Assembly (NCBI GenBank): GCA_025360815.1
Contig: JANYBL010000091.1
Span: 1 to 64,000, forward strand
Reading direction: 5' to 3'
Source: Burkholderiales bacterium
GTDB lineage: Bacteria; Pseudomonadota; Gammaproteobacteria; Burkholderiales; Usitatibacteraceae
Length of the DNA stretch: 64,000 nucleotides
Below the pieces are notes generated by a model. That model worked only from the letters and a program-made list of their open reading frames with translations, made no database searches and was not told the DNA's origin. This document shows, in pieces, positions 1-64,000 of this stretch. Each line of letters starts with the position of its first letter. Within the stretch, counting starts at the first letter, position 1. The translations under genes and the position numbers were made by a program.

Positions 1-144
1 AATGTCAAGTATTGCCTAGATTCGCAATCCGCTCGCACCTCGATGGATTCATGCCAAATGCTTTTTAATACCTAACGAATGTTAACGGAAATTTAACCTG
101 CAGGCGCACCCAATCCCCGATCATTTGTTTTGTTGAAGCCAATC

Positions 145-174
145 AACTAAGGAACAAATTGCTGTTCCTTAGTT
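145..174. repeat. 12-bp perfect inverted repeat (hairpin) in the leader region
   Basis: AACTAAGGAACA (145-156) and TGTTCCTTAGTT (163-174) are exact reverse complements around the 6-nt loop AATTGC. No T-run follows on either side, so it is not a classical intrinsic terminator. It could be a stem-loop ending an upstream transcript or an operator for the methyltransferase gene downstream. Nothing else was recognised in bases 1-242. Confidence 0.6.
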
Positions 175-260
175 TACGTTTGACAGTCATCAAATATTTA
201 TCCTTTTTCGGCTATAGTTCGTTACGAAAATTATGTTTTTAAATGTGCTTAGGGCTTTCT

Positions 261-998
261 ATGGGTGATAACAGCAATATAAGCAAAGTCAGTGATGACC
301 CGAGCAAGCGTTATTTATCGTTAAGAACTGATCCGCATAGCGGCTTTGGGTATGGATTAATGCGTCGCACGCAAATGTTGCTAAGTGCCATCGATGCACA
401 TGCGCCTCATACGAATGATCTGCGAGTTGTTGATTTCGGCTGTGCTGACGGTGCTATGTTGGCCGCAGCGGCAGCGCATCTAGGTGGGCGATTTTCTTCC
501 GGTTTGGGTCTCGATGTTTTTCGTGCTGGGATACCAACCGGCATTGCTGACAATCGCATTGAATTTGTTACGGCTGATTTGTTTAAGCACTATCCTTTTC
601 CTATTCCTGACGCAAGTATTGATATCGTTATCGCGTCGGCATTTTTTAAACATCACCCTGAGCCGATTAAATTCTTGCGAGAGGTGACACGTGTTTTGAA
701 ACCTGGTGGTCTCGTTGTGTTGATGGATCCACGTCCATTTGTCGTTCGGATTGGATGCCGGATTGGGCGATTTAATCCGGAGTACAATCCAAACATCTGG
801 TCTTTAAATACGATTGCTGGCTTTTTGCAGCAAAACAGCCTTGGCTTGAAAGTTAATTCATTCAAACGGTATTGGATTGCCCCAACCGCAGCTTCATACA
901 GCTGGGGTATCGAAAAACTGATTCCGGATTTTATCGGACAGAGTATTGCATTACATCAGTGTCTTACGATGTTCAAAATTGACGTCGTCCAATCGTAA
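261..998 (+). CDS. SAM-dependent class I methyltransferase
   Basis: A cytoplasmic Rossmann-fold methyltransferase. The SAM-binding motif I is visible as VVDFGCADG, followed by the acidic motif GLGLDVF about 20 residues later and the post-motif stretch EVTRVLKPGGLVVLMDP typical of the Methyltransf_11 group. An in-frame ATG at 243 would add six residues, but 261 has a short AGGG six bases upstream while 243 has no visible ribosome-binding site, so 261 is preferred. The stop overlaps the start of the acyltransferase gene by one base (TAATG), which suggests translational coupling. The context suggests it methylates a sugar or a precursor of the exopolysaccharide, but the substrate cannot be read from the sequence. 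Confidence 0.85.
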   Translation: MGDNSNISKVSDDPSKRYLSLRTDPHSGFGYGLMRRTQMLLSAIDAHAPHTNDLRVVDFGCADGAMLAAAAAHLGGRFSSGLGLDVFRAGIPTGIADNRIEFVTADLFKHYPFPIPDASIDIVIASAFFKHHPEPIKFLREVTRVLKPGGLVVLMDPRPFVVRIGCRIGRFNPEYNPNIWSLNTIAGFLQQNSLGLKVNSFKRYWIAPTAASYSWGIEKLIPDFIGQSIALHQCLTMFKIDVVQS

Positions 999-2149
999 TG
1001 TCTCAAGCAAACCAGCCCGCTCAAGGCGAAGCTCGACCTAAAGTCGAACAGGGTCTAGGTGCGAAAACATCGTTGCGTGTGAACGAACTTGATTTGTTGC
1101 GCTTTATCGCTGCATTGATGGTGGTGATGTTTCATTATGGTTTTCGCGGTTATGCTGCGGATGGTTATTCACTACTGCCTTTGCCAGCCTACGCGCCCGT
1201 TTCAAAATATGGTTACCTTGGCGTTGAACTTTTTTTTATGATTAGCGGTTTTGTAATTTTGATGACGGCGTCATCAGGGTCGCTAAAGAAATTCGTGATT
1301 TCCCGAGTTGTCAGGCTCTATCCCGCCTTTTGGGCTTGTTGCACCATCACCTTTGTCGCGATTTTTATTTTTGGAGATTCGCGATTTACGGCGACTTTCA
1401 GCCAGTACTTGATCAACCTGACGATGCTCAATGAGTTTGTTGGGGTTCGTTCCATTGATGGCGTTTATTGGTCGCTTGCTGTTGAGATTCATTTTTATTT
1501 TTTTGTCGTGCTGGTACTCTTGGCGGGACAAATTCGCCATGCGCTTTGGTTTCTCATCGCATGGCTTGTGATTTCAATCGCACTGGATGTGTTGCCAAAG
1601 GAAATGTTTTTAATGTCTAGGTTGCGTTCAATGTTTATTGTAGATAGTGCGTATTATTTTATAGCGGGCGCAACCTGCTACTTAGTTCGCGCTAATGGCG
1701 TGTCGATACTAAAAGGTCTGGTTATTTTAGTCACTTGGCTCATGGCGACGTGGACATCAATCCAGGCACTGGGAGGGCTTGAAGCGCGCTATCAAACAAC
1801 GATAAATCCGCTAATAGTAGGGCTATTAATTGCTCTCTTTTTCGCTGTTGTTGTGCTCATGTCATTCAAGCTGACTGGTTTTTTGGCAAAAAAGCAGTGG
1901 ATAACATTGGGGGCATTGACCTACCCACTTTATTTGCTCCACCAAAACTTGGGGTATTTGAATTTCAATTACTGGTATGGTTCAGTCAATGAACATATCC
2001 TGCTGTGGGGCACGATAGCCGGTATTTTGGTCTTGGCATATTTCGTGCATGAACAAGTCGAAGCAAGGGGCGGGGCGCAATTAAAGGCATTTTTGGATAG
2101 GTTGATAGAAAAATTGGCCAAAAGTGAGCCCCAGGCTGCACAGCCGTAA
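998..2149 (+). CDS. acyltransferase family 3 integral membrane protein
   Basis: Member of the acyltransferase-3 (OafA/YrhL) family, which transfers acyl groups, usually acetyl, to cell-surface sugars across the inner membrane. Visible hallmarks are NELDLLRFIAALMVVMFHYG near the N-terminus with the conserved His at about residue 46, the GVELFFMISGFVI segment, the SRVVRLYPAFW arginine motif, and YPLYLLHQNLGY near the C-terminus. About ten hydrophobic segments fit the family topology, and 383 residues is the usual length. It begins within the stop codon of the methyltransferase gene. A role in O-acylation of the locus polysaccharide is an inference from position. Confidence 0.9.
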   Translation: MSQANQPAQGEARPKVEQGLGAKTSLRVNELDLLRFIAALMVVMFHYGFRGYAADGYSLLPLPAYAPVSKYGYLGVELFFMISGFVILMTASSGSLKKFVISRVVRLYPAFWACCTITFVAIFIFGDSRFTATFSQYLINLTMLNEFVGVRSIDGVYWSLAVEIHFYFFVVLVLLAGQIRHALWFLIAWLVISIALDVLPKEMFLMSRLRSMFIVDSAYYFIAGATCYLVRANGVSILKGLVILVTWLMATWTSIQALGGLEARYQTTINPLIVGLLIALFFAVVVLMSFKLTGFLAKKQWITLGALTYPLYLLHQNLGYLNFNYWYGSVNEHILLWGTIAGILVLAYFVHEQVEARGGAQLKAFLDRLIEKLAKSEPQAAQP

Positions 2150-2369
2150 TTAGGGGATGCCTTTGCCAGAACCGTCACAATGTGTTCTAGAAGATATATT
2201 ATGATTTCGGTATTTTGTATGATTGCATTCATAGCGTCGACAGCTAGTTAGCAAATAGCAACAGTGCAATCAAACCGTGTCGAAACATCTACGTCTTTGC
2301 ACATCGGGCGTTCTCGTTATTGCGCAAAATGATTCAGATTCAAATCGAATTCGTTTTTAGGAGAATCCA

Positions 2370-4205
2370 ATGAACAAACTTTCACGCATGTTGCTGCGCG
2401 TTTCGGGAGCTGGTGGTGCACTTGCATTTTCTGCTGCTTTTTCATTGGCTAGCGCACAGACTTGTCCTGTCGTCCCGACACCAACACCTGTGATTCTCTA
2501 CACTGACATACTGTCTGGCCCTAATACTGGCGGTGAGAATAACAAAGGCATTTATCTTTCTATTTTTGGCAAAAATCTTGGTGCATCCGGCATTGGCACT
2601 TCAATCAAAGTGTTTATCAATAATGTTGAAGTCGACAACTATCGCTATTTTGGGGTTTCCCGTGGCCGCCAAGATATTCAGCAAATTACTGTGCAAGTTG
2701 GTGCGCTAGGAAGCCCCGCCGCGGGCAGTCCGCTGCCGATACGGGTCAGCGTGAATGGTGTTGATTCAAATACCGATAAGACGTTTACGGTTTTACCCGG
2801 AAATATCTACTTTGTGGACAATGTTAAAGGGGTCGATACTTCCACGACAAACACCGGCGGCACCTTTACAGCACCTTTCCGCACGGTACAAAAGTCGACT
2901 GGCGCACGTTTGACGTTTGGGATTGAAGCGGCCAGCGTATCGGGGGCTTGGGGGCGGGTGCAAGCCGGAGACTTTATCGTTATGCGCGGCACCGGTACGG
3001 CATGGACGTCTAAAGGTTATTTGGGTTACTTCCTTCAGACGCTCAATAAATCAGGTTGCCCAATTTCGACGGCTTGCGCGACTGGCGGGAATAGCAAAGG
3101 CCCGATCACTTTTATGGGTTATCCCAACGAAGATGTTTTCATCAACGATGTCTACGATAGTTCAGGAAGCACAAACGGGGCGCTATCGTCGGCAGATTAC
3201 GGTCGAATAACGCTGGGTATGGGGGCGTGGATCAGCGTCACGAATTTACGCGTTGAGAGCGGAAATGCAGACGGACCCCTTAATACGCAAGCAGGCGGTA
3301 ACAATTGGCGGGTTGTGAATAATGAATTGACGGCAGCAACTGCTGTTGGGAACGCCACCGCCAGAGGTGGTGGAATTGCCGGTGATGGTCACTACTGCCC
3401 TAGCACAGGCGTTGAAAACTCTTTGGCGTGTCCGGATCCAGGTCAATACTACGTCGGTAACTATATCCACGATATATTCAATGGTCCGGATGATGGATCT
3501 AGTAATTTTGAAAATCACGGTATTTACATTGACGGCTCTGGAAGATATGAAATCGCCTATAACCGTATTTCTAAAATTCGCGGTGGTAACGGTATTCAAA
3601 TGTATGCCAACGGTACGTCCAGCAACAATAATGTCGATAACGTCAACTTCCATCACAACATTATTCAAAACGTCGGCAAGCATGGCATAAACGTCGCGGA
3701 CGGATCGCGCGGTGGTTTTGTTATCTGGAATAACATCGTCACGGACACCGACCGTGCAGGTATCCGATTCAATACCGTCGATTTGGCTGGCGCAAAGATT
3801 TACAACAATACGTTTTACAACACTAACCTTATCAATAACGCGGCGGTAGGCGCCATCATGAACGACGCTATTTTTCCAGCTGGCGCGATCGATCTACGGA
3901 ATAATATTTTTGTGCCAATCACCGGCGACTACGATCAGGGACCATTTGCCGGTAAAGGAACGTTTTCTAATAATCTTTGGTTCAGCGGCACAGGAACTAA
4001 TCCAGCAACGACATATTCAACAGCTTCGCTTCAAACGAATCCACTTTTTTTTGCCGTATCGGGAAGAAATTTACGGTTAGCGCCCACGAGCCCGGCGGTA
4101 AATGCGGGTACAAGCGCAGTGTCAGCCGTTGTAATCAATGATTTCGACGCCATCATCGCCAGGCCGTTAGGGGCAGGCTACGATATCGGCGCTTACGAGA
4201 AATAG
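2370..4205 (+). CDS. secreted right-handed beta-helix repeat protein
   Basis: Starts with a clear Sec signal peptide (about residues 1-29, ending ASAQ) behind a good AGGAGA ribosome-binding site. Residues about 35-145 look like an IPT/TIG-type Ig-like domain. The middle and C-terminal parts (about 150-560) are rich in short Asn/Gly strands such as NNELT, YNRISKI, FHHNIIQNV and WNNIVTDT, the pattern of pectate-lyase-like parallel beta-helices (Beta_helix/NosD type). Such proteins bind, cleave or epimerise polysaccharides. The place in an exopolysaccharide locus suggests a periplasmic or extracellular polysaccharide-modifying enzyme, but no specific catalytic residues could be assigned. A decayed paralogue follows immediately. 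Confidence 0.85.
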   Translation: MNKLSRMLLRVSGAGGALAFSAAFSLASAQTCPVVPTPTPVILYTDILSGPNTGGENNKGIYLSIFGKNLGASGIGTSIKVFINNVEVDNYRYFGVSRGRQDIQQITVQVGALGSPAAGSPLPIRVSVNGVDSNTDKTFTVLPGNIYFVDNVKGVDTSTTNTGGTFTAPFRTVQKSTGARLTFGIEAASVSGAWGRVQAGDFIVMRGTGTAWTSKGYLGYFLQTLNKSGCPISTACATGGNSKGPITFMGYPNEDVFINDVYDSSGSTNGALSSADYGRITLGMGAWISVTNLRVESGNADGPLNTQAGGNNWRVVNNELTAATAVGNATARGGGIAGDGHYCPSTGVENSLACPDPGQYYVGNYIHDIFNGPDDGSSNFENHGIYIDGSGRYEIAYNRISKIRGGNGIQMYANGTSSNNNVDNVNFHHNIIQNVGKHGINVADGSRGGFVIWNNIVTDTDRAGIRFNTVDLAGAKIYNNTFYNTNLINNAAVGAIMNDAIFPAGAIDLRNNIFVPITGDYDQGPFAGKGTFSNNLWFSGTGTNPATTYSTASLQTNPLFFAVSGRNLRLAPTSPAVNAGTSAVSAVVINDFDAIIARPLGAGYDIGAYEK

Positions 4206-4323
4206 GAATTTAAGTGTGGACGCGATCATCAGTTAACCTAAGGCATCGACTGGGATCAGGTAAAGCACGCTCGCTTAAAACAGGGGCCCCGAAGCTGAAA
4301 AGCCACTAGGCCCAAAATGGGTT

Positions 4324-6082
4324 ATTGATGCAATTGAAATCGTAGCATTTGCGCTTATTGGCTGTAATTCAGCCACCGCTGCTAAATTACCTAATCCTCC
4401 GCAGCTGTTGTATACCGATATCGTTGCCGGGCCCAATCACGGAGGTGAAAATAATAGCGGCGCATCCCCCTCGTTGTTTGGTCGACATTTTGGTGAGTCT
4501 GGGGCGGGTACAAGAGTAAAAGTTTTTATTAATAATGTTGAAGTTAATAACTATCGGTATCTTGGCAGCGCCAATACCATTCCTGGTTTGCAATAGATCA
4601 CCGTGCAAGTTGGCCGCCTTGGCAACCCTGTTAAGGGCCTGAATTTGCCAATCAAAGTCGTGGTAGATGGAATGTCATCAAATTCAAACCATTACTTTAT
4701 GGTGAATCCTGGCACTGTATATTTCGTGAGTTTGAAAGGGTCAGATTTTCGCGGAGATGGCTCATTTGCGAACCCCTATCGAACGCTGCAGACCGCCAAT
4801 ATTAAACTCAATCGCAGTCGTGGTTGCCAGCTGGGAGAAGCAAGTCAGTCCGTTGCGATGGCAGGGGTTTGGGGCGCAGTTAAGCCCGGCGACATGATTA
4901 TTATGCGCGGCGGCATATGGACGGATGTGGACTGATATGGACTGATGTGGCCATTGATAGCTTCTTTTTGCGTACGCAAAATAAATCAGGTAGTGCTCCC
5001 GAGGGTTTGAGTGAAACTGGCTTTATAACGATCATGGGATATCCAGGGGAGAAAATTGTTATTGATCGCACAAATGCTGTTGGCGATAATCAGAGCGGCG
5101 GCGGGGTTGCGTCAGCAGACTCTGTCAGGCAGCGCCTTGGCTGCGGTGCATGGATAGCGCTATCTAATTAAAAATAGAATCTGGATTTAACGATGGGTCT
5201 GTTAATACCCAGAATGGGAATGCAAATCCGAAAGGAAGCCATTGGCGTGTCGTCAACAATGAGTTGACTGCCAAGAGTTGTCAAATTAGCAATAAATGCC
5301 GGGCAGCCGGTTTGGCCGACAATGGGAAAGGGAAAGGCAATTTTTGGGTAGGGAATCACGTACGCGATGTCTATGATAAGCCTGATGGCGTGACCGATTT
5401 TGAAAACCATGGCGTTTACATTGACGGTGATGGTTCTTATGAAGTTGCCTATAATCTCATTGACAACATCGTTGGTGGGAATGGCATACAGGCACACAGC
5501 ACGTCTGGCGGGCAAATAAATAATGTCAGTATCCACCATCATATAATCTATGGAGTCGGCAAACATGGGATTAACCTCAGCAGCGGCTCAGCTAAAAATT
5601 TTATGATTTATCAAAATATCGTGCATGGAAGTGATATGGCTGGAATTCGTCTCGATGCGGGCAAGCGCCGTTCAGCGAAAGTTTTTAATAATACTTTTTT
5701 TGATACGGACCGACTAGATATTGGTAATCCACGTGCGGCAGTCATGAATGATGCGATCATTGAAACCGTATCGCTCGAATTTAAGAACAACATTGTGGCT
5801 GCCGGTAACGAGCGCCGTGCTTTTTTGGGCGGCTCGGTGGGCCTTGAGGCCGCTGTTTCCAGCGCATCACATAATCTATGGTATTTGGGAAAGAGCTGAA
5901 AGGGAGCTTGGGTTATGCTGAATAAGTCTTGTACATTGGGTTTCTCGAGCTTTTCAAACGCCCCAAAATTTGCTACAACCAGACGTGGCATGGAAAGTTT
6001 CCGGTTGCAAGTTGATAGCCCCGCTCGCGAGGCCGGAGAAGCTTTTATCGCTGTGTTTTCACAGCATTTTCCCGTTGCGTAA
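4324..6082 (+). pseudogene. decayed tandem paralogue of the beta-helix protein
   Basis: Three reading frames together reproduce the protein encoded at 2370-4205, from a signal-peptide remnant (IVAFALIGCNSATAA, from about 4339) through LYTDIVAGPNHGGENNSG to a C-terminal remnant FRLQVDSPAREAGEAF (5999 on). Lesions visible by comparison with the intact copy are: no usable start codon; a TAG at 4594-4596 where the intact gene has Gln; a frameshift caused by extra copies of a 10-bp repeat at 4917-4950; loss of one T near 5168; and a TGA at 5897-5899. The region is therefore a pseudogene rather than several small genes. The intact lipoprotein-like signal (ALIGC) suggests the ancestor was a lipoprotein, unlike its neighbour. 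Confidence 0.85.
4917..4950 (+). repeat. 10-bp tandem repeat, about 3.4 copies, inside the pseudogene
   Basis: ATGGACGGAT, GTGGACTGAT, ATGGACTGAT and GTGG follow each other without spacers. Removing two units (20 bp) restores a continuous frame reading GGIWTDVAIDSFFLRTQNKSG, which aligns with the intact paralogue. Expansion by two units therefore explains the +2 frame change at this point. Confidence 0.8.
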
Positions 6083-6204
6083 CGTACTATAAATGGAAGT
6101 AGTCGCGTCGATTTGGGCTCGTATGATTTGGTGCAGTAATCGCCAACATGATATGACTAAATTAAGGTGCGTTTTTACTCGATAACCTGCATTCGTAAAA
6201 TCTG

Positions 6205-7677
6205 ATGAATATACTCAAACGACGTCCCGATTACTGGCTTCCCGCCTACGCCATGAACACGTTCGCGCGCGCCCGCGCGCGTCGTGCGCGATCAAGTCAC
6301 CTCACACATATTATGTTCTTGGTTTGTGATCACTACGAGCCTCAACATGCAGCTAAAACACCCGCTCAGCCAGCGGAACGCGTACAAACATGGTTGCGAG
6401 AATATGCGCGTTTCCAAGCGCGTTGCGCTGAGGCATTTGGCACCTCACCGCTGCACACTTGGTTTTACCCGCCACATCATGGAGAGGAGCATTTAAAGGC
6501 ATTATCACAAATGGTGTTTGATGGCTTAGGTGAGGTCGAGTTGCATTATCATCATGACGGGGACACCTCAGAGACATTACGTCGAGATTTGATTCAAACA
6601 ATTGATCTCTACCGCTGCTGGGGCTTGCTGCTTGAGTCAGGCGCACAACCGCAAACTAAGTTTGGTTTTATCCATGGTGACTGGGCCCTAGGTAACTCGG
6701 GTGGTGGCCATTTCTGCGGAGTCAATGACGAGCTCACTATCCTCGAGGAGCTAGGTTGCTGGGGCGATTTCACCATGCCTTCGGCCAATCATTGCCAAAC
6801 GCGGAAAATTAATTCTGTTTACTACGCAGAAGGCAACGCGCAAAAACCAAAATCGCACGATTGGGGGCCAGATGCCGAAGTGAACGTCACCAATCAGCGT
6901 GGTATGTGGCTGATGCAGGGGCCGCTCGGTATTAACTGGGGTGCGCCGAAGTATCCACGGATCGAAAACGCCAGTCTAACCAGCGAGAATTGGGGGCGTC
7001 CGGACCGTATTCGAAAATGGCTCGATAGTAACGTGCATGTGAAGGGACGTCCGGACTGGTTGTTCATCAAACTGCATACGCATGGCGCTATTGAACGGGA
7101 TTTCGACGCGCTTTTTGGGGAGAAGGCATTTGCAATGCATAAAATGTTGAATGAACAATTCAACGATGGTGAGCAATTTCGGTTGCATTACGTCACCGCC
7201 CGCCAAGCGTTCAATATTGCTAAGGCCGCGGAAGACGGAAAAACAGGTGACCCTTCCCAGTGGCTCGACTACCGTATTGCCAAGCAACCGCATTCGTTTT
7301 ATATGCTGACAGTTCGTCATAAATTAGTAAGTTGCACGAAAGATAATATTTGTGTCGGAGAAATTGACTGTGGGACGGGTGAAAATGCATCCGGAGCCAC
7401 GTTATCGTTGGCGTTTGGTGCGGTGCAGGAGATTGAAGGTGTATTTAGTTCTGCAACTCTTGATATGGCCAAGCGAACCCTCCTTCTTGACGGCATGAGG
7501 CCACACGCAGTGTTACGGTTAAAAAGTAGAAAAAATGCCCAATTGCAATTTAACGAAAGTAATCAGATGTTAGAGCGTATAAGCCACGAAGGTTATGACG
7601 TGCATTGCGTTAAAGCGAACGCTGACGGCCGCCTTGCGGTTTGTTACGTTGGCGCAGAACTCAGCAAGACGGCTTGA
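6205..7677 (+). CDS. uncharacterised protein, possible polysaccharide-deacetylase-like fold
   Basis: A 490-residue soluble protein without a signal peptide or membrane segment. I do not recognise a named family with certainty. It carries many His/Asp clusters that could bind a metal: FLVCDHYEPQH (about 36-46), WFYPPHHGEEH (about 86-96), VELHYHHDGDTSE (about 112-124), and a strongly patterned stretch FGFIHGDWALGNSGGGHFCG followed by DFTMPSANHCQT. Proteins of this look occur in exopolysaccharide loci and resemble the distorted (beta/alpha) barrel of NodB-type deacetylases, but that is inference. It starts at ATG 6205 and is followed after two bases by a glycosyltransferase gene, so it belongs to the polysaccharide operon. 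Confidence 0.7.
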   Translation: MNILKRRPDYWLPAYAMNTFARARARRARSSHLTHIMFLVCDHYEPQHAAKTPAQPAERVQTWLREYARFQARCAEAFGTSPLHTWFYPPHHGEEHLKALSQMVFDGLGEVELHYHHDGDTSETLRRDLIQTIDLYRCWGLLLESGAQPQTKFGFIHGDWALGNSGGGHFCGVNDELTILEELGCWGDFTMPSANHCQTRKINSVYYAEGNAQKPKSHDWGPDAEVNVTNQRGMWLMQGPLGINWGAPKYPRIENASLTSENWGRPDRIRKWLDSNVHVKGRPDWLFIKLHTHGAIERDFDALFGEKAFAMHKMLNEQFNDGEQFRLHYVTARQAFNIAKAAEDGKTGDPSQWLDYRIAKQPHSFYMLTVRHKLVSCTKDNICVGEIDCGTGENASGATLSLAFGAVQEIEGVFSSATLDMAKRTLLLDGMRPHAVLRLKSRKNAQLQFNESNQMLERISHEGYDVHCVKANADGRLAVCYVGAELSKTA

Positions 7678-7679
7678 AC

Positions 7680-8858
7680 ATGAGGTTATTAGAATCGTCT
7701 TCAGGGTTGTTTGGAGTAATCGAAATTATATTTTGGTCCATGGTGCTTCTGGTTATCTATCCATATTTGATTTATCCGCTTTTGATTTTAGTGATATCTT
7801 GGCTTAGGCCACGTCCCGTAAACGCAAAAGTCGCTACCCCGAGCGTTACTGTACTGATCCCCGCTTATAACGAGGCGAGCTGTATTCGCGCAACTGTTCA
7901 GAACAAGTTGGATCAAACCTATCCGTTCGAAAAATTACAAATTATTGTTGTCTCAGACGGGTCCGACGATGGCACCGATGACATTGTGCGGGAGTTTCAG
8001 TCTCGCGGCGTGCAATTGCTACGGCGCGAGGGGCGCGAAGGAAAAGCAGCTGCGCTTAATGCAGCTGTCCGGCACGCCGATGGTGAAATTATCATTTTTA
8101 GCGATGCCAATTCACTGTTTAGTCCGGGCACGGTGCAAAGTATAGTCGGGAATTTTTCTGACCCCGCAGTTGGCTATGTGACGGGTTCGCTTGCGTTCAC
8201 TTCAGATGGCCGAAGCCTCAGTGGGGGCGGCTCTGGAGCCTATATGCGCTATGAAAATATGCTCAGAGCGGTTGAGACAAGATCAGGTTCGATTATCGGC
8301 GTAAATGGGGGCGTGGATGCGATTCGCCGCGACCTTTATGTTGATATCCCACGTCAGCTTATTACTGATTTTGTGTTGCCCCTGACAGTTATTGCACGTG
8401 GGCACCGCGTTATATTTGACCAGAATGCAACTTCTCAAGAAGAGGCAAATAGTGAGATGCAGTCCGAGTTTAGGATGCGGGTGCGAGTTGCGTTGCGTGC
8501 CTTGCAGGGGCTTGTTTACATGAAGCGCCTATTGAATCCTTTTACGTATCCGTTGACATCATTTTGTCTGTTGTCGCACAAGGTTTTGCGCTATGTTGCT
8601 TTTTTATTTCTTGTTGTTGCGTTGATTTGTAATTTAGTACTCGCCACGGCGAGTGGTTTTTATCAAGTATTGTTTTTGTTGCATCTGGTCGGTTATTTGC
8701 TGGCCTTGATGGGACTTTCTCGGCAATTGCCAGGCTGGTTGCGCAAAATCACGATTGTGCCGAGTTATTTGTTAATGAGCTACGCCGCCTTTGCAATGGC
8801 GACGTTTAAGTTTTTTCGCGGCGATTCAATGGCTGTTTGGAAGCCGCGCGCTGGTTAG
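7680..8858 (+). CDS. membrane glycosyltransferase family 2
   Basis: Processive-type GT2 enzyme. It has an N-terminal membrane segment (about residues 12-38), then the GT-A domain with TVLIPAYNEASCIRATV, IIVVSDGSDDGTDDIV (nucleotide-binding DGSDDG) and IIFSDANSLFSPG (metal-binding DAN in the DxD position), a NGGVDAIRRDLY acceptor loop, and about three C-terminal membrane spans. The ATG at 7680 lies two bases after the preceding stop; an upstream in-frame ATG at 7641 would overlap that gene by 37 bases and is less likely. Family logic says it adds sugars from a nucleotide donor at the inner-membrane face; donor and acceptor are unknown. Confidence 0.88.
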   Translation: MRLLESSSGLFGVIEIIFWSMVLLVIYPYLIYPLLILVISWLRPRPVNAKVATPSVTVLIPAYNEASCIRATVQNKLDQTYPFEKLQIIVVSDGSDDGTDDIVREFQSRGVQLLRREGREGKAAALNAAVRHADGEIIIFSDANSLFSPGTVQSIVGNFSDPAVGYVTGSLAFTSDGRSLSGGGSGAYMRYENMLRAVETRSGSIIGVNGGVDAIRRDLYVDIPRQLITDFVLPLTVIARGHRVIFDQNATSQEEANSEMQSEFRMRVRVALRALQGLVYMKRLLNPFTYPLTSFCLLSHKVLRYVAFLFLVVALICNLVLATASGFYQVLFLLHLVGYLLALMGLSRQLPGWLRKITIVPSYLLMSYAAFAMATFKFFRGDSMAVWKPRAG

Positions 8859-8963
8859 CTCAACGCAAACCGTTCTGTTTCATGCGCGGGCAAAAGTCGC
8901 GTATTGACCACTAATCGCGTAAAATCTGGTTATATTAATTAGATAATTTCAGGTACGTCGCGC

Positions 8964-9833
8964 ATGTCAATTTCCCCTGCACCGTCAAAATTCGAGACCA
9001 GAATCGTCAACGCGCTTACCGTTGACGTGGAAGATTATTTCCAAGTGTCCGCGATGGCTCCTTATATTGCGCGTAGCGACTGGGATCGGATTCCGTGTCG
9101 CGTTGAGAAAAATGTCGATACCTTACTCAAACTGTTCGACGCCAACAACGCACAAGCGACGTTTTTTGTTTTGGGATGGGTTGCTGAGCGTTATCCGGGG
9201 CTGGTACGTCGTATTGTTGCAGCTGGGCATGAGCTTGCCAGTCACGGCTATGCGCATTTGCGTGCCAGTGAACAATCACGTGGCGAATTTTTGAATGACA
9301 TCACCCGAGCTAAAAAAATATTGGAAGATGTGGGCGGAGCGGCGGTACGCGGTTATCGCGCACCAAGCTTTTCGATTGGTTTAGGTAACCTGTGGGCATT
9401 CGATAGCATTCTTGAGGCAGGTTACGCTTACAGCTCAAGCGTCTACCCAGTTCAACACGATCACTACGGGATGCCTGACGCGCCGCGTTTTCCGTATCGT
9501 TCAAGAGCAGGGTTAGTGGAGATTCCCATTACAACCGTGCGCGCTTTTGGCCGAAATTTGCCTGCGGGTGGTGGCGGCTATTTTCGTCTCGCGCCATACG
9601 CTTTGTCCCGTTTGGCGATTCGCCGTGTAAATGAAAATGATGGCCGCCCCGCGATTTTTTATATGCACCCTTGGGAAGTGGACCCTGATCAGCCCCGCAT
9701 CGTTGGAACCAGCTTTAAAACTCGTTTCCGCCACTATTTAAACTTGGGTCAAATGGAGGCACGCCTTAAACGGCTGACGACAGATTTTCAGTGGGGCAGA
9801 GTTGACCAAGCTTTTGCATCTGATCTTGTTTAA
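8964..9833 (+). CDS. XrtA-system polysaccharide deacetylase (NodB domain)
   Basis: Matches the deacetylase type that travels with exosortase A (TIGR03006 by recollection). Family markers: an NALTVDVEDYFQVSAMAPY start containing the catalytic Asp and metal-ligand Asp/Glu, QATFFVLGWVAERYPGLVRRI, HELASHGYAHL with the two metal-binding His, and RGYRAPSFSIG. Near the C-terminus FYMHPWEVDPDQP supplies another conserved His. It has no signal peptide. At 289 residues it is the usual size. It is expected to remove N-acetyl groups from amino sugars of the locus polysaccharide or its precursor. Confidence 0.92.
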   Translation: MSISPAPSKFETRIVNALTVDVEDYFQVSAMAPYIARSDWDRIPCRVEKNVDTLLKLFDANNAQATFFVLGWVAERYPGLVRRIVAAGHELASHGYAHLRASEQSRGEFLNDITRAKKILEDVGGAAVRGYRAPSFSIGLGNLWAFDSILEAGYAYSSSVYPVQHDHYGMPDAPRFPYRSRAGLVEIPITTVRAFGRNLPAGGGGYFRLAPYALSRLAIRRVNENDGRPAIFYMHPWEVDPDQPRIVGTSFKTRFRHYLNLGQMEARLKRLTTDFQWGRVDQAFASDLV

Positions 9834-9900
9834 GTTCGGTGCGCCCGTGTTGTGCCCATAGAAATTTTCGCCATTTAGCCCAAACAATATCAAGGTTCGC

Positions 9901-11412
9901 GTGGCAACAGTTATCCCACCAGAAAAATCGCTATCGGATCGTGCAGCGCTGCTTATTCTGGCGAATCTCGTTAAATTTTCAGTTGGCATCATAATGCCTA
10001 TGGTGCTGGTCCGGCTGTTAAGTCAAAACGATTACGGCTCTTATCAACAGATGGTGCTGATTAGTAACACGGTCATGTCGTTATTGACACTTGGCCTGCC
10101 AACCTCTGTTTATTATTTTTATGCTCATACCGAACGCGAGCGACTGCCTGCACTAATAATGCAAACGACTCTACTGCTGGGCGCAGCGGGCATCGTGGCG
10201 ACTGCAATTGTTTATTTTGGCGCGTCGCCGATTGCCAGAAATCTTAACAATCCAGAGATGGCGGGTCTTCTCGCAATCTATGCATTTTCAGTTGCTTTTT
10301 TGATTGCTAGCGAACATTCCATTGCGCTCCTGATTGCACAAGATCGTTACAAACTTGCACTCAGTGTTGAGATTGGCGAAACAGTTGTGCGCGTCGTCTT
10401 GTTGCTGGTCCCGCTGTGGATGGGTTGGGGATTTAAAGGCCTCATTATCGCTATTGTTGTGTTTGGCTTCCTTAGATTTGTGGTGCGAACCACCATTATG
10501 TTTCGGAACAAAGGGCTTTGCTTCAAAGATTGGCGTAAAAACACGTTTGCCAAAGAGCAGCTTCACTACAGCCTGCCACTCACGTTGACCAGCTTGGCTG
10601 GGACAATCGCGGGTTTCTTTAATCGGGGTATTGTTGCAGCAGCGTTTTCGCCCGCACAGTTTGCAATTTATGCCGTAGGCCGAATGGATTTTCCATTTGC
10701 GACTGTTTTCCAAGCCTCTATTGCCAATGTTCTGCGAGCATCTTTGCCGCCGCTGGTAAGAGATGGAAAGCTTGAAGAGGTTGCGCATATTATCCGTGAC
10801 GCGACGAGACGTCTATCAATTATCGTGTTGCCTAGTTTTGTATTTTTGTTTGGATTTGCGCCTGAATTCATAAACCTGCTTTTTACGAATGCGTACGATG
10901 ATAGCGTGCCGATTTTCCGCATAAGCGTGTTTGAAGTCCCCTTGCATATGTTTTTTTTGAGTCCTATCCCGCAGATTTTTGGCCAAACTAAGATTAATCT
11001 TTATGTCAATCTTTGGGTGGCTGCAACGCTGGTGGTGCTGACCTATCTATTGTTAAAAGGAATTGGTTTCTATGGTCCCGCGATTGCAGCCGTCGTTTCG
11101 CAGTATCTCGGCTCAATCCTTTTCTTAAGGGTCGTGTTGCGCTTTACGAACAGTCGTCTGACGGATGTTTTGCCGGTAGCAGGGCTGATGCGTGTTTTGT
11201 TGGCTGCGAGCGCGGCGTATGCAGTCGCCCAGTTTTTTCGAACGGCGACTTCTACGTCTTTTTTAAATTTTTTCATTGTTGCCGGTATTTACAGTGTTAT
11301 TTTTTTCGTGATTGCCGCACTGATAAATATTTTTAATAAAGATGATATTAATTTGATGCGTCGTTGGGGCGGCAAATTAATTCCTGCTCTAAGCCTAAGA
11401 AATAGCCCATGA
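9901..11412 (+). CDS. Wzx-like oligosaccharide flippase
   Basis: A polytopic membrane protein with about 12-14 hydrophobic segments over 503 residues, the size and pattern of the polysaccharide biosynthesis/MATE-like flippases that move undecaprenyl-linked repeat units across the inner membrane. The N-terminal part (ALLILANLVKFSVGIIMPMVLVRLL, then NDYGSYQQ) is typical of the family. It starts with GTG at 9901 and its stop overlaps the next ATG by four bases (ATGA), so translation is probably coupled to the downstream glycosyltransferase. Confidence 0.88.
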   Translation: MATVIPPEKSLSDRAALLILANLVKFSVGIIMPMVLVRLLSQNDYGSYQQMVLISNTVMSLLTLGLPTSVYYFYAHTERERLPALIMQTTLLLGAAGIVATAIVYFGASPIARNLNNPEMAGLLAIYAFSVAFLIASEHSIALLIAQDRYKLALSVEIGETVVRVVLLLVPLWMGWGFKGLIIAIVVFGFLRFVVRTTIMFRNKGLCFKDWRKNTFAKEQLHYSLPLTLTSLAGTIAGFFNRGIVAAAFSPAQFAIYAVGRMDFPFATVFQASIANVLRASLPPLVRDGKLEEVAHIIRDATRRLSIIVLPSFVFLFGFAPEFINLLFTNAYDDSVPIFRISVFEVPLHMFFLSPIPQIFGQTKINLYVNLWVAATLVVLTYLLLKGIGFYGPAIAAVVSQYLGSILFLRVVLRFTNSRLTDVLPVAGLMRVLLAASAAYAVAQFFRTATSTSFLNFFIVAGIYSVIFFVIAALINIFNKDDINLMRRWGGKLIPALSLRNSP

Positions 11413-12572
11413 AAAATAAGATGGATAAGCGACTTCATGTACTACATGTCTTGTTGAGTTTGGAACCTGGCGGGTTGGAAACTGGGGTTGTAAATGTTGT
11501 AAATCGGCTCAATCCTGATCATTTTCGTTCATCGATTGGCTGTATCAAACATGCCGGGGAATTTGCGGCTAGGATTACTGCGTCGGAGGTAAAGATTTAT
11601 GAGCTTGGTTGGCGCGGCGGAAATGATCTGATCTTACCGTTTCGATTGGCAAGACTATTTCGCAAGGTGCATCCCGACATCATACATAGCCGAAATGCGG
11701 AGTCTTTTTTTTACGCCTATTTAGGTGCAAAGTTGGCTGGTGTCAAATGCATTGTTCACAGCGAACATGGGCGCACATTCAATGATCGGAAAATACGGTT
11801 TCTCATGCAAAAATGGTTTTCCGAATACACACACGCTATTTTTTCGGTATCCACCCAGTTAAAAGCCGATTTAGTAAAGCACATTCATATTCCCAAAGAA
11901 AGGATTGAAGTGCTCCACAATGGCGTAGACCTTAACCAATTCAAGTCTGTACAGCGTCAAGTCGTTAGAGATAAATTGGGGTTCCGAGACGATCAAATTA
12001 TCATAGGAAGTGTTGGCCGTTTAGTCGCGGTGAAAAACTATGCACTCTTACTGAGTGCGTTTCATCAACTCAATCTGAAAAATGCCGTCGTCATGTTAGT
12101 GGGCGAGGGCGGAGAACGTAAGATACTTGAGGAACTTGCCCAGTCGTTGGCTATTGCCGATCGAGTTCATTTTCTTGGCCATCGTGACGACGTTGCTGAA
12201 CTATTGCTAGCCATGGATATTTTCGTATTGCCATCCGTCAGTGAAGGTATGTCTAATACACTGCTTGAGGCAATGGCGGTTGGCATTGCTCCAGTGGCCA
12301 GCGATGTCGGGGGCAATCCTGAGATCGTTGAGCATGGTGTAAGTGGCTTTGTTTTCCCAAGCCGTGACGAATCAGCTTTACGAGAATACCTCATGATGCT
12401 AGCAACCGACACGGCTCTGCGCGGCGAGATAGGGAGCGCGGCTCGGGATAAGGTTAAGAAAGAATTCACCATTGACGCGATGGTGGCAAGATATGAATCT
12501 CTATATCACCGGGTGTGGTTAGAGCAAAATACGGAGAACAGGCGTGAGCAAAATCACAGACCAACTCGTTAA
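11409..12572 (+). CDS. GT4 glycosyltransferase, PEP-CTERM/EpsH1-associated type
   Basis: A GT-B fold glycosyltransferase. The N-terminus RLHVLHVLLSLEPGGLETGVVNVVNRL is characteristic of the sugar transferase subfamily associated with PEP-CTERM/EpsH1 loci (TIGR03088 by recollection). The C-terminal donor domain shows GSVGRLVAVKNYALL, FLGHRDDVAELL and the E-x7-E motif region PSVSEGMSNTLLEAMAVG. It overlaps the flippase gene by four bases and itself overlaps the next gene. It probably adds one sugar of the repeat unit at the cytoplasmic face. Confidence 0.9.
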   Translation: MKNKMDKRLHVLHVLLSLEPGGLETGVVNVVNRLNPDHFRSSIGCIKHAGEFAARITASEVKIYELGWRGGNDLILPFRLARLFRKVHPDIIHSRNAESFFYAYLGAKLAGVKCIVHSEHGRTFNDRKIRFLMQKWFSEYTHAIFSVSTQLKADLVKHIHIPKERIEVLHNGVDLNQFKSVQRQVVRDKLGFRDDQIIIGSVGRLVAVKNYALLLSAFHQLNLKNAVVMLVGEGGERKILEELAQSLAIADRVHFLGHRDDVAELLLAMDIFVLPSVSEGMSNTLLEAMAVGIAPVASDVGGNPEIVEHGVSGFVFPSRDESALREYLMMLATDTALRGEIGSAARDKVKKEFTIDAMVARYESLYHRVWLEQNTENRREQNHRPTR

Positions 12573-13545
12573 TAGTAATTTTTGTCGTAATACGGTGAGC
12601 TGGATGTCCAGGCATCGTCTCGGGCGTCCGTTGATTTTGTTTTATCACGGCGTTTCCGTCGAAGCCGTTTCCGCGCAGCACGCCACAGCGGGACGATTTG
12701 GCGATAAGCATCTGCCGCTTGATTCGTTTGTAACCCACTTAAAAACATTGAAGAAATCTTGGCGGGTTATCGCACTTAGCGAGATGGTTGCTGGTTTGCG
12801 GGCCGGTGATGAGATGAGAGGGACGATCGCAATTACTTTCGACGACGGCTACGAAAATAATGTTTTGAAAGCGGCCCCTGTATTGGCAGATTTTAATATG
12901 CCTGCCTCATTTTTTATTGCAACTAATTTTATTGGCACGAATAAGTGGATATGGACAGATCATGTGGAGGTGTTACTCAGACGCACTAAAGCAAAAACAG
13001 TTTTTTTTGCTCCGCGTAATATTGGTTTCTCCCTTGACTCGGAAGGTGGTAAAGACATTGCCATTAAAGAAATCAAAGCTGCCCTGAAAGGGCTTGGAAA
13101 CACGGAGAAGTTGGCAGCAATCGAGGCGCTTGGAAGAGAATTACGGGACGACTTAACTGATGTTCCATCTGGTGATCAGCGGTTCATGAGTTGGGATCAG
13201 GTAAGGAGTCTATCCGAATCGGGATTTGAAGTTGGCGGACATACAATGTCACATCCTATCTTGTCGCGCCTTCCCTTCGAGGAAGCAAAAAAAGAAATTC
13301 TGGAATGCTGTGAACGCATCAAGATAGAGTTGGGCAAGTGCAGTCCAATATTTTGTTATCCAAACGGAAAATCGGGCGACTACACGAAAGAGATTATGAC
13401 GCTATGCGCGGCACATTTCGATTCTGCTGTCTCAACAAACCGGGGGGCGGCACGCGCGGATGAGTTGTATGAGTTGCGGCGGCTTGGGACGCCCACAGGC
13501 GCGCGCTTGTCGAATATCGACTGGTTGCTTTTTACTTCAAGATAA
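12544..13545 (+). CDS. polysaccharide deacetylase family protein
   Basis: NodB-type carbohydrate esterase. Visible motifs are LILFYHGVSVE near residue 30, GTIAITFDDGYENNV (motif 1, Asp-Asp), MPASFFIATNFIG, and VGGHTMSHPILSRL (motif 2, His-x-x-x-His). The start is GTG at 12544 with GGAG nine bases upstream; it overlaps the preceding glycosyltransferase gene by 29 bases. There is no signal peptide. It is the second clear deacetylase of the locus; whether both act on the same sugar is not known. Confidence 0.88.
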   Translation: MSKITDQLVNSNFCRNTVSWMSRHRLGRPLILFYHGVSVEAVSAQHATAGRFGDKHLPLDSFVTHLKTLKKSWRVIALSEMVAGLRAGDEMRGTIAITFDDGYENNVLKAAPVLADFNMPASFFIATNFIGTNKWIWTDHVEVLLRRTKAKTVFFAPRNIGFSLDSEGGKDIAIKEIKAALKGLGNTEKLAAIEALGRELRDDLTDVPSGDQRFMSWDQVRSLSESGFEVGGHTMSHPILSRLPFEEAKKEILECCERIKIELGKCSPIFCYPNGKSGDYTKEIMTLCAAHFDSAVSTNRGAARADELYELRRLGTPTGARLSNIDWLLFTSR

Positions 13546-13551
13546 TTGCCA

Positions 13552-14823
13552 ATGGAATTTCTCTATCCATTATTGACGTTTTTGCAACCCGGTATTCTTT
13601 GGTCCACGTTAGCGGAATATCGAATCATGCAAATTGCTTCGCTTCTTGCATTTGTTGCTGCATTCACCCGTCCAGCGCTGTATCCACGGACTAAACCGTT
13701 TACAAACTTGGTATTTGTTTGGCTGTGTTGCTTTTTGTTTGTTCAAGTAATCTCAGTTTATTACGGCGGTTTGGATGCCGTGTTTGAAGAGTTTTCGTTT
13801 TGGCTCCCTTTTTTCATGTTTATGGTCGTTTCGGTGCTTTTGATTCGTGACGATGTTGCACTTAAGCGCTACATTTGGGGAATGAGTTGGGGCTGCCTCT
13901 TTGTGGTTTGCTACGGCATTTATATGGCTATTTTCGAAGGTGGCTACAGCGAGGGTACCTATGAAAACACCGGGCGCGCCGGCGCCTATGGAATGTACTT
14001 GAATCACAATGACTATACATTTATCGTAATCCAAATTTTGCCGTTCCTGTTTACACTGCGGCGAATCGAAACGGGTTTTTTTCGCCGCCTAATTCTTTTG
14101 CTTGGCATGCTGGCATGTGTTTTAGGGGTCCTCCTATCCTTATCTCGTGGGGGTATTTTGGCGTTAGTGCTTGAATTTACACTTATTCTATTTATTGCAA
14201 TGAAAGGAAAAAGACGCTTTTTATGGTTGCCAGTTCTAGCCGTCATGGCCGTTGTTGCCGTTGCTTATTTGTGGAAAGCGCGCGCAGAAAATCAACCCGG
14301 CGATTACGATGCAAAAGCCGCAGAAAGTAGTCGTTTCGAATTTTGGGAGTCTGGTTTTTTGATGCTGGAAAAGCATCCTTTGCTAGGCGTTGGCAGTCGG
14401 CGATTTGCTGAGTACAGCCGATTCTACGGCGAAGTTACGTCCTTCCGTATTGGGCGAAACTCCCACAACACCTATATAGAAATTTTAGCGGGCAGTGGTA
14501 TTTTAGGCTTCGTACCATTCGCGCTGTTTGTTTATTTGCTGGTAAAGGAAATGTATCGTCGTCCACCGACTCATGCGCCGCCGTTGTTAAATGCCGTTCG
14601 AGTTGCGACTTTGATTAGTTTTTATTCATTACTATTTAGAGCATTTCTAGATGCAAAAATGTACGATTGGAGTTTCTATACACTCTGCGTTATAGCGGTG
14701 AGCTATTCTGCCTTAAGGCAGCATTACTGTACCTTGCAAGATAAGGATAGGAAGACTAAGTTGCCTGATATCAATGGCACATTGCCTGTTCATAGAAAGT
14801 TGAACGATGCAATCGCGGCTTGA
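13552..14823 (+). CDS. O-antigen ligase/polymerase-like membrane protein (Wzy/WaaL family)
   Basis: About ten membrane segments with the Wzy_C signature around LLSLSRGGILALVLEF and a periplasmic loop containing FWESGFLMLEKHPLLGVGSRRF and RNSHNTYIEILAGSG, both usual in O-antigen ligase-like polymerases. This is the best candidate for the repeat-unit polymerase of the locus. ATG 13552 is chosen; a TTG at 13546 would add only two residues. It follows the deacetylase gene by six bases. Confidence 0.87.
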   Translation: MEFLYPLLTFLQPGILWSTLAEYRIMQIASLLAFVAAFTRPALYPRTKPFTNLVFVWLCCFLFVQVISVYYGGLDAVFEEFSFWLPFFMFMVVSVLLIRDDVALKRYIWGMSWGCLFVVCYGIYMAIFEGGYSEGTYENTGRAGAYGMYLNHNDYTFIVIQILPFLFTLRRIETGFFRRLILLLGMLACVLGVLLSLSRGGILALVLEFTLILFIAMKGKRRFLWLPVLAVMAVVAVAYLWKARAENQPGDYDAKAAESSRFEFWESGFLMLEKHPLLGVGSRRFAEYSRFYGEVTSFRIGRNSHNTYIEILAGSGILGFVPFALFVYLLVKEMYRRPPTHAPPLLNAVRVATLISFYSLLFRAFLDAKMYDWSFYTLCVIAVSYSALRQHYCTLQDKDRKTKLPDINGTLPVHRKLNDAIAA

Positions 14824-14878
14824 ATATCGTGTTTAACGAAGAACTATCTTTTATGCTCAGATACTTCCTAGCAACCAA

Positions 14879-16078
14879 TTGTCCGGGGTCGTTTTGCGCA
14901 TATTAGTTGTGACCACATTCTTCCCAAATTCAGTTGATCCTCATCGGACTGTGTTTGTGAAAAACCTCGTTAACGCGATGCATAAGCAAGTTAAAATTAG
15001 TGTCGTTGCACCCGTTCCGTATGCCCCGCCGTTCCCAAAAAGAGCGCGCTGGCTTGCTCAGCGGCGCATTCCGTTTAGCGAACAGATAGGCGAGATTTAT
15101 GTTGAGCATCCCCGTTTTGTTGCGCTTCCAAAAATTGAGTGTCTTACCGGGGTTGGCTATTTTCTGAACGTAGTCCGAATGCTCTCAGGCCGCATTCGTA
15201 AGCTCCAGCCTGATGTCATTCATGTGCATTGCGGATATCCTGACGCCGTCGGCGTTGCTCTTGCAGCGCGTGTTCTCGGTATTCCATATGTGATTACGCT
15301 CCATGGCAGCGATATTAATGTGTACGCGACCCATCGCCTACTTCGTCCGCAAATCCGGTGGGCATTGAAAGGTGCTTCTGGTGTAATAGCGGTCAGCAAT
15401 GTGCTTGCGGCGAAGGTGCGGATACTAACAACCGGTCGAGTCTCGCATCTCGTCACTATCCCCTGTGCCGGCTTCGACCCAAATTTATTTTATGAGCGTC
15501 CTTCAGCTGAAAGCCGGTCGACGGTTGGCATACACGATTCTGTTCGATTGATCGTATTTGTGGGCCATCTGGTTCCTGTGAAAGGGATTGAGTTTCTGAT
15601 CGATGCTTGGGGGCTTTTGATGAATCGCAATGCTGCAACGGTTGCGCGGCTAATCATTATTGGCGAGGGCAATTGTCGCGAACCTCTTGAGCGACGGGCA
15701 AAACACCTTAGCGCCACCACTAACATTACTTTTACGGGGGTACTCTCGCAAGAAGAAGTTTCAACTTGGATAGCGGCGTCCGATCTTCTCTGTTTACCAA
15801 GTCTAAATGAAGGCACGCCCAATGTTGTCGTTGAGGCGCTTGCGACGGGGATTCCAGTTGTGGCGAGTAGAGTAGGCGGCATTCCAGCGCTGATAAAGGA
15901 TGATGAAAATGGCAAGCTAGTTCCGCCCTGCGATGCGTTGGCATTAGCAAATGCAATTGAAGAAGTGCTTTCGCGTCAGTGGAGTCGCAGCGTGATCCGA
16001 TCGTCCGTTGCTCATCTGACATGGGATGCTCTAGCAGAGAAAAACATCACATTTATCGAATCAGTCATCACCAAGTAG
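14879..16078 (+). CDS. GT4-family glycosyltransferase
   Basis: GT-B fold enzyme with an N-terminal acceptor domain (LRILVVTTFFPNSVDPHRTVFVKNLV; DVIHVHCGYPDAVG; PYVITLHGSDINVYA) and a C-terminal donor domain (LIVFVGHLVPVKGIEFLIDAW; PSLNEGTPNVVVEALATGIPVVASRVGGIP). No ATG lies at a sensible position; the TTG at 14879 is the best available start, so the exact N-terminus is uncertain. It lies 55 bases after the polymerase gene, in the same transcription unit. The sugar transferred is unknown. Confidence 0.87.
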   Translation: MSGVVLRILVVTTFFPNSVDPHRTVFVKNLVNAMHKQVKISVVAPVPYAPPFPKRARWLAQRRIPFSEQIGEIYVEHPRFVALPKIECLTGVGYFLNVVRMLSGRIRKLQPDVIHVHCGYPDAVGVALAARVLGIPYVITLHGSDINVYATHRLLRPQIRWALKGASGVIAVSNVLAAKVRILTTGRVSHLVTIPCAGFDPNLFYERPSAESRSTVGIHDSVRLIVFVGHLVPVKGIEFLIDAWGLLMNRNAATVARLIIIGEGNCREPLERRAKHLSATTNITFTGVLSQEEVSTWIAASDLLCLPSLNEGTPNVVVEALATGIPVVASRVGGIPALIKDDENGKLVPPCDALALANAIEEVLSRQWSRSVIRSSVAHLTWDALAEKNITFIESVITK

Positions 16079-16345
16079 GCAAGTAAAGTATTTATTCGCA
16101 TTTTGATCTTGAAGGTGTCACATCTACCTGCGACTATGGATCAGCGAAAATCGCTGCCGCATAACCAACTCGGGAGGCGAGAGGGGACTGTGCTTGAGCC
16201 TTTGACGTTTTTAATGCGTAAAATAGTGAATTTATTCATAAGAGTAATGCAACTCTGCGCATGACGTCTTTACATGCGACATTTTCGGCGGTCATTTATT
16301 GAATCCAAGATGCCGCGCAATAACTAGAATATGCTCCGCTAAATC

Positions 16346-17446
16346 ATGTTGCGTCGATCAATAACTACGCTTGAGTCCTCCTCCGGAGTCCCGGATTGGT
16401 GGGTGCCTTTATTTGCTGAGGCAAAACGAACATCCATTTTTTTGACGTCCGAGTGGATTCAAACTTGGCTAGATGTGTACGGGCGGGATTTTTCAGGACA
16501 CTGGATTTGTTGGGATATTGACGGCAAAGTAGTCGGCGGCTGTCTGATACTGATACGTGTGACGCGCAAGCAAATATTTTCACTACGTACTATTTACTTT
16601 AACGCCACGGGTGATTCTGCGCAACGAACGCCATTGGCTGAGTTTAACGATGTGCTTTTTATTGAGCCGTATGGCGAGAAAATTGCAAACGATTTGGCGG
16701 AATTTCTAATGACACGGCACTGGGACAGGCTATCCATTTCAGGATATGAACCGGGCGGGGTGCTGAGTCTGCTAAGTGACGCATTGCCAAACTCAAGTTT
16801 CCAGCATGAGCCGGAAACCGCGGCGTACGTTGATCTCAGGTTGCTAAAGAACTCTCCATTTGAAAAAATGTTGAGCGCCAATACTCGAAGTCAACTTAAG
16901 CGCTGTCAGCGCCGGTACGAAGAACAGACGGGGGGAATCACTATTTATCGTGCTACAACCGTAACGGAGGCCATTGCCTATCTTGATCAACTTGCCGCAT
17001 TTCACAATGAACGGCGAGCGGCAAAAGGTGAGACTGGCTCGTTTGAGAGCACTGCCATTGTCGGCTTCCATAAAAGACTGATCCCGCTCTTATTTGACCA
17101 AGGTCAGGTTGATCTCCTGAGAATTGCCTCGGGTGTTACTTCTATCGGTTATCTTTACAACTTTGTTAGAAATGGAAAGGTATATTTTTTCCAATCGGGC
17201 TTTCACTATAATGGAGATTCAAAAATGAAACCAGGACTGCTAGCACATGCGCTGGCGATCCAGTACTATGCAGAAAATGGGAGGGCTGAATATGATTTTT
17301 TGGCTGGTGACTCCCAATACAAGCGTTCACTCACGAGCCAGTCGCGTCCGCTCAATTGGTCGGTTCTTTATCGGGACAATCGGCGGGTTCGCGGCTTACT
17401 GGTGCTAAAACGATTTTCCGATTGGCTTTTAAACAAGCTTCATTAA
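16346..17446 (+). CDS. GNAT-fold acyltransferase, CelD/FemAB-like
   Basis: Contains the GNAT_6 (CelD/BcsL) pattern: an N-terminal half with FLTSEWIQTWLDVYG and a C-terminal acetyltransferase half with a LKRCQRRYEEQTGG helix, AFHNERRAAKGETGSF, SIGYLYNFVRNGKVYFFQSGF and the terminal motif YDFLAGDSQYKRSLT. Family members act on sugars or peptidoglycan-type acceptors in surface-polymer loci. It is the last plus-strand gene of the first block and is separated from the preceding gene by 267 bases in which I see no clear promoter or gene. The next gene is convergent. Confidence 0.82.
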   Translation: MLRRSITTLESSSGVPDWWVPLFAEAKRTSIFLTSEWIQTWLDVYGRDFSGHWICWDIDGKVVGGCLILIRVTRKQIFSLRTIYFNATGDSAQRTPLAEFNDVLFIEPYGEKIANDLAEFLMTRHWDRLSISGYEPGGVLSLLSDALPNSSFQHEPETAAYVDLRLLKNSPFEKMLSANTRSQLKRCQRRYEEQTGGITIYRATTVTEAIAYLDQLAAFHNERRAAKGETGSFESTAIVGFHKRLIPLLFDQGQVDLLRIASGVTSIGYLYNFVRNGKVYFFQSGFHYNGDSKMKPGLLAHALAIQYYAENGRAEYDFLAGDSQYKRSLTSQSRPLNWSVLYRDNRRVRGLLVLKRFSDWLLNKLH

Positions 17447-17518
17447 TATCTATCTGGTTCGTGGCCGTTGTGCCTCGGCCGAAGTGCTTTGCACTGCTTT
17501 CGAGACGGCAATAGCAGA

Positions 17519-18580
17519 TCATCGAAAGATGCCGATCGCTAGCGCAAATTTTTTCGCTATTGCTACCGCAAATTTTGGCAGTACAGCTTTTGCAAGCACT
17601 CTCGCCAGTACAATATTAGCGGGCTTTCTGATTGCGCTTTGCCACAAATAATTCAAGGCTAACAGCCGAGAAGTCACTATTGCACCTTCCGCTGCATCAA
17701 GCCAGCACTCCGCTATTTTTGCTTTTATGGCAGGTAAATTCTTGGAAACAAGAGCTGGGTCGGATTGGCGTATTTTTTCAATGACCCTGATTGTCTCAAG
17801 AGGGATTTTTGCGCTTGCCCGTTGTGAGATCTGTCCGGCGCCCAAACGATAACGAAGCAGCGACTGTTGTATAAAAGCAAACGGACCCAATCGCGACGCG
17901 CGCAGTATCCAATCGTAATCACTACTATAGAGCAAGCCGGTATCAAACAGCCCAACTTTTTCAAACGCGTCGCGCCTCACCATCACTGTTGGGGGGTGCA
18001 CAAAATTCCCCCAGAGCAATAATTCGCGGCAGTCCCCGACGTACACAGACGCATCTCCCGCAACCCCTGAGATCGGTATTTTACGTGGGTAAATTTTATT
18101 CATTCCCCCGATACGGTTGGGCGCGCCGTAATACACCATTTCATAATTCTCGATCAGATCGTTGGGGTCATCTGAGAAAGCTGAAAAGCCGGTGGACACA
18201 AGCGCAATATCTTCGTAATCGGCGAGTACCAATTGTTGTTTCGCTAATCTATCCTGCTCCGCAATATCGTCTGCGTCCATCCAAGCAATAAATTCACCAG
18301 ATGCGGCTTGAACGCTAACATTGCGTGCATGGGCGATTCCGCCATTTTTCTGATGAATGGTTTTGATTCGCCCTCCAAACGAGTCTAATATTTCTGCCGT
18401 TTTATCGCTCGAGCCGTCATTGACAACAATAATTTCAACATCGCTATATTTTTGCGCAAGACAGCTCTCGATGGTCTTAACAATAGTTGCGCTGTTGTTG
18501 TAAGCGGGTATCACAATTGATACACGGCCCACAACAACGGGTGGAAAAGACATATTTCTCTTGGGTAGCGAGCAATTCAT
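17519..18580 (-). CDS. glycosyltransferase family 2 protein
   Basis: A soluble GT-A enzyme: RVSIVIPAYNNSATIVKTIESCL, VEIIVVNDGSSDKTAEIL, GIAHARNVSVQAASGEFIAWMDADD (DxD metal motif), and the acceptor-side FVHPPTVMVRRDAFEKVGLFD. Length 353. The start at 18580 has AGGG seven bases upstream; an internal ATG at 18553 is an alternative. It opens no obvious operon with the next minus-strand gene, from which it is separated by 88 bases without a recognisable element. Confidence 0.88.
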   Translation of the reverse strand: MNCSLPKRNMSFPPVVVGRVSIVIPAYNNSATIVKTIESCLAQKYSDVEIIVVNDGSSDKTAEILDSFGGRIKTIHQKNGGIAHARNVSVQAASGEFIAWMDADDIAEQDRLAKQQLVLADYEDIALVSTGFSAFSDDPNDLIENYEMVYYGAPNRIGGMNKIYPRKIPISGVAGDASVYVGDCRELLLWGNFVHPPTVMVRRDAFEKVGLFDTGLLYSSDYDWILRASRLGPFAFIQQSLLRYRLGAGQISQRASAKIPLETIRVIEKIRQSDPALVSKNLPAIKAKIAECWLDAAEGAIVTSRLLALNYLWQSAIRKPANIVLARVLAKAVLPKFAVAIAKKFALAIGIFR

Positions 18581-18668
18581 CTAAATCCCTGTTTACGACA
18601 GTTTGAATTCTGAGAAGCACGTAATCCAAATGCAATTATGTTCGTCTACGTAGGATAGCAATGATTCC

Positions 18669-19817
18669 TTAGACCAATAGACGTGTCAAAATTCGGCGCG
18701 CTGTTTGACCATCCCAAAGCGGTGGTCTTGCTGGTACACGCGCCGCAGCCAAGGCGTTAGTGAACGCGCTCCTTACAGCAGCGGCGTTAGTACCTACCAA
18801 ATAATTAGTGCCGCCATGTTCAATTAGGGTCGCCGGGCGCTCAGTATTGGCGCGTAGCGTGAGGCACGGTGTGCCAACAACACAGCATTCTTCTTGGATG
18901 CCGCCGCTGTCGGTCATTACTAATTTTGCATTCATCGTCAGCGCCAATAAATCGAGATAGCCCAGCGGCTCGACGATTAGGATGCGCTCGCTATTGCCCA
19001 ATTGATCCCACAATCCAAATTCCTTGAGCCGCCCTGCGGTTCTAGGATGAACGGGAAAAATAATCGGCAATCGTTCAGAGAGCTCGAGCATGAGTTGAAT
19101 ATTCTGAGTGAGTATTTCAATCTCATCTACGTTCGATGGGCGATGTAAGGTCAACACGCCAAACCCGCTGTCGATAATTTCGTGGGCATTCAAGGCGGGC
19201 AATGAGCCCTGCCGATTTGCAATGATAATATCCGCCGGGATGCGCAGTTCGGCCATTGCCCGCTGCGACTCCAAGGTATCGATCATGATGTTGCCAACCA
19301 TGACCACACGATCGCTCTCAGTACCCTCTTTCGCGAGATTGGCATTTGCAAATTGGCAAGTTGTGAACAGCAAATCAGACAAACGGTCGGTAACGACGCG
19401 ATTGATCTCTTCTGGCATCGCCCAATCCTTTGAGCGCAGACCGGACTCAATATGGGCAACTTTGAACTCATGCTTTTTGGCGGTTAGCGCGCAAGCGCAT
19501 GCCGCATTTACATCGCCAACGACAACGACCCAATCAGGCCTTTCCTGCAGTAGCACAGGCTCGAACTCAATCATCGTTTGGCCAACTTGATAAGCGTGAG
19601 AACCGGAACCAACATCGAGATGGTGATCCGGGCTGGGAATTCCAAGTTCGTCGAAGAAACGTCCTGATAATGTCGGGTCGTAGTGTTGGCCGCTGTGGAC
19701 AAGTACATGCTGAATTTGCTGGCTTGAGCTTGCCTTATTATGTTCGGCAATGGCAGCGACCAAAGGCGCGATCTTCATAAAATTCGGACGTGCACCGACA
19801 ACAGATAGTATTTTCAT
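18669..19817 (-). CDS. wecB: UDP-N-acetylglucosamine 2-epimerase (non-hydrolysing)
   Basis: Interconverts UDP-GlcNAc and UDP-ManNAc. The start MKILSVVGARPNFMKIAPLV is the family hallmark and fixes the N-terminus at 19817; a longer frame to 19904 adds unrelated residues. Other markers are HVLVHSGQHYD, VVVVGDVNAACACALTAKK, KVAHIESGLRS, LLFTTCQFANANL, VLTLHRPSNVD, and VMTDSGGIQEECCVVGTPCLTLR. At 382 residues it has the usual length. The start codon overlaps the stop of the upstream deacetylase-like gene (ATGA), so the two are co-translated. Its presence suggests a ManNAc-derived sugar in the polymer. Confidence 0.95.
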   Translation of the reverse strand: MKILSVVGARPNFMKIAPLVAAIAEHNKASSSQQIQHVLVHSGQHYDPTLSGRFFDELGIPSPDHHLDVGSGSHAYQVGQTMIEFEPVLLQERPDWVVVVGDVNAACACALTAKKHEFKVAHIESGLRSKDWAMPEEINRVVTDRLSDLLFTTCQFANANLAKEGTESDRVVMVGNIMIDTLESQRAMAELRIPADIIIANRQGSLPALNAHEIIDSGFGVLTLHRPSNVDEIEILTQNIQLMLELSERLPIIFPVHPRTAGRLKEFGLWDQLGNSERILIVEPLGYLDLLALTMNAKLVMTDSGGIQEECCVVGTPCLTLRANTERPATLIEHGGTNYLVGTNAAAVRSAFTNALAAARVPARPPLWDGQTARRILTRLLV

Positions 19818-20740
19818 TGTGCAAACGCAGTCAAACGCCCGCGTACCGATTTGATGATGCCCGCCGCGCTGGCAGTGGCACCGGAGGTTGGAAAAGGAGC
19901 CCACGGAAGCTTGGTTGCTGGCAGTTTTTCAATTTCAGTAACAGCCTCAAGAGTTGTAATCGAACGATAGCCCCATTGTTCTCGTGCCATGTTGGAAAAT
20001 CGTGCTAGCCGCTCAATATAATTGGGAAAGGCTCGAAATTGGGTTCGCGTACGATTGAATTTTAGAAAAGAAAAACTATGTAGCGTAAGAAAGAGTGGAT
20101 TTGCGCCGTGCGCCAAAATATCACGAAGTTCGCTAAATGAAACGCCGCCAATATCGATGCGACGTAATCGCCCGGTAAGGCGATCACGGTAACAAGTACC
20201 TACACCGCAAAGCATGCCATCAATCTTAGTCCACCCGTTACCGCTGATCGCTTGTGGTTCAAATCCGCAGCTTTTACTCCATGCGCTTGCAGAAAAGTCA
20301 GCGCGAAACCGACAATCTCGTAACGCTGCCAACGAACGGTGGTCTGCTGCCCAATCTCCCGCGCGATGCAGCACGGGACGTGTTCCCGTCCAATCGTTTA
20401 TTCGATCCGAGCCGAGCTGGAAGATTTCGCGTTGCTCACGGAGCGTGTAATCACGGAGCTGCTGGCGGTTACTGTCAAATGCCGGTGCTGGGTGCGTGTG
20501 AAGTTGCAAATCATGGCCACTCGCGGCAATGAGCTTAGCCGCAGTTCTTTGATGCGCAAGCTCTGCGTCAGTCTTTCCGTACACATCCAGAAAAAAAGTT
20601 GCGCGCAATGCGTGGTTATTAAACGCCTCAATCATCCGCTCTATCCCCCAATTGTCGTCGCCAACTCTTCCCCACAACCCTTGGCCGTCTGGAAAATTTG
20701 ATAACTCAGTATCAACAGTGATGAGAAGTTGTGGCAACAT
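19814..20740 (-). CDS. polysaccharide deacetylase-like protein
   Basis: Looks like a divergent NodB-superfamily protein: QLLITVDTELSNFP at the N-terminus (Asp-x-Glu), LRATFFLDVYGKT, GHDLQLHTHPAPAF (His-x-His in place of the usual His-x-x-x-His), and VLHRAGDWAADHRSLAAL. No signal peptide is present. The stop codon overlaps the wecB start by four bases. The atypical second motif means metal binding may differ, so deacetylase activity is inferred, not shown. Confidence 0.78.
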   Translation of the reverse strand: MLPQLLITVDTELSNFPDGQGLWGRVGDDNWGIERMIEAFNNHALRATFFLDVYGKTDAELAHQRTAAKLIAASGHDLQLHTHPAPAFDSNRQQLRDYTLREQREIFQLGSDRINDWTGTRPVLHRAGDWAADHRSLAALRDCRFRADFSASAWSKSCGFEPQAISGNGWTKIDGMLCGVGTCYRDRLTGRLRRIDIGGVSFSELRDILAHGANPLFLTLHSFSFLKFNRTRTQFRAFPNYIERLARFSNMAREQWGYRSITTLEAVTEIEKLPATKLPWAPFPTSGATASAAGIIKSVRGRLTAFAQ

Positions 20741-20785
20741 TTTATTGGCTATATAACTAAGAAGAGGAGCTGACGGCTGTTGGGT

Positions 20786-21997
20786 TTACAGGCGATTTTT
20801 TGCGCGGGTATAAGCGGCTTCATAGGCTGCCGACATATTTCGCCACTGGCGGTTTGCCACGACATGAGCGCGCGCATTCTGCCCAAGTTCGACGGTATCG
20901 ATTTTGCCACAGAGAAGTTTCTCCAGCGTAGCAACCAAGGCGTGACGCGATCCAGCCTCAAATAATAAACCGGTTTCGCCATCGTTGATCAGCTCAGCTA
21001 TGCCGCCGACATTACTGCCGACTACACACCGTGCCATGGCCATAGGTTCAAGAGGTTTTAACGGTGAAATCATATTGGTTAGCATGCTCGGATAACGTCC
21101 ATACACCAGCACATCCATCGCTGCGTAATACTCCAATACGCTGTTATGGGGCACGCTGCCGACCACCCATGCACGATCACCGAGTGCAAGCTTGGTGACA
21201 AGTTGCTCCACTTTTTGGCGATCTTCACCATCGCCGACGAGCACCAGACGGGCATGCGGATATTTAGAACTTAGTTCGGCAAAAGCTTCAACGAGAAGCG
21301 GCAAGCCTTCAAATGAAAAAAAGCTACCAATGAAACCGATCACAAATGCATTTTTGATATTGCCCGCGCAGCGGACGCGGATTTCTTCATTGGCAGTTCG
21401 CGGTGTAAATGCTTCAATATCAACACCATTGCCAACGACAAAAACGCGGTCTTTAGCTGCGCCTAGCGCAATAGTGTTGGCACGCAGCGCCTGAGTAATT
21501 GTGCAGACTGCGTCTGCGCTTACCGAAACCCGGCGGTCCATTGCTCGCGCAATTTGATAAAAAGGCCACTTGCCGCTTATTTTGCCGCGAGCCTTTGCGC
21601 TTTCCTCCCACAAATTACGTTTCTCGTAAACAAATGGAAGGTAGCGTTTGCGTGCTTGAGCGAGCGCAATACGCGCAATCGTGAAGGGTGTGTGGGCATG
21701 AATTAAATCAAACTGCTGCTGCGCCATTAGGCCCGTAATGCCGCGGACAATCGCTCTGCCGAACACAAGGTGCTTTGCGCCGAATGCAACGGCAGCACTT
21801 TCAAATTGGGTGTAGTGAGTCCGAAAATAGCGCACACGATTAATAGTTACGTCAACCGCGCCATGCCCTTGGCTCGGGCTGGTAAGAACTGTGACCTCAT
21901 GCCCCGCTGCGGCTTGCGCCTCCAACATATACTTTGCGCGGATGGTGTAGCCATCTGTCCGTGGCAAAGAGTGATCCATGATGTGAAGGATTTTCAA
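20786..21997 (-). CDS. GT4 glycosyltransferase, exosortase A-associated (Daro_2409 type)
   Basis: The N-terminus MKILHIMDHSLPRTDGYTIR is characteristic of the exosortase A-associated glycosyltransferase subfamily (TIGR04063 by recollection). The donor domain shows VIGFIGSFFSFEGLPLLVEAF, LVLVGDGEDRQKVEQLV, and PLEPMAMARCVVGSNVGGIAELI followed by GETGLLFEAG. Length 403 is normal. It lies 45 bases upstream of the deacetylase-like gene on the minus strand, so the three genes down to wecB probably form one operon. It adds strong support to this being an XrtA locus. Confidence 0.92.
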   Translation of the reverse strand: MKILHIMDHSLPRTDGYTIRAKYMLEAQAAAGHEVTVLTSPSQGHGAVDVTINRVRYFRTHYTQFESAAVAFGAKHLVFGRAIVRGITGLMAQQQFDLIHAHTPFTIARIALAQARKRYLPFVYEKRNLWEESAKARGKISGKWPFYQIARAMDRRVSVSADAVCTITQALRANTIALGAAKDRVFVVGNGVDIEAFTPRTANEEIRVRCAGNIKNAFVIGFIGSFFSFEGLPLLVEAFAELSSKYPHARLVLVGDGEDRQKVEQLVTKLALGDRAWVVGSVPHNSVLEYYAAMDVLVYGRYPSMLTNMISPLKPLEPMAMARCVVGSNVGGIAELINDGETGLLFEAGSRHALVATLEKLLCGKIDTVELGQNARAHVVANRQWRNMSAAYEAAYTRAKNRL

Positions 21998-22102
21998 TAT
22001 GGATCCCTTTGTTTTCCAAGAATGAAATATTATGAAATTATAGCAGTTTAGATATTTACATTTGATGATTGAGCGCTATTTATGGCTTCGGCTGGAAGTG
22101 GT

Positions 22103-23197
22103 TTAACGAGGCAAATTGGCCGTAATCGAAAGTATTGTTGGCGTTAGCAGTACGGCTAGTGCAGTGGCACCTTCGTTCGTAAAGTGTGCGTGATCTGCAA
22201 ACCATTTAGTCTCTCCGCTAAGTTCTTTATCGGCATCAACGAGTAGCACGCTTTGCGTTTTCGCAAGCCCACGAACGATCTCGTTTGCGCGTAGTTCAAG
22301 ATCTAGAAAGCCTGCTTCACGAAGTTCTGGATATTGCTGGCGCCATTGGGTAAGACGCAACGGGTCATCACTTAGCTGGTTTTTACCAAATCGATTAGCA
22401 TGCGTCACCAGTATCGGTTTCATGCCGAGTGCACTTGCCGCATCAATTGCGCATATTAGGTCAGTTCGGAACGCTTTCAAACTAATTTCGTCGACTCGAT
22501 CGAGCAAGGGTTGGTCGCGGGTTTGCCAACGAATCGATATTTTTCGTATTTCATGCTGCAAAGTCGGAGGTACGATTTTTTTGAATTCTTCGCGAAGTTT
22601 GTCCCCAATTCGTATACCCGGCCATAAATCGCTAATGACCAGCAGCGGTTTCGGTGGACGATTGCAATATGGGCGGTTAACGCCGATGTAATGGGTTGGC
22701 GTTGGATAGATAATAACCACGCTTGGATGGAATCGGCCCGCCAGTTCTTTAAATAGGGTAACGCCAGAACCAACACGCATACCGGGTAAACCGGCATTGA
22801 GAACTTCAAATTGGTCAGGAACCGCGCGGCGGTTGAGTTCACGCTCAAGAGCGCGAGGATACTCTTTTCCGTTTTCCTCAAATATGCCAAAAGTTTCCGA
22901 TGCGCCGTAGGTCAAAATTCTGATCTGCCCGATATTGGGGCGTACGTCTTCGCCTCGAAGTCCGTCGGCATTTAAGCGCCAACGAAGATACTGGGCATTC
23001 GGCGCGCCGCTCAGGCCTCGACCATCTACCCGAAACAAATGATCAAACTCATAACGCTTAAAAAGTGGCGCACTGTAATGTATCCAATCGTCAACGCGCG
23101 CGGCGCCTTCGAGTGTGAAGACAAACAGAACCACCAATCCCAAAGCGGAAACAATTTGTCTCAATCGTGCTGGCAAATGAAATCGTTTAATGGACAT
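22103..23197 (-). CDS. membrane-anchored SGNH/GDSL hydrolase-like protein
   Basis: An N-terminal membrane segment (about residues 15-29) anchors a periplasmic SGNH domain. Block I is ILTYGASETFG with the presumed nucleophile Ser at about 100, block II LNAGLPGMRVGSG, and block V FADHAHFTNEGA with the Asp and His of the triad. The gene begins two bases after the MBOAT gene ends. Such pairs resemble the AlgI/AlgJ-AlgX arrangement, in which the MBOAT protein supplies acyl groups and the SGNH protein transfers or removes them on the periplasmic polymer; that pairing is inference here. Confidence 0.82.
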   Translation of the reverse strand: MSIKRFHLPARLRQIVSALGLVVLFVFTLEGAARVDDWIHYSAPLFKRYEFDHLFRVDGRGLSGAPNAQYLRWRLNADGLRGEDVRPNIGQIRILTYGASETFGIFEENGKEYPRALERELNRRAVPDQFEVLNAGLPGMRVGSGVTLFKELAGRFHPSVVIIYPTPTHYIGVNRPYCNRPPKPLLVISDLWPGIRIGDKLREEFKKIVPPTLQHEIRKISIRWQTRDQPLLDRVDEISLKAFRTDLICAIDAASALGMKPILVTHANRFGKNQLSDDPLRLTQWRQQYPELREAGFLDLELRANEIVRGLAKTQSVLLVDADKELSGETKWFADHAHFTNEGATALAVLLTPTILSITANLPR

Positions 23198-23199
23198 CG

Positions 23200-24630
23200 T
23201 TAGAATTGAAAATATACAAAAGCTTGCGGTGTTCCGCCAAGGAATACGATGCTATAAAGCATTAATGCATATATTACTGCGCACGCGGTTTTAGGCAGCC
23301 ATTTGAGGCGATGGAACTCAAGGCGCTCACTGTTGTACTGAATGATTTGAACAACGATAAGTGGCGCAATCAGCACCAAAACTTGGCGGAGTGCATCGAT
23401 AGGGATACCGACCAACGGTTGTGCTAGAGATGTCGTCATTGTGACAATTTGCTCAAGTGAAGTTGCGCGAAATAGTAGCCAGCCGTAGCAAGTAAGCACA
23501 AACATGCCGGCTATACGCAATAACAGCCATGGCATTCGCCAGAAACCGTGTGCACGGTTCGTGATGGGTTCAAGCACGGGGACCGCAAACCGATGCCCAA
23601 TTAAAATAGCACCATGGAAAAGTCCCCAAATTACAAAATTCCATGCAGCGCCATGCCACAGACCACCGAGCACCATCGTAATCATCAGGTTGCGATAGGT
23701 CCGTACAATGCTGTCCCGATTGCCGCCAAGGGAAATATATAAATAATCACGAAGCCACGACGATAAGCTGATATGCCATCGCTTCCAAAAATCAGGCGGA
23801 CTCGTAGCGAAGTAGGGCAGGTTGAAATTGAGCATGAATTCAAAACCCATCAGCTTGGCCACGCCGCGCGCGATATCGGTATAGCCTGAAAAATCGCAAT
23901 AAATTTGAAATGCGAACGCAATTACCGCGACGACCGTCTCGCCGCCGGACCCCGTCGGCGAATCGAATACTTGATTTACAATTGGGGCGAGCCGATCCGC
24001 AATATATATTTTTTTGAAAAAGCCCCACATGATTAGGTGTAACCCGTCGATCACCTGTGCTCGGGTTGTATTCCGCGGTTCGACGACCTGCGCAATGAGC
24101 GTTGAAGCTCGCTGAATTGGGCCTGCAACCAGGTGCGGGAAAAACAAAACTGCGAGAAAAAAATCCCAAAATGATTTAGTTGCATGGAGCTTGCCGCGAT
24201 AGACGTCGATGGTATAACTCAGGGCTTGAAAAGTGTAAAAGGAAATGCCGATGGGCAAAATAACGCGCAATGCAGGCTTAGGCAGATCGATCCCACCGAG
24301 CAAGAATAGATCGTGGAACGAATCAATAAAAAAGTTAAAATATTTAAAAAATGCCAATAGCCCGAGATTTGTAACAAGACTGAGATAGAGATACTTTCTC
24401 CGCGCCGCAATAGGCGCGTCGATTTCAACCAGCGCACTGATTTTGGCAGCGCAAAAATAGTCAATTGTTGTTGAAAAAAGCAGAGGGAGTAAAAAACGCC
24501 AATCCCAGCTGGCATAAAAAAAGCAGCTCGCCAAAACCAAAAACGCATTTTGACGGCGATGCGGAAGGAGGTAATAAATGGAAAGTACGCAAGGCAGGAA
24601 CAGGAGAAACTCTAGCGAATTGAAAAGCAT
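23200..24630 (-). CDS. MBOAT family O-acyltransferase (AlgI/DltB-like)
   Basis: Polytopic membrane protein beginning MLFNSLEFLLFLPCVLSIYY, as usual for this family, with ILPIGISFYTFQALSYTIDVYRG, FPHLVAGPIQR, a DFWKRWHISLSSWLRDYLYI segment and the catalytic-His region MVLGGLWHGAAWNFVIWG. These features place it with AlgI/PatA-type proteins that pass acetyl groups to surface polysaccharides or peptidoglycan. The downstream gene, two bases away, encodes an SGNH hydrolase-like partner. Confidence 0.93.
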   Translation of the reverse strand: MLFNSLEFLLFLPCVLSIYYLLPHRRQNAFLVLASCFFYASWDWRFLLPLLFSTTIDYFCAAKISALVEIDAPIAARRKYLYLSLVTNLGLLAFFKYFNFFIDSFHDLFLLGGIDLPKPALRVILPIGISFYTFQALSYTIDVYRGKLHATKSFWDFFLAVLFFPHLVAGPIQRASTLIAQVVEPRNTTRAQVIDGLHLIMWGFFKKIYIADRLAPIVNQVFDSPTGSGGETVVAVIAFAFQIYCDFSGYTDIARGVAKLMGFEFMLNFNLPYFATSPPDFWKRWHISLSSWLRDYLYISLGGNRDSIVRTYRNLMITMVLGGLWHGAAWNFVIWGLFHGAILIGHRFAVPVLEPITNRAHGFWRMPWLLLRIAGMFVLTCYGWLLFRATSLEQIVTMTTSLAQPLVGIPIDALRQVLVLIAPLIVVQIIQYNSERLEFHRLKWLPKTACAVIYALMLYSIVFLGGTPQAFVYFQF

Positions 24631-24772
24631 CGTGTGGAGTCTTTAGTGCGTAATGCAGCTGATAAGTAGGAATGTCAACTTGCCCAACCATGCATGAGCG
24701 GTTTAGATATTCAACGGTAATATTGCGGCAAGTCAGTTGCGAACTGTTCAATAAAACTAGATAAATTTGCTG

Positions 24773-25891
24773 TTATAAATCATCCCGCTCCGCTTCGCGC
24801 GCGCGCATCCACTCAATCAAATTGCGGAATTGGGCGATCGTTGCGGTATTGCTGCGTTCGACTTTTAGCATTGTGGTTTCCAGTCGAATCAAACCTTGTT
24901 CAATTCGCTGGAGCCGCGCTTCGTGTCGGTCACGGGCATGCTCGCCCGCGGCTTTGTATGCAGCCGCAGCTTGCTCGTTAAGTGCGTGATGTCCTAGACT
25001 GTCTTGACTAAACTCGGATTCATTTCCACCGGCGACCTGTGCGCCGTTCAATCCATGAGCGCCCATATTTTTGGGTGCGCTGGTTTCCTGATTGAACTCG
25101 CTAGCGATTTCGACGACATCATCTTTATTGAAGGATCGCTTATCGGCCAAAAATCCGGAAAGGAGCAATCGATCGCAGATGGAGTTAATGCGACGCGGAA
25201 TCCCGCCGCTAACTTCGTAAATAGCGCGATAAGCGGCGGCGTTGATCTTTGGTGAATCCTTCCAGCCGACGCAGCCTAAGCGGTGCTCTACATAGCCCTG
25301 CGTTTCGTCTACATCCATTGAGCCGATATGGCAAGCCGCAATCACACGCTGCCGCAGCTGTTTCATATCTGTGCTTTCCAGCATTTGTCGAAACTCCGGC
25401 TGGCCAACCAGAAAACTCTGTAACAAAGCATGCGTTTCAAGCTGAAAATTCGAGAGCATGCGCAATTCTTCAATTGCTTGACCACTCAAGTTTTGCGCTT
25501 CATCAACGATGAGTAGTACCCGTTTTCCGGTGCTGGCTGCCGAGGTCAGAAATGCCTCAATAGAGAGCAGTAGTTGGGACTTGTTGGCGTCTTTGATCTT
25601 GATGCCGAATGCGGAAGCCACCATTCGCAGCATATCGTCCGCATTGAGTTGCGTGCTGACCAAATTAACGGCAATCATCTCATCAGGATTTAGGCTTGCG
25701 AGCAAACTCCTGACCAAGGTTGTTTTTCCGGCGCCGACTTCGCCGGTGACAACAATGAAGCCTTCATTTTGATGTAGGCCATATTCCAGAAACGCTTTTG
25801 CGCGCTGGTGTTGGCGGCTGCCGAAATAAAACGAGGGGTCAGGATTTAGCTGGAAAGGCTTATGGGTGAATCCGTAGAAAGCTTCGTACAT
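24773..25891 (-). CDS. XrtA/PEP-CTERM-associated ExeA-like ATPase
   Basis: An AAA ATPase related to ExeA/GspA: MYEAFYGFTHKPFQLNPDPS start, Walker A TGEVGAGKTTL (about 50-59), Walker B VLLIVDEAQNLSG (about 125), and the GGIPRRINSICDRLLLSGF sensor-2 region. The C-terminal 80 residues form a probable coiled coil (RIEQGLIRLETTMLKVERS). It corresponds to the putative secretion ATPase of PEP-CTERM loci (TIGR03015 by recollection). It follows the outer-membrane protein gene by nine bases and ends the assembly operon. Confidence 0.92.
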   Translation of the reverse strand: MYEAFYGFTHKPFQLNPDPSFYFGSRQHQRAKAFLEYGLHQNEGFIVVTGEVGAGKTTLVRSLLASLNPDEMIAVNLVSTQLNADDMLRMVASAFGIKIKDANKSQLLLSIEAFLTSAASTGKRVLLIVDEAQNLSGQAIEELRMLSNFQLETHALLQSFLVGQPEFRQMLESTDMKQLRQRVIAACHIGSMDVDETQGYVEHRLGCVGWKDSPKINAAAYRAIYEVSGGIPRRINSICDRLLLSGFLADKRSFNKDDVVEIASEFNQETSAPKNMGAHGLNGAQVAGGNESEFSQDSLGHHALNEQAAAAYKAAGEHARDRHEARLQRIEQGLIRLETTMLKVERSNTATIAQFRNLIEWMRAREAERDDL

Positions 25892-25900
25892 AGGGCAGGC

Positions 25901-27523
25901 TCAGAACCGAACAATGAAGGTGCCAACAAGCGCATTTTCACCGTAACTAGTGAATGCAGTACTTTCGAATTTTACGTGCCTAACACCCAACGATGCTGAG
26001 GTATGCTGCCCAAGCGTCTTTGTGATAAAAAGGCTATGCATTTGCTGATCAGACCGGGGTATTAGTATAAATGGCGCCGCATGCAGCAGTGGGGCCAATA
26101 AGCTGTCGGTGCGCGTGCGTGATGCCTGCAATGTCATTACGGTAGTGGATGTCAGGCGATATGCCCAAGACAAACTTGCGCGTTTCCGGCGAACGTTGTC
26201 ATCATTGGTGAATGTGTTAGGCGTCGCCGCCTCGGCTGGTAAGTTACCGAAGCTGCGTCGGTCAGACTGCGAAACCGTTGCTGTAATCGTATTGCGCAAG
26301 CCAAGCAATGCAACACTGGCCTCGGTATTTTTAGTGACGTAAGGTCGTTGGGTTAGAAAATTACCAGTTGTAATAGGATTGGGAGCGCCGCCAACCGATT
26401 CAAAGCGATTGCGTACCGCTTCGGCGCGTGCTACGGGATTCGGTATAGAAGCTGCGACGAGGTCGCTCAGTAATGATGCCAATACGCCACCGTTGCGAGT
26501 TGCCAGCTCGTTTGGCAATGTAGCGATTTCCCGGGCGCTGGCTAACCGCCATGCCGTAACTGGTGTGCGATGCGCAAAAATGAAATTATGCGAATGACCA
26601 AAAAAACGCGATTCACTCCCTGCCAATACCTGCGTTCTAGGATTAGGCGTGTATTCGACCGCAGCACCGTACGTTGTGTTCGTTTTGCGATCCACGCTGG
26701 CAAAATCACTTCGTTCCGCGCCACCGATCAACGAAACATGTAGTTGGGAATTAAAGCCGTAAATAACAGAAGCCGATAGACGCGCATCTAACTTATTACC
26801 GATCACGCTACTTCGTACCGCCAGAGAATTTAAATCTAACGCCCAGCCCATCGGGGCGGCAAGACTGGCGTTGCGGATGCGTCCGATCCATTCGGTACTG
26901 CGCGTCGTCGGAAATGACTGAGAAACGGCATTGGAAAGGGCGCCCCGATCCGACTCACTTTGCGTTTCATTCAGTCTCAACTGATAGACTGCACGATCTG
27001 TGAAGGAGCCGCGGATGTTGGGTGAAAGCTGATAGGTTCGGGTCTCGGTGCGATCTTGATTGTTCGCTGCGGCGTTTGCAGAAATAGCTGATCCGAAAGC
27101 AGATTGGTTCTCCTGCGAGATATTGGCGCGTGCGTCCAAAAAAAACCAATTATCAACAATTTGTGTCGTCAAACTAGAAGTAAGCGCGTTTTGCCGATTA
27201 TTTAGTCGGGGAAAATCGCTATAAAACAATTGTTGTTGCGAGTAGTTGATGGATACACTGGATCGCGGGCCTTGCCGTTCGATCCGTATCGCGGCGGTAA
27301 TATTTGAGACCAGACTGTCCTTTGCAGAAGCGCTAGGTGCGAGTTGGGCGTTGTCCGTGTAGGTCTCAGACAAAGAGATTTGCGGGACGACGCGCCAGGG
27401 CTCAGCCCCTGCTGGCAGGGTTATGAGCGCAGAGCAAAATGCCCCAGCCAAAAGGCGAAGCGCATTCGGGCGCCGGACTATTGCGCCGACTATTTGACTT
27501 GTCGTTTTTCGATTATGAGCCAT
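25901..27523 (-). CDS. PEP-CTERM system-associated outer membrane beta-barrel protein
   Basis: A secreted protein (signal segment ending about LITLPAGAEP) followed by alternating amphipathic strands ending in an aromatic residue (GTFIVRF at the very C-terminus), as expected for an outer-membrane barrel. It matches the large uncharacterised outer-membrane protein conserved next to the ExeA-like ATPase in XrtA loci (TIGR03016 by recollection), probably a polymer-export component. The start is uncertain: ATG 27523 overlaps the kinase gene by 11 bases, ATG 27544 by 32. No ribosome-binding site decides between them. Confidence 0.85.
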   Translation of the reverse strand: MAHNRKTTSQIVGAIVRRPNALRLLAGAFCSALITLPAGAEPWRVVPQISLSETYTDNAQLAPSASAKDSLVSNITAAIRIERQGPRSSVSINYSQQQLFYSDFPRLNNRQNALTSSLTTQIVDNWFFLDARANISQENQSAFGSAISANAAANNQDRTETRTYQLSPNIRGSFTDRAVYQLRLNETQSESDRGALSNAVSQSFPTTRSTEWIGRIRNASLAAPMGWALDLNSLAVRSSVIGNKLDARLSASVIYGFNSQLHVSLIGGAERSDFASVDRKTNTTYGAAVEYTPNPRTQVLAGSESRFFGHSHNFIFAHRTPVTAWRLASAREIATLPNELATRNGGVLASLLSDLVAASIPNPVARAEAVRNRFESVGGAPNPITTGNFLTQRPYVTKNTEASVALLGLRNTITATVSQSDRRSFGNLPAEAATPNTFTNDDNVRRKRASLSWAYRLTSTTVMTLQASRTRTDSLLAPLLHAAPFILIPRSDQQMHSLFITKTLGQHTSASLGVRHVKFESTAFTSYGENALVGTFIVRF

Positions 27524-28478
27524 AGCTTTGGTAGCCGTAACCATACGCCGAATGCGAGTTGGTGCGAGCCTGATTAAGCAACATCATTTTGACGGGACAT
27601 GCCTCAATGGCTGCAAGGCCATTCATGACATCGCGTTGCAGCGTGTTTTCCGCGTTGACAACGAAAATGATTTGTCCCATGTGCGTTGCCAGAACCCGAG
27701 ACTCAGTCGTGAGCAACAGCGGTGGGGAGTCGAAAATGATTATACGATCCGCATAGCGATTGGCAACTTCGTTGAGAAGGGCAATCATGGCATCACTGGC
27801 CAGCAACTCGGTGGCGTTGGCGTGCGACACGCCGCTGGGTAGTATGGTCAGCTTGTCAATATTGGTGCGCAGCAATACTTCGCTCAAATCCATGTTTTGA
27901 TCTTGAAGCACATCTAACAGCCCTTTGCCGACCGGCAAACCGAGAAGATTCGGAAACGACGGTCTGGCCACATCGGCATCCACCAGCAATACGGTGCGGT
28001 CAAGCTCCATCGCAATGCTCATGGCGAGATTGATCGCTGAAAATGTTTTTCCTTCCCCCGGCAGAGAGCTTGTCACCATCACTAAATTGCCATTGACAAT
28101 ATTGGGCATGATTTTGCCGGCGGCGTTGGCGATCAAAGTACGCTTGAGATTGCGAAATTCTTCGGCGATTCGTGATCGCGGAATATCGGGGGTCACAAAT
28201 CCCTTCTCGGCCAATTTAGCCAAATCGATTTCGACGCGAGCCGAGTCGGCAAGCGCTGTCCTCACGGAATATTTGTGCAGCTCGGATTTCGTTGCGGGCT
28301 GCACTGTTCTGTTCGCCGATATTGGCTCAAATGGCGCAAAGCCGGGATTCGCTTTACGCTGCGCTATCTCGCCAACAGAGGACGGCGAAGCGCTAGATTT
28401 CTCGCGGGCATCCGGGATGTCGACGCCGCTACGGCGCAGTTCTTCGAGACGTTTTGCAGCTTTTTCGATGAGACTCAT
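27513..28478 (-). CDS. XrtA-associated tyrosine autokinase (BY-kinase)
   Basis: The cytoplasmic half of a Wzc-type kinase. It begins MSLIEKAAKRLEELRRSGVD, typical of the PEP-CTERM-locus kinase (TIGR03018 by recollection). Walker A TSSLPGEGKTFSAIN (about 136-149) and Walker A' TVLLVDADVARPS (about 162-173) are clear, and IIFDSPPLLL is the Walker B. The C-terminal tail YGYGYQSYGS is the autophosphorylated Tyr cluster. It starts eight bases from the end of the chain-length gene, its usual membrane partner, and together they control polymer length and export. Confidence 0.94.
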   Translation of the reverse strand: MSLIEKAAKRLEELRRSGVDIPDAREKSSASPSSVGEIAQRKANPGFAPFEPISANRTVQPATKSELHKYSVRTALADSARVEIDLAKLAEKGFVTPDIPRSRIAEEFRNLKRTLIANAAGKIMPNIVNGNLVMVTSSLPGEGKTFSAINLAMSIAMELDRTVLLVDADVARPSFPNLLGLPVGKGLLDVLQDQNMDLSEVLLRTNIDKLTILPSGVSHANATELLASDAMIALLNEVANRYADRIIIFDSPPLLLTTESRVLATHMGQIIFVVNAENTLQRDVMNGLAAIEACPVKMMLLNQARTNSHSAYGYGYQSYGS

Positions 28479-28485
28479 TGTGGCC

Positions 28486-30060
28486 TCACGCTAATCGCGC
28501 TGAAAGCATTGAAATCAAAACATAGCCCACAGCATATACAACAGCTAAAAGTCCAAGGCTGCCAACCAACAAAAACATATTTTTTCGCTCGATAGCTTTC
28601 TGTGAGGGGCTTGTAACCAACGATACCGCGCCCAAGATAGGTAGCCCGGTTGCCTCACTCAACGCACGACGATCATAAAATGTTGGACGAATTCCTTGCA
28701 TCGCGAACATGGTAGCCAAGCCTAGCGCAATCGCTATAAAAAAAGCCAATGGCATCAGCAAACGACGGTTGGGCGAGACGGGCTGGGGCGATACACGCGG
28801 GGGGTCGACGAGACGGAAATCGGCAACGCCGGAGACTGATTGCATCGCGCCAGAAAGGTTAGCAGATTCGCGGCGAGCAACCAAGCTCTCGTAATTTTTC
28901 TTGTTTACTTCGTAGTCGCGATTCAATTGTGCCAATTCAGCCTCCAACTGGGGCATCAACGTCGCTGATGATTTTAATTGGTTATAGCGCATCTGATATT
29001 CGGCAACCCGAATTCGCAGTGACGCCACCGCAGCCTCGGCTGCCGCGAGAGATACTTTCAATTGCTCGCTTGCGCGAGCACCGTTGAGCATGGTGGGTGC
29101 TCCAATGGACTCGCGAGGGCGGGTTTTAATAATTTGTTGTCGTTGTTCCTCAAGCTCCTTTAGGACACGCCTCGACCCGATAACATCAGGATGATTTTCG
29201 GTGAAACGCTGAAGTAATACGTCAAGATTTCGGCGCATCGATTCGAGGCGGCCATCAATATCGGTCAAACTGGCAGAATTCGCTGTACCTGCAGCACCAG
29301 CGTTGACGCCGGACGCGTTGGGAGTTGCCTCTTCACTACTGACCAAGCCGCGGCGAAAAGCGTCTCGCGAGTTTTCGGCTTCGCGCAATTCAAGTTGCGC
29401 GCGGCTAAGCTGCGTACTGGCTTCGGATAGCCGAGTAAAAAAACCTGCACCTTCGCCCGGAGACATTCCCAAATATTTAAGCCGGAATTCCTTTAAGCGG
29501 GCCTCAGCGTCTTCAAGCTTCTTCTCGTACACACTAATCTGCTCGTCAATAAATTGTTTCGCAGCATCTGTCTCGCCTACTTTGCCGCCTTGGCCGGATT
29601 CAATAAACATCGTTGAAAAAAGCTGCACCACTTTTTTAGCTCGATCGGGGTGGGTGTCGCGGTAGACTAAGGTATAAATATTGTCGCGGCCGCCACCGCG
29701 TATTTCGAGCACTCTGCTCACTTGGTCGACAAGTCGCTCGTATTCCTCTTTACCGCTTACACCGGTATCAAGGCCGGTTGATTGGATGAGTGTCTCGATA
29801 TTGGGGCGACTAATAAGCACGCGACTGAGCATTTTGATCCGTTCATCGTCGTTGGGCTGAACAGTCATTCCCTGCATAAGTGGTTTTAAGATTGACGCTG
29901 TGTTTACGTAAATACGCGCAGAGGCTTCGAATTTGTCTTTTACAAAAAACAGGGCCCCCAAGCTGATCGCCGCCACAACCCAAGCAACAAACACACCGAG
30001 CCATCGATGCTTCCACATTCCTCGCAGGACAATGATTGCTTGTCGCTGAATTTCTTCCAT
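28486..30060 (-). CDS. XrtA-system polysaccharide chain-length determinant (Wzz-like)
   Basis: Inner-membrane protein with two flanking membrane spans (about 20-37 and near 500) and a large periplasmic coiled-coil domain, the Wzz architecture; length and layout fit the PEP-CTERM-locus version (TIGR03007 by recollection). ATG 30060 is preferred because AGGGAG lies five bases upstream; two GTG codons at 30063 and 30066 are in frame. It is followed by the tyrosine kinase gene after seven bases. It should set chain length together with that kinase. Confidence 0.93.
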   Translation of the reverse strand: MEEIQRQAIIVLRGMWKHRWLGVFVAWVVAAISLGALFFVKDKFEASARIYVNTASILKPLMQGMTVQPNDDERIKMLSRVLISRPNIETLIQSTGLDTGVSGKEEYERLVDQVSRVLEIRGGGRDNIYTLVYRDTHPDRAKKVVQLFSTMFIESGQGGKVGETDAAKQFIDEQISVYEKKLEDAEARLKEFRLKYLGMSPGEGAGFFTRLSEASTQLSRAQLELREAENSRDAFRRGLVSSEEATPNASGVNAGAAGTANSASLTDIDGRLESMRRNLDVLLQRFTENHPDVIGSRRVLKELEEQRQQIIKTRPRESIGAPTMLNGARASEQLKVSLAAAEAAVASLRIRVAEYQMRYNQLKSSATLMPQLEAELAQLNRDYEVNKKNYESLVARRESANLSGAMQSVSGVADFRLVDPPRVSPQPVSPNRRLLMPLAFFIAIALGLATMFAMQGIRPTFYDRRALSEATGLPILGAVSLVTSPSQKAIERKNMFLLVGSLGLLAVVYAVGYVLISMLSARLA

Positions 30061-30212
30061 CACCACTCCCTGTTTTTTGTATCTATTTTGTAGCTGTTGG
30101 TGTTTGATTAATCAGTGTTTTCTCAGAACGCTGTTAGGGTCGGGATCGTTCCTTAAAACGTTTCCGCAGCAACAGAAAAGGAACGAAAAAGCAATAAAAC
30201 AACGCGTAAGAA

Positions 30213-30866
30213 CTAAAACCAGCTCTGCGGAATGATGAGGACATCGCCTGGTTTCATTTCAACGTTTGCAGAAACATCGCCGCGTTTAATGAGGTCCTTG
30301 ATGCGTACGCTGTATTGTTTGTTGCCCTCAGCCGTACGTAAAATGCTGGCCCCATTGCCATCCGCAAAATCAGTCACGCCGCCAACGGCTATCATGACGT
30401 CAAGCAGCGTCATTTTTTGTCGATAAGAAAGTACCTGCGGGCGCGCGGCTTCGCCTACCACCCGGATTTGTTCGCTATAGGGGCCGACAAAATTGGTAAC
30501 GACAACCGTTACTACTGGGTCGCGAATTACTTTTGATAGTGCTTTTTCGATATCGCGCGCTAGCGTGGTTGAATCTTTGCCGAGTGCTGTGAGGTCCTCG
30601 ACCAAGGGCGCGGCTATTTTGCCGTCAGGCCGAACAGGAACTGTCATCGATAATTCGGGGTTGCGCCAAACGACGATATTAATGGTGTCGCCTGCGCCAA
30701 TCACGTAGCGATAGTCCGGCGATGCTGCGGAGGCGGGGGCGGGTGGGTATGACGACGTGGCGCAACCAGCCACGACGCAACTTGTAATCAAGACTAGGAT
30801 AAAGTTTGCCTTTGTCTTAAACGCGGCTGCTGCAGTGAATGCGGCACGTAACAATGCGATTGGCAT
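30213..30866 (-). CDS. Wza-like polysaccharide export lipoprotein
   Basis: A short outer-membrane auxiliary protein. The lipobox VVAGC predicts acylation of Cys at about residue 34. The Poly_export domain follows (YRYVIGAGDTINIVVWRNPELS; VPVRPDGKIAAPLVEDLTALG), then an SLBB-like domain (IRVVGEAARPQVLSYRQKMTLLDVMIAVGG) and the terminal KPGDVLIIPQSWF. It fits the XrtA-locus export family (TIGR03027 by recollection). GAGGAG sits eight bases before the ATG. It is the first gene of the minus-strand assembly operon, so the promoter should lie in 30867-31289. Confidence 0.93.
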   Translation of the reverse strand: MPIALLRAAFTAAAAFKTKANFILVLITSCVVAGCATSSYPPAPASAASPDYRYVIGAGDTINIVVWRNPELSMTVPVRPDGKIAAPLVEDLTALGKDSTTLARDIEKALSKVIRDPVVTVVVTNFVGPYSEQIRVVGEAARPQVLSYRQKMTLLDVMIAVGGVTDFADGNGASILRTAEGNKQYSVRIKDLIKRGDVSANVEMKPGDVLIIPQSWF

Positions 30867-31289
30867 GGTGAGCTCCTCAATAAGGATAAGAAATCAGGGT
30901 GAAGCAGGAAGCAAATTTAGCTGCATGCCTATTCTGCAAAGGCTGGACGTTTGTTTGTCTGTTGTACATAAGTGTTTGTGCGATGCTTACCGCATAATTA
31001 TTATTTTTAGCGGAGTGCTGTCTTCGATTCTCTAAAATGAAATCAAAAAAACACGTTCGCACTGGTTTGGATAGGATGAATGTGTTAATTAACGCTCATT
31101 ATGTTAGCATTTAATGGAAAATGCTGGTGATAATAACAACGGTAAATTTAGGGCTCAGCGCAGCGCTCAATTGCAGGTAGGCGCTTTTATCGGATTTAAA
31201 ATTTAGGCAAAATAATGCACGTTAGGTGCATTCAGTCTCTACGAGCTTGCAATTTCATTTCCAACCATCCACCTCAAGCATGACTGCTA
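30867..31289. other. divergent intergenic region between the export gene and galE
   Basis: A 423-base stretch with no credible ORF, lying between genes that point away from each other, so it should hold promoters for both. It is AT-rich around 31080-31220. The one distinct element is a palindrome at 31214-31232. No strong -35/-10 pair stands out. Confidence 0.6.
31214..31232. promoter_or_regulatory. palindrome, candidate operator upstream of galE
   Basis: AATGCAC and GTGCATT are perfect reverse complements around GTTAG. The site lies 58 bases before the galE start and in the divergent region that must also drive the assembly operon. A regulator-binding role is inferred only from position and symmetry. 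Confidence 0.4.
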
Positions 31290-32318
31290 ATGTCAAGTAA
31301 GTCTCAAAAGATATTGATCACGGGCGGCGCCGGTTACATCGGTTCGCATACCGTCGTTGAGCTGTTACAGGCAGGTTACGAAATTGTTGTAGTTGATAAC
31401 CTTATCAATAGTAAATTCGAGGCGCTGCGCCGCGCCGAAAAAATTACTTCCCGTAAGCTCACTTTTTTGAACAACGATATTCGTGATCGCGGCGCGCTCA
31501 AAGCGCTATTCCAAGCCCACGCGATTGATGTGGTAATCCATTTTGCTGGCTTGAAAGCTGTTGCAGAATCGGTCCAAATGCCCCTTTCGTACTATGATGT
31601 AAACGTCAGCGGCAGCTTGGTTTTATTTGAGGAAATGGCCGCAGCGGGGGTAAAAAAACTCGTTTTCAGTTCATCTGCAACTGTTTATGGTGACCCCGCA
31701 ACTGTGCCTATTCGCGAAGACTTTTCACTATCGGTGACCAATCCTTATGGGCGCAGCAAGTTGATGATTGAGGATATATTGCGCGATGTGTACCGCGCAG
31801 ATAGTAATTGGAAAATCGCGTTGCTACGCTACTTCAACCCGGCTGGTGCCCACAAAAGTGGATTAATCGGCGAAGATCCAAACGGTATTCCCAATAACTT
31901 GATGCCGGTTGTTTCGCAGGTTGCTGTGGGTAAACGGGAAAAAATTTCGATCTACGGTAATGATTACCCAACCCGCGATGGCACGGGAGTGCGCGACTAC
32001 ATACACGTTGTTGATTTGGCATTGGGGCATTTAAAAGCGATCAGCGCGTTGGATAACATTGGTGGCCTTCTCACGGTTAATCTAGGTACAGGCAATGGTT
32101 ATTCCGTACTCGAAATGATCTGCGCTTTTGCCGAGGCGTCGGCGCGCCCCATCCCGTATGAAATGATGCCGCGTCGCGCTGGGGATATCGCGGCTTGTTT
32201 TGCTGATCCCGCCTATGCAGCGCAAATATTGGGTTGGCGGGCTGAGCGGGGCTTGGCCGAAATGTGTGAAGACGCTTGGCGTTGGCAACGCGGTAATCCA
32301 GCCGGGTATGGAAATTAA
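31290..32318 (+). CDS. galE: UDP-glucose 4-epimerase
   Basis: Interconverts UDP-glucose and UDP-galactose (and often the N-acetyl forms). An extended SDR: NAD-binding ILITGGAGYIGSHTVVELL, DVVIHFAGLKAVAESVQMPL, FSSSATVYGDP, the catalytic TNPYGRSKLMIE (Tyr-x3-Lys), LRYFNPAGAHKSGLIGEDP and DYIHVVDLALGH. At 342 residues it has the normal length. It lies between the export operon and xrtA, in line with a role in precursor supply. Confidence 0.96.
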   Translation: MSSKSQKILITGGAGYIGSHTVVELLQAGYEIVVVDNLINSKFEALRRAEKITSRKLTFLNNDIRDRGALKALFQAHAIDVVIHFAGLKAVAESVQMPLSYYDVNVSGSLVLFEEMAAAGVKKLVFSSSATVYGDPATVPIREDFSLSVTNPYGRSKLMIEDILRDVYRADSNWKIALLRYFNPAGAHKSGLIGEDPNGIPNNLMPVVSQVAVGKREKISIYGNDYPTRDGTGVRDYIHVVDLALGHLKAISALDNIGGLLTVNLGTGNGYSVLEMICAFAEASARPIPYEMMPRRAGDIAACFADPAYAAQILGWRAERGLAEMCEDAWRWQRGNPAGYGN

Positions 32319-32482
32319 ACTGAGAATAAAATAGAAGCTCTAGTATTCACGGGCACCACAGAAGCTTTTCGCCCCAAAAAAGGTCGCCGCTACTGGCGTT
32401 ATATCATGTGTATCTCTCCTTAGCACCAGAGTTCCCAGTATGAATTTCTTTGTCGGTAGTAGGTCGGCGTGATGGCACATTG

Positions 32483-34210
32483 ATGTCGAGCCGAACCCCC
32501 AATCAAATTATCGATGGCCTCGGCAATGCCGATGTAAGCAGCGACAATCAGACTGTAGAGAAACCTATTGTGATCCGTAGTCTACGTGCGGTCCTAATGG
32601 TGGGTATTATTTTTGCCGCGGTTATTGGACTCTTTTGGCCGACGTTTCAAAGTCTTCTTGGCTTGGATGCCGACGCAACCAGCCGGTCACCCTCCGGATT
32701 TGTATTAATTGTTTTCGTGATCATGCTTTGGTCGCTGCGTGATGAACTCGCTGCAATCGCAATTACACCGCAGTGGTCGGGAATAGTTGGCTTAGTCGCC
32801 CTTGGTTTTATATGGTTTATCGGAGAACTACTATTCGTCCGGATCATCACTTATTTTGCCGTTATAGCGATGTTGCCAGCCGCGGTGCTTACCATTTTGG
32901 GACGCTATATTTTTAGAGCGCTGGTATTTCCGCTCGCATTTCTATTGTTGGCAGTTCCGATAGATGGACTAATTGCGCCAACGTTAGTCAACTGGACGGC
33001 CGATTTCACTTTTTTTGCGCTCCATGCCTCAGGCATTCCGCTGTATCGCGAAGGCGCTTCTTTTCTGCTGCCAACGGGTGCATGGTCAATCGCTGACGCC
33101 TGCAGCGGCTCACAATATTTGTGTGTTTGCGCCATATTGGGCGTGCTCTATGCTTGGGCTATGTATCGCTCAGTCTGGCGACGTACAGTCTTTATAGCGG
33201 GCGTTTTGGTACTCGGCATTGTTGGCAATTGGATCAGGGCCTACTTTACGATTTTCATCGCGCATGCAACCAACAATCAGCTATTACGGGACGACCATTC
33301 GACCTTTGGCTGGTGTTTGTTTGCTGTCCTGTTTGCTATTTATTGCTGGCTTGGTTGGCAGTGTAGAGGCACGGCTCGCGGCCAATTTGGTGAATACGAG
33401 GATACGGAGTGGTTAAAAAATAATTCCGATCCGACAGCCCGAGCCCTCGTCACCTTGAACCTTAAGGCGAGCGATAGCGCCGTCAGCCAACGGCGGACAG
33501 TGCTTATCTCGGCTGCTTTTTTTACCACCTGCATTGTGCTGTTTGCAGGGCCGCTAATTCACTCAAAACTCGCGCCCGTAGCAGATTTATCGGCGAACTC
33601 AGCGACGAAAACGGACACCCAAGCTATTCATATCAAGCCGCGATCCGGTTGGCTGGAGGCCGAGAACTCAGGTTTGCCATGGCTCCCTTCTTTGACAAAT
33701 CCGAGCTGGCAACAGCGGCAAAGCTTCGAAAAAAATGGCCGCCGCGTCGATCTGTATATAGGCGTTTTTCAGCATCAGACGTGGCAATCGAAGCTAGTGA
33801 GCACCGCCAATCAGTGGGTCAATTCTGACGATCCTAACTGGAGCTTAGCCGTGCGTGGATCCGCCCCGACTAGTTTCGACGGTAAACCGTTAACGGTCGA
33901 TACTGGTGTTATAAAATGTGGCGTGAGCGGAACTGCACCGGGTGCAAATATACGGGTGCTTGCTTGGCGGTGGTATTTAGTCAACGGACACGCATCCGCA
34001 TCCGGCCTTGAGGCCAAAATTCAGCAGTTACGGGGGCATTTACCGCTACGATTGGCAGAGAGCGTGTCGAGTGGTGAAGCTGCCGCGTGGATCGCGCTTT
34101 ATTTGCCGCTCGGCGAACAAGAGCCGGTTGAAAACGCAGCTGAATTTTTGGACGGATTTATGCGCGAAATGAGTCCAGCGTTGATGGCCGCGCTCGCGCG
34201 CATTGAATAG
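32483..34210 (+). CDS. xrtA: exosortase A with fused EpsI domain
   Basis: An inner-membrane transpeptidase-like protease that cleaves PEP-CTERM sorting signals. The N-terminal half has eight or so membrane segments and the three signature residues: Cys in DACSGSQYL, Arg in GNWIRAYF and His in DDHSTFGW (about 207, 252 and 272 from this start). The C-terminal half, after a further membrane span near residue 355, is the EpsI/DUF3485 domain (WLEAENSGLPWLPSL; DLYIGVFQHQ). This fused layout is usual for exosortase A. The start is uncertain: ATG 32483 is preferred over TTG 32450, but neither has a good ribosome-binding site. Confidence 0.94.
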   Translation: MSSRTPNQIIDGLGNADVSSDNQTVEKPIVIRSLRAVLMVGIIFAAVIGLFWPTFQSLLGLDADATSRSPSGFVLIVFVIMLWSLRDELAAIAITPQWSGIVGLVALGFIWFIGELLFVRIITYFAVIAMLPAAVLTILGRYIFRALVFPLAFLLLAVPIDGLIAPTLVNWTADFTFFALHASGIPLYREGASFLLPTGAWSIADACSGSQYLCVCAILGVLYAWAMYRSVWRRTVFIAGVLVLGIVGNWIRAYFTIFIAHATNNQLLRDDHSTFGWCLFAVLFAIYCWLGWQCRGTARGQFGEYEDTEWLKNNSDPTARALVTLNLKASDSAVSQRRTVLISAAFFTTCIVLFAGPLIHSKLAPVADLSANSATKTDTQAIHIKPRSGWLEAENSGLPWLPSLTNPSWQQRQSFEKNGRRVDLYIGVFQHQTWQSKLVSTANQWVNSDDPNWSLAVRGSAPTSFDGKPLTVDTGVIKCGVSGTAPGANIRVLAWRWYLVNGHASASGLEAKIQQLRGHLPLRLAESVSSGEAAAWIALYLPLGEQEPVENAAEFLDGFMREMSPALMAALARIE

Positions 34211-34377
34211 AATTAATCGACAAAATACAGCGGTACATCTCGCCCGCGATTGCGACGCGGATTCGTTTCGAAACGTGCGCCGAAAAGTCACGCGGAAAGT
34301 GTCGGGAAATTTTACAATATGGTTGTTGATTAGTTGCCTATGTCTGTTAATGACATGATTTTGAAAGGATTATTTTT
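34211..34377. other. intergenic region between xrtA and the sigma-54 promoter
   Basis: Non-coding stretch after xrtA. It contains the 12-bp self-complementary sequence CGTTTCGAAACG at 34264-34275. No terminator with a T-run was seen after xrtA. Confidence 0.5.
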
Positions 34378-34395
34378 TTGGCATGCGATTTGCTT
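34378..34395 (+). promoter_or_regulatory. sigma-54 (RpoN) -24/-12 promoter
   Basis: TTGGCATGCGATTTGCTT matches the -24/-12 consensus TTGGCACG-N4-TTGCW, with the invariant GG (34380-34381) and GC (34392-34393) separated by exactly ten bases. The expected start of transcription is about 34405, giving a leader of roughly 64 bases before the PEP-CTERM protein gene. The sigma-54 activator PrsR is encoded 3 kb downstream, which fits. Confidence 0.8.
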
Positions 34396-34468
34396 TTGTG
34401 TAACCAGCAAAGCATTCGTTAAAGCAATCATCAAGTAAAAAAACATCCCCTCATCAAAGGATAAAAAT

Positions 34469-35131
34469 ATGAAATTCGCGCACAAAGCACTAATAGGTAT
34501 GGCCACCGCTTGTTTGGTTTCAGCAAATACAGCCGTTGCTACTCCCATCAACGTTACTGGAATGGGGTTTGCAAACCCGACGACCGTTCACATCAATTCA
34601 ACCACGCCACCTGCTGCCGAATACGTTTATTCGGGCGGATTTGCAACAACCAGCGGCACGAACTCTTTCCTCAGTTGGTGTGTCGATATTCTTAAAAATA
34701 CCTACTTCAACAGTCCATACAACGATGCGCAGTTGGTTGCCGCATCGTCGATCGGCTACATAGGCCAGCAACGGGCCGATTTGCTCGGAAGACTCGCCAC
34801 AGAATCGCTCGGTTTGGTCAACAATGGCGTCACATCTGGCGCTTTCCAATTGGCGGTTTGGGAAATCGTTTACGAAAGACCCAATCCAACAAACACGTTC
34901 AGCTTGAATACGGGCGCTTTTACTGCCTTTGGTGCCTCGGATGCGTCGATTGTTTTGGCCAATACTTGGCTTGCCAACCTTCCCAGCACGAGCAACTATG
35001 CAGTTAACGTATTTGTTAGCCCAACTCGTCAAAATTTGGCTACATTTACCAGCGTGCCCGAGCCATCGTCTTTGGCACTGCTTGGAATTGGCCTGCTTGG
35101 ATTGGCATTCATTAAGCGTAAGAAGTCCTAA
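34469..35131 (+). CDS. PEP-CTERM sorting domain protein (exosortase substrate)
   Basis: A secreted 220-residue protein with a Sec signal peptide (about 1-26, ending AVA) behind AAAGGAT. The C-terminus has the complete tripartite sorting signal: VPEPSSLALLGIG (196 on), a hydrophobic helix, and the basic tail KRKKS. This is the only such signal found in the window. The mature part, rich in Asn, Ser and Thr, has no recognised domain; the SFLSWCVDI and AVWEIVYE stretches resemble those seen in other PEP-CTERM proteins. It is bracketed by a sigma-54 promoter and an intrinsic terminator, so it is transcribed on its own. XrtA should cleave near PEP and anchor or release it. Confidence 0.93.
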   Translation: MKFAHKALIGMATACLVSANTAVATPINVTGMGFANPTTVHINSTTPPAAEYVYSGGFATTSGTNSFLSWCVDILKNTYFNSPYNDAQLVAASSIGYIGQQRADLLGRLATESLGLVNNGVTSGAFQLAVWEIVYERPNPTNTFSLNTGAFTAFGASDASIVLANTWLANLPSTSNYAVNVFVSPTRQNLATFTSVPEPSSLALLGIGLLGLAFIKRKKS

Positions 35132-35166
35132 GCTACTTTTAGCCAGTCTTAAAACGCGCAGTCCAG

Positions 35167-35192
35167 CCCCGCTTTGGCGGGGTTGTTCTTTT
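35167..35192 (+). terminator. rho-independent terminator after the PEP-CTERM gene
   Basis: CCCCGC (35167-35172), loop TTTG, GCGGGG (35177-35182), then TTGTTCTTTT. A GC-rich stem with a T-rich tail placed 35 bases after the stop codon. Confidence 0.85.
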
Positions 35193-35379
35193 GTGGATTA
35201 GCTTTTGCAATTTCTGTTTTAGTTCAGCTTTTATATGTGCGATGCCGGCTAGCTTGCTCGGTTCAGAATGCTGATGGTGATTTCTAGCTTAACCCGTGTT
35301 GTCGCATCCGATTGATATTCTAGAATGCGCAGATCTTCGTAGTAAGATTCCACAATCTTTTTGACGGATTCGCGACACG

Positions 35380-37725
35380 ATGAGTGATTTTCCGGCTGTT
35401 CAAGCGATGTGGGGCTACGGCCTAGCAGCAATAATTTTTGCAATCTTCGCCATTCGCTTTTTTGTCGCTGAGCAATCAGCTCAACCAGGATTAAGCTTAC
35501 GCACAACCATCCTTGTTTGCGCTGTGATCATGAGTGCGCTATGGGCTGGCAGCATGCTGGTTGCGATCAAATGGCATCAGGCTGGGAACGAAATTTTCTG
35601 GTCGCTAGCGAGGGTGTCTGATGTAGCTCGTATGGCGGGTTTACTGGCTTTTTTGTCGCTACTTGTTACCGGTGACTCCGCGGGCAAGGAAAAGCAATCA
35701 TCTGTCCACCGAGTGGCATCGCAGCTTTGGATATTTGCGCTGTTATTTATCCTTTTGTTTGCCGCTGCAGTCTTGCCTCAGCCCATGCCTTGGGTTGCAG
35801 CAGCCGATATTGATGGTCGAGAGCTCGGATTCACTGCATTTTATCCGTGGCTTGGACTTTCGATTTTGGGGTTAGTACTAACCGAACAGCTTTATCAACG
35901 CATGCCCAAAAACCGAGTTTGGGCGGTTAAGCCACTCATCATTGGCCTGGGTTGCATGTTTGCCTACGATCTGGTCGTATTTTCGGGCGCGTTGCTATTT
36001 CACCAAGTGGATCCGGAGTTTTGGGCGGCTCGGGGAATAGCCCATGCGTTGGTGATGTTTTTTATCGCAATCGCGACACGCCGAAACATGGCGTGGACAC
36101 TTGATTTGCACGTCTCACGGGGTGTGGTGTTTCACTCAACGGCGATCTTTGTCGCCGGATGTTATTTGTTGATCGTTGCGCTGACAGCCTACTGGGTAAA
36201 TTATTTTGGCGGCGAATGGGGCAAAACCCTCCAAATTGTTATTTTGTTTACTGCCGTTTTGTTCCTCGCGACGCTGGCCATGTCGGGCTCACTGCGTGCC
36301 CGGTTGAGGGTTTTTATTAGTAAAAATCTCTTTTCATATCGTTACGACTATCGAAAGGAATGGCTGCAATTTACGACTAAACTTGGCACAGCGGAAGAAG
36401 GTGAAAGCTTGTATCAGCAAGTTATTCGCGCCCACGCAGATTTGGTAGAAAGCGTTGGCGGTGCGATATGGCTGGACCGGGGTGGAGTCATGTGCGAAAT
36501 GGCGCGATTGAATATGCCTCCGTTTTTTGTTGCCGCAAATGACGAGACCGCTGCTGATGTGGCGATTGAGAAACCACCACAATTGTACCCTGCCGCCGCC
36601 AGCGAAATGGCGTCGCTGGTGTCGTTTCTTCAGAACGGAAACTGGGTAATTCAAATTGATGAAGTGTTGAAAGAGCCCGCACGTTATCCCAATTTAGTAT
36701 TACCAACATGGCTTGTCAAACGCAAAGATGCATGGATTGTTGTGCCACTGCCGAACCCAAATAGCGTTGATTCCGGTAGCGTCGAACCGACAAATAGTGC
36801 GGGTTACAGCGGCGAACCCAAAAACAGCGAATTAATCGGCTTTGTAGTTTTAGCCCGTCCCCGAACACCAATTGATATCAATTGGGAGGTATTGGATTTA
36901 CTTAAAACTGCCAGCCGTCAGGCGGCGAGCTACTTGGCACAGCATCGCGCACAAGAATCACTGGTTGAGCTTGAGAAATTCGATGCGTTCAATCGTATGT
37001 CCGCATTTGTAGTGCACGACTTAAAAAATCTCATTTCGCAACTGGTGCTGTTACTCAAGAACGCTGAGCGGCATCGCGATAATCCGGAGTTTCAAAATGA
37101 CATGCTTGAGACCATCGATCACGTGGTCGGGCGTATGAATAGTCTGATGCTACAGCTACGGACAGGGACTACACCAGTTGGAAAACCATGTGCCATTGAA
37201 CTTGGCCCCATTATTAAGCGCATAGTCAGTGTGAAAAGTGCGAGCAATGGCGTGCAAAGTGACGGAAGCCAAAGTAACGATGTCACGGTTGAAGCCGAGC
37301 TGGCCCCCAATTTGCGGATCCTTGCGCACGAGGACCGGATAGAGAGGGTCATTGGCCACGTTGTACAAAATGCAATAGAGGCAACAGTTATTAAGAACCC
37401 CATAGTTCTCGAGGCTAACAAGCGCGTTGAAAGGGTTATGCTACGTGCTTACGTTGATGAAAAAAATGTCTTTATTGATGTTATCGACAGCGGTGTCGGC
37501 ATGAGCGAAGAGTTTATCCGCGAGTACTTATTTCATCCGTTTCAGACCACAAAGGCGCAGGGAATGGGGATTGGTATGTTTGAGAGTTTTCAATACATTG
37601 GCAGCATTCGCGGCCGTATTTCAGTCACTAGCGCGCTCAATGTAGGCACCACATTTAGTCTCATTTTTCCCTTGCTTTCCGCAGCTGCGAAATATGAACA
37701 TGCTCAGCTTCACCCAACACCATGA
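35380..37725 (+). CDS. prsK: sensor histidine kinase PrsK
   Basis: Membrane sensor kinase of the PEP-CTERM regulatory pair (TIGR02916 by recollection). About eight membrane segments fill residues 10-310; a GAF-like region follows (about 330-525); the H-box is FVVHDLKNLISQ with His 546; the N-box is VIGHVVQNAIEAT and the G-boxes DVIDSGVGMSEEF and GMGIGMFESFQY. The stop overlaps the prsR start by four bases (ATGA). It should phosphorylate PrsR; the signal is unknown. Confidence 0.94.
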   Translation: MSDFPAVQAMWGYGLAAIIFAIFAIRFFVAEQSAQPGLSLRTTILVCAVIMSALWAGSMLVAIKWHQAGNEIFWSLARVSDVARMAGLLAFLSLLVTGDSAGKEKQSSVHRVASQLWIFALLFILLFAAAVLPQPMPWVAAADIDGRELGFTAFYPWLGLSILGLVLTEQLYQRMPKNRVWAVKPLIIGLGCMFAYDLVVFSGALLFHQVDPEFWAARGIAHALVMFFIAIATRRNMAWTLDLHVSRGVVFHSTAIFVAGCYLLIVALTAYWVNYFGGEWGKTLQIVILFTAVLFLATLAMSGSLRARLRVFISKNLFSYRYDYRKEWLQFTTKLGTAEEGESLYQQVIRAHADLVESVGGAIWLDRGGVMCEMARLNMPPFFVAANDETAADVAIEKPPQLYPAAASEMASLVSFLQNGNWVIQIDEVLKEPARYPNLVLPTWLVKRKDAWIVVPLPNPNSVDSGSVEPTNSAGYSGEPKNSELIGFVVLARPRTPIDINWEVLDLLKTASRQAASYLAQHRAQESLVELEKFDAFNRMSAFVVHDLKNLISQLVLLLKNAERHRDNPEFQNDMLETIDHVVGRMNSLMLQLRTGTTPVGKPCAIELGPIIKRIVSVKSASNGVQSDGSQSNDVTVEAELAPNLRILAHEDRIERVIGHVVQNAIEATVIKNPIVLEANKRVERVMLRAYVDEKNVFIDVIDSGVGMSEEFIREYLFHPFQTTKAQGMGIGMFESFQYIGSIRGRISVTSALNVGTTFSLIFPLLSAAAKYEHAQLHPTP

Positions 37726-39146
37726 GCTCAATCAAACGCAAACCGCTGTTAATTGTTGAAGACGATCTGGCGCTGCAAAAGCAGATGCGCTGGGCATTTG
37801 ATCAAAACGAGACCGTTGTCGCTGATGATGCCGAGAGCGCCATCGCACAAATCAGACGTTTTGAACCCGCAGTTGTTACGATGGACCTCGGTTTGCCCCC
37901 GAACCCGGACGGCGTCACGGAGGGGTTCAATTTGCTAAAGAAAATTTTGGATGTCGCACCACATACCAAGGTTATCGTGCTGACGGGACAAAACGACCAT
38001 GCCAACGCTCTGCAAGCCATTCGCTTGGGAGCGTATGATTTTTACGCGAAGCCGTTTGACCCGGTCTTACTGGGCTTCACCATCGAGCGCGCGTACCGCT
38101 TGCATGAGTTGCAGGAGGAAAATCGGCGTTTGCAAACTAGCGTGCAAAAGAGCAGTTTTGCTGGATTGATCACGCAAGATGCAGCGATGTTGCGCATGTG
38201 TCGCATAGTCGAGAAAATTGCGCCGACCAACGCCACCGTCCTGCTTCTGGGGGAGTCCGGTACTGGCAAGGAGGTGGTTGCGCGGGCGTTACATGATCTT
38301 TCGCCGAGACGCAAAGAGCGCTTCGTTGCGATCAATTGTGCGGCCATTCCGGAAGCGTTGTTGGAGAGTGAGCTTTTTGGCTACGAAAAAGGGGCGTTTA
38401 CGGGTGCTGCTAAACAAACTATCGGCAAAGTTGAGATTGCGCACAAAGGCACTCTTTTTCTCGATGAAGTCGGTGACTTGCCCATGCCGCTGCAGGCCAA
38501 GCTGTTACGTTTTTTGCAGGAGCGGGTGATAGAACGAGTCGGTGGTCGCGAAGAAATTGCGGTCGACATTAGAATCGTTTGTGCTACGCATCAGGACCTA
38601 AAGATGATGATTGCGGAGAGGAAATTTCGCGAAGATTTGTATTTTCGTTTGGCCGAGATTGTGCTCGATATTCCGCCGCTACGGAAGCGCGTTGGTGATG
38701 CGGCTTTGATTGCACACTCATTCGTGCGGCGGTTTGCGGAGGAACATCGGCGCGGTACATCGTCGCTGCAACCCAAGGCAATTGATGAAATTGAATCCTA
38801 CCCTTGGCCTGGCAATGTACGCGAGCTCGAAAACTGCATCAAACGCGCCGTGATAATGGCCGAGAGCAGTACTATCACTGCCGATGATTTAGGCCTAAGT
38901 CGGGTTGTTAGCACCGCTGGGACTAACAGCACAGCCAGCGACGCGAGCAATGTCGCCACCGAGAATACGGCGAATGGTCAGCGAACCGACAAGCTCAATT
39001 TGCGCCAAGTGCGCGATGAGGCCGAACGGCAGGCGGTGGCTCGTGTTTTGGGGCGCGTTGACGGTAATTTATCTAAGGCTGCCGAGCTACTGGGCGTCAG
39101 CCGACCAACACTGTATGAATTATTGGATCGTTTTGGGCTACGTTGA
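37722..39146 (+). CDS. prsR: sigma-54-dependent response regulator PrsR
   Basis: NtrC-type activator (TIGR02915 by recollection). Receiver domain residues 8-125 with phospho-acceptor Asp 55 in [13 protein letters not shown]+ domain with Walker A GESGTGKE (177-184), the sigma-54 contact loop GAFTGA (224-229) and Walker B LFLDEVGD (245-252); C-terminal Fis-type helix-turn-helix [20 protein letters not shown]. All parts needed for sigma-54 activation are intact. It is co-translated with prsK. The promoter at 34378 is the most likely local target. Confidence 0.95.
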
Positions 39147-39211
39147 TTTTTTGGTGGCCATCTTCGCTCTTTAACGATGCCACATTCCGCGCTTGGTACT
39201 TTATTTTCCGA

Positions 39212-42007
39212 ATGCAAAAAATGAATAAATCAATATTTTTTATCGGCGCTGTGCTGACTACAGCCGTAATCACCTGCGCTGGCTGCGAACAGCAATCATC
39301 TGCGATGTTCGTTAAGTCTGCCAGAGATTACATGGCAAAACGTGACTACGCCGCAGCGGCTATTCAGCTCAAAAATGCCGCGCAGAAAGAAAACACAGGT
39401 GAGGTGCGTTACTTGTTAGCCAGCTCACTCATCGAATTAGGTGACTATAGCGGTGCCGAAATTCATTTACGAAAAGCGCAAGATTTGCGTTATGCACCAG
39501 AGCTAGTTTATCCCGCATTGGCGAGAGTCATGATGGGGCAGGGTGAGGCGAAAAAACTGGTTGAGGAGCTAGGTAATGTTGCGATTCCAGATGCCGCAAC
39601 GCAATGCGCTATTAAATCATCTATTGGCGAGGCTTATCTCGTATTGGGTGATCGAGCAAAAGCGCGTGAAGCCTTTTCCGTTGCGCTTAAGCTAGCGCCT
39701 GGTGATGCACGGGCGCGCGTTGGTGAAGCAAGAATCGCCGCCGCAGCGGGGGATATCGTGAGTGCAAACGGTGTGGCTGACGAGATTCTTGCGAACGTTG
39801 CCGACAACACGCATGCACTCTCTCTGAAAGCAGACCTCTTCGTATCGCAGGGCAAAGTAGATGAAGCCATCGCCGTGCTGTCGAAGCTGGTCGCGGCATC
39901 GCCATTTGACGGGCAGGCACGATTCGTACTAATTTCGCTGCTGATCGGTGCTGATAGATTCAACCAAGCCGCCGCCGATATCGCGTCGATGCAAAAAGTG
40001 CTACCGAATGACATACGCGGACGCTATCTCGAAGCGACACTCGCTTTTCGAAAAAATGAGCCCCTTAGGGCGCGGGATGTCGTTATTCAAGTACTAAATG
40101 TCCTACCCGATCATGCGCCTTCGCTCATGCTGGCCGGTGCAGCTGAATATCAGCTAGGGTCATTGGCAACAGCGGCAGATTATTTGCGAAAGGCTGTCGC
40201 TAAAAATCCGGGTAGTACCTACGCCCGCAATCTGCTTGCAACTACCTATCTTCGGCAAGGGCAACCGGTCAAAGCAGAAGAGGCGATTACTCCAGCGCTG
40301 AAGCTTGCGCCGCAAGATGCCAACGTGTTGCGGACGGCGGGTGAGGTTGCATTAGCAAAGAATCAATTGACTGATGCTGCCCGGTTCTATGACCGGGCGC
40401 TCGCCACCGAGAAGGATAGCGTGGCATTGAAAACGCGTTTGGCGCAAATTCGGCTCGCTAATGGCGAAATGGAGCGCGCGATTGCCGATCTTGAATTAAC
40501 ATCAAACCTCGATAAAGACCAATACCAAGCAGACTTGTCGTTAATTAGCGCCCACCTTGTCGCTAGGCAGTTCGATAAGGCATTGCAGGCGGTCGGGAAA
40601 CTCGAAAAGAAGCAGCCCGATAATCCGCTCACATTTAACTTAAAAGGTTCAGCACAAATCGGCAAAAGCGATGTCAAGAGCGCCCGAATAAGTTTTGAAA
40701 AAGCACTGCTACTTCAACCAACATACCTCCCTGCCGCCCGTAATTTGGCGAGATTAGATGTGGCTGAAAAAAGGCCAGCGCTGGCGACGGCGCGCTTCAA
40801 CGCCATCCTGGAAAAAGAACCAAATAACGAGGGTGCGTGGCTCGCGCTGGCTGAGGCTCAAATGATGACCGGCGCACCTGCAAAGGAGGTAAAGGAAACG
40901 CTGAGTAAAGCGATTTCCATCGACCAAAAATCGGCACCCGCACGTTTGGCACTCATTGATTTTTTAGCAAAAAATCGTGATTTAGCCGGCGCGATGGCGG
41001 CGGCTACCGCTGCACATAACGCCATACCCGATGAGCCAAGGTTGTTGGATGCGCTGGGCGCGGCACAATTGGCGGCAGGGCAGACAGCGCAGGCGATAGA
41101 GTCGTTCAAAAAATTGGCTACACTGCAACCCGATTCGCCATTGCCATTGTTACGTTTGGCGTCTGCGCAGTTCGCCTCAAAGCAAGTTGATGTTCCGCTG
41201 CAAGCGTTACGCAAAGCACTGGCGATGCAGCCCGATTTGCTCGATGCGCAGCGAGATATTGTCACTTTGCAGCTGGCAGCGGGCAAGCCTGAGGAAGCAT
41301 TAAAAGAAACCCGCGTGATTCAGAAAGCGAGGCCGAAAGAAGGTATTGGGTTTGCACTCGAAGGCGATGTGCTGGCCAGTCAGAAAAAATTTTCTGAAGC
41401 AACGCGGGCCTATGCAGAAGCACTCAAGCGACAAGCAACGCCCGAGCTCATCGTCAAACAGCACCAGCTAATGCTAATGGGCGGTAAGACTTGGGAGGCG
41501 AAAAGCCTTACAACGCAATGGGTGAAAGACAATCCAAACGAGCCAATCGTGCGATTCTACTTGGCAACGCTTTTGATGCAGGAGAAAGCCTACAAAGAGG
41601 CCGCGCAAGGGTACAGGGAAATTCTTGCTATCCAGCCCGATAATGTCGCCACGCTCAACAATCTTGCGTGGGTTTTGAGTCAGATGAAAGATGCCTCCGC
41701 TCTATCCTATGCCGAGAGAGCCTATTTGCAGGCGCCGTTAAACCCCAGTATCCAAAACACGTATGGCTGGTTACTTTTTAGCGATGAGAATGCTGAAAGT
41801 CGGGAGCGAAATCGGAAGCATGGCCTTGAATTGCTAACGCAATCCGCCGTCGCTGCCCCCAATGATGCCGACATTCGCCTTCATCTTGCGAAGGCAATGG
41901 TAAAATCAGGGGACAAAGTGGGCGGTATTAAGGAATTGCAGGCAGTGATTCGCTTGGGCGAGTCCACCGCTAAAACGGAGGCGGAACTACTCCTAAAATC
42001 ATTGTAA
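39212..42007 (+). CDS. prsT: PrsT, TPR-repeat lipoprotein of the PEP-CTERM system
   Basis: A very long tetratricopeptide protein (TIGR02917 by recollection), about 930 residues. The N-terminus MNKSIFFIGAVLTTAVITCAGC has a lipobox (TCAGC), so it is probably an outer- or inner-membrane lipoprotein facing the periplasm. More than twenty TPR-like helices follow, for example ALAKNQLTDAARFYDRAL and NNLAWVLSQMKDASALSYAERA. A frame opening at 39143 is longer but its extra residues do not look like a signal peptide; ATG 39212 or ATG 39221 is the likely start. The gene follows prsR closely. The PrsT function is unknown; scaffolding of export or sorting is assumed. Confidence 0.92.
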   Translation: MQKMNKSIFFIGAVLTTAVITCAGCEQQSSAMFVKSARDYMAKRDYAAAAIQLKNAAQKENTGEVRYLLASSLIELGDYSGAEIHLRKAQDLRYAPELVYPALARVMMGQGEAKKLVEELGNVAIPDAATQCAIKSSIGEAYLVLGDRAKAREAFSVALKLAPGDARARVGEARIAAAAGDIVSANGVADEILANVADNTHALSLKADLFVSQGKVDEAIAVLSKLVAASPFDGQARFVLISLLIGADRFNQAAADIASMQKVLPNDIRGRYLEATLAFRKNEPLRARDVVIQVLNVLPDHAPSLMLAGAAEYQLGSLATAADYLRKAVAKNPGSTYARNLLATTYLRQGQPVKAEEAITPALKLAPQDANVLRTAGEVALAKNQLTDAARFYDRALATEKDSVALKTRLAQIRLANGEMERAIADLELTSNLDKDQYQADLSLISAHLVARQFDKALQAVGKLEKKQPDNPLTFNLKGSAQIGKSDVKSARISFEKALLLQPTYLPAARNLARLDVAEKRPALATARFNAILEKEPNNEGAWLALAEAQMMTGAPAKEVKETLSKAISIDQKSAPARLALIDFLAKNRDLAGAMAAATAAHNAIPDEPRLLDALGAAQLAAGQTAQAIESFKKLATLQPDSPLPLLRLASAQFASKQVDVPLQALRKALAMQPDLLDAQRDIVTLQLAAGKPEEALKETRVIQKARPKEGIGFALEGDVLASQKKFSEATRAYAEALKRQATPELIVKQHQLMLMGGKTWEAKSLTTQWVKDNPNEPIVRFYLATLLMQEKAYKEAAQGYREILAIQPDNVATLNNLAWVLSQMKDASALSYAERAYLQAPLNPSIQNTYGWLLFSDENAESRERNRKHGLELLTQSAVAAPNDADIRLHLAKAMVKSGDKVGGIKELQAVIRLGESTAKTEAELLLKSL

Positions 42008-42117
42008 TGATCAAAAATGTCGTCTGGAGTAGTATTCGCTCTTTTTTTGATGGCATTTTGCAAACCGTTTATGCGCTAGATACCCCGTCTGGTCCACCTA
42101 ACCCAGGCCCATCGTAA
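42007..42117 (+). CDS. possible small protein coupled to prsT
   Basis: A 36-codon ORF whose ATG overlaps the prsT stop by one base (TAATG). The product starts MIKNVVWSSIRSFFDGILQT, which could form an amphipathic helix, and ends in a Pro/Gly-rich tail (SGPPNPGPS). It is too short to recognise and may be chance, but the coupling geometry is the same as elsewhere in this locus. Confidence 0.35.
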   Translation: MIKNVVWSSIRSFFDGILQTVYALDTPSGPPNPGPS

Positions 42118-42442
42118 CTGTAAATCTTTATGACCGACCCGCGATTACGGTATGACCCAAGATTTTTGTACTTGATCGCTCTTGAACGGACTAAAATTTG
42201 GGTTGCGGTAATTTATTGAATTTTTGTCCAATCGCTGACATAACATGATGTAACAATGGATTGGACAGCAGACGTGGTCACTAGGTGGTCACTAAGTGGT
42301 GTTGAAACGAATTCGTTTTTGAGATTACTGCCGCCTTTAGTAAAGTCGCGCAGCGAGCGTAGCCTGCAGATATAAAGCGGGGATTGGTTTGGTATTACGG
42401 CAGACGGCTGCGAAAAGTTGTATACGGTCTAGGAGGCCAACA
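42118..42442. other. intergenic region upstream of the giant FN3 protein
   Basis: About 325 bases without a credible gene. It holds the inverted repeat GTCCAATC (42226-42233)/GATTGGAC (42259-42266) and, directly after it, the GTGGTCACTA direct repeats. A TATAAA at 42370-42375 has no convincing -35 partner. No sigma-54 site was found. Confidence 0.5.
42274..42300. repeat. 11-bp direct repeats upstream of the FN3 protein gene
   Basis: GTGGTCACTAG (42274-42284) is followed directly by GTGGTCACTAA (42285-42295) and a partial third copy GTGGT. The 11-base phase places the copies on the same face of the helix, so a cooperative binding site is possible. Confidence 0.6.
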
Positions 42443-45400
42443 ATGAATATCCTACAGCACATTTTTGGTTTCAAGTGCCCAAAACCCCGATCTACGACGC
42501 CAAGAAAATTGCTTGCCAGTCGGCTAGCGAGCAGCGCGTTGGCACTCTCGGTATGTTGGGCTTCCTCAGCTTACGCGGTTGCGCCTAACCCGCCCAATAG
42601 TGCCGCCGCCGTCCCCGGAAATGGTAAGGTAACGGTCAGCTTTACGCCGGCTGCGTCGGGGGCTGCTGCTACAAGTTTTACCGTTACAGCAAGCCCTGGA
42701 GGGGCAGTTGGCACCGGCGCATCATCTCCGATCGACGTGACCTGCCTAACAAATGGTGTTGCTTACACATTTACAGTGACCGCCGATAACGTAACTGGCA
42801 GCAGTACCGCTGTGGCGCCGTCAGGCGCCTACATTCCACGAACCACACCGGATGCGCCGAGTATTAACGGCGCGACACCTGGCAATGGAGCGGTAACCGT
42901 CGCATTCACTGCGCCAGCGTTTAACGGCGGTAGCGCCGTAACGGGGTATACCGTCACGCCGAGCCCTAGTGGAACACCGGTCTCGGGCACTTCCAGTCCG
43001 TTGATCGTTACTGGGCTCACCAACGGAACTGCCTATACTTTTACCGTTACTGCCAATAATGTTGCCGGAACAGGAGCAGCTTCGGCGCCTTCGGGTAGCG
43101 TAACGCCCGCTGGCGCTGCGACCGTGCCGGGTGCGCCAACTATTGGCACAGCAACGGGAGGAAATGCCACCGCTTCCGTTACCTTTACACCACCGGCAAG
43201 CGATGGCGGTAGTGCCATTATCGACTACACCGTGACCTCCACACCGGGCAACAAAACAGCAAACTTTGCATCCAGCCCGATAACAGTTAGTGGTCTTTCC
43301 AACGGAACCGCTTATACCTTTGCCGTCACTGCTAGAAACGCAATCGGCTCAAGTGTTGCGTCAGCCGCTTCCAACACGGTTACGCCTGCGGCTGCGCCGC
43401 CTGTCGCGCCAGGGGCTCCGACGATTGGAACGGCAACGCCCGGCAATGGTAGTGCTACTGTCACTTTCACTGCACCCGCCAGCAACGGCGGCAGCGCAAT
43501 CCTTGACTATACCGCCACCGCGACCGACGGAATATCCACGTTCACCCAAGTGCTTCTCGGTTCAATTGCTGCGCCGATCACCGTTAGCGGGCTAACGAAT
43601 GGGGTTGCGTACACGATAACAATTAAAGCACGGAACGGTGTCGGAACAGGCTCGTCATCGGCTCCGTCCAACAGTGTGACCCCGGCTACCGCGCCGGGTG
43701 CACCAACAACGGTAAGCGCCGTGGGCGGAAATGCCAGTGCGACTGTTTCGTTTACGACGCCAGCGAGCAATGGCGGCAGCCCTATTACCAACTATAAAGT
43801 AACCGCCGCGCCAGGCGGCGCGAACGTCACTGGCAATTTAACCACGCTGACGGTTCTGGGTTTGGTCAACGGTACTGCTTATACCTTCACTGTCGTTGCG
43901 ATCAATGCGATTGGAACTGGCCCAGCTTCCTCACCTGCCAGCAACAGCGTAACCCCTGCAACAGTTCCAAATGCGCCCACCATCATTTCAGTGTTTGCTG
44001 GTAATCAAACAGCAACCGTCAACTTCAATGCTCCTGCCGTAAACGGTGGCAGCCCGGTAACCAGCTATACCGTCACCTCCAATCCAGCGGGCGGGACAAT
44101 CAGCGGGCCAGCAAGCCCGTTGACGGTAACTGGTCTGACCAATGGGGTTGCCTACACGTTCACGGTAACGGCAACCAACGCTGTCGGTACGGGTGCAGCC
44201 TCGACCCCAACGAGTTCAGTAACGCCAGCCACAGTGCCAAATGCACCGACCGTTGGCGCGGTTGTCGCGGGCAACGCCAGTGTTTCAGTCAGCTTCACGC
44301 CGCCTGCGTTCAACGGCGGTCGACCAATCAGTGCTTATACGGTCACGTCCAACCCCGGTAATCTCACTGGCGTTGGGACAACTAGCCCTATAATTGTGGC
44401 AGGGCTCATCAATGGCCAAGCCTATACGTTCAGCGTGACGGCGACTAACAGCATCGGTGTGAGTTTGCCATCGTCAGCATCGGCCAGCGCCACACCGCAA
44501 GCTACTCTTCCGGGGGCGCCGACCATCGGCACAGCTGCCGTCGTTGGTCAAACCCAAGTTGCCAACGTGGCATTTACACCGCCAGCAGGCAATGGCGGCA
44601 GCGCAATCACCCGCTACGACGTGACATCGACCCCCGGAGGTTTGACCAATTTTGGGGCAGCATCACCGATTGCTGTCTCTGGCCTGGTGTACGGTGTTGC
44701 CTATACCTTTACCGTGACGGCAACCAATATTGCCGGCACCGGCGTTGCCTCAGCGGCTTCTAATAGCGTGACGCCCGCCACCGCACCCAGTGCGCCGACG
44801 ATTGGCGCGGCCACCGCAGGCAACGGCACAGCATCTGTCACCTTCACCGCGCCTGCGAGCAACGGTGGCAGCGCCATACTTTCCTATACGGCAACCTCAA
44901 CGCCGTCGGGTATCACTGCAACCGGAACCACAAGTCCGCTGTTACTTACTGGCTTAACGAATGCGACAGCCTACACATTTACGGTGCTCGCCACTAACGC
45001 ATTAGGTGCCGGTGCATTATCGGCCGCATCAAACAGCGTCACCCCTCAAGCCGTTGCGCCAAATGCACCGTCGATTGGCACGGCAACGGCGGGCAATCAA
45101 TTCGCCGATGTCACATTTACCCCACCGAACAACAACGGCGGAAGCGGAATCCTTGATTACACCGTGACGGCATCGCCGGGGGGCCAGTTCGTTACCGGCA
45201 CGACCAGTCCATTGCGTGTGTTGGGCTTAATCAACGGGACGACTTACACGTTCACAGTTGTGGCCACAAATATGATTGGGTCCAGTGTGCCGTCTGCTGC
45301 CTCGAATAGTGTTATTCCGGCCACGGCGCCAAGCGCACCAACGATTGGTGTAGCAACGCAGGGATTCGGAAGTGCCACCGTGTCGTTTGCGGCACCGGCT

Positions 45401-47656
45401 AGCAATGGTGGGCGGCCTATTACCAGCTATACCGTGATTGCAAGTCCGAGTGGAATAACTTCTTCTGGGGCCGCAAGTCCGCTAACTGTTTCAGGGCTGA
45501 CGGCGGGCGTTTCCTACTCCTTCACTGTTCTGGCCAATAATGGGGTCGCAAACAGTTTGCCATCGGCGTCCTCGAATGTCGTAACCCCGCTGGATCTGGC
45601 ACCGAATTCGCCAAGGTCTGTTTCGGCGGCGGCGGGGAACACGCTAGCGACCATTTCGTTTCTATCGCCTATTGCAAACGGCGGCTCGCCTGTTTCAAGC
45701 TACACAGTAACGGCCAACCCCGGTGGCGCTACTGCGAGCGGCTCTGGCAGTCCGATAGTTGTATCAAACCTCTCGAATGGTACGAGCTATACATTTACCG
45801 TGACGGCGACCAATGGTGCGGGAACCGGCGCGGCTTCTGCGCCCTCAAACGCCGTTACGCCAGCATTGCCGATTTCAATATCCAGTGGGCCCAACACGAC
45901 ATTTAATGTCGGCGCAAGCGGTAAATTTACAGTGACGGCTAGTGGCGGATCTGCGCCACAGTTTGCGATCGTCGGTGCATTGCCGTTAGGGGTCAAATTC
46001 GTTGCTGCAACGGGTGTGCTTGGTGGTGTGCCGGCGGCTGGGACGGTTGGTGACTACGTGCTATCGATAAGTGCAATTGATGCTGGCAATGCAAGCGGTG
46101 CGCAGTCGTTTACGTTAACGGTTGCCAAAGGTAATCAAGTTATTTCGTTTACCAATCCCGGCACGCGCAGTTTGCAATCGTCGCCCTTCACTGGATTGAC
46201 GGCGTCGTCTTCGGGCTCGGTGCCGATATTGGCTACGTTAACCGATACCGTGTGCGGCGTGGCGGGTAACAATACGATTACCTTACTTACGGTGGGTAGC
46301 TGTACCATCCAAGCTTCATTGGACACCAGTATCAGCTATAACGCGGCCACCCCGGTTACGCAAACATTTGCAGTTGCGAGCGCAGCAGCGCAGCAACCAC
46401 AGACCATCGTGTTCAACCCGTTATCGAACCGCACGGTAGGAGGCGGCGCGTTGGTGGCGGCAGCCAGTGGGGGCGCCTCGGGAAACCCAGTCGTATTTTT
46501 CTCAACCACGCCTGCTGTTTGTACGGTTGCTAGCAACAACTTTGTGAACCTGACTGGTGAACTCGGTGCGTGCAGCATCATTGCCAACCAAGCCGGTAGC
46601 GCGACTTATCTGCCCGCAACGCCGGTTACGCAAAACTTCTTGGTGATCGCCTCGGCACTTCAGCCACTCGCCCAGCGCGGCGGCGTTGACGTCGACGGCA
46701 GCGGGCTCAGCACACTGGTGCTGCGCTCTTCAACTGGCGCGTTGCAAATGGGACGCTTAGTGAATTTTGTGTTCCAGTTCACGCCACAAGCCGATCCGGG
46801 TTCTTCATTCCGTACGCTTGGCGCCCTCGATTTCCGTGGGTCTGGCAAATCAGATTTGGTGTTTCAAAATATCGTGCAAACAGACGGCTTAGGTGATGTC
46901 TTCATTTGGGATAACTTTGTCTCGGGCACCGAGCATCTCCTACGCAGCGTTAAGCGTACGTGGGATGTTCAGGCAGTCGGCGATCTTGATGGAGATGGTT
47001 TCGGTGATTTGGTCTGGCGCTACATTACGCCTGATACGCCTGATACTGGGGTCTCCTATATTTGGTTTACGGACGGTAAAGGTGTCAATCAAGTTCGGAA
47101 ACGTGGCGGTGCGCCGCTAGATTGGAAGTTGCTCGGGGCAGCCGATATTAACAACGATGGCGCAGCTGACATGGTCTATATCAATCCCGCGAATCAAATT
47201 CGCGTTCTGATGGCAACGCCGTTGCGAACCTGCGCAAACTTGACTGCGGGTTCCGTACCTACGGGCTTCACGGCATTGAAGGCAACTGACTTCACCGGCA
47301 AAGGCCGTGCCGACATCCTCGTTCGAAACGCGACAACTGGACAGACAGGATTAATATCATTGGATGCGCGCGGCTTGACACTGCCACCCTCGTTCGCAAA
47401 TCCCGATGATCCGAATGCATCTTGTACGCCCAGTTCGCTGATCGTTGGTAACAGCTTTATCGCCCTTCCTGATACTGATCCGACTTGGCAATTTTTCGCC
47501 TCAGGCGATTTCAATGGTGATGGCGTAATGGATATTGTTTTCCGTAAGCCCGACGGCACACTCGTTTTGTGGTTGATGAGCGGCAGCACCCCGTCAAATC
47601 CGATTATTTTGATGAACGCGGGGACGGTGACGGATGGGTTTAATATTCAACCGTGA
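42443..47656 (+). CDS. giant secreted protein with twelve FN3 repeats and FG-GAP-like repeats
   Basis: Start ATG 42443 has a strong AGGAGG upstream; a longer frame from 42389 is unlikely. A long signal peptide (about 1-47) ends ASSAYA. Residues about 50-1145 consist of twelve fibronectin type III domains of about 90 residues, each with a P-x-APTIG start, an NGGS turn and a LTNGTAYTFTVTATN strand. Then come a putative-Ig domain (about 1150-1235), two low-similarity Ig-like segments with CTVAS/CTIQAS cysteines, and from about 1410 six FG-GAP/VCBS-like units (DLDGDGFGDLVW, DINNDGAADMVY, DFNGDGVMDIVF), which probably bind calcium. There is no PEP-CTERM, LPXTG or autotransporter signal. A surface adhesin or matrix protein is the likely role. 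Confidence 0.88.
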   Translation: MNILQHIFGFKCPKPRSTTPRKLLASRLASSALALSVCWASSAYAVAPNPPNSAAAVPGNGKVTVSFTPAASGAAATSFTVTASPGGAVGTGASSPIDVTCLTNGVAYTFTVTADNVTGSSTAVAPSGAYIPRTTPDAPSINGATPGNGAVTVAFTAPAFNGGSAVTGYTVTPSPSGTPVSGTSSPLIVTGLTNGTAYTFTVTANNVAGTGAASAPSGSVTPAGAATVPGAPTIGTATGGNATASVTFTPPASDGGSAIIDYTVTSTPGNKTANFASSPITVSGLSNGTAYTFAVTARNAIGSSVASAASNTVTPAAAPPVAPGAPTIGTATPGNGSATVTFTAPASNGGSAILDYTATATDGISTFTQVLLGSIAAPITVSGLTNGVAYTITIKARNGVGTGSSSAPSNSVTPATAPGAPTTVSAVGGNASATVSFTTPASNGGSPITNYKVTAAPGGANVTGNLTTLTVLGLVNGTAYTFTVVAINAIGTGPASSPASNSVTPATVPNAPTIISVFAGNQTATVNFNAPAVNGGSPVTSYTVTSNPAGGTISGPASPLTVTGLTNGVAYTFTVTATNAVGTGAASTPTSSVTPATVPNAPTVGAVVAGNASVSVSFTPPAFNGGRPISAYTVTSNPGNLTGVGTTSPIIVAGLINGQAYTFSVTATNSIGVSLPSSASASATPQATLPGAPTIGTAAVVGQTQVANVAFTPPAGNGGSAITRYDVTSTPGGLTNFGAASPIAVSGLVYGVAYTFTVTATNIAGTGVASAASNSVTPATAPSAPTIGAATAGNGTASVTFTAPASNGGSAILSYTATSTPSGITATGTTSPLLLTGLTNATAYTFTVLATNALGAGALSAASNSVTPQAVAPNAPSIGTATAGNQFADVTFTPPNNNGGSGILDYTVTASPGGQFVTGTTSPLRVLGLINGTTYTFTVVATNMIGSSVPSAASNSVIPATAPSAPTIGVATQGFGSATVSFAAPASNGGRPITSYTVIASPSGITSSGAASPLTVSGLTAGVSYSFTVLANNGVANSLPSASSNVVTPLDLAPNSPRSVSAAAGNTLATISFLSPIANGGSPVSSYTVTANPGGATASGSGSPIVVSNLSNGTSYTFTVTATNGAGTGAASAPSNAVTPALPISISSGPNTTFNVGASGKFTVTASGGSAPQFAIVGALPLGVKFVAATGVLGGVPAAGTVGDYVLSISAIDAGNASGAQSFTLTVAKGNQVISFTNPGTRSLQSSPFTGLTASSSGSVPILATLTDTVCGVAGNNTITLLTVGSCTIQASLDTSISYNAATPVTQTFAVASAAAQQPQTIVFNPLSNRTVGGGALVAAASGGASGNPVVFFSTTPAVCTVASNNFVNLTGELGACSIIANQAGSATYLPATPVTQNFLVIASALQPLAQRGGVDVDGSGLSTLVLRSSTGALQMGRLVNFVFQFTPQADPGSSFRTLGALDFRGSGKSDLVFQNIVQTDGLGDVFIWDNFVSGTEHLLRSVKRTWDVQAVGDLDGDGFGDLVWRYITPDTPDTGVSYIWFTDGKGVNQVRKRGGAPLDWKLLGAADINNDGAADMVYINPANQIRVLMATPLRTCANLTAGSVPTGFTALKATDFTGKGRADILVRNATTGQTGLISLDARGLTLPPSFANPDDPNASCTPSSLIVGNSFIALPDTDPTWQFFASGDFNGDGVMDIVFRKPDGTLVLWLMSGSTPSNPIILMNAGTVTDGFNIQP

Positions 47657-47680
47657 CGATGAAGCCAAGCATTATCAAGA

Positions 47681-47710
47681 CAAGCCCCGGTTGTTAGGGG
47701 CTTGTTTTTT
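47681..47710 (+). terminator. rho-independent terminator after the FN3 protein gene
   Basis: CAAGCCCC (47681-47688), 8-base loop, GGGGCTTG (47697-47704), followed by a run of T to 47710. It ends the giant gene 24 bases after its stop. Confidence 0.88.
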
Positions 47711-47805
47711 GACTGCAAAAATGGCTTACGAAGCGCTGTTTTTTGTCCTTGCTATCAATACCTATTTTTACCCCAACAACATAACCAAACAACTAGAGGC
47801 TTAAT

Positions 47806-49632
47806 ATGTGCGGCATTGTCGGCGGCATCGCCAAAAGAAACATCGTTCCGATTCTGACAGAAGGGCTGCGTCGGCTCGAATATCGCGGTTATGATTCCGC
47901 CGGCATTGCGGTGATAAACGAAGGCATCAAGCGCGTGCGTCGGGTGGGACGCGTTTCCGAAATGGAAGCAGGTATCGTTGCCGAGGGACTCGTTGGCGTG
48001 CTGGGGATTGGTCATACGCGCTGGGCGACCCACGGCGGGGTAACTGAGTTTAATGCCCATCCGCATGTGTCGCGCGAAGAAATCGCCGTGGTTCATAACG
48101 GCATCATCGAAAACCACGAATCTCAGCGTGAACGGCTCAAAGGCTTGGGCTACCAATTTGAATCGCAGACCGATACCGAAGTGATCGCGCATTTGGTGCA
48201 CCATTATTTCAAAGAGTCAGGCGATTTATTTTTTGCCACACAACGCGCCGTTCAAGATTTGCATGGTGCTTATGCGATTGGTGTGGTTTCGTTGCGTGAT
48301 CCAACCATGGTGGCTTGCGCGCGTATTGGTTGCCCGTTGTTGATCGGCGTTGGTGATGGCGAAAACTTTATTGCATCGGACGTATCGGCGATCTTGCCAG
48401 TCACGCGGCGCGTTATGTATCTGGAGGAGGGCGATGTAGCAGCGCTGCGCCTCGACAGTATTGCCGTCGTCGATAAGGACGGAAAATCAGTTGAGCGTGC
48501 GATTCATCTTTCGACGGTTACCGATGATGCAAACGACCTTGGCCCCTATCAGCATTTCATGCAAAAGGAAATCCACGAGCAGCCGCGCGCGGTCGCTGAT
48601 ACGCTTGACGCGGTGTTGACTGACGGCATTACGAGTTCGCATTTTGGCGAAGATGCAGGCAAGATTTTTAAAGACATCAATGCGGTTTTGATTTTGGCTT
48701 CCGGTACCAGTTCGTATTCTTCGATGGTCGCCAAACAATGGATCGAATCCATTGCCAAAATTCCGTGCAATATCGAGTTGGGGCACGAGTACCGGTATCG
48801 CGATTCGATTCCCAATCCGCGCCAGCTTGTCGTAACGATATCGCAATCTGGCGAAACGCTAGACACAATGGAAGCACTAAAACGCGCAAAACAGTTGGGG
48901 CATGAATATACATTGTCTATCTGCAATGTCCGCGAGAGCGCCATTCCGCGTGCTTCTCGGCTGGTTTGCTATACCCGCGCCGGTGCAGAAATTGGCGTGG
49001 CGTCGACCAAAGCGTTCACCACCCAGCTCGCTGCTCTGTTCACGTTGACCCTGGCGATTGCCAAGGAGCGCGGGCAATTAGACGCCAACGAAGAAGCCGA
49101 TTATTTGGAGCAGCTACGTTTTGTACCGGGCAGCGTTCAGCACGCGTTGAATCTGGAGCCGCAAATTATCGAGTGGGCCAAAAAGTTCACGCAAAAAAAT
49201 CATGCACTATTTTTGGGGCGCGGCATTCACTATCCCATTGCGTTAGAGGGCGCGTTAAAGCTCAAGGAAATTTCCTATATCCACGCCGAGGCTTACCCCG
49301 CAGGCGAGCTGAAGCACGGCCCGCTTGCATTGGTTGATGCCAATATGCCCGTGGTGGTGATCGCGCCTAACGATGCGCTTCTCGAAAAAGTAAAATCAAA
49401 CATGCAAGAAGTTAGCGCACGTGGCGGCGAATTGTTTGTACTCGCCGATTTGGATAGCCATTTCACCGAATCTGACCGCGTGCATGTCATCCGGACGCCG
49501 CGCCATGCTGGCGTTTTATCGCCGATTATTCATGCCATACCCGTTCAGCTACTCGCTTACCACACGGCGTTATTGCGCGGCACGGATGTTGATAAGCCGC
49601 GCAATTTGGCAAAATCGGTCACGGTGGAATAG
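47806..49632 (+). CDS. glmS: glutamine-fructose-6-phosphate aminotransferase (isomerising)
   Basis: Makes glucosamine-6-phosphate, the entry step to UDP-GlcNAc. The class II glutaminase domain begins with the processed Cys in [17 protein letters not shown] and has [14 protein letters not shown] and [19 protein letters not shown]. Two SIS domains follow, with [17 protein letters not shown] and [14 protein letters not shown], and the C-terminus [11 protein letters not shown] is the invariant end. Length 608 is standard. It is separated from the previous gene by a terminator, and no glmS ribozyme-like leader was evident. It supplies amino-sugar precursor for both cell wall and exopolysaccharide. 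Confidence 0.97.
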
Positions 49633-49659
49633 CACGCGGAACCTGCTGAAGCCCAAGCC

Positions 49660-50646
49660 ATGAAGGTATTGGTGACTGGTAGTGCCGGACATTTAGGCGA
49701 GGCCCTGATGCGCACGCTGCGGGCGAAAAATATCGAAGCCGTTGGCGTCGATATTTTGCCTTCACCATTTACAACAGTGGTTGGTTCGCTCGCTAACCGT
49801 GCGCTTGTGAAAGCTTGTATGTTCCAGGTTGATGCTGTCATTCACACGGCAACGCTGCACAAACCGCATGTCGAAACGCATTCACGCCAAGAGTTTGTTG
49901 ACACCAATATCAGCGGCACGCTGAATTTGCTCGAAGAAGCGACGGCGCAGGGCGTTCGCTCGTTCGTCTATACGAGCACCACCAGCGTTTTTGGTGATGC
50001 GCTCGTGCCTGCGCCAGGCGAACCAACGGTGTGGATCACAGAGGATGTCAACCCGATCCCCAAAAATATTTATGGCGTTACCAAAACGGCGGCGGAGAAT
50101 TTGTGCGAACTCTTTCATCGTAACCAAAAACTAAATTGCATCATATTGCGCACGTCTCGGTTTTTTCCAGAGATTGACGATAATCCGGCGATGGCCGCGC
50201 GCTATACAGATAGCAACATCAAGCTCAATGAATACGTATACCGGCGTGTCGATATTGAAGACGTCGTCAGCGCTCATTTGCTTGCAATCGAGAAAGCGCC
50301 GAGCATAGGCTTTGATCGCCTGATTATCAGTGCAACGACACCCTTTCAGCAGCATGATTTGGCTGCGCTGCGTACGAACGCGCCACAGGTGCTTGCGCGA
50401 TATTTCCCGCAATACGTCGATATTTATGCAAACCATCAGTGGCAAATGTTTCCGACCATTGATCGTGTCTACGTCAACAGTCGCGCGTTACAAACGCTGG
50501 GCTGGAAGCCGCATCACGATTTTGTAACTCTGCTCGATCGCGTGCGAGAGGGTGCGGATTTCCGGAGTCCGCTAGCGCAGTTGATCGGAAAAAAGGGTTA
50601 TCACGCGGTCCCGTGGAGGGCAAATGTTCGTTGCGATATTGGCTGA
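49660..50646 (+). CDS. NAD(P)-dependent epimerase/dehydratase
   Basis: Extended SDR family protein: MKVLVTGSAGHLGEALMRTL nucleotide-binding motif, VDAVIHTATLHKPHVE, SFVYTSTTSVFGDA, and the catalytic IYGVTKTAAENLCEL (Tyr-x3-Lys). It lies 27 bases after glmS, probably in one transcript. The C-terminal third (QTLGWKPHHDFVTLLDRVREG) is as in sugar epimerases, but the substrate cannot be named. Confidence 0.88.
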   Translation: MKVLVTGSAGHLGEALMRTLRAKNIEAVGVDILPSPFTTVVGSLANRALVKACMFQVDAVIHTATLHKPHVETHSRQEFVDTNISGTLNLLEEATAQGVRSFVYTSTTSVFGDALVPAPGEPTVWITEDVNPIPKNIYGVTKTAAENLCELFHRNQKLNCIILRTSRFFPEIDDNPAMAARYTDSNIKLNEYVYRRVDIEDVVSAHLLAIEKAPSIGFDRLIISATTPFQQHDLAALRTNAPQVLARYFPQYVDIYANHQWQMFPTIDRVYVNSRALQTLGWKPHHDFVTLLDRVREGADFRSPLAQLIGKKGYHAVPWRANVRCDIG

Positions 50647-50669
50647 AAGTCCGCGCCAGTGCTAGAGTT

Positions 50670-50692
50670 TAGCGAAGGGCAGCCTTTCGCTA
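50670..50692. terminator. hairpin between convergent epimerase and arsR-type genes
   Basis: TAGCGAAGGG (50670-50679), loop CAG, CCTTTCGCTA (50683-50692): ten base pairs with one G-T wobble, overlapping the stop codon of the minus-strand regulator gene. It sits where two convergent transcripts end. There is no T-run on either side, so a role as bidirectional terminator is only probable. Confidence 0.5.
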
Positions 50693-51103
50693 GCCCGCGC
50701 AAAAAATTTCCCGCGTAAGCGTAATCATCTTCAAAATTCGCGCGTCGCCAATGTTGTAATACATCTTCGTTCCGTCTTTGCGGCCGTTGATCATGCCGCA
50801 GGCTTTGAGGATGCCCAAGTGCTGAGATATGTTGCTTTGCGTCGTGCCGAGGGCGTCAACAATCTCTTGGACGATTAATTCGCCAGACGATAGCAAGCAA
50901 AGTATTTTGATGCGCATCGGATGCGACATCGCCTGCATCGCAAGGGCCGCTTGCTCGATGTTTTCGGATTTGCCAATCAGCGCGAAAATATCTATCGGCA
51001 GATTGTCCGTGCCCAATTCCTTTACCGCGCCGCTTGCCAAGCTTGGTTCTTTCGCGAGTTTTGCGGCAGTTTTTCGTTTAATAGCTGCGGAGATGGTGGG
51101 CAT
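50690..51103 (-). CDS. ArsR-family regulator, probable persulfide sensor of the sox genes
   Basis: Winged helix-turn-helix protein: AMSHPMRIKILCLLSSGELIV, then IVDALGTTQSNISQHLGILKACGMI (recognition helix) and the GTKMYYNIGD wing. Three cysteines are present, C69, C102 and C135. C69 (in KILCLL) and C135 (in EIFCAG, at the very end) are 66 residues apart, the spacing recalled for the redox-active pair of SqrR and BigR, which sense sulfane sulfur. It is divergent from soxC with a palindrome between. It probably represses the sox operon until reactive sulfur forms a bridge between the cysteines. The N-terminal 45 residues are an extension relative to minimal family members. Confidence 0.85.
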   Translation of the reverse strand: MPTISAAIKRKTAAKLAKEPSLASGAVKELGTDNLPIDIFALIGKSENIEQAALAMQAMSHPMRIKILCLLSSGELIVQEIVDALGTTQSNISQHLGILKACGMINGRKDGTKMYYNIGDARILKMITLTREIFCAG

Positions 51104-51178
51104 ATACTTTTTCTAACGAAACGATAGAACAGCAGGTTACTTGACATGCGCTTTCGTTGTCCATTAGGCTTTGCTTAT

Positions 51179-51194
51179 ATTAGCAACTGCTAAT
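51179..51194. promoter_or_regulatory. palindromic candidate operator in front of soxC
   Basis: ATTAGCAACTGCTAAT is a perfect 7-bp inverted repeat around AC, lying 21 bases before the soxC ATG at 51216 and between the divergent regulator and the sox genes. ArsR-type repressors bind short AT-rich palindromes of this kind. It overlaps a TATATT (51177-51182) that could be a -10 element, which would explain repression by blocking RNA polymerase. A lone ATTAGCA half-site recurs at 53965-53971 before soxY. Confidence 0.6.
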
Positions 51195-51215
51195 GAACGA
51201 ACGCATCAACCAAGA

Positions 51216-52667
51216 ATGCGTATCGATGTTCCGCTTGAGGAGCGCAGCTTGGCAAATGAAGTTACGGATGCTGACGGTATCGCTGCGCGGAACGCTGCTC
51301 TGAGCCCCATGGGGTTGGGCCGTTTGCGGCGTGCGCCGGAAGGTTTCTTAAATGCGTCTCAGATAGCCGATGTTCAAGCCGGTCGCCGCGGGTTGTTGCG
51401 ACACGCATTGCTTAGCGCAGCTGGGCTCACGTCGCTGTCGCTAAATTCGTCCTTTGCACGACCAAGCCTCGACGCAAAAGCCGTACCGACAGTTGATCCT
51501 AGGGGCGATCCCAACATTCTCGAAATGCCTGAGCACACCAAGAGCCTGGGCCAGCCTGTCGCTGCGCGCGGCTACGGTATGCCCTCTATTTGGGAAAATA
51601 ACCTACAACGCCGCGAAAGCCCCGGTCTCACGCGGGTGGGAGCAGCGGGTGTATCGTTTTGCCCGCTCCAAGGCTTGTTTGGCATCATCACGCCGAGTGG
51701 TTTGCATTTTGAACGCCACCATCACGGCTGGTGGGATATTGACCCCCGCAAACATCGGTTCATGATTAACGGGCTTGTCAAAAATCCGAAGGTCTATACG
51801 ATGGACGATTTGATGCGTTTGCCGTCGGTTTCAAGAATTCACTTCATTGAATGCGGTGCTAATACGGGAATGGAGTGGGGCAATGTCGCCGTGCCGACGG
51901 TGCAGTACACACACGGCATGTTGAGTTGTTGCGAATTTACCGGTGTGTTGCTGTCCACATTGTTGGACGATTGCGGTTACGACAAAATGAACGGGAAATA
52001 TTTGCTAGCCGAAGGCGCGGACGGCTCTGGCATGACGCGCACTATTTCGATTGATCGCGCGCTGGATGATTGCTTTGTGGCTTACGCGATGAATGGTGAA
52101 ATGCTCCGGCCTGAGAACGGCTATCCCTTGCGGCTAGTCGTGCCCGGCGTACAAGGCGTGTCGTGGGTGAAATGGCTGCGCCGTATTGAGGTAGGCGATA
52201 TGCCTTATGCCACCAAAGATGAAACACTGCACTACGTCGATCTGATGCCCGACGGTATACAGCGGCAATATACCTCGATCCAAGAGTGCAAAAGCGTCAT
52301 CACGTCACCCTCAGCAGGGCAGATGCTGCTGGATCGCGGCTACTACAACATTACCGGTCTCGCCTGGTCTGGGCGTGGGAAAGTTAAGCGCGTCGATGTA
52401 AGCACTGATGGGGGCAAAAATTGGCGCACGGCAAAATTAGAAACGCCGATTTTGAGCAAGTGTTTTACGCGTTTCAGTATTAGCTGGAATTTTGATGGTA
52501 AGCCTAGCCTGCTTCAAAGCCGGGCCATCGATGCAACTGGCTATGTGCAGCCGCGGCTAAACCAGCTTCGCGAAGTGCGCGGCTCTCGCTCGATTTATCA
52601 CAATAATGCGATTCAAACCTGGCGGATAGCCAGCGATGGCGAGGTAAGCAATGTGCACCTCGGCTAG
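51216..52667 (+). CDS. soxC: sulfane dehydrogenase subunit SoxC
   Basis: Molybdenum-cofactor subunit of SoxCD, which oxidises the sulfane sulfur bound to SoxY in the periplasm. The sulfite-oxidase fold is shown by HHHGWWDIDPRKHRFMINGLV, the molybdenum-ligand Cys 213 in FIECGANTGMEW, and the dimerisation domain with GLAWSGRGKVKRVDVSTDGG. A twin-arginine motif GRRGLLRHALL (about 56-66) followed by a hydrophobic stretch fits Tat export of a cofactor-loaded protein, with an unusually long n-region. ATG 51216 is chosen; TTG 51171 would place the palindrome inside the gene. It overlaps soxD by 17 bases. Confidence 0.94.
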   Translation: MRIDVPLEERSLANEVTDADGIAARNAALSPMGLGRLRRAPEGFLNASQIADVQAGRRGLLRHALLSAAGLTSLSLNSSFARPSLDAKAVPTVDPRGDPNILEMPEHTKSLGQPVAARGYGMPSIWENNLQRRESPGLTRVGAAGVSFCPLQGLFGIITPSGLHFERHHHGWWDIDPRKHRFMINGLVKNPKVYTMDDLMRLPSVSRIHFIECGANTGMEWGNVAVPTVQYTHGMLSCCEFTGVLLSTLLDDCGYDKMNGKYLLAEGADGSGMTRTISIDRALDDCFVAYAMNGEMLRPENGYPLRLVVPGVQGVSWVKWLRRIEVGDMPYATKDETLHYVDLMPDGIQRQYTSIQECKSVITSPSAGQMLLDRGYYNITGLAWSGRGKVKRVDVSTDGGKNWRTAKLETPILSKCFTRFSISWNFDGKPSLLQSRAIDATGYVQPRLNQLREVRGSRSIYHNNAIQTWRIASDGEVSNVHLG

Positions 52668-53907
52668 ACCGGCGAATCTCGAAGATAGATTATGGAACCG
52701 AAAAATCCGGGTTCAACATGACAGGTTTTTCTTGAAGTGGCACGCGACGCGCCAATGCCTTTCATTCCGGACGCTGCTTCATCGGTTAAGGAGTCAGCCG
52801 TTCGCTGCTGCATTTTTAATCACGACCTTTTTATTCGCAAACATTCACGCAACAAACGCAGCCGAAAAGTTCCCTGGCGTTGGCCGCACCGCCATACCCG
52901 CCGAAATAAAAGCGTGGGACATCGACGTGCGTCCCGATTTCAAAGGTTTGCCGGCCGGCTCAGGCTCAGTGCAGAAAGGCCAGAAAATATGGGAATCGAA
53001 GTGCGCATCTTGCCACGGCACATTTGGCGAATCCAACGAAGTATTTACCCCGATCACCGGCGGTACAACAGGGCTGGATGCGGTTTCCGGACGGGTTGCC
53101 TCATTAAGAGGTGATGCAAATCCCGGCTACCCGCAGCGAACCACGCTAATGAAACTCTCCGAAATGTCCGCGCTATGGGATTACATCAACCGCGCTATGC
53201 CATGGGATGCGCCGAAATCGTTGGCCGCCGACGAAGTGTATGCGGTGACCGCCTACATTTTGAATTTGGGTGATATTGTTCCAGCTGACTTCGTTCTGTC
53301 TGACCGCAACATCGCCGAGGTACAAGCCAAATTACCCAATCGCAACGGCACTAAACTCTTTTTGCCGCTATGGGATATTAACGGGCGAGGCGACGTCGTT
53401 AATTTTGCTTGCATGAAGAATTGCAAAGTCGATGTCAACATAACCTCTTCACTGCCCGATTTTGCTAAAAACGCGCACGGCAATCTCGCAGATCAAAACC
53501 GCTTGGTGGGCGCCACACGCGGCGTACGAACCGATTCGAGTACGGAAGCTAGCGATGCACCGTTGCCGGGTAAAGCCCGGAATCCCAACGCTACTTCTGG
53601 CAAGGATTCCCGAGAAATCTCGGGAACTGAAAGCGTAGCCCCCCTGCAAGCAGGCCAAGCCGCCGCGCTCGCCAAACAATATTCCTGCGTGGTATGTCAC
53701 GCCGCCAACGCCAAGCTGGTTGGACCGAGCTATAACGATATAGCCGCAAAATATAAGGGTGATGCCACTGCCAGTGATAAGCTGATCGCGAAAATCCGCT
53801 CGGGCGGCGCTGGCGTATGGGGTGCAATACGAATGCCTTCCCATGCGACCATGAGTGATGCTGAGTTAAAGGCTTTAGTACATTGGAGCTTGGCTGGCGG
53901 CAACTAG
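52651..53907 (+). CDS. soxD: diheme cytochrome c SoxD
   Basis: Electron-transfer subunit of sulfane dehydrogenase. Two haem c sites are visible: CASCH (118-122) and CVVCH (346-350), the latter with a Met ligand in AIRMPSHATMSD. The first domain carries FKGLPAGSGSVQKGQKIWESK, and LWDYINRAMPWDAPKSL is typical of SoxD. A membrane-like signal (about 50-71, ending TNAA) lies behind an N-terminal stretch of nearly 50 residues, so the GTG start at 52651 may be too far upstream. The linker of about 60 residues before the second haem is low-complexity. Confidence 0.93.
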   Translation: MCTSARPANLEDRLWNRKIRVQHDRFFLKWHATRQCLSFRTLLHRLRSQPFAAAFLITTFLFANIHATNAAEKFPGVGRTAIPAEIKAWDIDVRPDFKGLPAGSGSVQKGQKIWESKCASCHGTFGESNEVFTPITGGTTGLDAVSGRVASLRGDANPGYPQRTTLMKLSEMSALWDYINRAMPWDAPKSLAADEVYAVTAYILNLGDIVPADFVLSDRNIAEVQAKLPNRNGTKLFLPLWDINGRGDVVNFACMKNCKVDVNITSSLPDFAKNAHGNLADQNRLVGATRGVRTDSSTEASDAPLPGKARNPNATSGKDSREISGTESVAPLQAGQAAALAKQYSCVVCHAANAKLVGPSYNDIAAKYKGDATASDKLIAKIRSGGAGVWGAIRMPSHATMSDAELKALVHWSLAGGN

Positions 53908-53992
53908 CGCTAGCGTATTTGAGCGTATTATTGTCAACAGCGTATTAACAAAATTTGTCAATTTATTAGCAGAGACTTTTCAGGAGTAAAGC

Positions 53993-54460
53993 ATGAACAG
54001 ACGTGAAGTTTTAAGAACATCCAGTGGCACGATGGTAATGGCGCTCGCCGCTTCTGCCGGGCTCCTCAAGGCTGATGCTGCTTACGCGGAAGAGTGGAAC
54101 AAGACGGCATTTGAAGTCAAAAATCTGAACGATGTTGTCAAAGCCTTGGGTGGCACAACAGCGACCGAATCAAAAGACATTTCATTCGTCAATGCCCCCG
54201 ATATTGCCGAAAATGGCGCTGTTGTGCCGGTGGGTGCCGCGAGCAAAATCCCGAAGACAGAATTGATTGCTATTTTGGTTGAGAAAAACCCGAATGCATT
54301 GTCGGCAAACTTTACGATCCCGGACGGCACCGATCCTATTATCACGACGCGCGTCAAAATGGGGCAAACCTCAAATATCTACGCGCTGGTGAAGGCCGAT
54401 GGCAAGTATTTTTACGCAGTCAAAGAAGTGAAGGTTACACTCGGCGGCTGCGGCGGTTGA
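53993..54460 (+). CDS. soxY: thiosulfate-oxidation carrier protein SoxY
   Basis: Sulfur carrier subunit. The C-terminal swinging arm ends GGCGG, with Cys 153 that covalently carries sulfur intermediates. The N-terminus MNRREVLRTSSGTMVMALAA is a Tat-type signal (NRREVLR), as for other SoxY. CAGGAG lies upstream of the ATG. The gene is followed by soxZ after 121 bases in which no element was recognised. Confidence 0.96.
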   Translation: MNRREVLRTSSGTMVMALAASAGLLKADAAYAEEWNKTAFEVKNLNDVVKALGGTTATESKDISFVNAPDIAENGAVVPVGAASKIPKTELIAILVEKNPNALSANFTIPDGTDPIITTRVKMGQTSNIYALVKADGKYFYAVKEVKVTLGGCGG

Positions 54461-54581
54461 GGAAACAACACGATTAATTCTTCGAGTGCCACGCTGGTTA
54501 CGGTGGGCCGTTTTGAAATAATTTTTACGAACCATTTTTGTAAGTGCCGCGCTCAGCAGCATTTGCAGCAAGGAGAAAATA

Positions 54582-54902
54582 ATGTCAGATCCGATGCGCA
54601 TACGCGCAATTTTGAACGGCGATAAAGTTGATGTCCGGGTGCTGATGGCGCACGAAATGGAAACCGGTCAACGCAAAGACGCGGCGGGTAAGGTGGTGCC
54701 AGCGCACTTTATCCAAAGTGTGACCGTCACCTGCAAAGGCAAAACGGTGCTCTCCGCGCAATGGGGCCCCGCAATTTCAAAAAACCCCACGCTGTCGTTT
54801 AAATTTAGCGGCGCAAAGGTGGGCGATAAAGTTATCGTTTCTTGGACCGATAACAAAGGCGATAAGCGCACCGATGAAGCGCCAATTACGGCACCGTCCT
54901 AA
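54582..54902 (+). CDS. soxZ: thiosulfate-oxidation carrier complex protein SoxZ
   Basis: Partner of SoxY in the carrier complex. Typical pattern: MRIRAILNGDKVDVRVLMAHEMETGQRKD, then HFIQSVTVTCKGKTVLSAQWGPAISKNP and KVIVSWTDNKGDKRTDEA. It has no signal peptide, as expected, since it is carried across with SoxY. Start has AAGGAG seven bases upstream. Length 106 is normal. Confidence 0.96.
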   Translation: MSDPMRIRAILNGDKVDVRVLMAHEMETGQRKDAAGKVVPAHFIQSVTVTCKGKTVLSAQWGPAISKNPTLSFKFSGAKVGDKVIVSWTDNKGDKRTDEAPITAPS

Positions 54903-54903
54903 C

Positions 54904-55413
54904 ATGCGCACCAATATTTGCACCGGAGCCGTAGGGGCTCGTGTTTTAGGCGTTTTTGTAAGTATTTCGGCTTGTGCAGTGGTGAGTGCAACAGCCGCGC
55001 TTTTTGTAAGTTTGGTTGCTCAGGCAACGCCCGTTGCTGCTATCGCCGCAAAAGATGAACCGGTGAAGGTCGTTTACCATGTTAGTGAGGGCATTGAGCA
55101 GGCCATGGCCGCGCTACGAAATGTGCGCAATCATTTGTCAGCAGACCCAACTGTCAAAATTACGGTCGTGGCGCATGCCAACGGCGTTGATTTTTTGCTC
55201 GATGGCGCCAAGGATAAAAATGGCAATCTATTCGACGCCAATGTGCAAGAACTGGTCAAAAAAGGCGTCGATTTTCGGGTTTGTAAGATCACACTCGAGC
55301 GCCGCATGATCGACCCCAAACGGGTGATCGAAGAGGCGAAACTCGTACCGAGTGGTGTCGCTGAAGTCGCGCGGCTGCAGGCCAAAGAGGGTTATGTGTA
55401 TCTAAAGCCATAG
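54904..55413 (+). CDS. DsrE-like protein with N-terminal membrane/signal segment
   Basis: DsrE/DsrF-like fold: VKVVYHVSEGIEQAMAALRNVRNHL, KITVVAHANGVDFLL, VQELVKKGVDFRVC, with a single Cys 127 in the position where sulfurtransferases of this superfamily carry persulfide. Residues about 8-48 form a hydrophobic signal or anchor ending in small residues, so the domain is periplasmic. ATG 54904 lies one base after the soxZ stop; a start at 54874 would overlap soxZ and is less likely. Its place between soxZ and soxA suggests a sulfur-handling helper for the Sox carrier; its exact function is unknown. Confidence 0.82.
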   Translation: MRTNICTGAVGARVLGVFVSISACAVVSATAALFVSLVAQATPVAAIAAKDEPVKVVYHVSEGIEQAMAALRNVRNHLSADPTVKITVVAHANGVDFLLDGAKDKNGNLFDANVQELVKKGVDFRVCKITLERRMIDPKRVIEEAKLVPSGVAEVARLQAKEGYVYLKP

Positions 55414-55442
55414 CCTTATTAGTGGCGCTAGCGTACAACAAT

Positions 55443-55481
55443 ACAAAATAGCGACACAAAATAGTGATACGAAATCGTGAT
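55443..55481. repeat. three 13-bp direct repeats upstream of soxA
   Basis: ACAAAATAGCGAC, ACAAAATAGTGAT and ACGAAATCGTGAT follow each other without gaps; a related CCAAATAGCGAA lies at about 55506. The block occupies the gap between the DsrE-like gene and soxA. A binding site or a relic of slipped replication are both possible. Confidence 0.6.
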
Positions 55482-55547
55482 AAAAAAATGTATAAAGTAA
55501 CGACACCAAATAGCGAAAATAGCCGTGTGAAAAATATCGGAGGAAGT

Positions 55548-56399
55548 ATGCAGAACGCGATGTTAAGCCAGCGATTGCTGGCGGGTGTAATTGCTGTCTT
55601 TGCCATCACTACTGCGTCGGTTGCTGCAATGGCGCAAAGCTCCCTTACCAACCAAGGTGGCGATCAGACAGCAAAAGAAATCGAACGCTATCGCCAAGCA
55701 TTGGGCGACGGTAACCCAGCTGAGCTATGGGAGGCGCGTGGCGAAGACTTATGGAAGCAAAAGCGTGGTCCAAAAAATGTCTCGTTAGAACAATGCGATT
55801 TGGGGTTGGGTGCCGGCATGGTGAAGGGCGCATACACCGTCTTGCCGAAGCATTTTGAGGATTCCGGCAAAGTCGAGGATTTGGAAAGCAGGTTAGTCAC
55901 TTGTATGGTTATGTTGCAAGGGTTTAGCTACATCGAAGCCAAGAAAAATCCATTTGGCGGCCCCGATAACAAATCGAGTATGGAAGCGTTGGTTGCATAT
56001 ATTGCCGGCGCATCACGCGGCCTAAAAATGAATGTGTCGGGCAAACAGCCAGACGAGAAACGCTACTACGAGTTGGGCAAAAAAATGTTTTTCCATCGCG
56101 GCGGTACACATGATTTTTCTTGCTCAACTTGCCACGGCGCGAGTGGGCAGCGGATTCGTTTGCAGGATTTGCCCAATCTCTTAAAACAAGATCAGGCACA
56201 ACGTGCCTACACCACTTGGCCGGCGTATCGCGTTTCGCAAGGTGAAACGCGCTCGTTCCAATGGCGGCTTTATGATTGCTTCCGCCAGCAACGTTTCCCC
56301 GAGTTGGAATTTACATCGGAAGCGTCAATTGCGTTAACGATGTTTTTAGCCAAAAACGCGAATGGCGGCGTGATGAACGCGCCAGCGATTAAACGGTAA
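55548..56399 (+). CDS. soxA: SoxA, monohaem-type subunit of the SoxAX cytochrome
   Basis: SoxAX forms the initial heterodisulfide between SoxY and thiosulfate. ATG 55548 follows GGAGGA and begins a clean signal peptide (about 1-29, ending AMA); a longer frame from 55464 lacks these. One haem site CSTCH (192-196) and the active-site cysteine ligand C244 in LYDCFRQQRFPELEF are present. The N-terminal haem of diheme SoxA is missing; C83 and C119 instead could form the structural disulfide of the monohaem type. Confidence 0.93.
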   Translation: MQNAMLSQRLLAGVIAVFAITTASVAAMAQSSLTNQGGDQTAKEIERYRQALGDGNPAELWEARGEDLWKQKRGPKNVSLEQCDLGLGAGMVKGAYTVLPKHFEDSGKVEDLESRLVTCMVMLQGFSYIEAKKNPFGGPDNKSSMEALVAYIAGASRGLKMNVSGKQPDEKRYYELGKKMFFHRGGTHDFSCSTCHGASGQRIRLQDLPNLLKQDQAQRAYTTWPAYRVSQGETRSFQWRLYDCFRQQRFPELEFTSEASIALTMFLAKNANGGVMNAPAIKR

Positions 56400-56454
56400 C
56401 TTAAGGGTTAACCCCGGCGACAATGAAGCGAACACTATATTGTTGGAGAATGAA

Positions 56455-57114
56455 ATGAATCTGATAAAAGCATTGGGTGTCATCATCGTATTTTCATTTT
56501 CAGATGCCGCATTTTCGGCACCTGCGAAAATGGATCCCAAGAACGATTTCGCAGCCAAAGATGCCACCAGCATAGCCGCGCAAGAGATGATGCGCAATTC
56601 TTTTAAAACCCGGGGACAAGCGTCGGTTGATCGTCTGAATCAAGACGAAACCCAAGCGCTTTGCTCGCAGTATCAAGACAATCCGCCCAAATCCGTCCGC
56701 GCAAAAATCGAAGCGATTAATCAAAAATTATTGAAATATCCAGCCGACGGAAAGCTGCTCGGCGATTGGAAAGAGGGCGAAAAAATTGCGCAGTCGGGTA
56801 TTGGAAAACAGTTTACCGACAACCCCGATAACCCATCTGGTGGCAACTGCTACGCCTGCCATCAACTCACGAAAACTGAGCTCTCGTACGGCAACCTCGG
56901 ACCGACCCTCTATAACTTTGGCAAAGTTCGCGGTTATTCAGAAGCGATTACAAAATACGCTTACGGCAAGATTGCTAACTCGCAAGCGTTCTCGGCCTGT
57001 TCAAACATGCCACGTTTTGGAAATGCTGGTACGCACGGCGTTATTTTGACGGAGAAGGAGATCAAACACCTGACGGCATTGTTGATGGATCCTGCGTCAC
57101 CGGTGAACAACTAG
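56455..57114 (+). CDS. soxX: SoxX, monohaem cytochrome c subunit of SoxAX
   Basis: Haem c site CYACH (132-136) in SGGNCYACHQLTK with Met ligand at about 185 in CSNMPRFGNAG. The signal peptide ends at about FSA (residue 22). GGAGAA sits five bases before ATG 56455, so this start is taken rather than the TTG at 56440. An extended region of about 100 residues precedes the haem domain, containing VRAKIEAINQKLLKYPADG, as found in longer SoxX proteins. Confidence 0.93.
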   Translation: MNLIKALGVIIVFSFSDAAFSAPAKMDPKNDFAAKDATSIAAQEMMRNSFKTRGQASVDRLNQDETQALCSQYQDNPPKSVRAKIEAINQKLLKYPADGKLLGDWKEGEKIAQSGIGKQFTDNPDNPSGGNCYACHQLTKTELSYGNLGPTLYNFGKVRGYSEAITKYAYGKIANSQAFSACSNMPRFGNAGTHGVILTEKEIKHLTALLMDPASPVNN

Positions 57115-57147
57115 CGAGTCAACCAGCAACGATTGCAGGCTCAATGA

Positions 57148-58914
57148 ATGTCGAATCTTTCACGTCGTGAATTTTTGCAGGTTCTTGCTGTCGCCAGCGC
57201 GGGTGGTTTTGCGTTCGATACAGCAGCAGAAATGGCTGGAAATCCTCGCAGATCGCGCATCTTGGGGAAGTCAGTGGGGCAATCTGCTGCTCATTTTTAC
57301 GATCTGCCGCGCTTCGGCAATGTGCATTTGCTGCACATGACCGATTGCCATGCGCAGCTCACCCCGACCTACTTCCGCGAGCCGAGTGTCAATCTCGGCC
57401 TGTTTGGAGCCAGCGGCCGCGCGCCGCATTTAGTGGGCGAAAAGCTGCTCAAACAGTTCAACATTGCCCCGCATTCGCGCGAGGCCCACGCCTTTACCTA
57501 TCTTGATTTCGAACACGCCGCACGTGCTTACGGCAAGGTCGGCGGCTTCGCGCATATCGCTACGTTGGTCAAACAACTCAAAGCATCGCGTCCCAACGCG
57601 CTGCTGCTGGACGGTGGCGATACCTGGCAAGGCTCCGCAACGGCGTTATGGAGCAAAGGCCAAGACATGGTCGACGCATGTTTGCAACTCGGCGTGAATG
57701 TGATGACGGCGCATTGGGAAATGACGTTGGGTGCTGCTCGTGTGCAAGAAATTATTAACCGCGATTTTCAGGGTCGCATCGATTTCGTTGCGCAAAATAT
57801 TCATACTGTTGATTTTAACGATCCTGTTTTTCAACCGTTCGTTATGAAAGAAATGAACGGTGTCTCGGTCGCAATCGTTGGGCAAGCATTCCCGTATACG
57901 CCAATTGCCAACCCCCGTTATTTCACGCCGGATTGGACATTTGGCATCAAAGAAACGGAAATGCAGCAAACCGTGAACGCCGCCCGTTCAAAGGGCGCTG
58001 CGGTCGTGGTGTTGCTTTCACACAACGGCATGGATGTGGACCTCAAAATGGCCTCGCGCATCACCGGCATAGACGCGATCATGGGCGGGCATACGCACGA
58101 TGGCGTGCCGCAGCCAATCGTTGTCAACAACGCAGGCGGTAAAACGCTCGTTACGAATGCAGGTTCGAATGGGAAATTTTTGGGTGTGCTCGATTTCGAC
58201 GTGAAGGCTGGAAAGGTTGCCGATTTTCGCTACAAGCTGATGCCAATTTTCTCGAACCTTTTGTCGGCGGACAAAGACATGCAAGCGCTGATTGATAAAA
58301 TCCGCGCACCGCATTTAGCCAAGCTCACTGAAAAGCTTGCTGTCACTGATGGTCTGTTGTACCGCCGTGGCAATTTTAACGGCACGTTTGATCAAGTGAT
58401 TCTCGATGCTTTGATCGAACGTAAAAACGCCGAGATTGCCTTCTCGCCCGGCTTTCGTTGGGGCACGTCGATCCTGCCTGGGCAGGCGATTACGATGGAG
58501 CATGTGATGGATCAAACGGCAATCACTTACCCCTACACAACGGTCACCGAGATGCGCGGTGAGATGATCAAAACTGTGCTGGAGGACGTCGCAGATAATC
58601 TCTTCAACCCAGACCCCTATTACCAACAAGGTGGCGATATGGTGCGTGTAGGGGGCATGCAATACACTTGCCAGCCCGTTGCCAAAATGGGCAGTCGAAT
58701 CAGTAATATGGTGTTGAAAGGTAAAGCGATCGACCCCAACAAAATCTACAAGGTTGCCGGTTGGGCGCCGGTAGCGGAGGCAGCGGCCAGTTCAGGTGCA
58801 GAACCCGCTTGGGATTTAGTTGCCCATTATTTGCGCGATAAAAAGACCGTTAAACCCGCAAAATTGAATTTGCCCAAGCTTGTAGGTACTGCGGGAAATG
58901 CCGGAATCGCCTGA
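57148..58914 (+). CDS. soxB: thiosulfohydrolase SoxB
   Basis: Dimanganese enzyme that hydrolyses sulfate from SoxY-bound thiosulfonate. The Tat signal LSRREFLQVLAVASAGG is clear. The metallophosphoesterase core shows HLLHMTDCHAQLTPTYF (Asp 66, His 68), LLLDGGDTWQGSATALWSKGQDM, AHWEMTLGAARV, VVLLSHNGMDVDL, and GGHTHDGVPQP. The 5'-nucleotidase C-terminal domain ends the protein. Length 588 matches the family. It is the last gene of the sox operon. Confidence 0.96.
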   Translation: MSNLSRREFLQVLAVASAGGFAFDTAAEMAGNPRRSRILGKSVGQSAAHFYDLPRFGNVHLLHMTDCHAQLTPTYFREPSVNLGLFGASGRAPHLVGEKLLKQFNIAPHSREAHAFTYLDFEHAARAYGKVGGFAHIATLVKQLKASRPNALLLDGGDTWQGSATALWSKGQDMVDACLQLGVNVMTAHWEMTLGAARVQEIINRDFQGRIDFVAQNIHTVDFNDPVFQPFVMKEMNGVSVAIVGQAFPYTPIANPRYFTPDWTFGIKETEMQQTVNAARSKGAAVVVLLSHNGMDVDLKMASRITGIDAIMGGHTHDGVPQPIVVNNAGGKTLVTNAGSNGKFLGVLDFDVKAGKVADFRYKLMPIFSNLLSADKDMQALIDKIRAPHLAKLTEKLAVTDGLLYRRGNFNGTFDQVILDALIERKNAEIAFSPGFRWGTSILPGQAITMEHVMDQTAITYPYTTVTEMRGEMIKTVLEDVADNLFNPDPYYQQGGDMVRVGGMQYTCQPVAKMGSRISNMVLKGKAIDPNKIYKVAGWAPVAEAAASSGAEPAWDLVAHYLRDKKTVKPAKLNLPKLVGTAGNAGIA

Positions 58915-58971
58915 GTCGCAATGCAGGAATTGCTTCATGTTTCTTTCGGATTGGTAAAAGTTACATTGGAA

Positions 58972-59001
58972 TTGACCAAACGCCTGCAAAAACGCTATAA
59001 T
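58972..59001 (+). promoter_or_regulatory. sigma-70 promoter of the tRNA-Asn gene
   Basis: -35 TTGACC (58972-58977), 18-base spacer, perfect -10 TATAAT (58996-59001). Transcription should start near 59008, about 58 bases before the tRNA. Confidence 0.8.
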
Positions 59002-59047
59002 TTGCGACTGTTGCGAATGTGCAGTTGCGACTGTTGCGAATGTGCAG
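59002..59047 (+). repeat. 23-bp perfect tandem duplication in the tRNA leader
   Basis: Two identical 23-base copies (59002-59024 and 59025-59047), each containing TTGCGACTG and TTGCGAATG, lie directly after the -10 box of the tRNA promoter and include the expected start site. Each copy itself contains a short TTGCGA repeat. Confidence 0.85.
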
Positions 59048-59065
59048 TTGGACATTCCAATCAAT

Positions 59066-59141
59066 TCCCTGATAGCTCAGCCGGTAGAGCGACGGACTGT
59101 TAATCCGCAGGTCCCTGGTTCGAATCCAGGTCGGGGAGCCA
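59066..59141 (+). tRNA. tRNA-Asn (anticodon GTT)
   Basis: A 76-base cloverleaf: acceptor stem TCCCTGA/TCGGGGA, D-loop AGCTCAGCCGGTAGAGC, anticodon loop CTGTTAA with GTT at 59099-59101, T-loop GGTTCGAATCC, discriminator G and encoded CCA (59139-59141). It is preceded by a promoter and followed by a terminator. Confidence 0.97.
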
Positions 59142-59162
59142 CAATACATGCAGCGGGAAATC

Positions 59163-59195
59163 AAGCACTCACGAGAGATCGGAGTGCTTTTTTTT
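59163..59195 (+). terminator. rho-independent terminator after tRNA-Asn
   Basis: AAGCACTC (59163-59170), 11-base loop, GAGTGCTT (59182-59189), then a run of T to 59195. Confidence 0.9.
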
Positions 59196-59693
59196 GTTTG
59201 CTTTTTCTCAAGAGGCTAGCGAAAACGAGCCTTTGCCGGAAATCTGCCGGGGAAAAATCCAGCCCATGCGCTTTATCAACCATCGGAAAAACTGTAATGG
59301 CGTACTTAAAATAACGTGGGGCTTATTGGCGTGCAGAAGTTGAACCGGGATGACCGCGGTCATCATCCCAACCAAAATGTATGTGAATCGGGCCTGCGGG
59401 AATGGAAAATTCTACCGACCCGCGAGCAAGATGAATGAACTTGATTGGTCGACGGCTAACTTCCAGAAGCTCGTGAAGAGCCAGCGAGCTCAGCGGAGAT
59501 AGCCGGAGACCACCAACACTTTTAGCAGAATGCGATGACCGACTAATCGAGAACAAGCCACCGGTAATAAGTGCAACTTAGTCCTACCGATACGTGATCA
59601 CTTAAAACGAGTCCTGTTTCGATAATGGCCGCATTATTGCTGCTACGATTGCGCTTGCTATTGTTTCGTTAAAATAGGGCCCAACATTTTTCC

Positions 59694-59726
59694 GCCTTTG
59701 CATCGCCTTTGCATCGCCTTTGCATC
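59694..59726. repeat. three perfect copies of an 11-bp repeat
   Basis: GCCTTTGCATC is repeated three times without spacers in the non-coding region. Confidence 0.85.
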
Positions 59727-60371
59727 GCCATTTTTCGCTGTTCGCAATCGCAACGGCTGCGCTTTAAGGTAGTTAATTTTTAGGCCCGCGTTGTCAGCGG
59801 CAAATGCCTTTCCGAATGACGAAATGGCATCAGAGTCGCTGACCGTCGCGCCCTTATTTTTTTTGCAGCACGCTATCGGCGCGCTTCAAAAATCCTCCTC
59901 CCTCGTCGTCATTTCATTGCCGTCCGGCAATTTCCACTCCAATCGCTAATTCGCGACTCAGAAAAATATCCGCCTAATGGATAACAGGCTTTTATTGTTA
60001 ACCGAAATCAATACAGGTTAATACCCGGGATAACCGCCCTGGTTGATCCGTTTTAGTCGGGCAACGAACAACTGACTCGCTTGGCAACGGACGGACTCAC
60101 GCAAAAACACGAAAATAAACCCACCGGTTTTAGTCGAAATCCTACTTGGCCCCGTCATCACACTGCGCCGCTCGGCGCGATTTTTCAGCACAGCCGAGGC
60201 CTTCCCGAAAAGCACGAAAAGCGCTAATCAACATTTTGTAGGCGTTTGCCTTCAAGAAGTCAGGGCAAGCGCCGCTCTCATGTTATCGAGTCTTACAGAA
60301 GAATGTGATATGAGCCAATCTTGTTAAAAATTAAGTCCAAGCGAAAGCTCAACGTCCAATTTTGCGAGCGC

Positions 60372-60414
60372 GTTAAAGCAGTTAAAGCAGTTGAAGCGAG
60401 TTAAAGCGCGTTAA
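60372..60414. repeat. degenerate GTTAAAGC tandem repeat
   Basis: GTTAAAGCA, GTTAAAGCA, GTTGAAGCGA, GTTAAAGCGC and GTTAA in a row, 9-10 bases per unit, about 200 bases upstream of the ice-binding-like gene. Confidence 0.7.
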
Positions 60415-60609
60415 CTCAAAAATAATTGGGAGCCTCCACTTGCTCTGTAGTGCCATAACAAAAACACGCAGCGCTTCGGTTTTCATTGAGGCAAAGCTTA
60501 ATCGAACCGATCTCGCATTGATGTTTGCCACGACCTAGTCATCCGGCGGCCGTTGCTGGCACCAGCGGCATTAATCAAAAACTAACCCTGAAATATGAAG
60601 GAGAACAAA

Positions 60610-62484
60610 ATGAATAGTTTTGAGCGTTATTCCAAACGACTACTTTGGTCGATACCCGTTGTGCTGACTGCGTTGGTGGCGGCATGCGGCGGTGGAAGTG
60701 GTGGGGGTGGGCAAGCTCCCATTCTGGGCACGGGTGCCAATTCAGTACTTGCGCCAACCGTTACAGCCGTAGCTCCTGTGCCTAACGCAACGGGCGTGCC
60801 GGTCAACAACACCATTATTAATGCGGCCTTCAGTGAGCCCATGGCACCAATTTCGGGTGGCGCAAGCTTTACGGTTACCTGTGCCGCACCTTGTACCAAT
60901 CCTAACGGAACAGTCACGCTGGATGCTACCAACAGATTGGCCACCTTTACACTGGCATCGGGAACTGCCCTCTCGCCACTTACTTTGTATACAGCGACCG
61001 TCGCTGGTGCGCGAAGTATCGCGACTGGCCTTTCATTGCTTAGTCCGTATGTTTGGCAATTTACAACCGGTGTTATACCGGATACTACTCGTCCACGGGT
61101 AACAGTCACGGTCCCAATAACCACCATCCCTGGCCCGACAACGGGTGTGCCCACGAATAGCGCGATTGCCGCGGCATTTAGTGAGGATATGGCGCCGGCA
61201 ACCATTAATGGAAGCAGCTTTACCGTGACCTGTGCCTCTCCTTGCGTTTCGCCTGCAGGTAGTGTTAGCTACGCCGTCGGCACTAGAACGGCATCGTTTA
61301 CACCAACTGCACCGCTCGCATTAGGTACAACTTACACCGCCACCATCACAACCGCAGCGACTGATCTTGCCGGCAATGCGCTGGCGGGAAATCAAGCGCC
61401 GCTACCGGCAGCCAGTAACTATGTGTGGATATTCACCACGGCAGCACCCCTGCCACCAACCAATGTTTCGGTACTGACGACGAATCCGTCCGCTGGTGCA
61501 ACCCTTGTGTGCCCAAGCGCAACCATTAACGCAACATTTACCTTACCGTCCGGTTTACGGATGGATCCGCTTACCGTTACCGCTGCTACCTTTACGGTTG
61601 TTGGACCGCCACCGGCCTCAACGCCCGTGGTAGCGTCATCAGTCGTACTTGATGCAGCAACAGGCCGCATCGCTACCTTTACGCCACAAAGCGCATTGGC
61701 TCTCTCGACGATCTACACGGCAACGGTTAAAGGTGGTGCCAGCGGCGTTAAAGACACAGCCGTTCCAGCCAATGCTATGTTGAGCGACTACACATGGAGC
61801 TTTGTAACCGCGAGCTCCGTCGCAACCTGCGGTCCAGCCACGCCTCCATCGGCGGTTCCGCTTGGAACAGCGAGTACTTACGGGATTATGTCGACATCCG
61901 CCATCACCAGTACTGGTCCAACGCAGATCAACGGCGATGTGGCGCTGAGCCCCGGCACTTCGCAGGGTATTCCTCCACCACAAGTTAATGGCGTGATACA
62001 CGTAAATGATGCGGCTGCAGCACAGGCCAAGGTCGATTTGCTGATTGCCTATAACTTCCTGAAAGCGCTTGCTCCAGGTGTTGGCCCCAATTCATTGAGC
62101 GGTGGTGCAAATCTTAGCGGTCTAACGCTGCCACCAGGCACCTACACATCGGCAACCACGATTCTGATTAGTGGGCCGGCACCGGTTACCCTCGATGCAG
62201 GCGGCAACGCCAACGCAGTCTGGGTCTTCCAGATAGGGTCTTCATTGACCACTGTAACCGGCGGTGTTCTCTTGACCGGCGGCGCACAGGCTAAGAATGT
62301 GTTTTGGGTACCTACAGCAGATGCCACGATCGGTGCAAACACGATTTTCCAAGGGACTATCGTAGCGGGTCGGGATGTCACCAGTAATACCGGCGCTACC
62401 ATCAATGGTCGGATACTTGCCGGGGCAATTGGGGCTGCGACAGTCGCTCTGCAGAGCACTACTGTTAACGTGCCTGCGCCCTAA
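60610..62484 (+). CDS. lipoprotein with Big_5 Ig-like domains and DUF3494 (ice-binding-like) domain
   Basis: ATG 60610 has AAGGAG seven bases upstream; an earlier in-frame ATG at 60595 precedes that site and is rejected. The lipobox LVAAC puts the acylated Cys at residue 26, followed by a GGGSGGGG linker. Three bacterial Ig-like domains of the Big_5 type follow (about 45-395; NATGVPVNNTIINAAFSEPM; TGVPTNSAIAAAFSEDM). The last 210 residues match the DUF3494 ice-binding fold (AVPLGTASTYGIMSTSAIT; INGDVALSPGTS; LTLPPGTYTS; GNANAVWVFQIGSSL; GTIVAGRDVTSNTGATINGR). It should sit on the outer membrane. Ice binding cannot be claimed from sequence alone; adhesion is an alternative. Confidence 0.9.
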   Translation: MNSFERYSKRLLWSIPVVLTALVAACGGGSGGGGQAPILGTGANSVLAPTVTAVAPVPNATGVPVNNTIINAAFSEPMAPISGGASFTVTCAAPCTNPNGTVTLDATNRLATFTLASGTALSPLTLYTATVAGARSIATGLSLLSPYVWQFTTGVIPDTTRPRVTVTVPITTIPGPTTGVPTNSAIAAAFSEDMAPATINGSSFTVTCASPCVSPAGSVSYAVGTRTASFTPTAPLALGTTYTATITTAATDLAGNALAGNQAPLPAASNYVWIFTTAAPLPPTNVSVLTTNPSAGATLVCPSATINATFTLPSGLRMDPLTVTAATFTVVGPPPASTPVVASSVVLDAATGRIATFTPQSALALSTIYTATVKGGASGVKDTAVPANAMLSDYTWSFVTASSVATCGPATPPSAVPLGTASTYGIMSTSAITSTGPTQINGDVALSPGTSQGIPPPQVNGVIHVNDAAAAQAKVDLLIAYNFLKALAPGVGPNSLSGGANLSGLTLPPGTYTSATTILISGPAPVTLDAGGNANAVWVFQIGSSLTTVTGGVLLTGGAQAKNVFWVPTADATIGANTIFQGTIVAGRDVTSNTGATINGRILAGAIGAATVALQSTTVNVPAP

Positions 62485-62493
62485 ACCTTGATG

Positions 62494-62533
62494 CTCGGTG
62501 ATCGACAACAACATAGCGCTGTCGATCACCGAG
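62494..62533 (+). repeat. 14-bp perfect inverted repeat after the DUF3494 gene
   Basis: CTCGGTGATCGACA (62494-62507) and TGTCGATCACCGAG (62520-62533) flank a 12-base loop, ten bases after the stop codon. The stem would be very stable, but no T-run follows, so it may stop, attenuate or protect the transcript rather than act as a classical terminator. Confidence 0.8.
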
Positions 62534-62606
62534 TATCCCCAAATCAATATTGCTTATGTCGCCTTTGCGACAAGCACAAAAGTTTTAAATTTTTATGGAG
62601 AAAATC

Positions 62607-63758
62607 ATGAAATTTACGAAAAAATCAGGGACGCTGAGCTTAATGGTGCTTGCTGCCATTGCCAGTCCAATTGCGATGGCGCAGGACGCAGGCTGGTATA
62701 TTGGCGCAAATGCAGGCCAGTCACGATCGAAAATAGACGACCCGCGTATCTCAAGCGGCCTGCTAGCAGGTGGCTTTACGGCGACCTCGATTGCCAACGA
62801 TGAACGCGATACCGGCTATAAGCTGTTCACGGGCTACCAGTTCAACAAATACTTTGCCGTCGAAGGCGGCTATTTCGATTTGGGTAAATTCGGCTTTACC
62901 GCGAATACCACCCCGCTGGGCACGTTAAGAGGCGATATTAAACTCAAAGGTCTGAACCTTGATCTGGTCGCCACATTACCCATTACGGAGAGATTTTCCG
63001 CGTTTGGCCGGGTTGGAGCGAACCATGCTGAAGCCAAAGATACCTTCACCGGATCCGGCCTCGTGATTGTCCGCAATCCCAATCCGAGCACACGTGCAAC
63101 CAATGTCAAATATGGCGGCGGACTTCAGTACGCATTCAATGATGCATGGTCTATGCGCCTTGAAGCAGAACGCTATCGTATCAATGACGCAGTCGGCAAT
63201 AAAGGTGATGTCGATCTTTACTCAGCCGGGCTAGTCTACCGATTTGGCAGTGCCAAGCCGACGCCGGTCGCTTATGTTGCGCCCAAACCTGAACCAGTTG
63301 CCGTGGCGCCTGAGCGCGTTGCACCAGTAGCGCCTACTGCGCCCGCAACACAAGCATCGCCACCGGTACAGCCGCGCTATGAAAAGTTCACCTTATCTGC
63401 AACGGAGCTGTTTGGATTTGGTAGCGCTCAACTGAGACTGCCACATCCGAAGCTTGATGAAATCGCCACTGCGCTTAACCGCAACCGCGAGGTCAGCAAT
63501 GTTGTGATTACCGGCTATGCGGATCGAATTGGATCTAATCAATACAACCAGCGGTTATCAGAGCGTCGCGCGAACGCCGTAAAAGACTACTTGTCATCGC
63601 AAGGCGTTGATGCAAATCGGATGCAGGCAGCGGGCAGAGGCGAATCCAATCCAGTGGTTGTTTGCACGGATAAAAATCGTCCAGCACTGATCAAGTGTCT
63701 GGAGCCGAACCGCCGCGTTGAGATTGAGCAAATTACGATTGAACGTCGCGTACAGTAA
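62607..63758 (+). CDS. OmpA-family outer membrane protein
   Basis: Signal peptide (about 1-25, ending AMA), then an eight-strand barrel domain (AGWYIGANAGQSRSKID; YKLFTGYQFNKYFAVEGGYFDLG; GLVYRFG), a Pro/Ala-rich linker (about 215-255), and the peptidoglycan-binding OmpA C-terminal domain with FGFGSAQLRLPHPKLDEIA, VVITGYADRIGS and YNQRLSERRANAVKDYL. ATG 62607 follows GGAG by eight bases; an ATG at 62595 includes that site. It should link the outer membrane to peptidoglycan. Two Cys near the C-terminus (VCTDKNRPALIKC) may pair. Confidence 0.94.
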   Translation: MKFTKKSGTLSLMVLAAIASPIAMAQDAGWYIGANAGQSRSKIDDPRISSGLLAGGFTATSIANDERDTGYKLFTGYQFNKYFAVEGGYFDLGKFGFTANTTPLGTLRGDIKLKGLNLDLVATLPITERFSAFGRVGANHAEAKDTFTGSGLVIVRNPNPSTRATNVKYGGGLQYAFNDAWSMRLEAERYRINDAVGNKGDVDLYSAGLVYRFGSAKPTPVAYVAPKPEPVAVAPERVAPVAPTAPATQASPPVQPRYEKFTLSATELFGFGSAQLRLPHPKLDEIATALNRNREVSNVVITGYADRIGSNQYNQRLSERRANAVKDYLSSQGVDANRMQAAGRGESNPVVVCTDKNRPALIKCLEPNRRVEIEQITIERRVQ

Positions 63759-63767
63759 GCGCAAGGT

Positions 63768-63803
63768 AGGCGATTCGCAGTGTATCCAATCTGCGAATCG
63801 CCT
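63768..63803. repeat. 13-bp perfect inverted repeat after the OmpA-family gene
   Basis: AGGCGATTCGCAG (63768-63780) and CTGCGAATCGCCT (63791-63803) around a 10-base loop, ten bases after the stop. No T-run follows. It probably forms the 3' end hairpin of the transcript. Confidence 0.75.
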
Positions 63804-63835
63804 CAAACGCCGCACCAGTACTAGAGTTTGCGACT

Positions 63836-63863
63836 GTACAGCTGCACACCTGTGCAGCTGTAC
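63836..63863. repeat. near-perfect 28-bp palindrome with adjoining partial copy
   Basis: GTACAGCTGCACA (63836-63848) and TGTGCAGCTGTAC (63851-63863) are exact reverse complements around CC. A degraded copy of the same motif (CTGCACACCTGCATAGCTGTACC) follows in pieces at about 63866-63888, so the element may be repeated. Confidence 0.75.
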
Positions 63864-63940
63864 ATCTGCACACCTGCATAGCTGTACCGGTTGGCTTTAG
63901 TTTACGAAAATGTTGGCTGGCTTAGCGGCATAAAATCGGC

Positions 63941-63988
63941 ATCGCGATCGACGTCATGTTCAGTATCGCGAGCGACATCGTGTTCGAT
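63941..63988. repeat. 24-bp imperfect tandem repeat at the window end
   Basis: Two 24-base units, 63941-63964 and 63965-63988, agree at 19 of 24 positions; both begin ATCGCGA and contain TGTTC. Whether this belongs to a coding or non-coding element beyond the window cannot be seen. Confidence 0.55.
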
Positions 63989-64000
63989 GTCCCTGCCACC

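Follow-up and report, generated by a model that had tools for sequence, protein, structure and literature searches.

What switches on a gene for a PEP-CTERM protein that lies between an exosortase gene and the genes of a histidine kinase and an enhancer-binding response regulator? The question is raised by a stretch of 64,000 nucleotides from a Burkholderiales bacterium of the family Usitatibacteraceae (the window hereafter), where the order from left to right is galE, xrtA, an intergenic region of 258 nt with the regulatory element, pepA, a terminator-like stem, prsK, prsR and prsT (Table 1). The original prediction placed a sigma-54 promoter before pepA and regarded this site as the link between the regulator PrsR and its target. 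As argued below, we put the probability that pepA is driven by a PrsR-activated sigma-54 promoter at about 0.9, judging from the DNA sequence and its comparison among genomes.

Table 1. Features discussed in the text (positions in the window unless a locus is named)
Feature	Position	Strand	Basis or remark
xrtA, exosortase A with EpsI-type C-terminal domain	32450..34210	+	TIGR03109, TIGR02914 over cut-off
PrsR-type activator box TGTCGGGAAATTTTACA (Haft motif 1)	34300..34316	+	exact TGTCGGN5TTTACA match
IHF-like site TAATGACATGATT	34348..34360	+	one mismatch to YAAN4TTGATW
Sigma-54 -24/-12 promoter TGGCATGCGATTTGCT (predicted)	34379..34394	+	one mismatch to TGGCACGNNNNTTGCW
Predicted transcription start	34405..34405	+	from -12 placement
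Likely ribosome-binding site AAAGGA	34456..34461	+	7 nt before ATG
pepA-like PEP-CTERM protein gene	34469..35131	+	220 aa, tail VPEPSSLALLGIGLLGLAFIKRKKS; TIGR02595, PF07589 over cut-off
Terminator-like stem 3' of pepA	35164..35185	+	9-pair stem, 7 G-C, T-rich tail
prsK, histidine kinase	35380..37725	+	TIGR02916 over cut-off
prsR, enhancer-binding response regulator	37722..39146	+	TIGR02915 over cut-off
prsT, TPR protein	39143..42007	+	TIGR02917 over cut-off
SRRRFT...LTLAS-type protein	L173 620-1279	+
SRRRFT...LTLAS-type protein	L190 711-1403	+
SRRRFT...LTLAS-type protein	L197 683-1312	+
SRRRFT...LTLAS-type protein	L199
SRRRFT...LTLAS-type protein	L200 786-1439	-

The pepA gene and its neighbors

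The pepA product is recognized by two general PEP-CTERM models, and with the floc_PepA model it reaches 39.4 of the 80 bits, under the cut-off. The start codon of xrtA is TTG as listed and is uncertain. PrsR contains a receiver domain, the GAFTGA motif and a Fis-like C-terminus, and prsK-prsR-prsT follow just downstream of pepA, as expected from the earlier statement that a PrsR with an intact GAFTGA loop is encoded nearby. On the opposite strand are genes for a PEP-CTERM-type export protein, a chain-length determinant and a tyrosine kinase, while the only rpoN of the genome is on another contig. The stem 3' of pepA suggests that pepA forms a single-gene unit; terminator-like matches of this kind number four in the region against 2.2 expected. 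After prsT there is an open reading frame of 1755 aa (42389-47656, plus strand), for which an NCBIfam scan gave no PEP-CTERM match but three matches, all under their cut-offs.

The genome is estimated to be 99.99% complete and has just one PEP-CTERM protein over cut-off; no other protein passed the cut-off of either model, and the runner-up scored 14.0 bits against 16. Therefore, the exosortase, PrsK-PrsR and the EPS cluster appear to be devoted to a single substrate, and Rhodospirillum rubrum is likewise described with a single PEP-CTERM gene (PMC1569441). A scan of the genome for the same element before other PEP-CTERM genes, which had been suggested, returned none: the strict element of pepA stands alone, and no other PEP-CTERM gene over cut-off is available for it to precede.

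A sigma-54 promoter paired with an upstream box

The letters TTGGCATGCGATTTGCTT given earlier for 34378-34395 are correct, with GG at 34380-34381 and GC at 34392-34393 separated by ten bases, and the start predicted here from the -12 placement is the position that had been named, 34405. For scoring we used TGGCACGNNNNTTGCW, which we take to be the sigma-54 -24/-12 consensus, and TGGCATGCGATTTGCT agrees with the extended -24 GG/-12 GC consensus except for one mismatch. The start codon follows 74 nt on, and thus a near-consensus site does stand directly before the PEP-CTERM substrate gene. It is to be noted, however, that the GG-N10-GC geometry by itself is no evidence for a promoter, as about 500 occurrences are expected by arithmetic in 64 kb on two strands with equal base frequencies. 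Sites with one mismatch to the full consensus were found twice in the window against 1.12 expected from shuffles, the second being at 58658-58673 on the minus strand within the open reading frame 57148-58914, and sites with up to three mismatches 126 times against 133 expected. When the genome as a whole was scanned for TGGCAYN5TTGCW, one mismatch being allowed, 441 places were found, compared with 202 for the backward pattern, so that sigma-54-like sites are in excess as a class whereas a lone site is within chance. Since about one such match per 64 kb arises by chance, the promoter at 34379-34394 needs further support, and its letters as the only evidence were dropped.

What decides the case is a box paired with the promoter beyond chance, which the original prediction overlooked. 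It is the sole exact match to TGTCGGN5TTTACA in the window, and it would lie at about -105 to -89 relative to the predicted start, with a spacer of 62 nt to the TGGC of the promoter. The core of the box was derived in the present analysis, from relatives rather than from the Haft logo (Figure 5). The strict pair of box and promoter occurs once in the window, in none of 100 shuffles of it, and once in the whole genome. Thus, the idea that this site links PrsR to its target is supported, but the tie is the upstream box and not the promoter. A looser pair, TTTACA-N45-75-TGGN8TTGC, was rejected as unselective (11 genome matches against 11 in the control). Boxes with at most one mismatch occur at 21 places in the genome (backward control, 27), and none of them except that of pepA has a promoter with up to three mismatches 30-99 nt on its 3' side; this search is blind to boxes more degenerate than one mismatch.

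Could the promoter match nevertheless be accidental, pepA being served by a sigma-70 promoter or by transcripts that run on from xrtA? The chance frequency of the promoter letters would allow it. Against it are the paired box, its spacing and its conservation, and a simple consensus scan of the plus strand found no sigma-70-like site at 34150-34469, while upstream of the element, at 34244-34260, there is a terminator-like stem, though a weak one. We give this explanation hardly any weight.

The pair of promoter and box is an ordinary, well-formed member of a known element. In 2006, Haft and colleagues predicted a cis-element for PEP-CTERM-positive Proteobacteria. It begins with a motif of 17 nt that has TTTACA at its end, and a spacer (mean 62.8 nt, s.d. 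10.6, range 32-92) separates this from a sigma-54-like motif; of 167 PEP-CTERM genes from Proteobacteria, 99 are preceded by it (PMC1569441). Like that element, the one in the window has a box ending in TTTACA followed by a -24/-12 motif before a seemingly single-gene PEP-CTERM unit, a spacer of 62 nt close to that mean, 74 nt from promoter to start codon where the mean there is 71, and long upstream non-coding DNA (the 258 nt between xrtA and pepA); PrsK, PrsR and PrsT are present as well, all over cut-off in the window. An experimental precedent is also available. The pepA gene of Aquincola tertiaricarbonis has a start mapped by primer extension, a TGGCAC/CTGCTT promoter and rpoN1-dependent transcription, and it resembles the present gene in its -24/-12 promoter, an upstream enhancer (predicted there) and a terminator after pepA (PMC9850573). 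The gene orders differ: in A. tertiaricarbonis, pepA is followed by prsT, with prsK-prsR at a separate locus, whereas the present pepA is flanked by xrtA and prsK. In Zoogloea resiniphila, PEP-CTERM genes are reported to be under the control of RpoN and PrsK-PrsR (PMC9012009). Therefore, the earlier statement that control of PEP-CTERM genes by PrsK, PrsR and RpoN has been proposed is right in substance, but its wording understates the published evidence (PMC1569441, PMC9850573, PMC9012009).

Conservation of the element and its co-occurrence with PrsR

A search of the genus gave seven pepA matches including that of the window itself, and a pepA homologue is present in six of 13 genomes. PrsR is over cut-off in five of these six, the exception being G007, which is 73% complete, and in none of the remaining seven, several of which are 86-88% complete. 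In 15 other genomes of the family, neither PrsR nor a pepA homologue was found. Such a patchy distribution within the genus (PrsR over cut-off in 5/13), with nothing found in the 15 family genomes, suggests loss or transfer. The match in G002 is cut by its contig, and five homologues have readable upstream DNA: two in G005 and one each in G006, G007 and G012. All five keep the box (one or two mismatches), the promoter (none to two) and the IHF-like site discussed below (none or one, 18-19 nt before the promoter). Their spacers are 62 nt in four cases and 74 nt in one, and G012 has the box in two copies. The sites of two of the five, G005 C376 and that of G007, are identical.

The survey was then widened to 399 genomes of the order. 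The strict element with a spacer of 45-75 nt occurs at 57 places in 41 genomes (reversed control, one place), that with 76-106 nt at 17 places in 13 genomes and that with 14-44 nt at two places (no control match seen for either); the shorter and longer spacers were surveyed in this order sample only. Together these make 76 elements (spacers, 14-106 nt), called set 1 hereafter. PrsR is over cut-off in 99 of the 399 genomes, which are taken to be the same as those of the element survey; four candidates per genome were scored at a strict threshold, and 280 negative genomes are unlisted. The 45-75 nt element is found in 38 of the 99 PrsR-positive genomes and in 3 of the 300 PrsR-negative ones (G032, G109 and G125; Fisher 1e-22, uncorrected for kinship), and 11 of the 13 genomes with longer-spaced elements are PrsR-positive, G341 and G192 being the exceptions. 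Since 61 of the 99 positive genomes lack the strict 45-75 nt element, the strict pattern misses many; by demanding the exact box core and TGGC/TTGC, our searches see the best-matching elements alone.

These distributions also bear on the possibility that another NtrC-like activator drives the promoter and PrsR is a bystander. At least 23 places in the genome match the PrsR model, one alone over cut-off, and activators of this class have a common architecture. The box, however, co-occurs with PrsR both in the order and in the genus, and prsR lies within the same cluster as pepA, which makes another activator very unlikely. If PrsR is indeed the activator, the predicted regulatory link would be confirmed in a further lineage.

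Spacing between box and promoter appears to follow the helix

All 76 spacers of set 1 are 30, 42, 50-55, 61-65, 73-75, 84-88 or 95-98 nt long, and the 62-nt spacer of the window falls in the main class. A period of 11.15 bp fits best (bootstrap 10.95-11.40), with a phasing R of 0.80; the maxima for two kinds of random sets, 5,000 of each, are 0.42 and 0.452. When one site was drawn per genus from 29 genera, which is the sole way in which kinship among sites was handled, the median R was 0.79 against a 99.9% null of 0.56. Further sites came from one scan of public genomes, and those among the matches listed form set 2 (78 sites) and set 3 (39 sites), of mixed taxa including Burkholderiales, after two repeats of set 1 were dropped. 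Among the matches listed, 74/78 spacers of set 2 and 37/39 of set 3, or 111/117 together, belong to the classes of set 1, which were fixed beforehand and would take 45% by expectation; the six sites outside have spacers of 49, 60, 66, 70 (twice) and 72 nt. It is thus well supported that the spacing is helically phased, with box and promoter a whole number of helix turns apart. Such phasing would be required if the DNA formed a short loop to bring activator and polymerase together. The sigma-54 enhancers of the Vibrio qrr genes are reported to tolerate insertions or deletions of 10-11 bp but not of 5-6 bp; these belong to another regulatory system and to 61 genes of one genus (PMC4740811), whereas the phasing described here, among the matches listed and judging from record titles, extends over Alpha-, Beta-related, Gamma- and Deltaproteobacteria and Nitrospirae.

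An IHF-like site in the spacer

Is there anything within the loop? By inspection, TAAnnnnTTGAT recurs in the spacers, and it is the reverse of the IHF consensus, the E. coli form of which is quoted in PMC7962754. In the window, the IHF-like site would be at about -57 to -45, 18 nt before TGGC. One-mismatch matches to this consensus number 63 in the window against 64 expected; lone matches were therefore rejected as significant, and the site rests on its position, which, like its orientation, is the one enriched among related elements. The consensus and the places were chosen after inspecting set 1, and both stood fixed when the other two sets were scored; a site had to be in plus orientation, 17-20 or 28-31 nt before TGGC, with no more than one mismatch. 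At these places an IHF-like site is present in 30/76 elements of set 1 (shuffle mean 0.9, maximum 4) and, among the matches listed, in 26/78 of set 2 (mean 0.7, maximum 5) and 12/39 of set 3 (permuted-motif control only), or 38/117 for the latter two. Backward, complement, permuted and half-swapped motifs gave 0 to 2 per set. When the eight places were moved by -16, -8, -4, +4 or +8 nt, 0-6 of 117 sites matched in sets 2 and 3 (among the matches listed); a move of -12 nt gave 33/117 because the moved places overlap 16-19 nt. The 28-31 nt place has eight matches in set 1 and none in set 2 among the matches listed, where elements with spacers of 73-75 nt carry the site, where present, at 18-20 nt. 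As it is peculiar to set 1, the 28-31 nt place was removed from the three-part reading given below, which was also judged slightly less probable on this account.

With these counts, an IHF-like site between box and promoter, in a minority of elements, is moderately supported. The arrangement is like that of IHF-assisted sigma-54 promoters (PMC7962754), the site here being putative, with one mismatch. Another reading keeps the same promoter and PrsR box and dispenses with IHF: TAAnnnnTTGAT might be the site of another bending protein, or simply bent AT-rich DNA. It can appeal to the fact that IHF is suggested by the consensus alone, to the 46/76 elements of set 1 in which the fixed places hold no site with up to one mismatch, and to sigma-54 enhancers that lack IHF and have stretches rich in AT or sites for further factors (PMC4740811). 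The opposite orientation, moreover, is in excess at any distance in set 1 (22/76; shuffle mean 6.0, maximum 13), with 10/78 in set 2 among the matches listed (mean 4.7, maximum 11). At the fixed places, however, the opposite orientation gives just 7, 0 and 1 in sets 1, 2 and 3 (the latter two among the matches listed), so that one orientation is strongly, though not exclusively, preferred. It is this joint preference for position and orientation, far above the shuffle means of sets 1 and 2 and the control motifs, that speaks against a reading without IHF, and we consider such a reading doubtful. A further point that may speak against a simple role of IHF comes from Geobacter sulfurreducens: Table 2 of PMC7962754 gives the expression of the PEP-motif gene GSU1943 as about 3-fold higher in two ihf mutants. 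On balance, we suppose that IHF probably plays a role at the pepA promoter. More generally, we lean slightly toward the view that PEP-CTERM promoters across Proteobacteria are often switches of three parts: a sigma-54 promoter, a directional IHF site, which precedes the -24 box by about 17-20 nt, and a box for PrsR, locked to the same face of the helix as the promoter with a spacing period of about 11.15 bp. As part of this view and with the same slight leaning, we take the complete switch to act on one substrate gene alone in this genome.

Neither the phased spacing nor the IHF-like site of PEP-CTERM promoters appears to have been reported so far. The available text of Haft and colleagues summarizes the spacing by its mean, s.d. 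and range, has no "IHF", and has "helical" in one reference title only (PMC1569441). Likewise, no phasing or IHF site is described for PEP-CTERM promoters in the available texts of PMC1569441, PMC9850573, PMC9012009, PMC7962754, PMC5744179 and PMC4740811, a coverage from which subscription journals are mostly absent. Both features would offer checks independent of the box and thereby ease the prediction of PEP-CTERM regulons. In addition, looping theory can be set against the spacings of these elements, which amount to a large series of naturally occurring sigma-54 enhancers, and, if the three-part view is true, the helical repeat of DNA within the cell could be read from evolution.

A possible course of events at the pepA promoter

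How might these parts work together? PrsK would phosphorylate PrsR, which would then occupy the box. The DNA between box and promoter would bend, probably around IHF at its putative site; PrsR, bound on the correct face of the helix, could thereby contact the RpoN-polymerase at the promoter through a loop, and the GAFTGA loop of PrsR would open the promoter. The transcript would run from about 34405 to about 35185 and cover pepA only, and its product would presumably be sorted by XrtA.

Genes preceded by the element elsewhere

A PEP-CTERM tail was detected just downstream of the element in 38/76 cases of set 1 and, among the matches listed, in 47/78 of set 2. The test, a regular expression, overlooks some tails; several of the proteins failing it resemble PEP-CTERM proteins by eye, and some loci end too early. 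Some elements precede genes other than those for PEP-CTERM proteins, as Haft and colleagues already mentioned (PMC1569441). Among such genes are those for proteins of about 210-230 aa with SRRRFT...LTLAS-type N-termini, preceded by strict elements (Table 1). Four of the five, all but that of L199, were scanned and matched no Pfam or NCBIfam family, and these proteins are candidates for a second class of PrsR targets. The element is also found before a gene for a transglycosylase-Sel1 protein (L150 536-1456, minus strand, by scan; L172 is alike by eye) and before one for a PilZ-domain protein (L161 1622-1960, plus strand).
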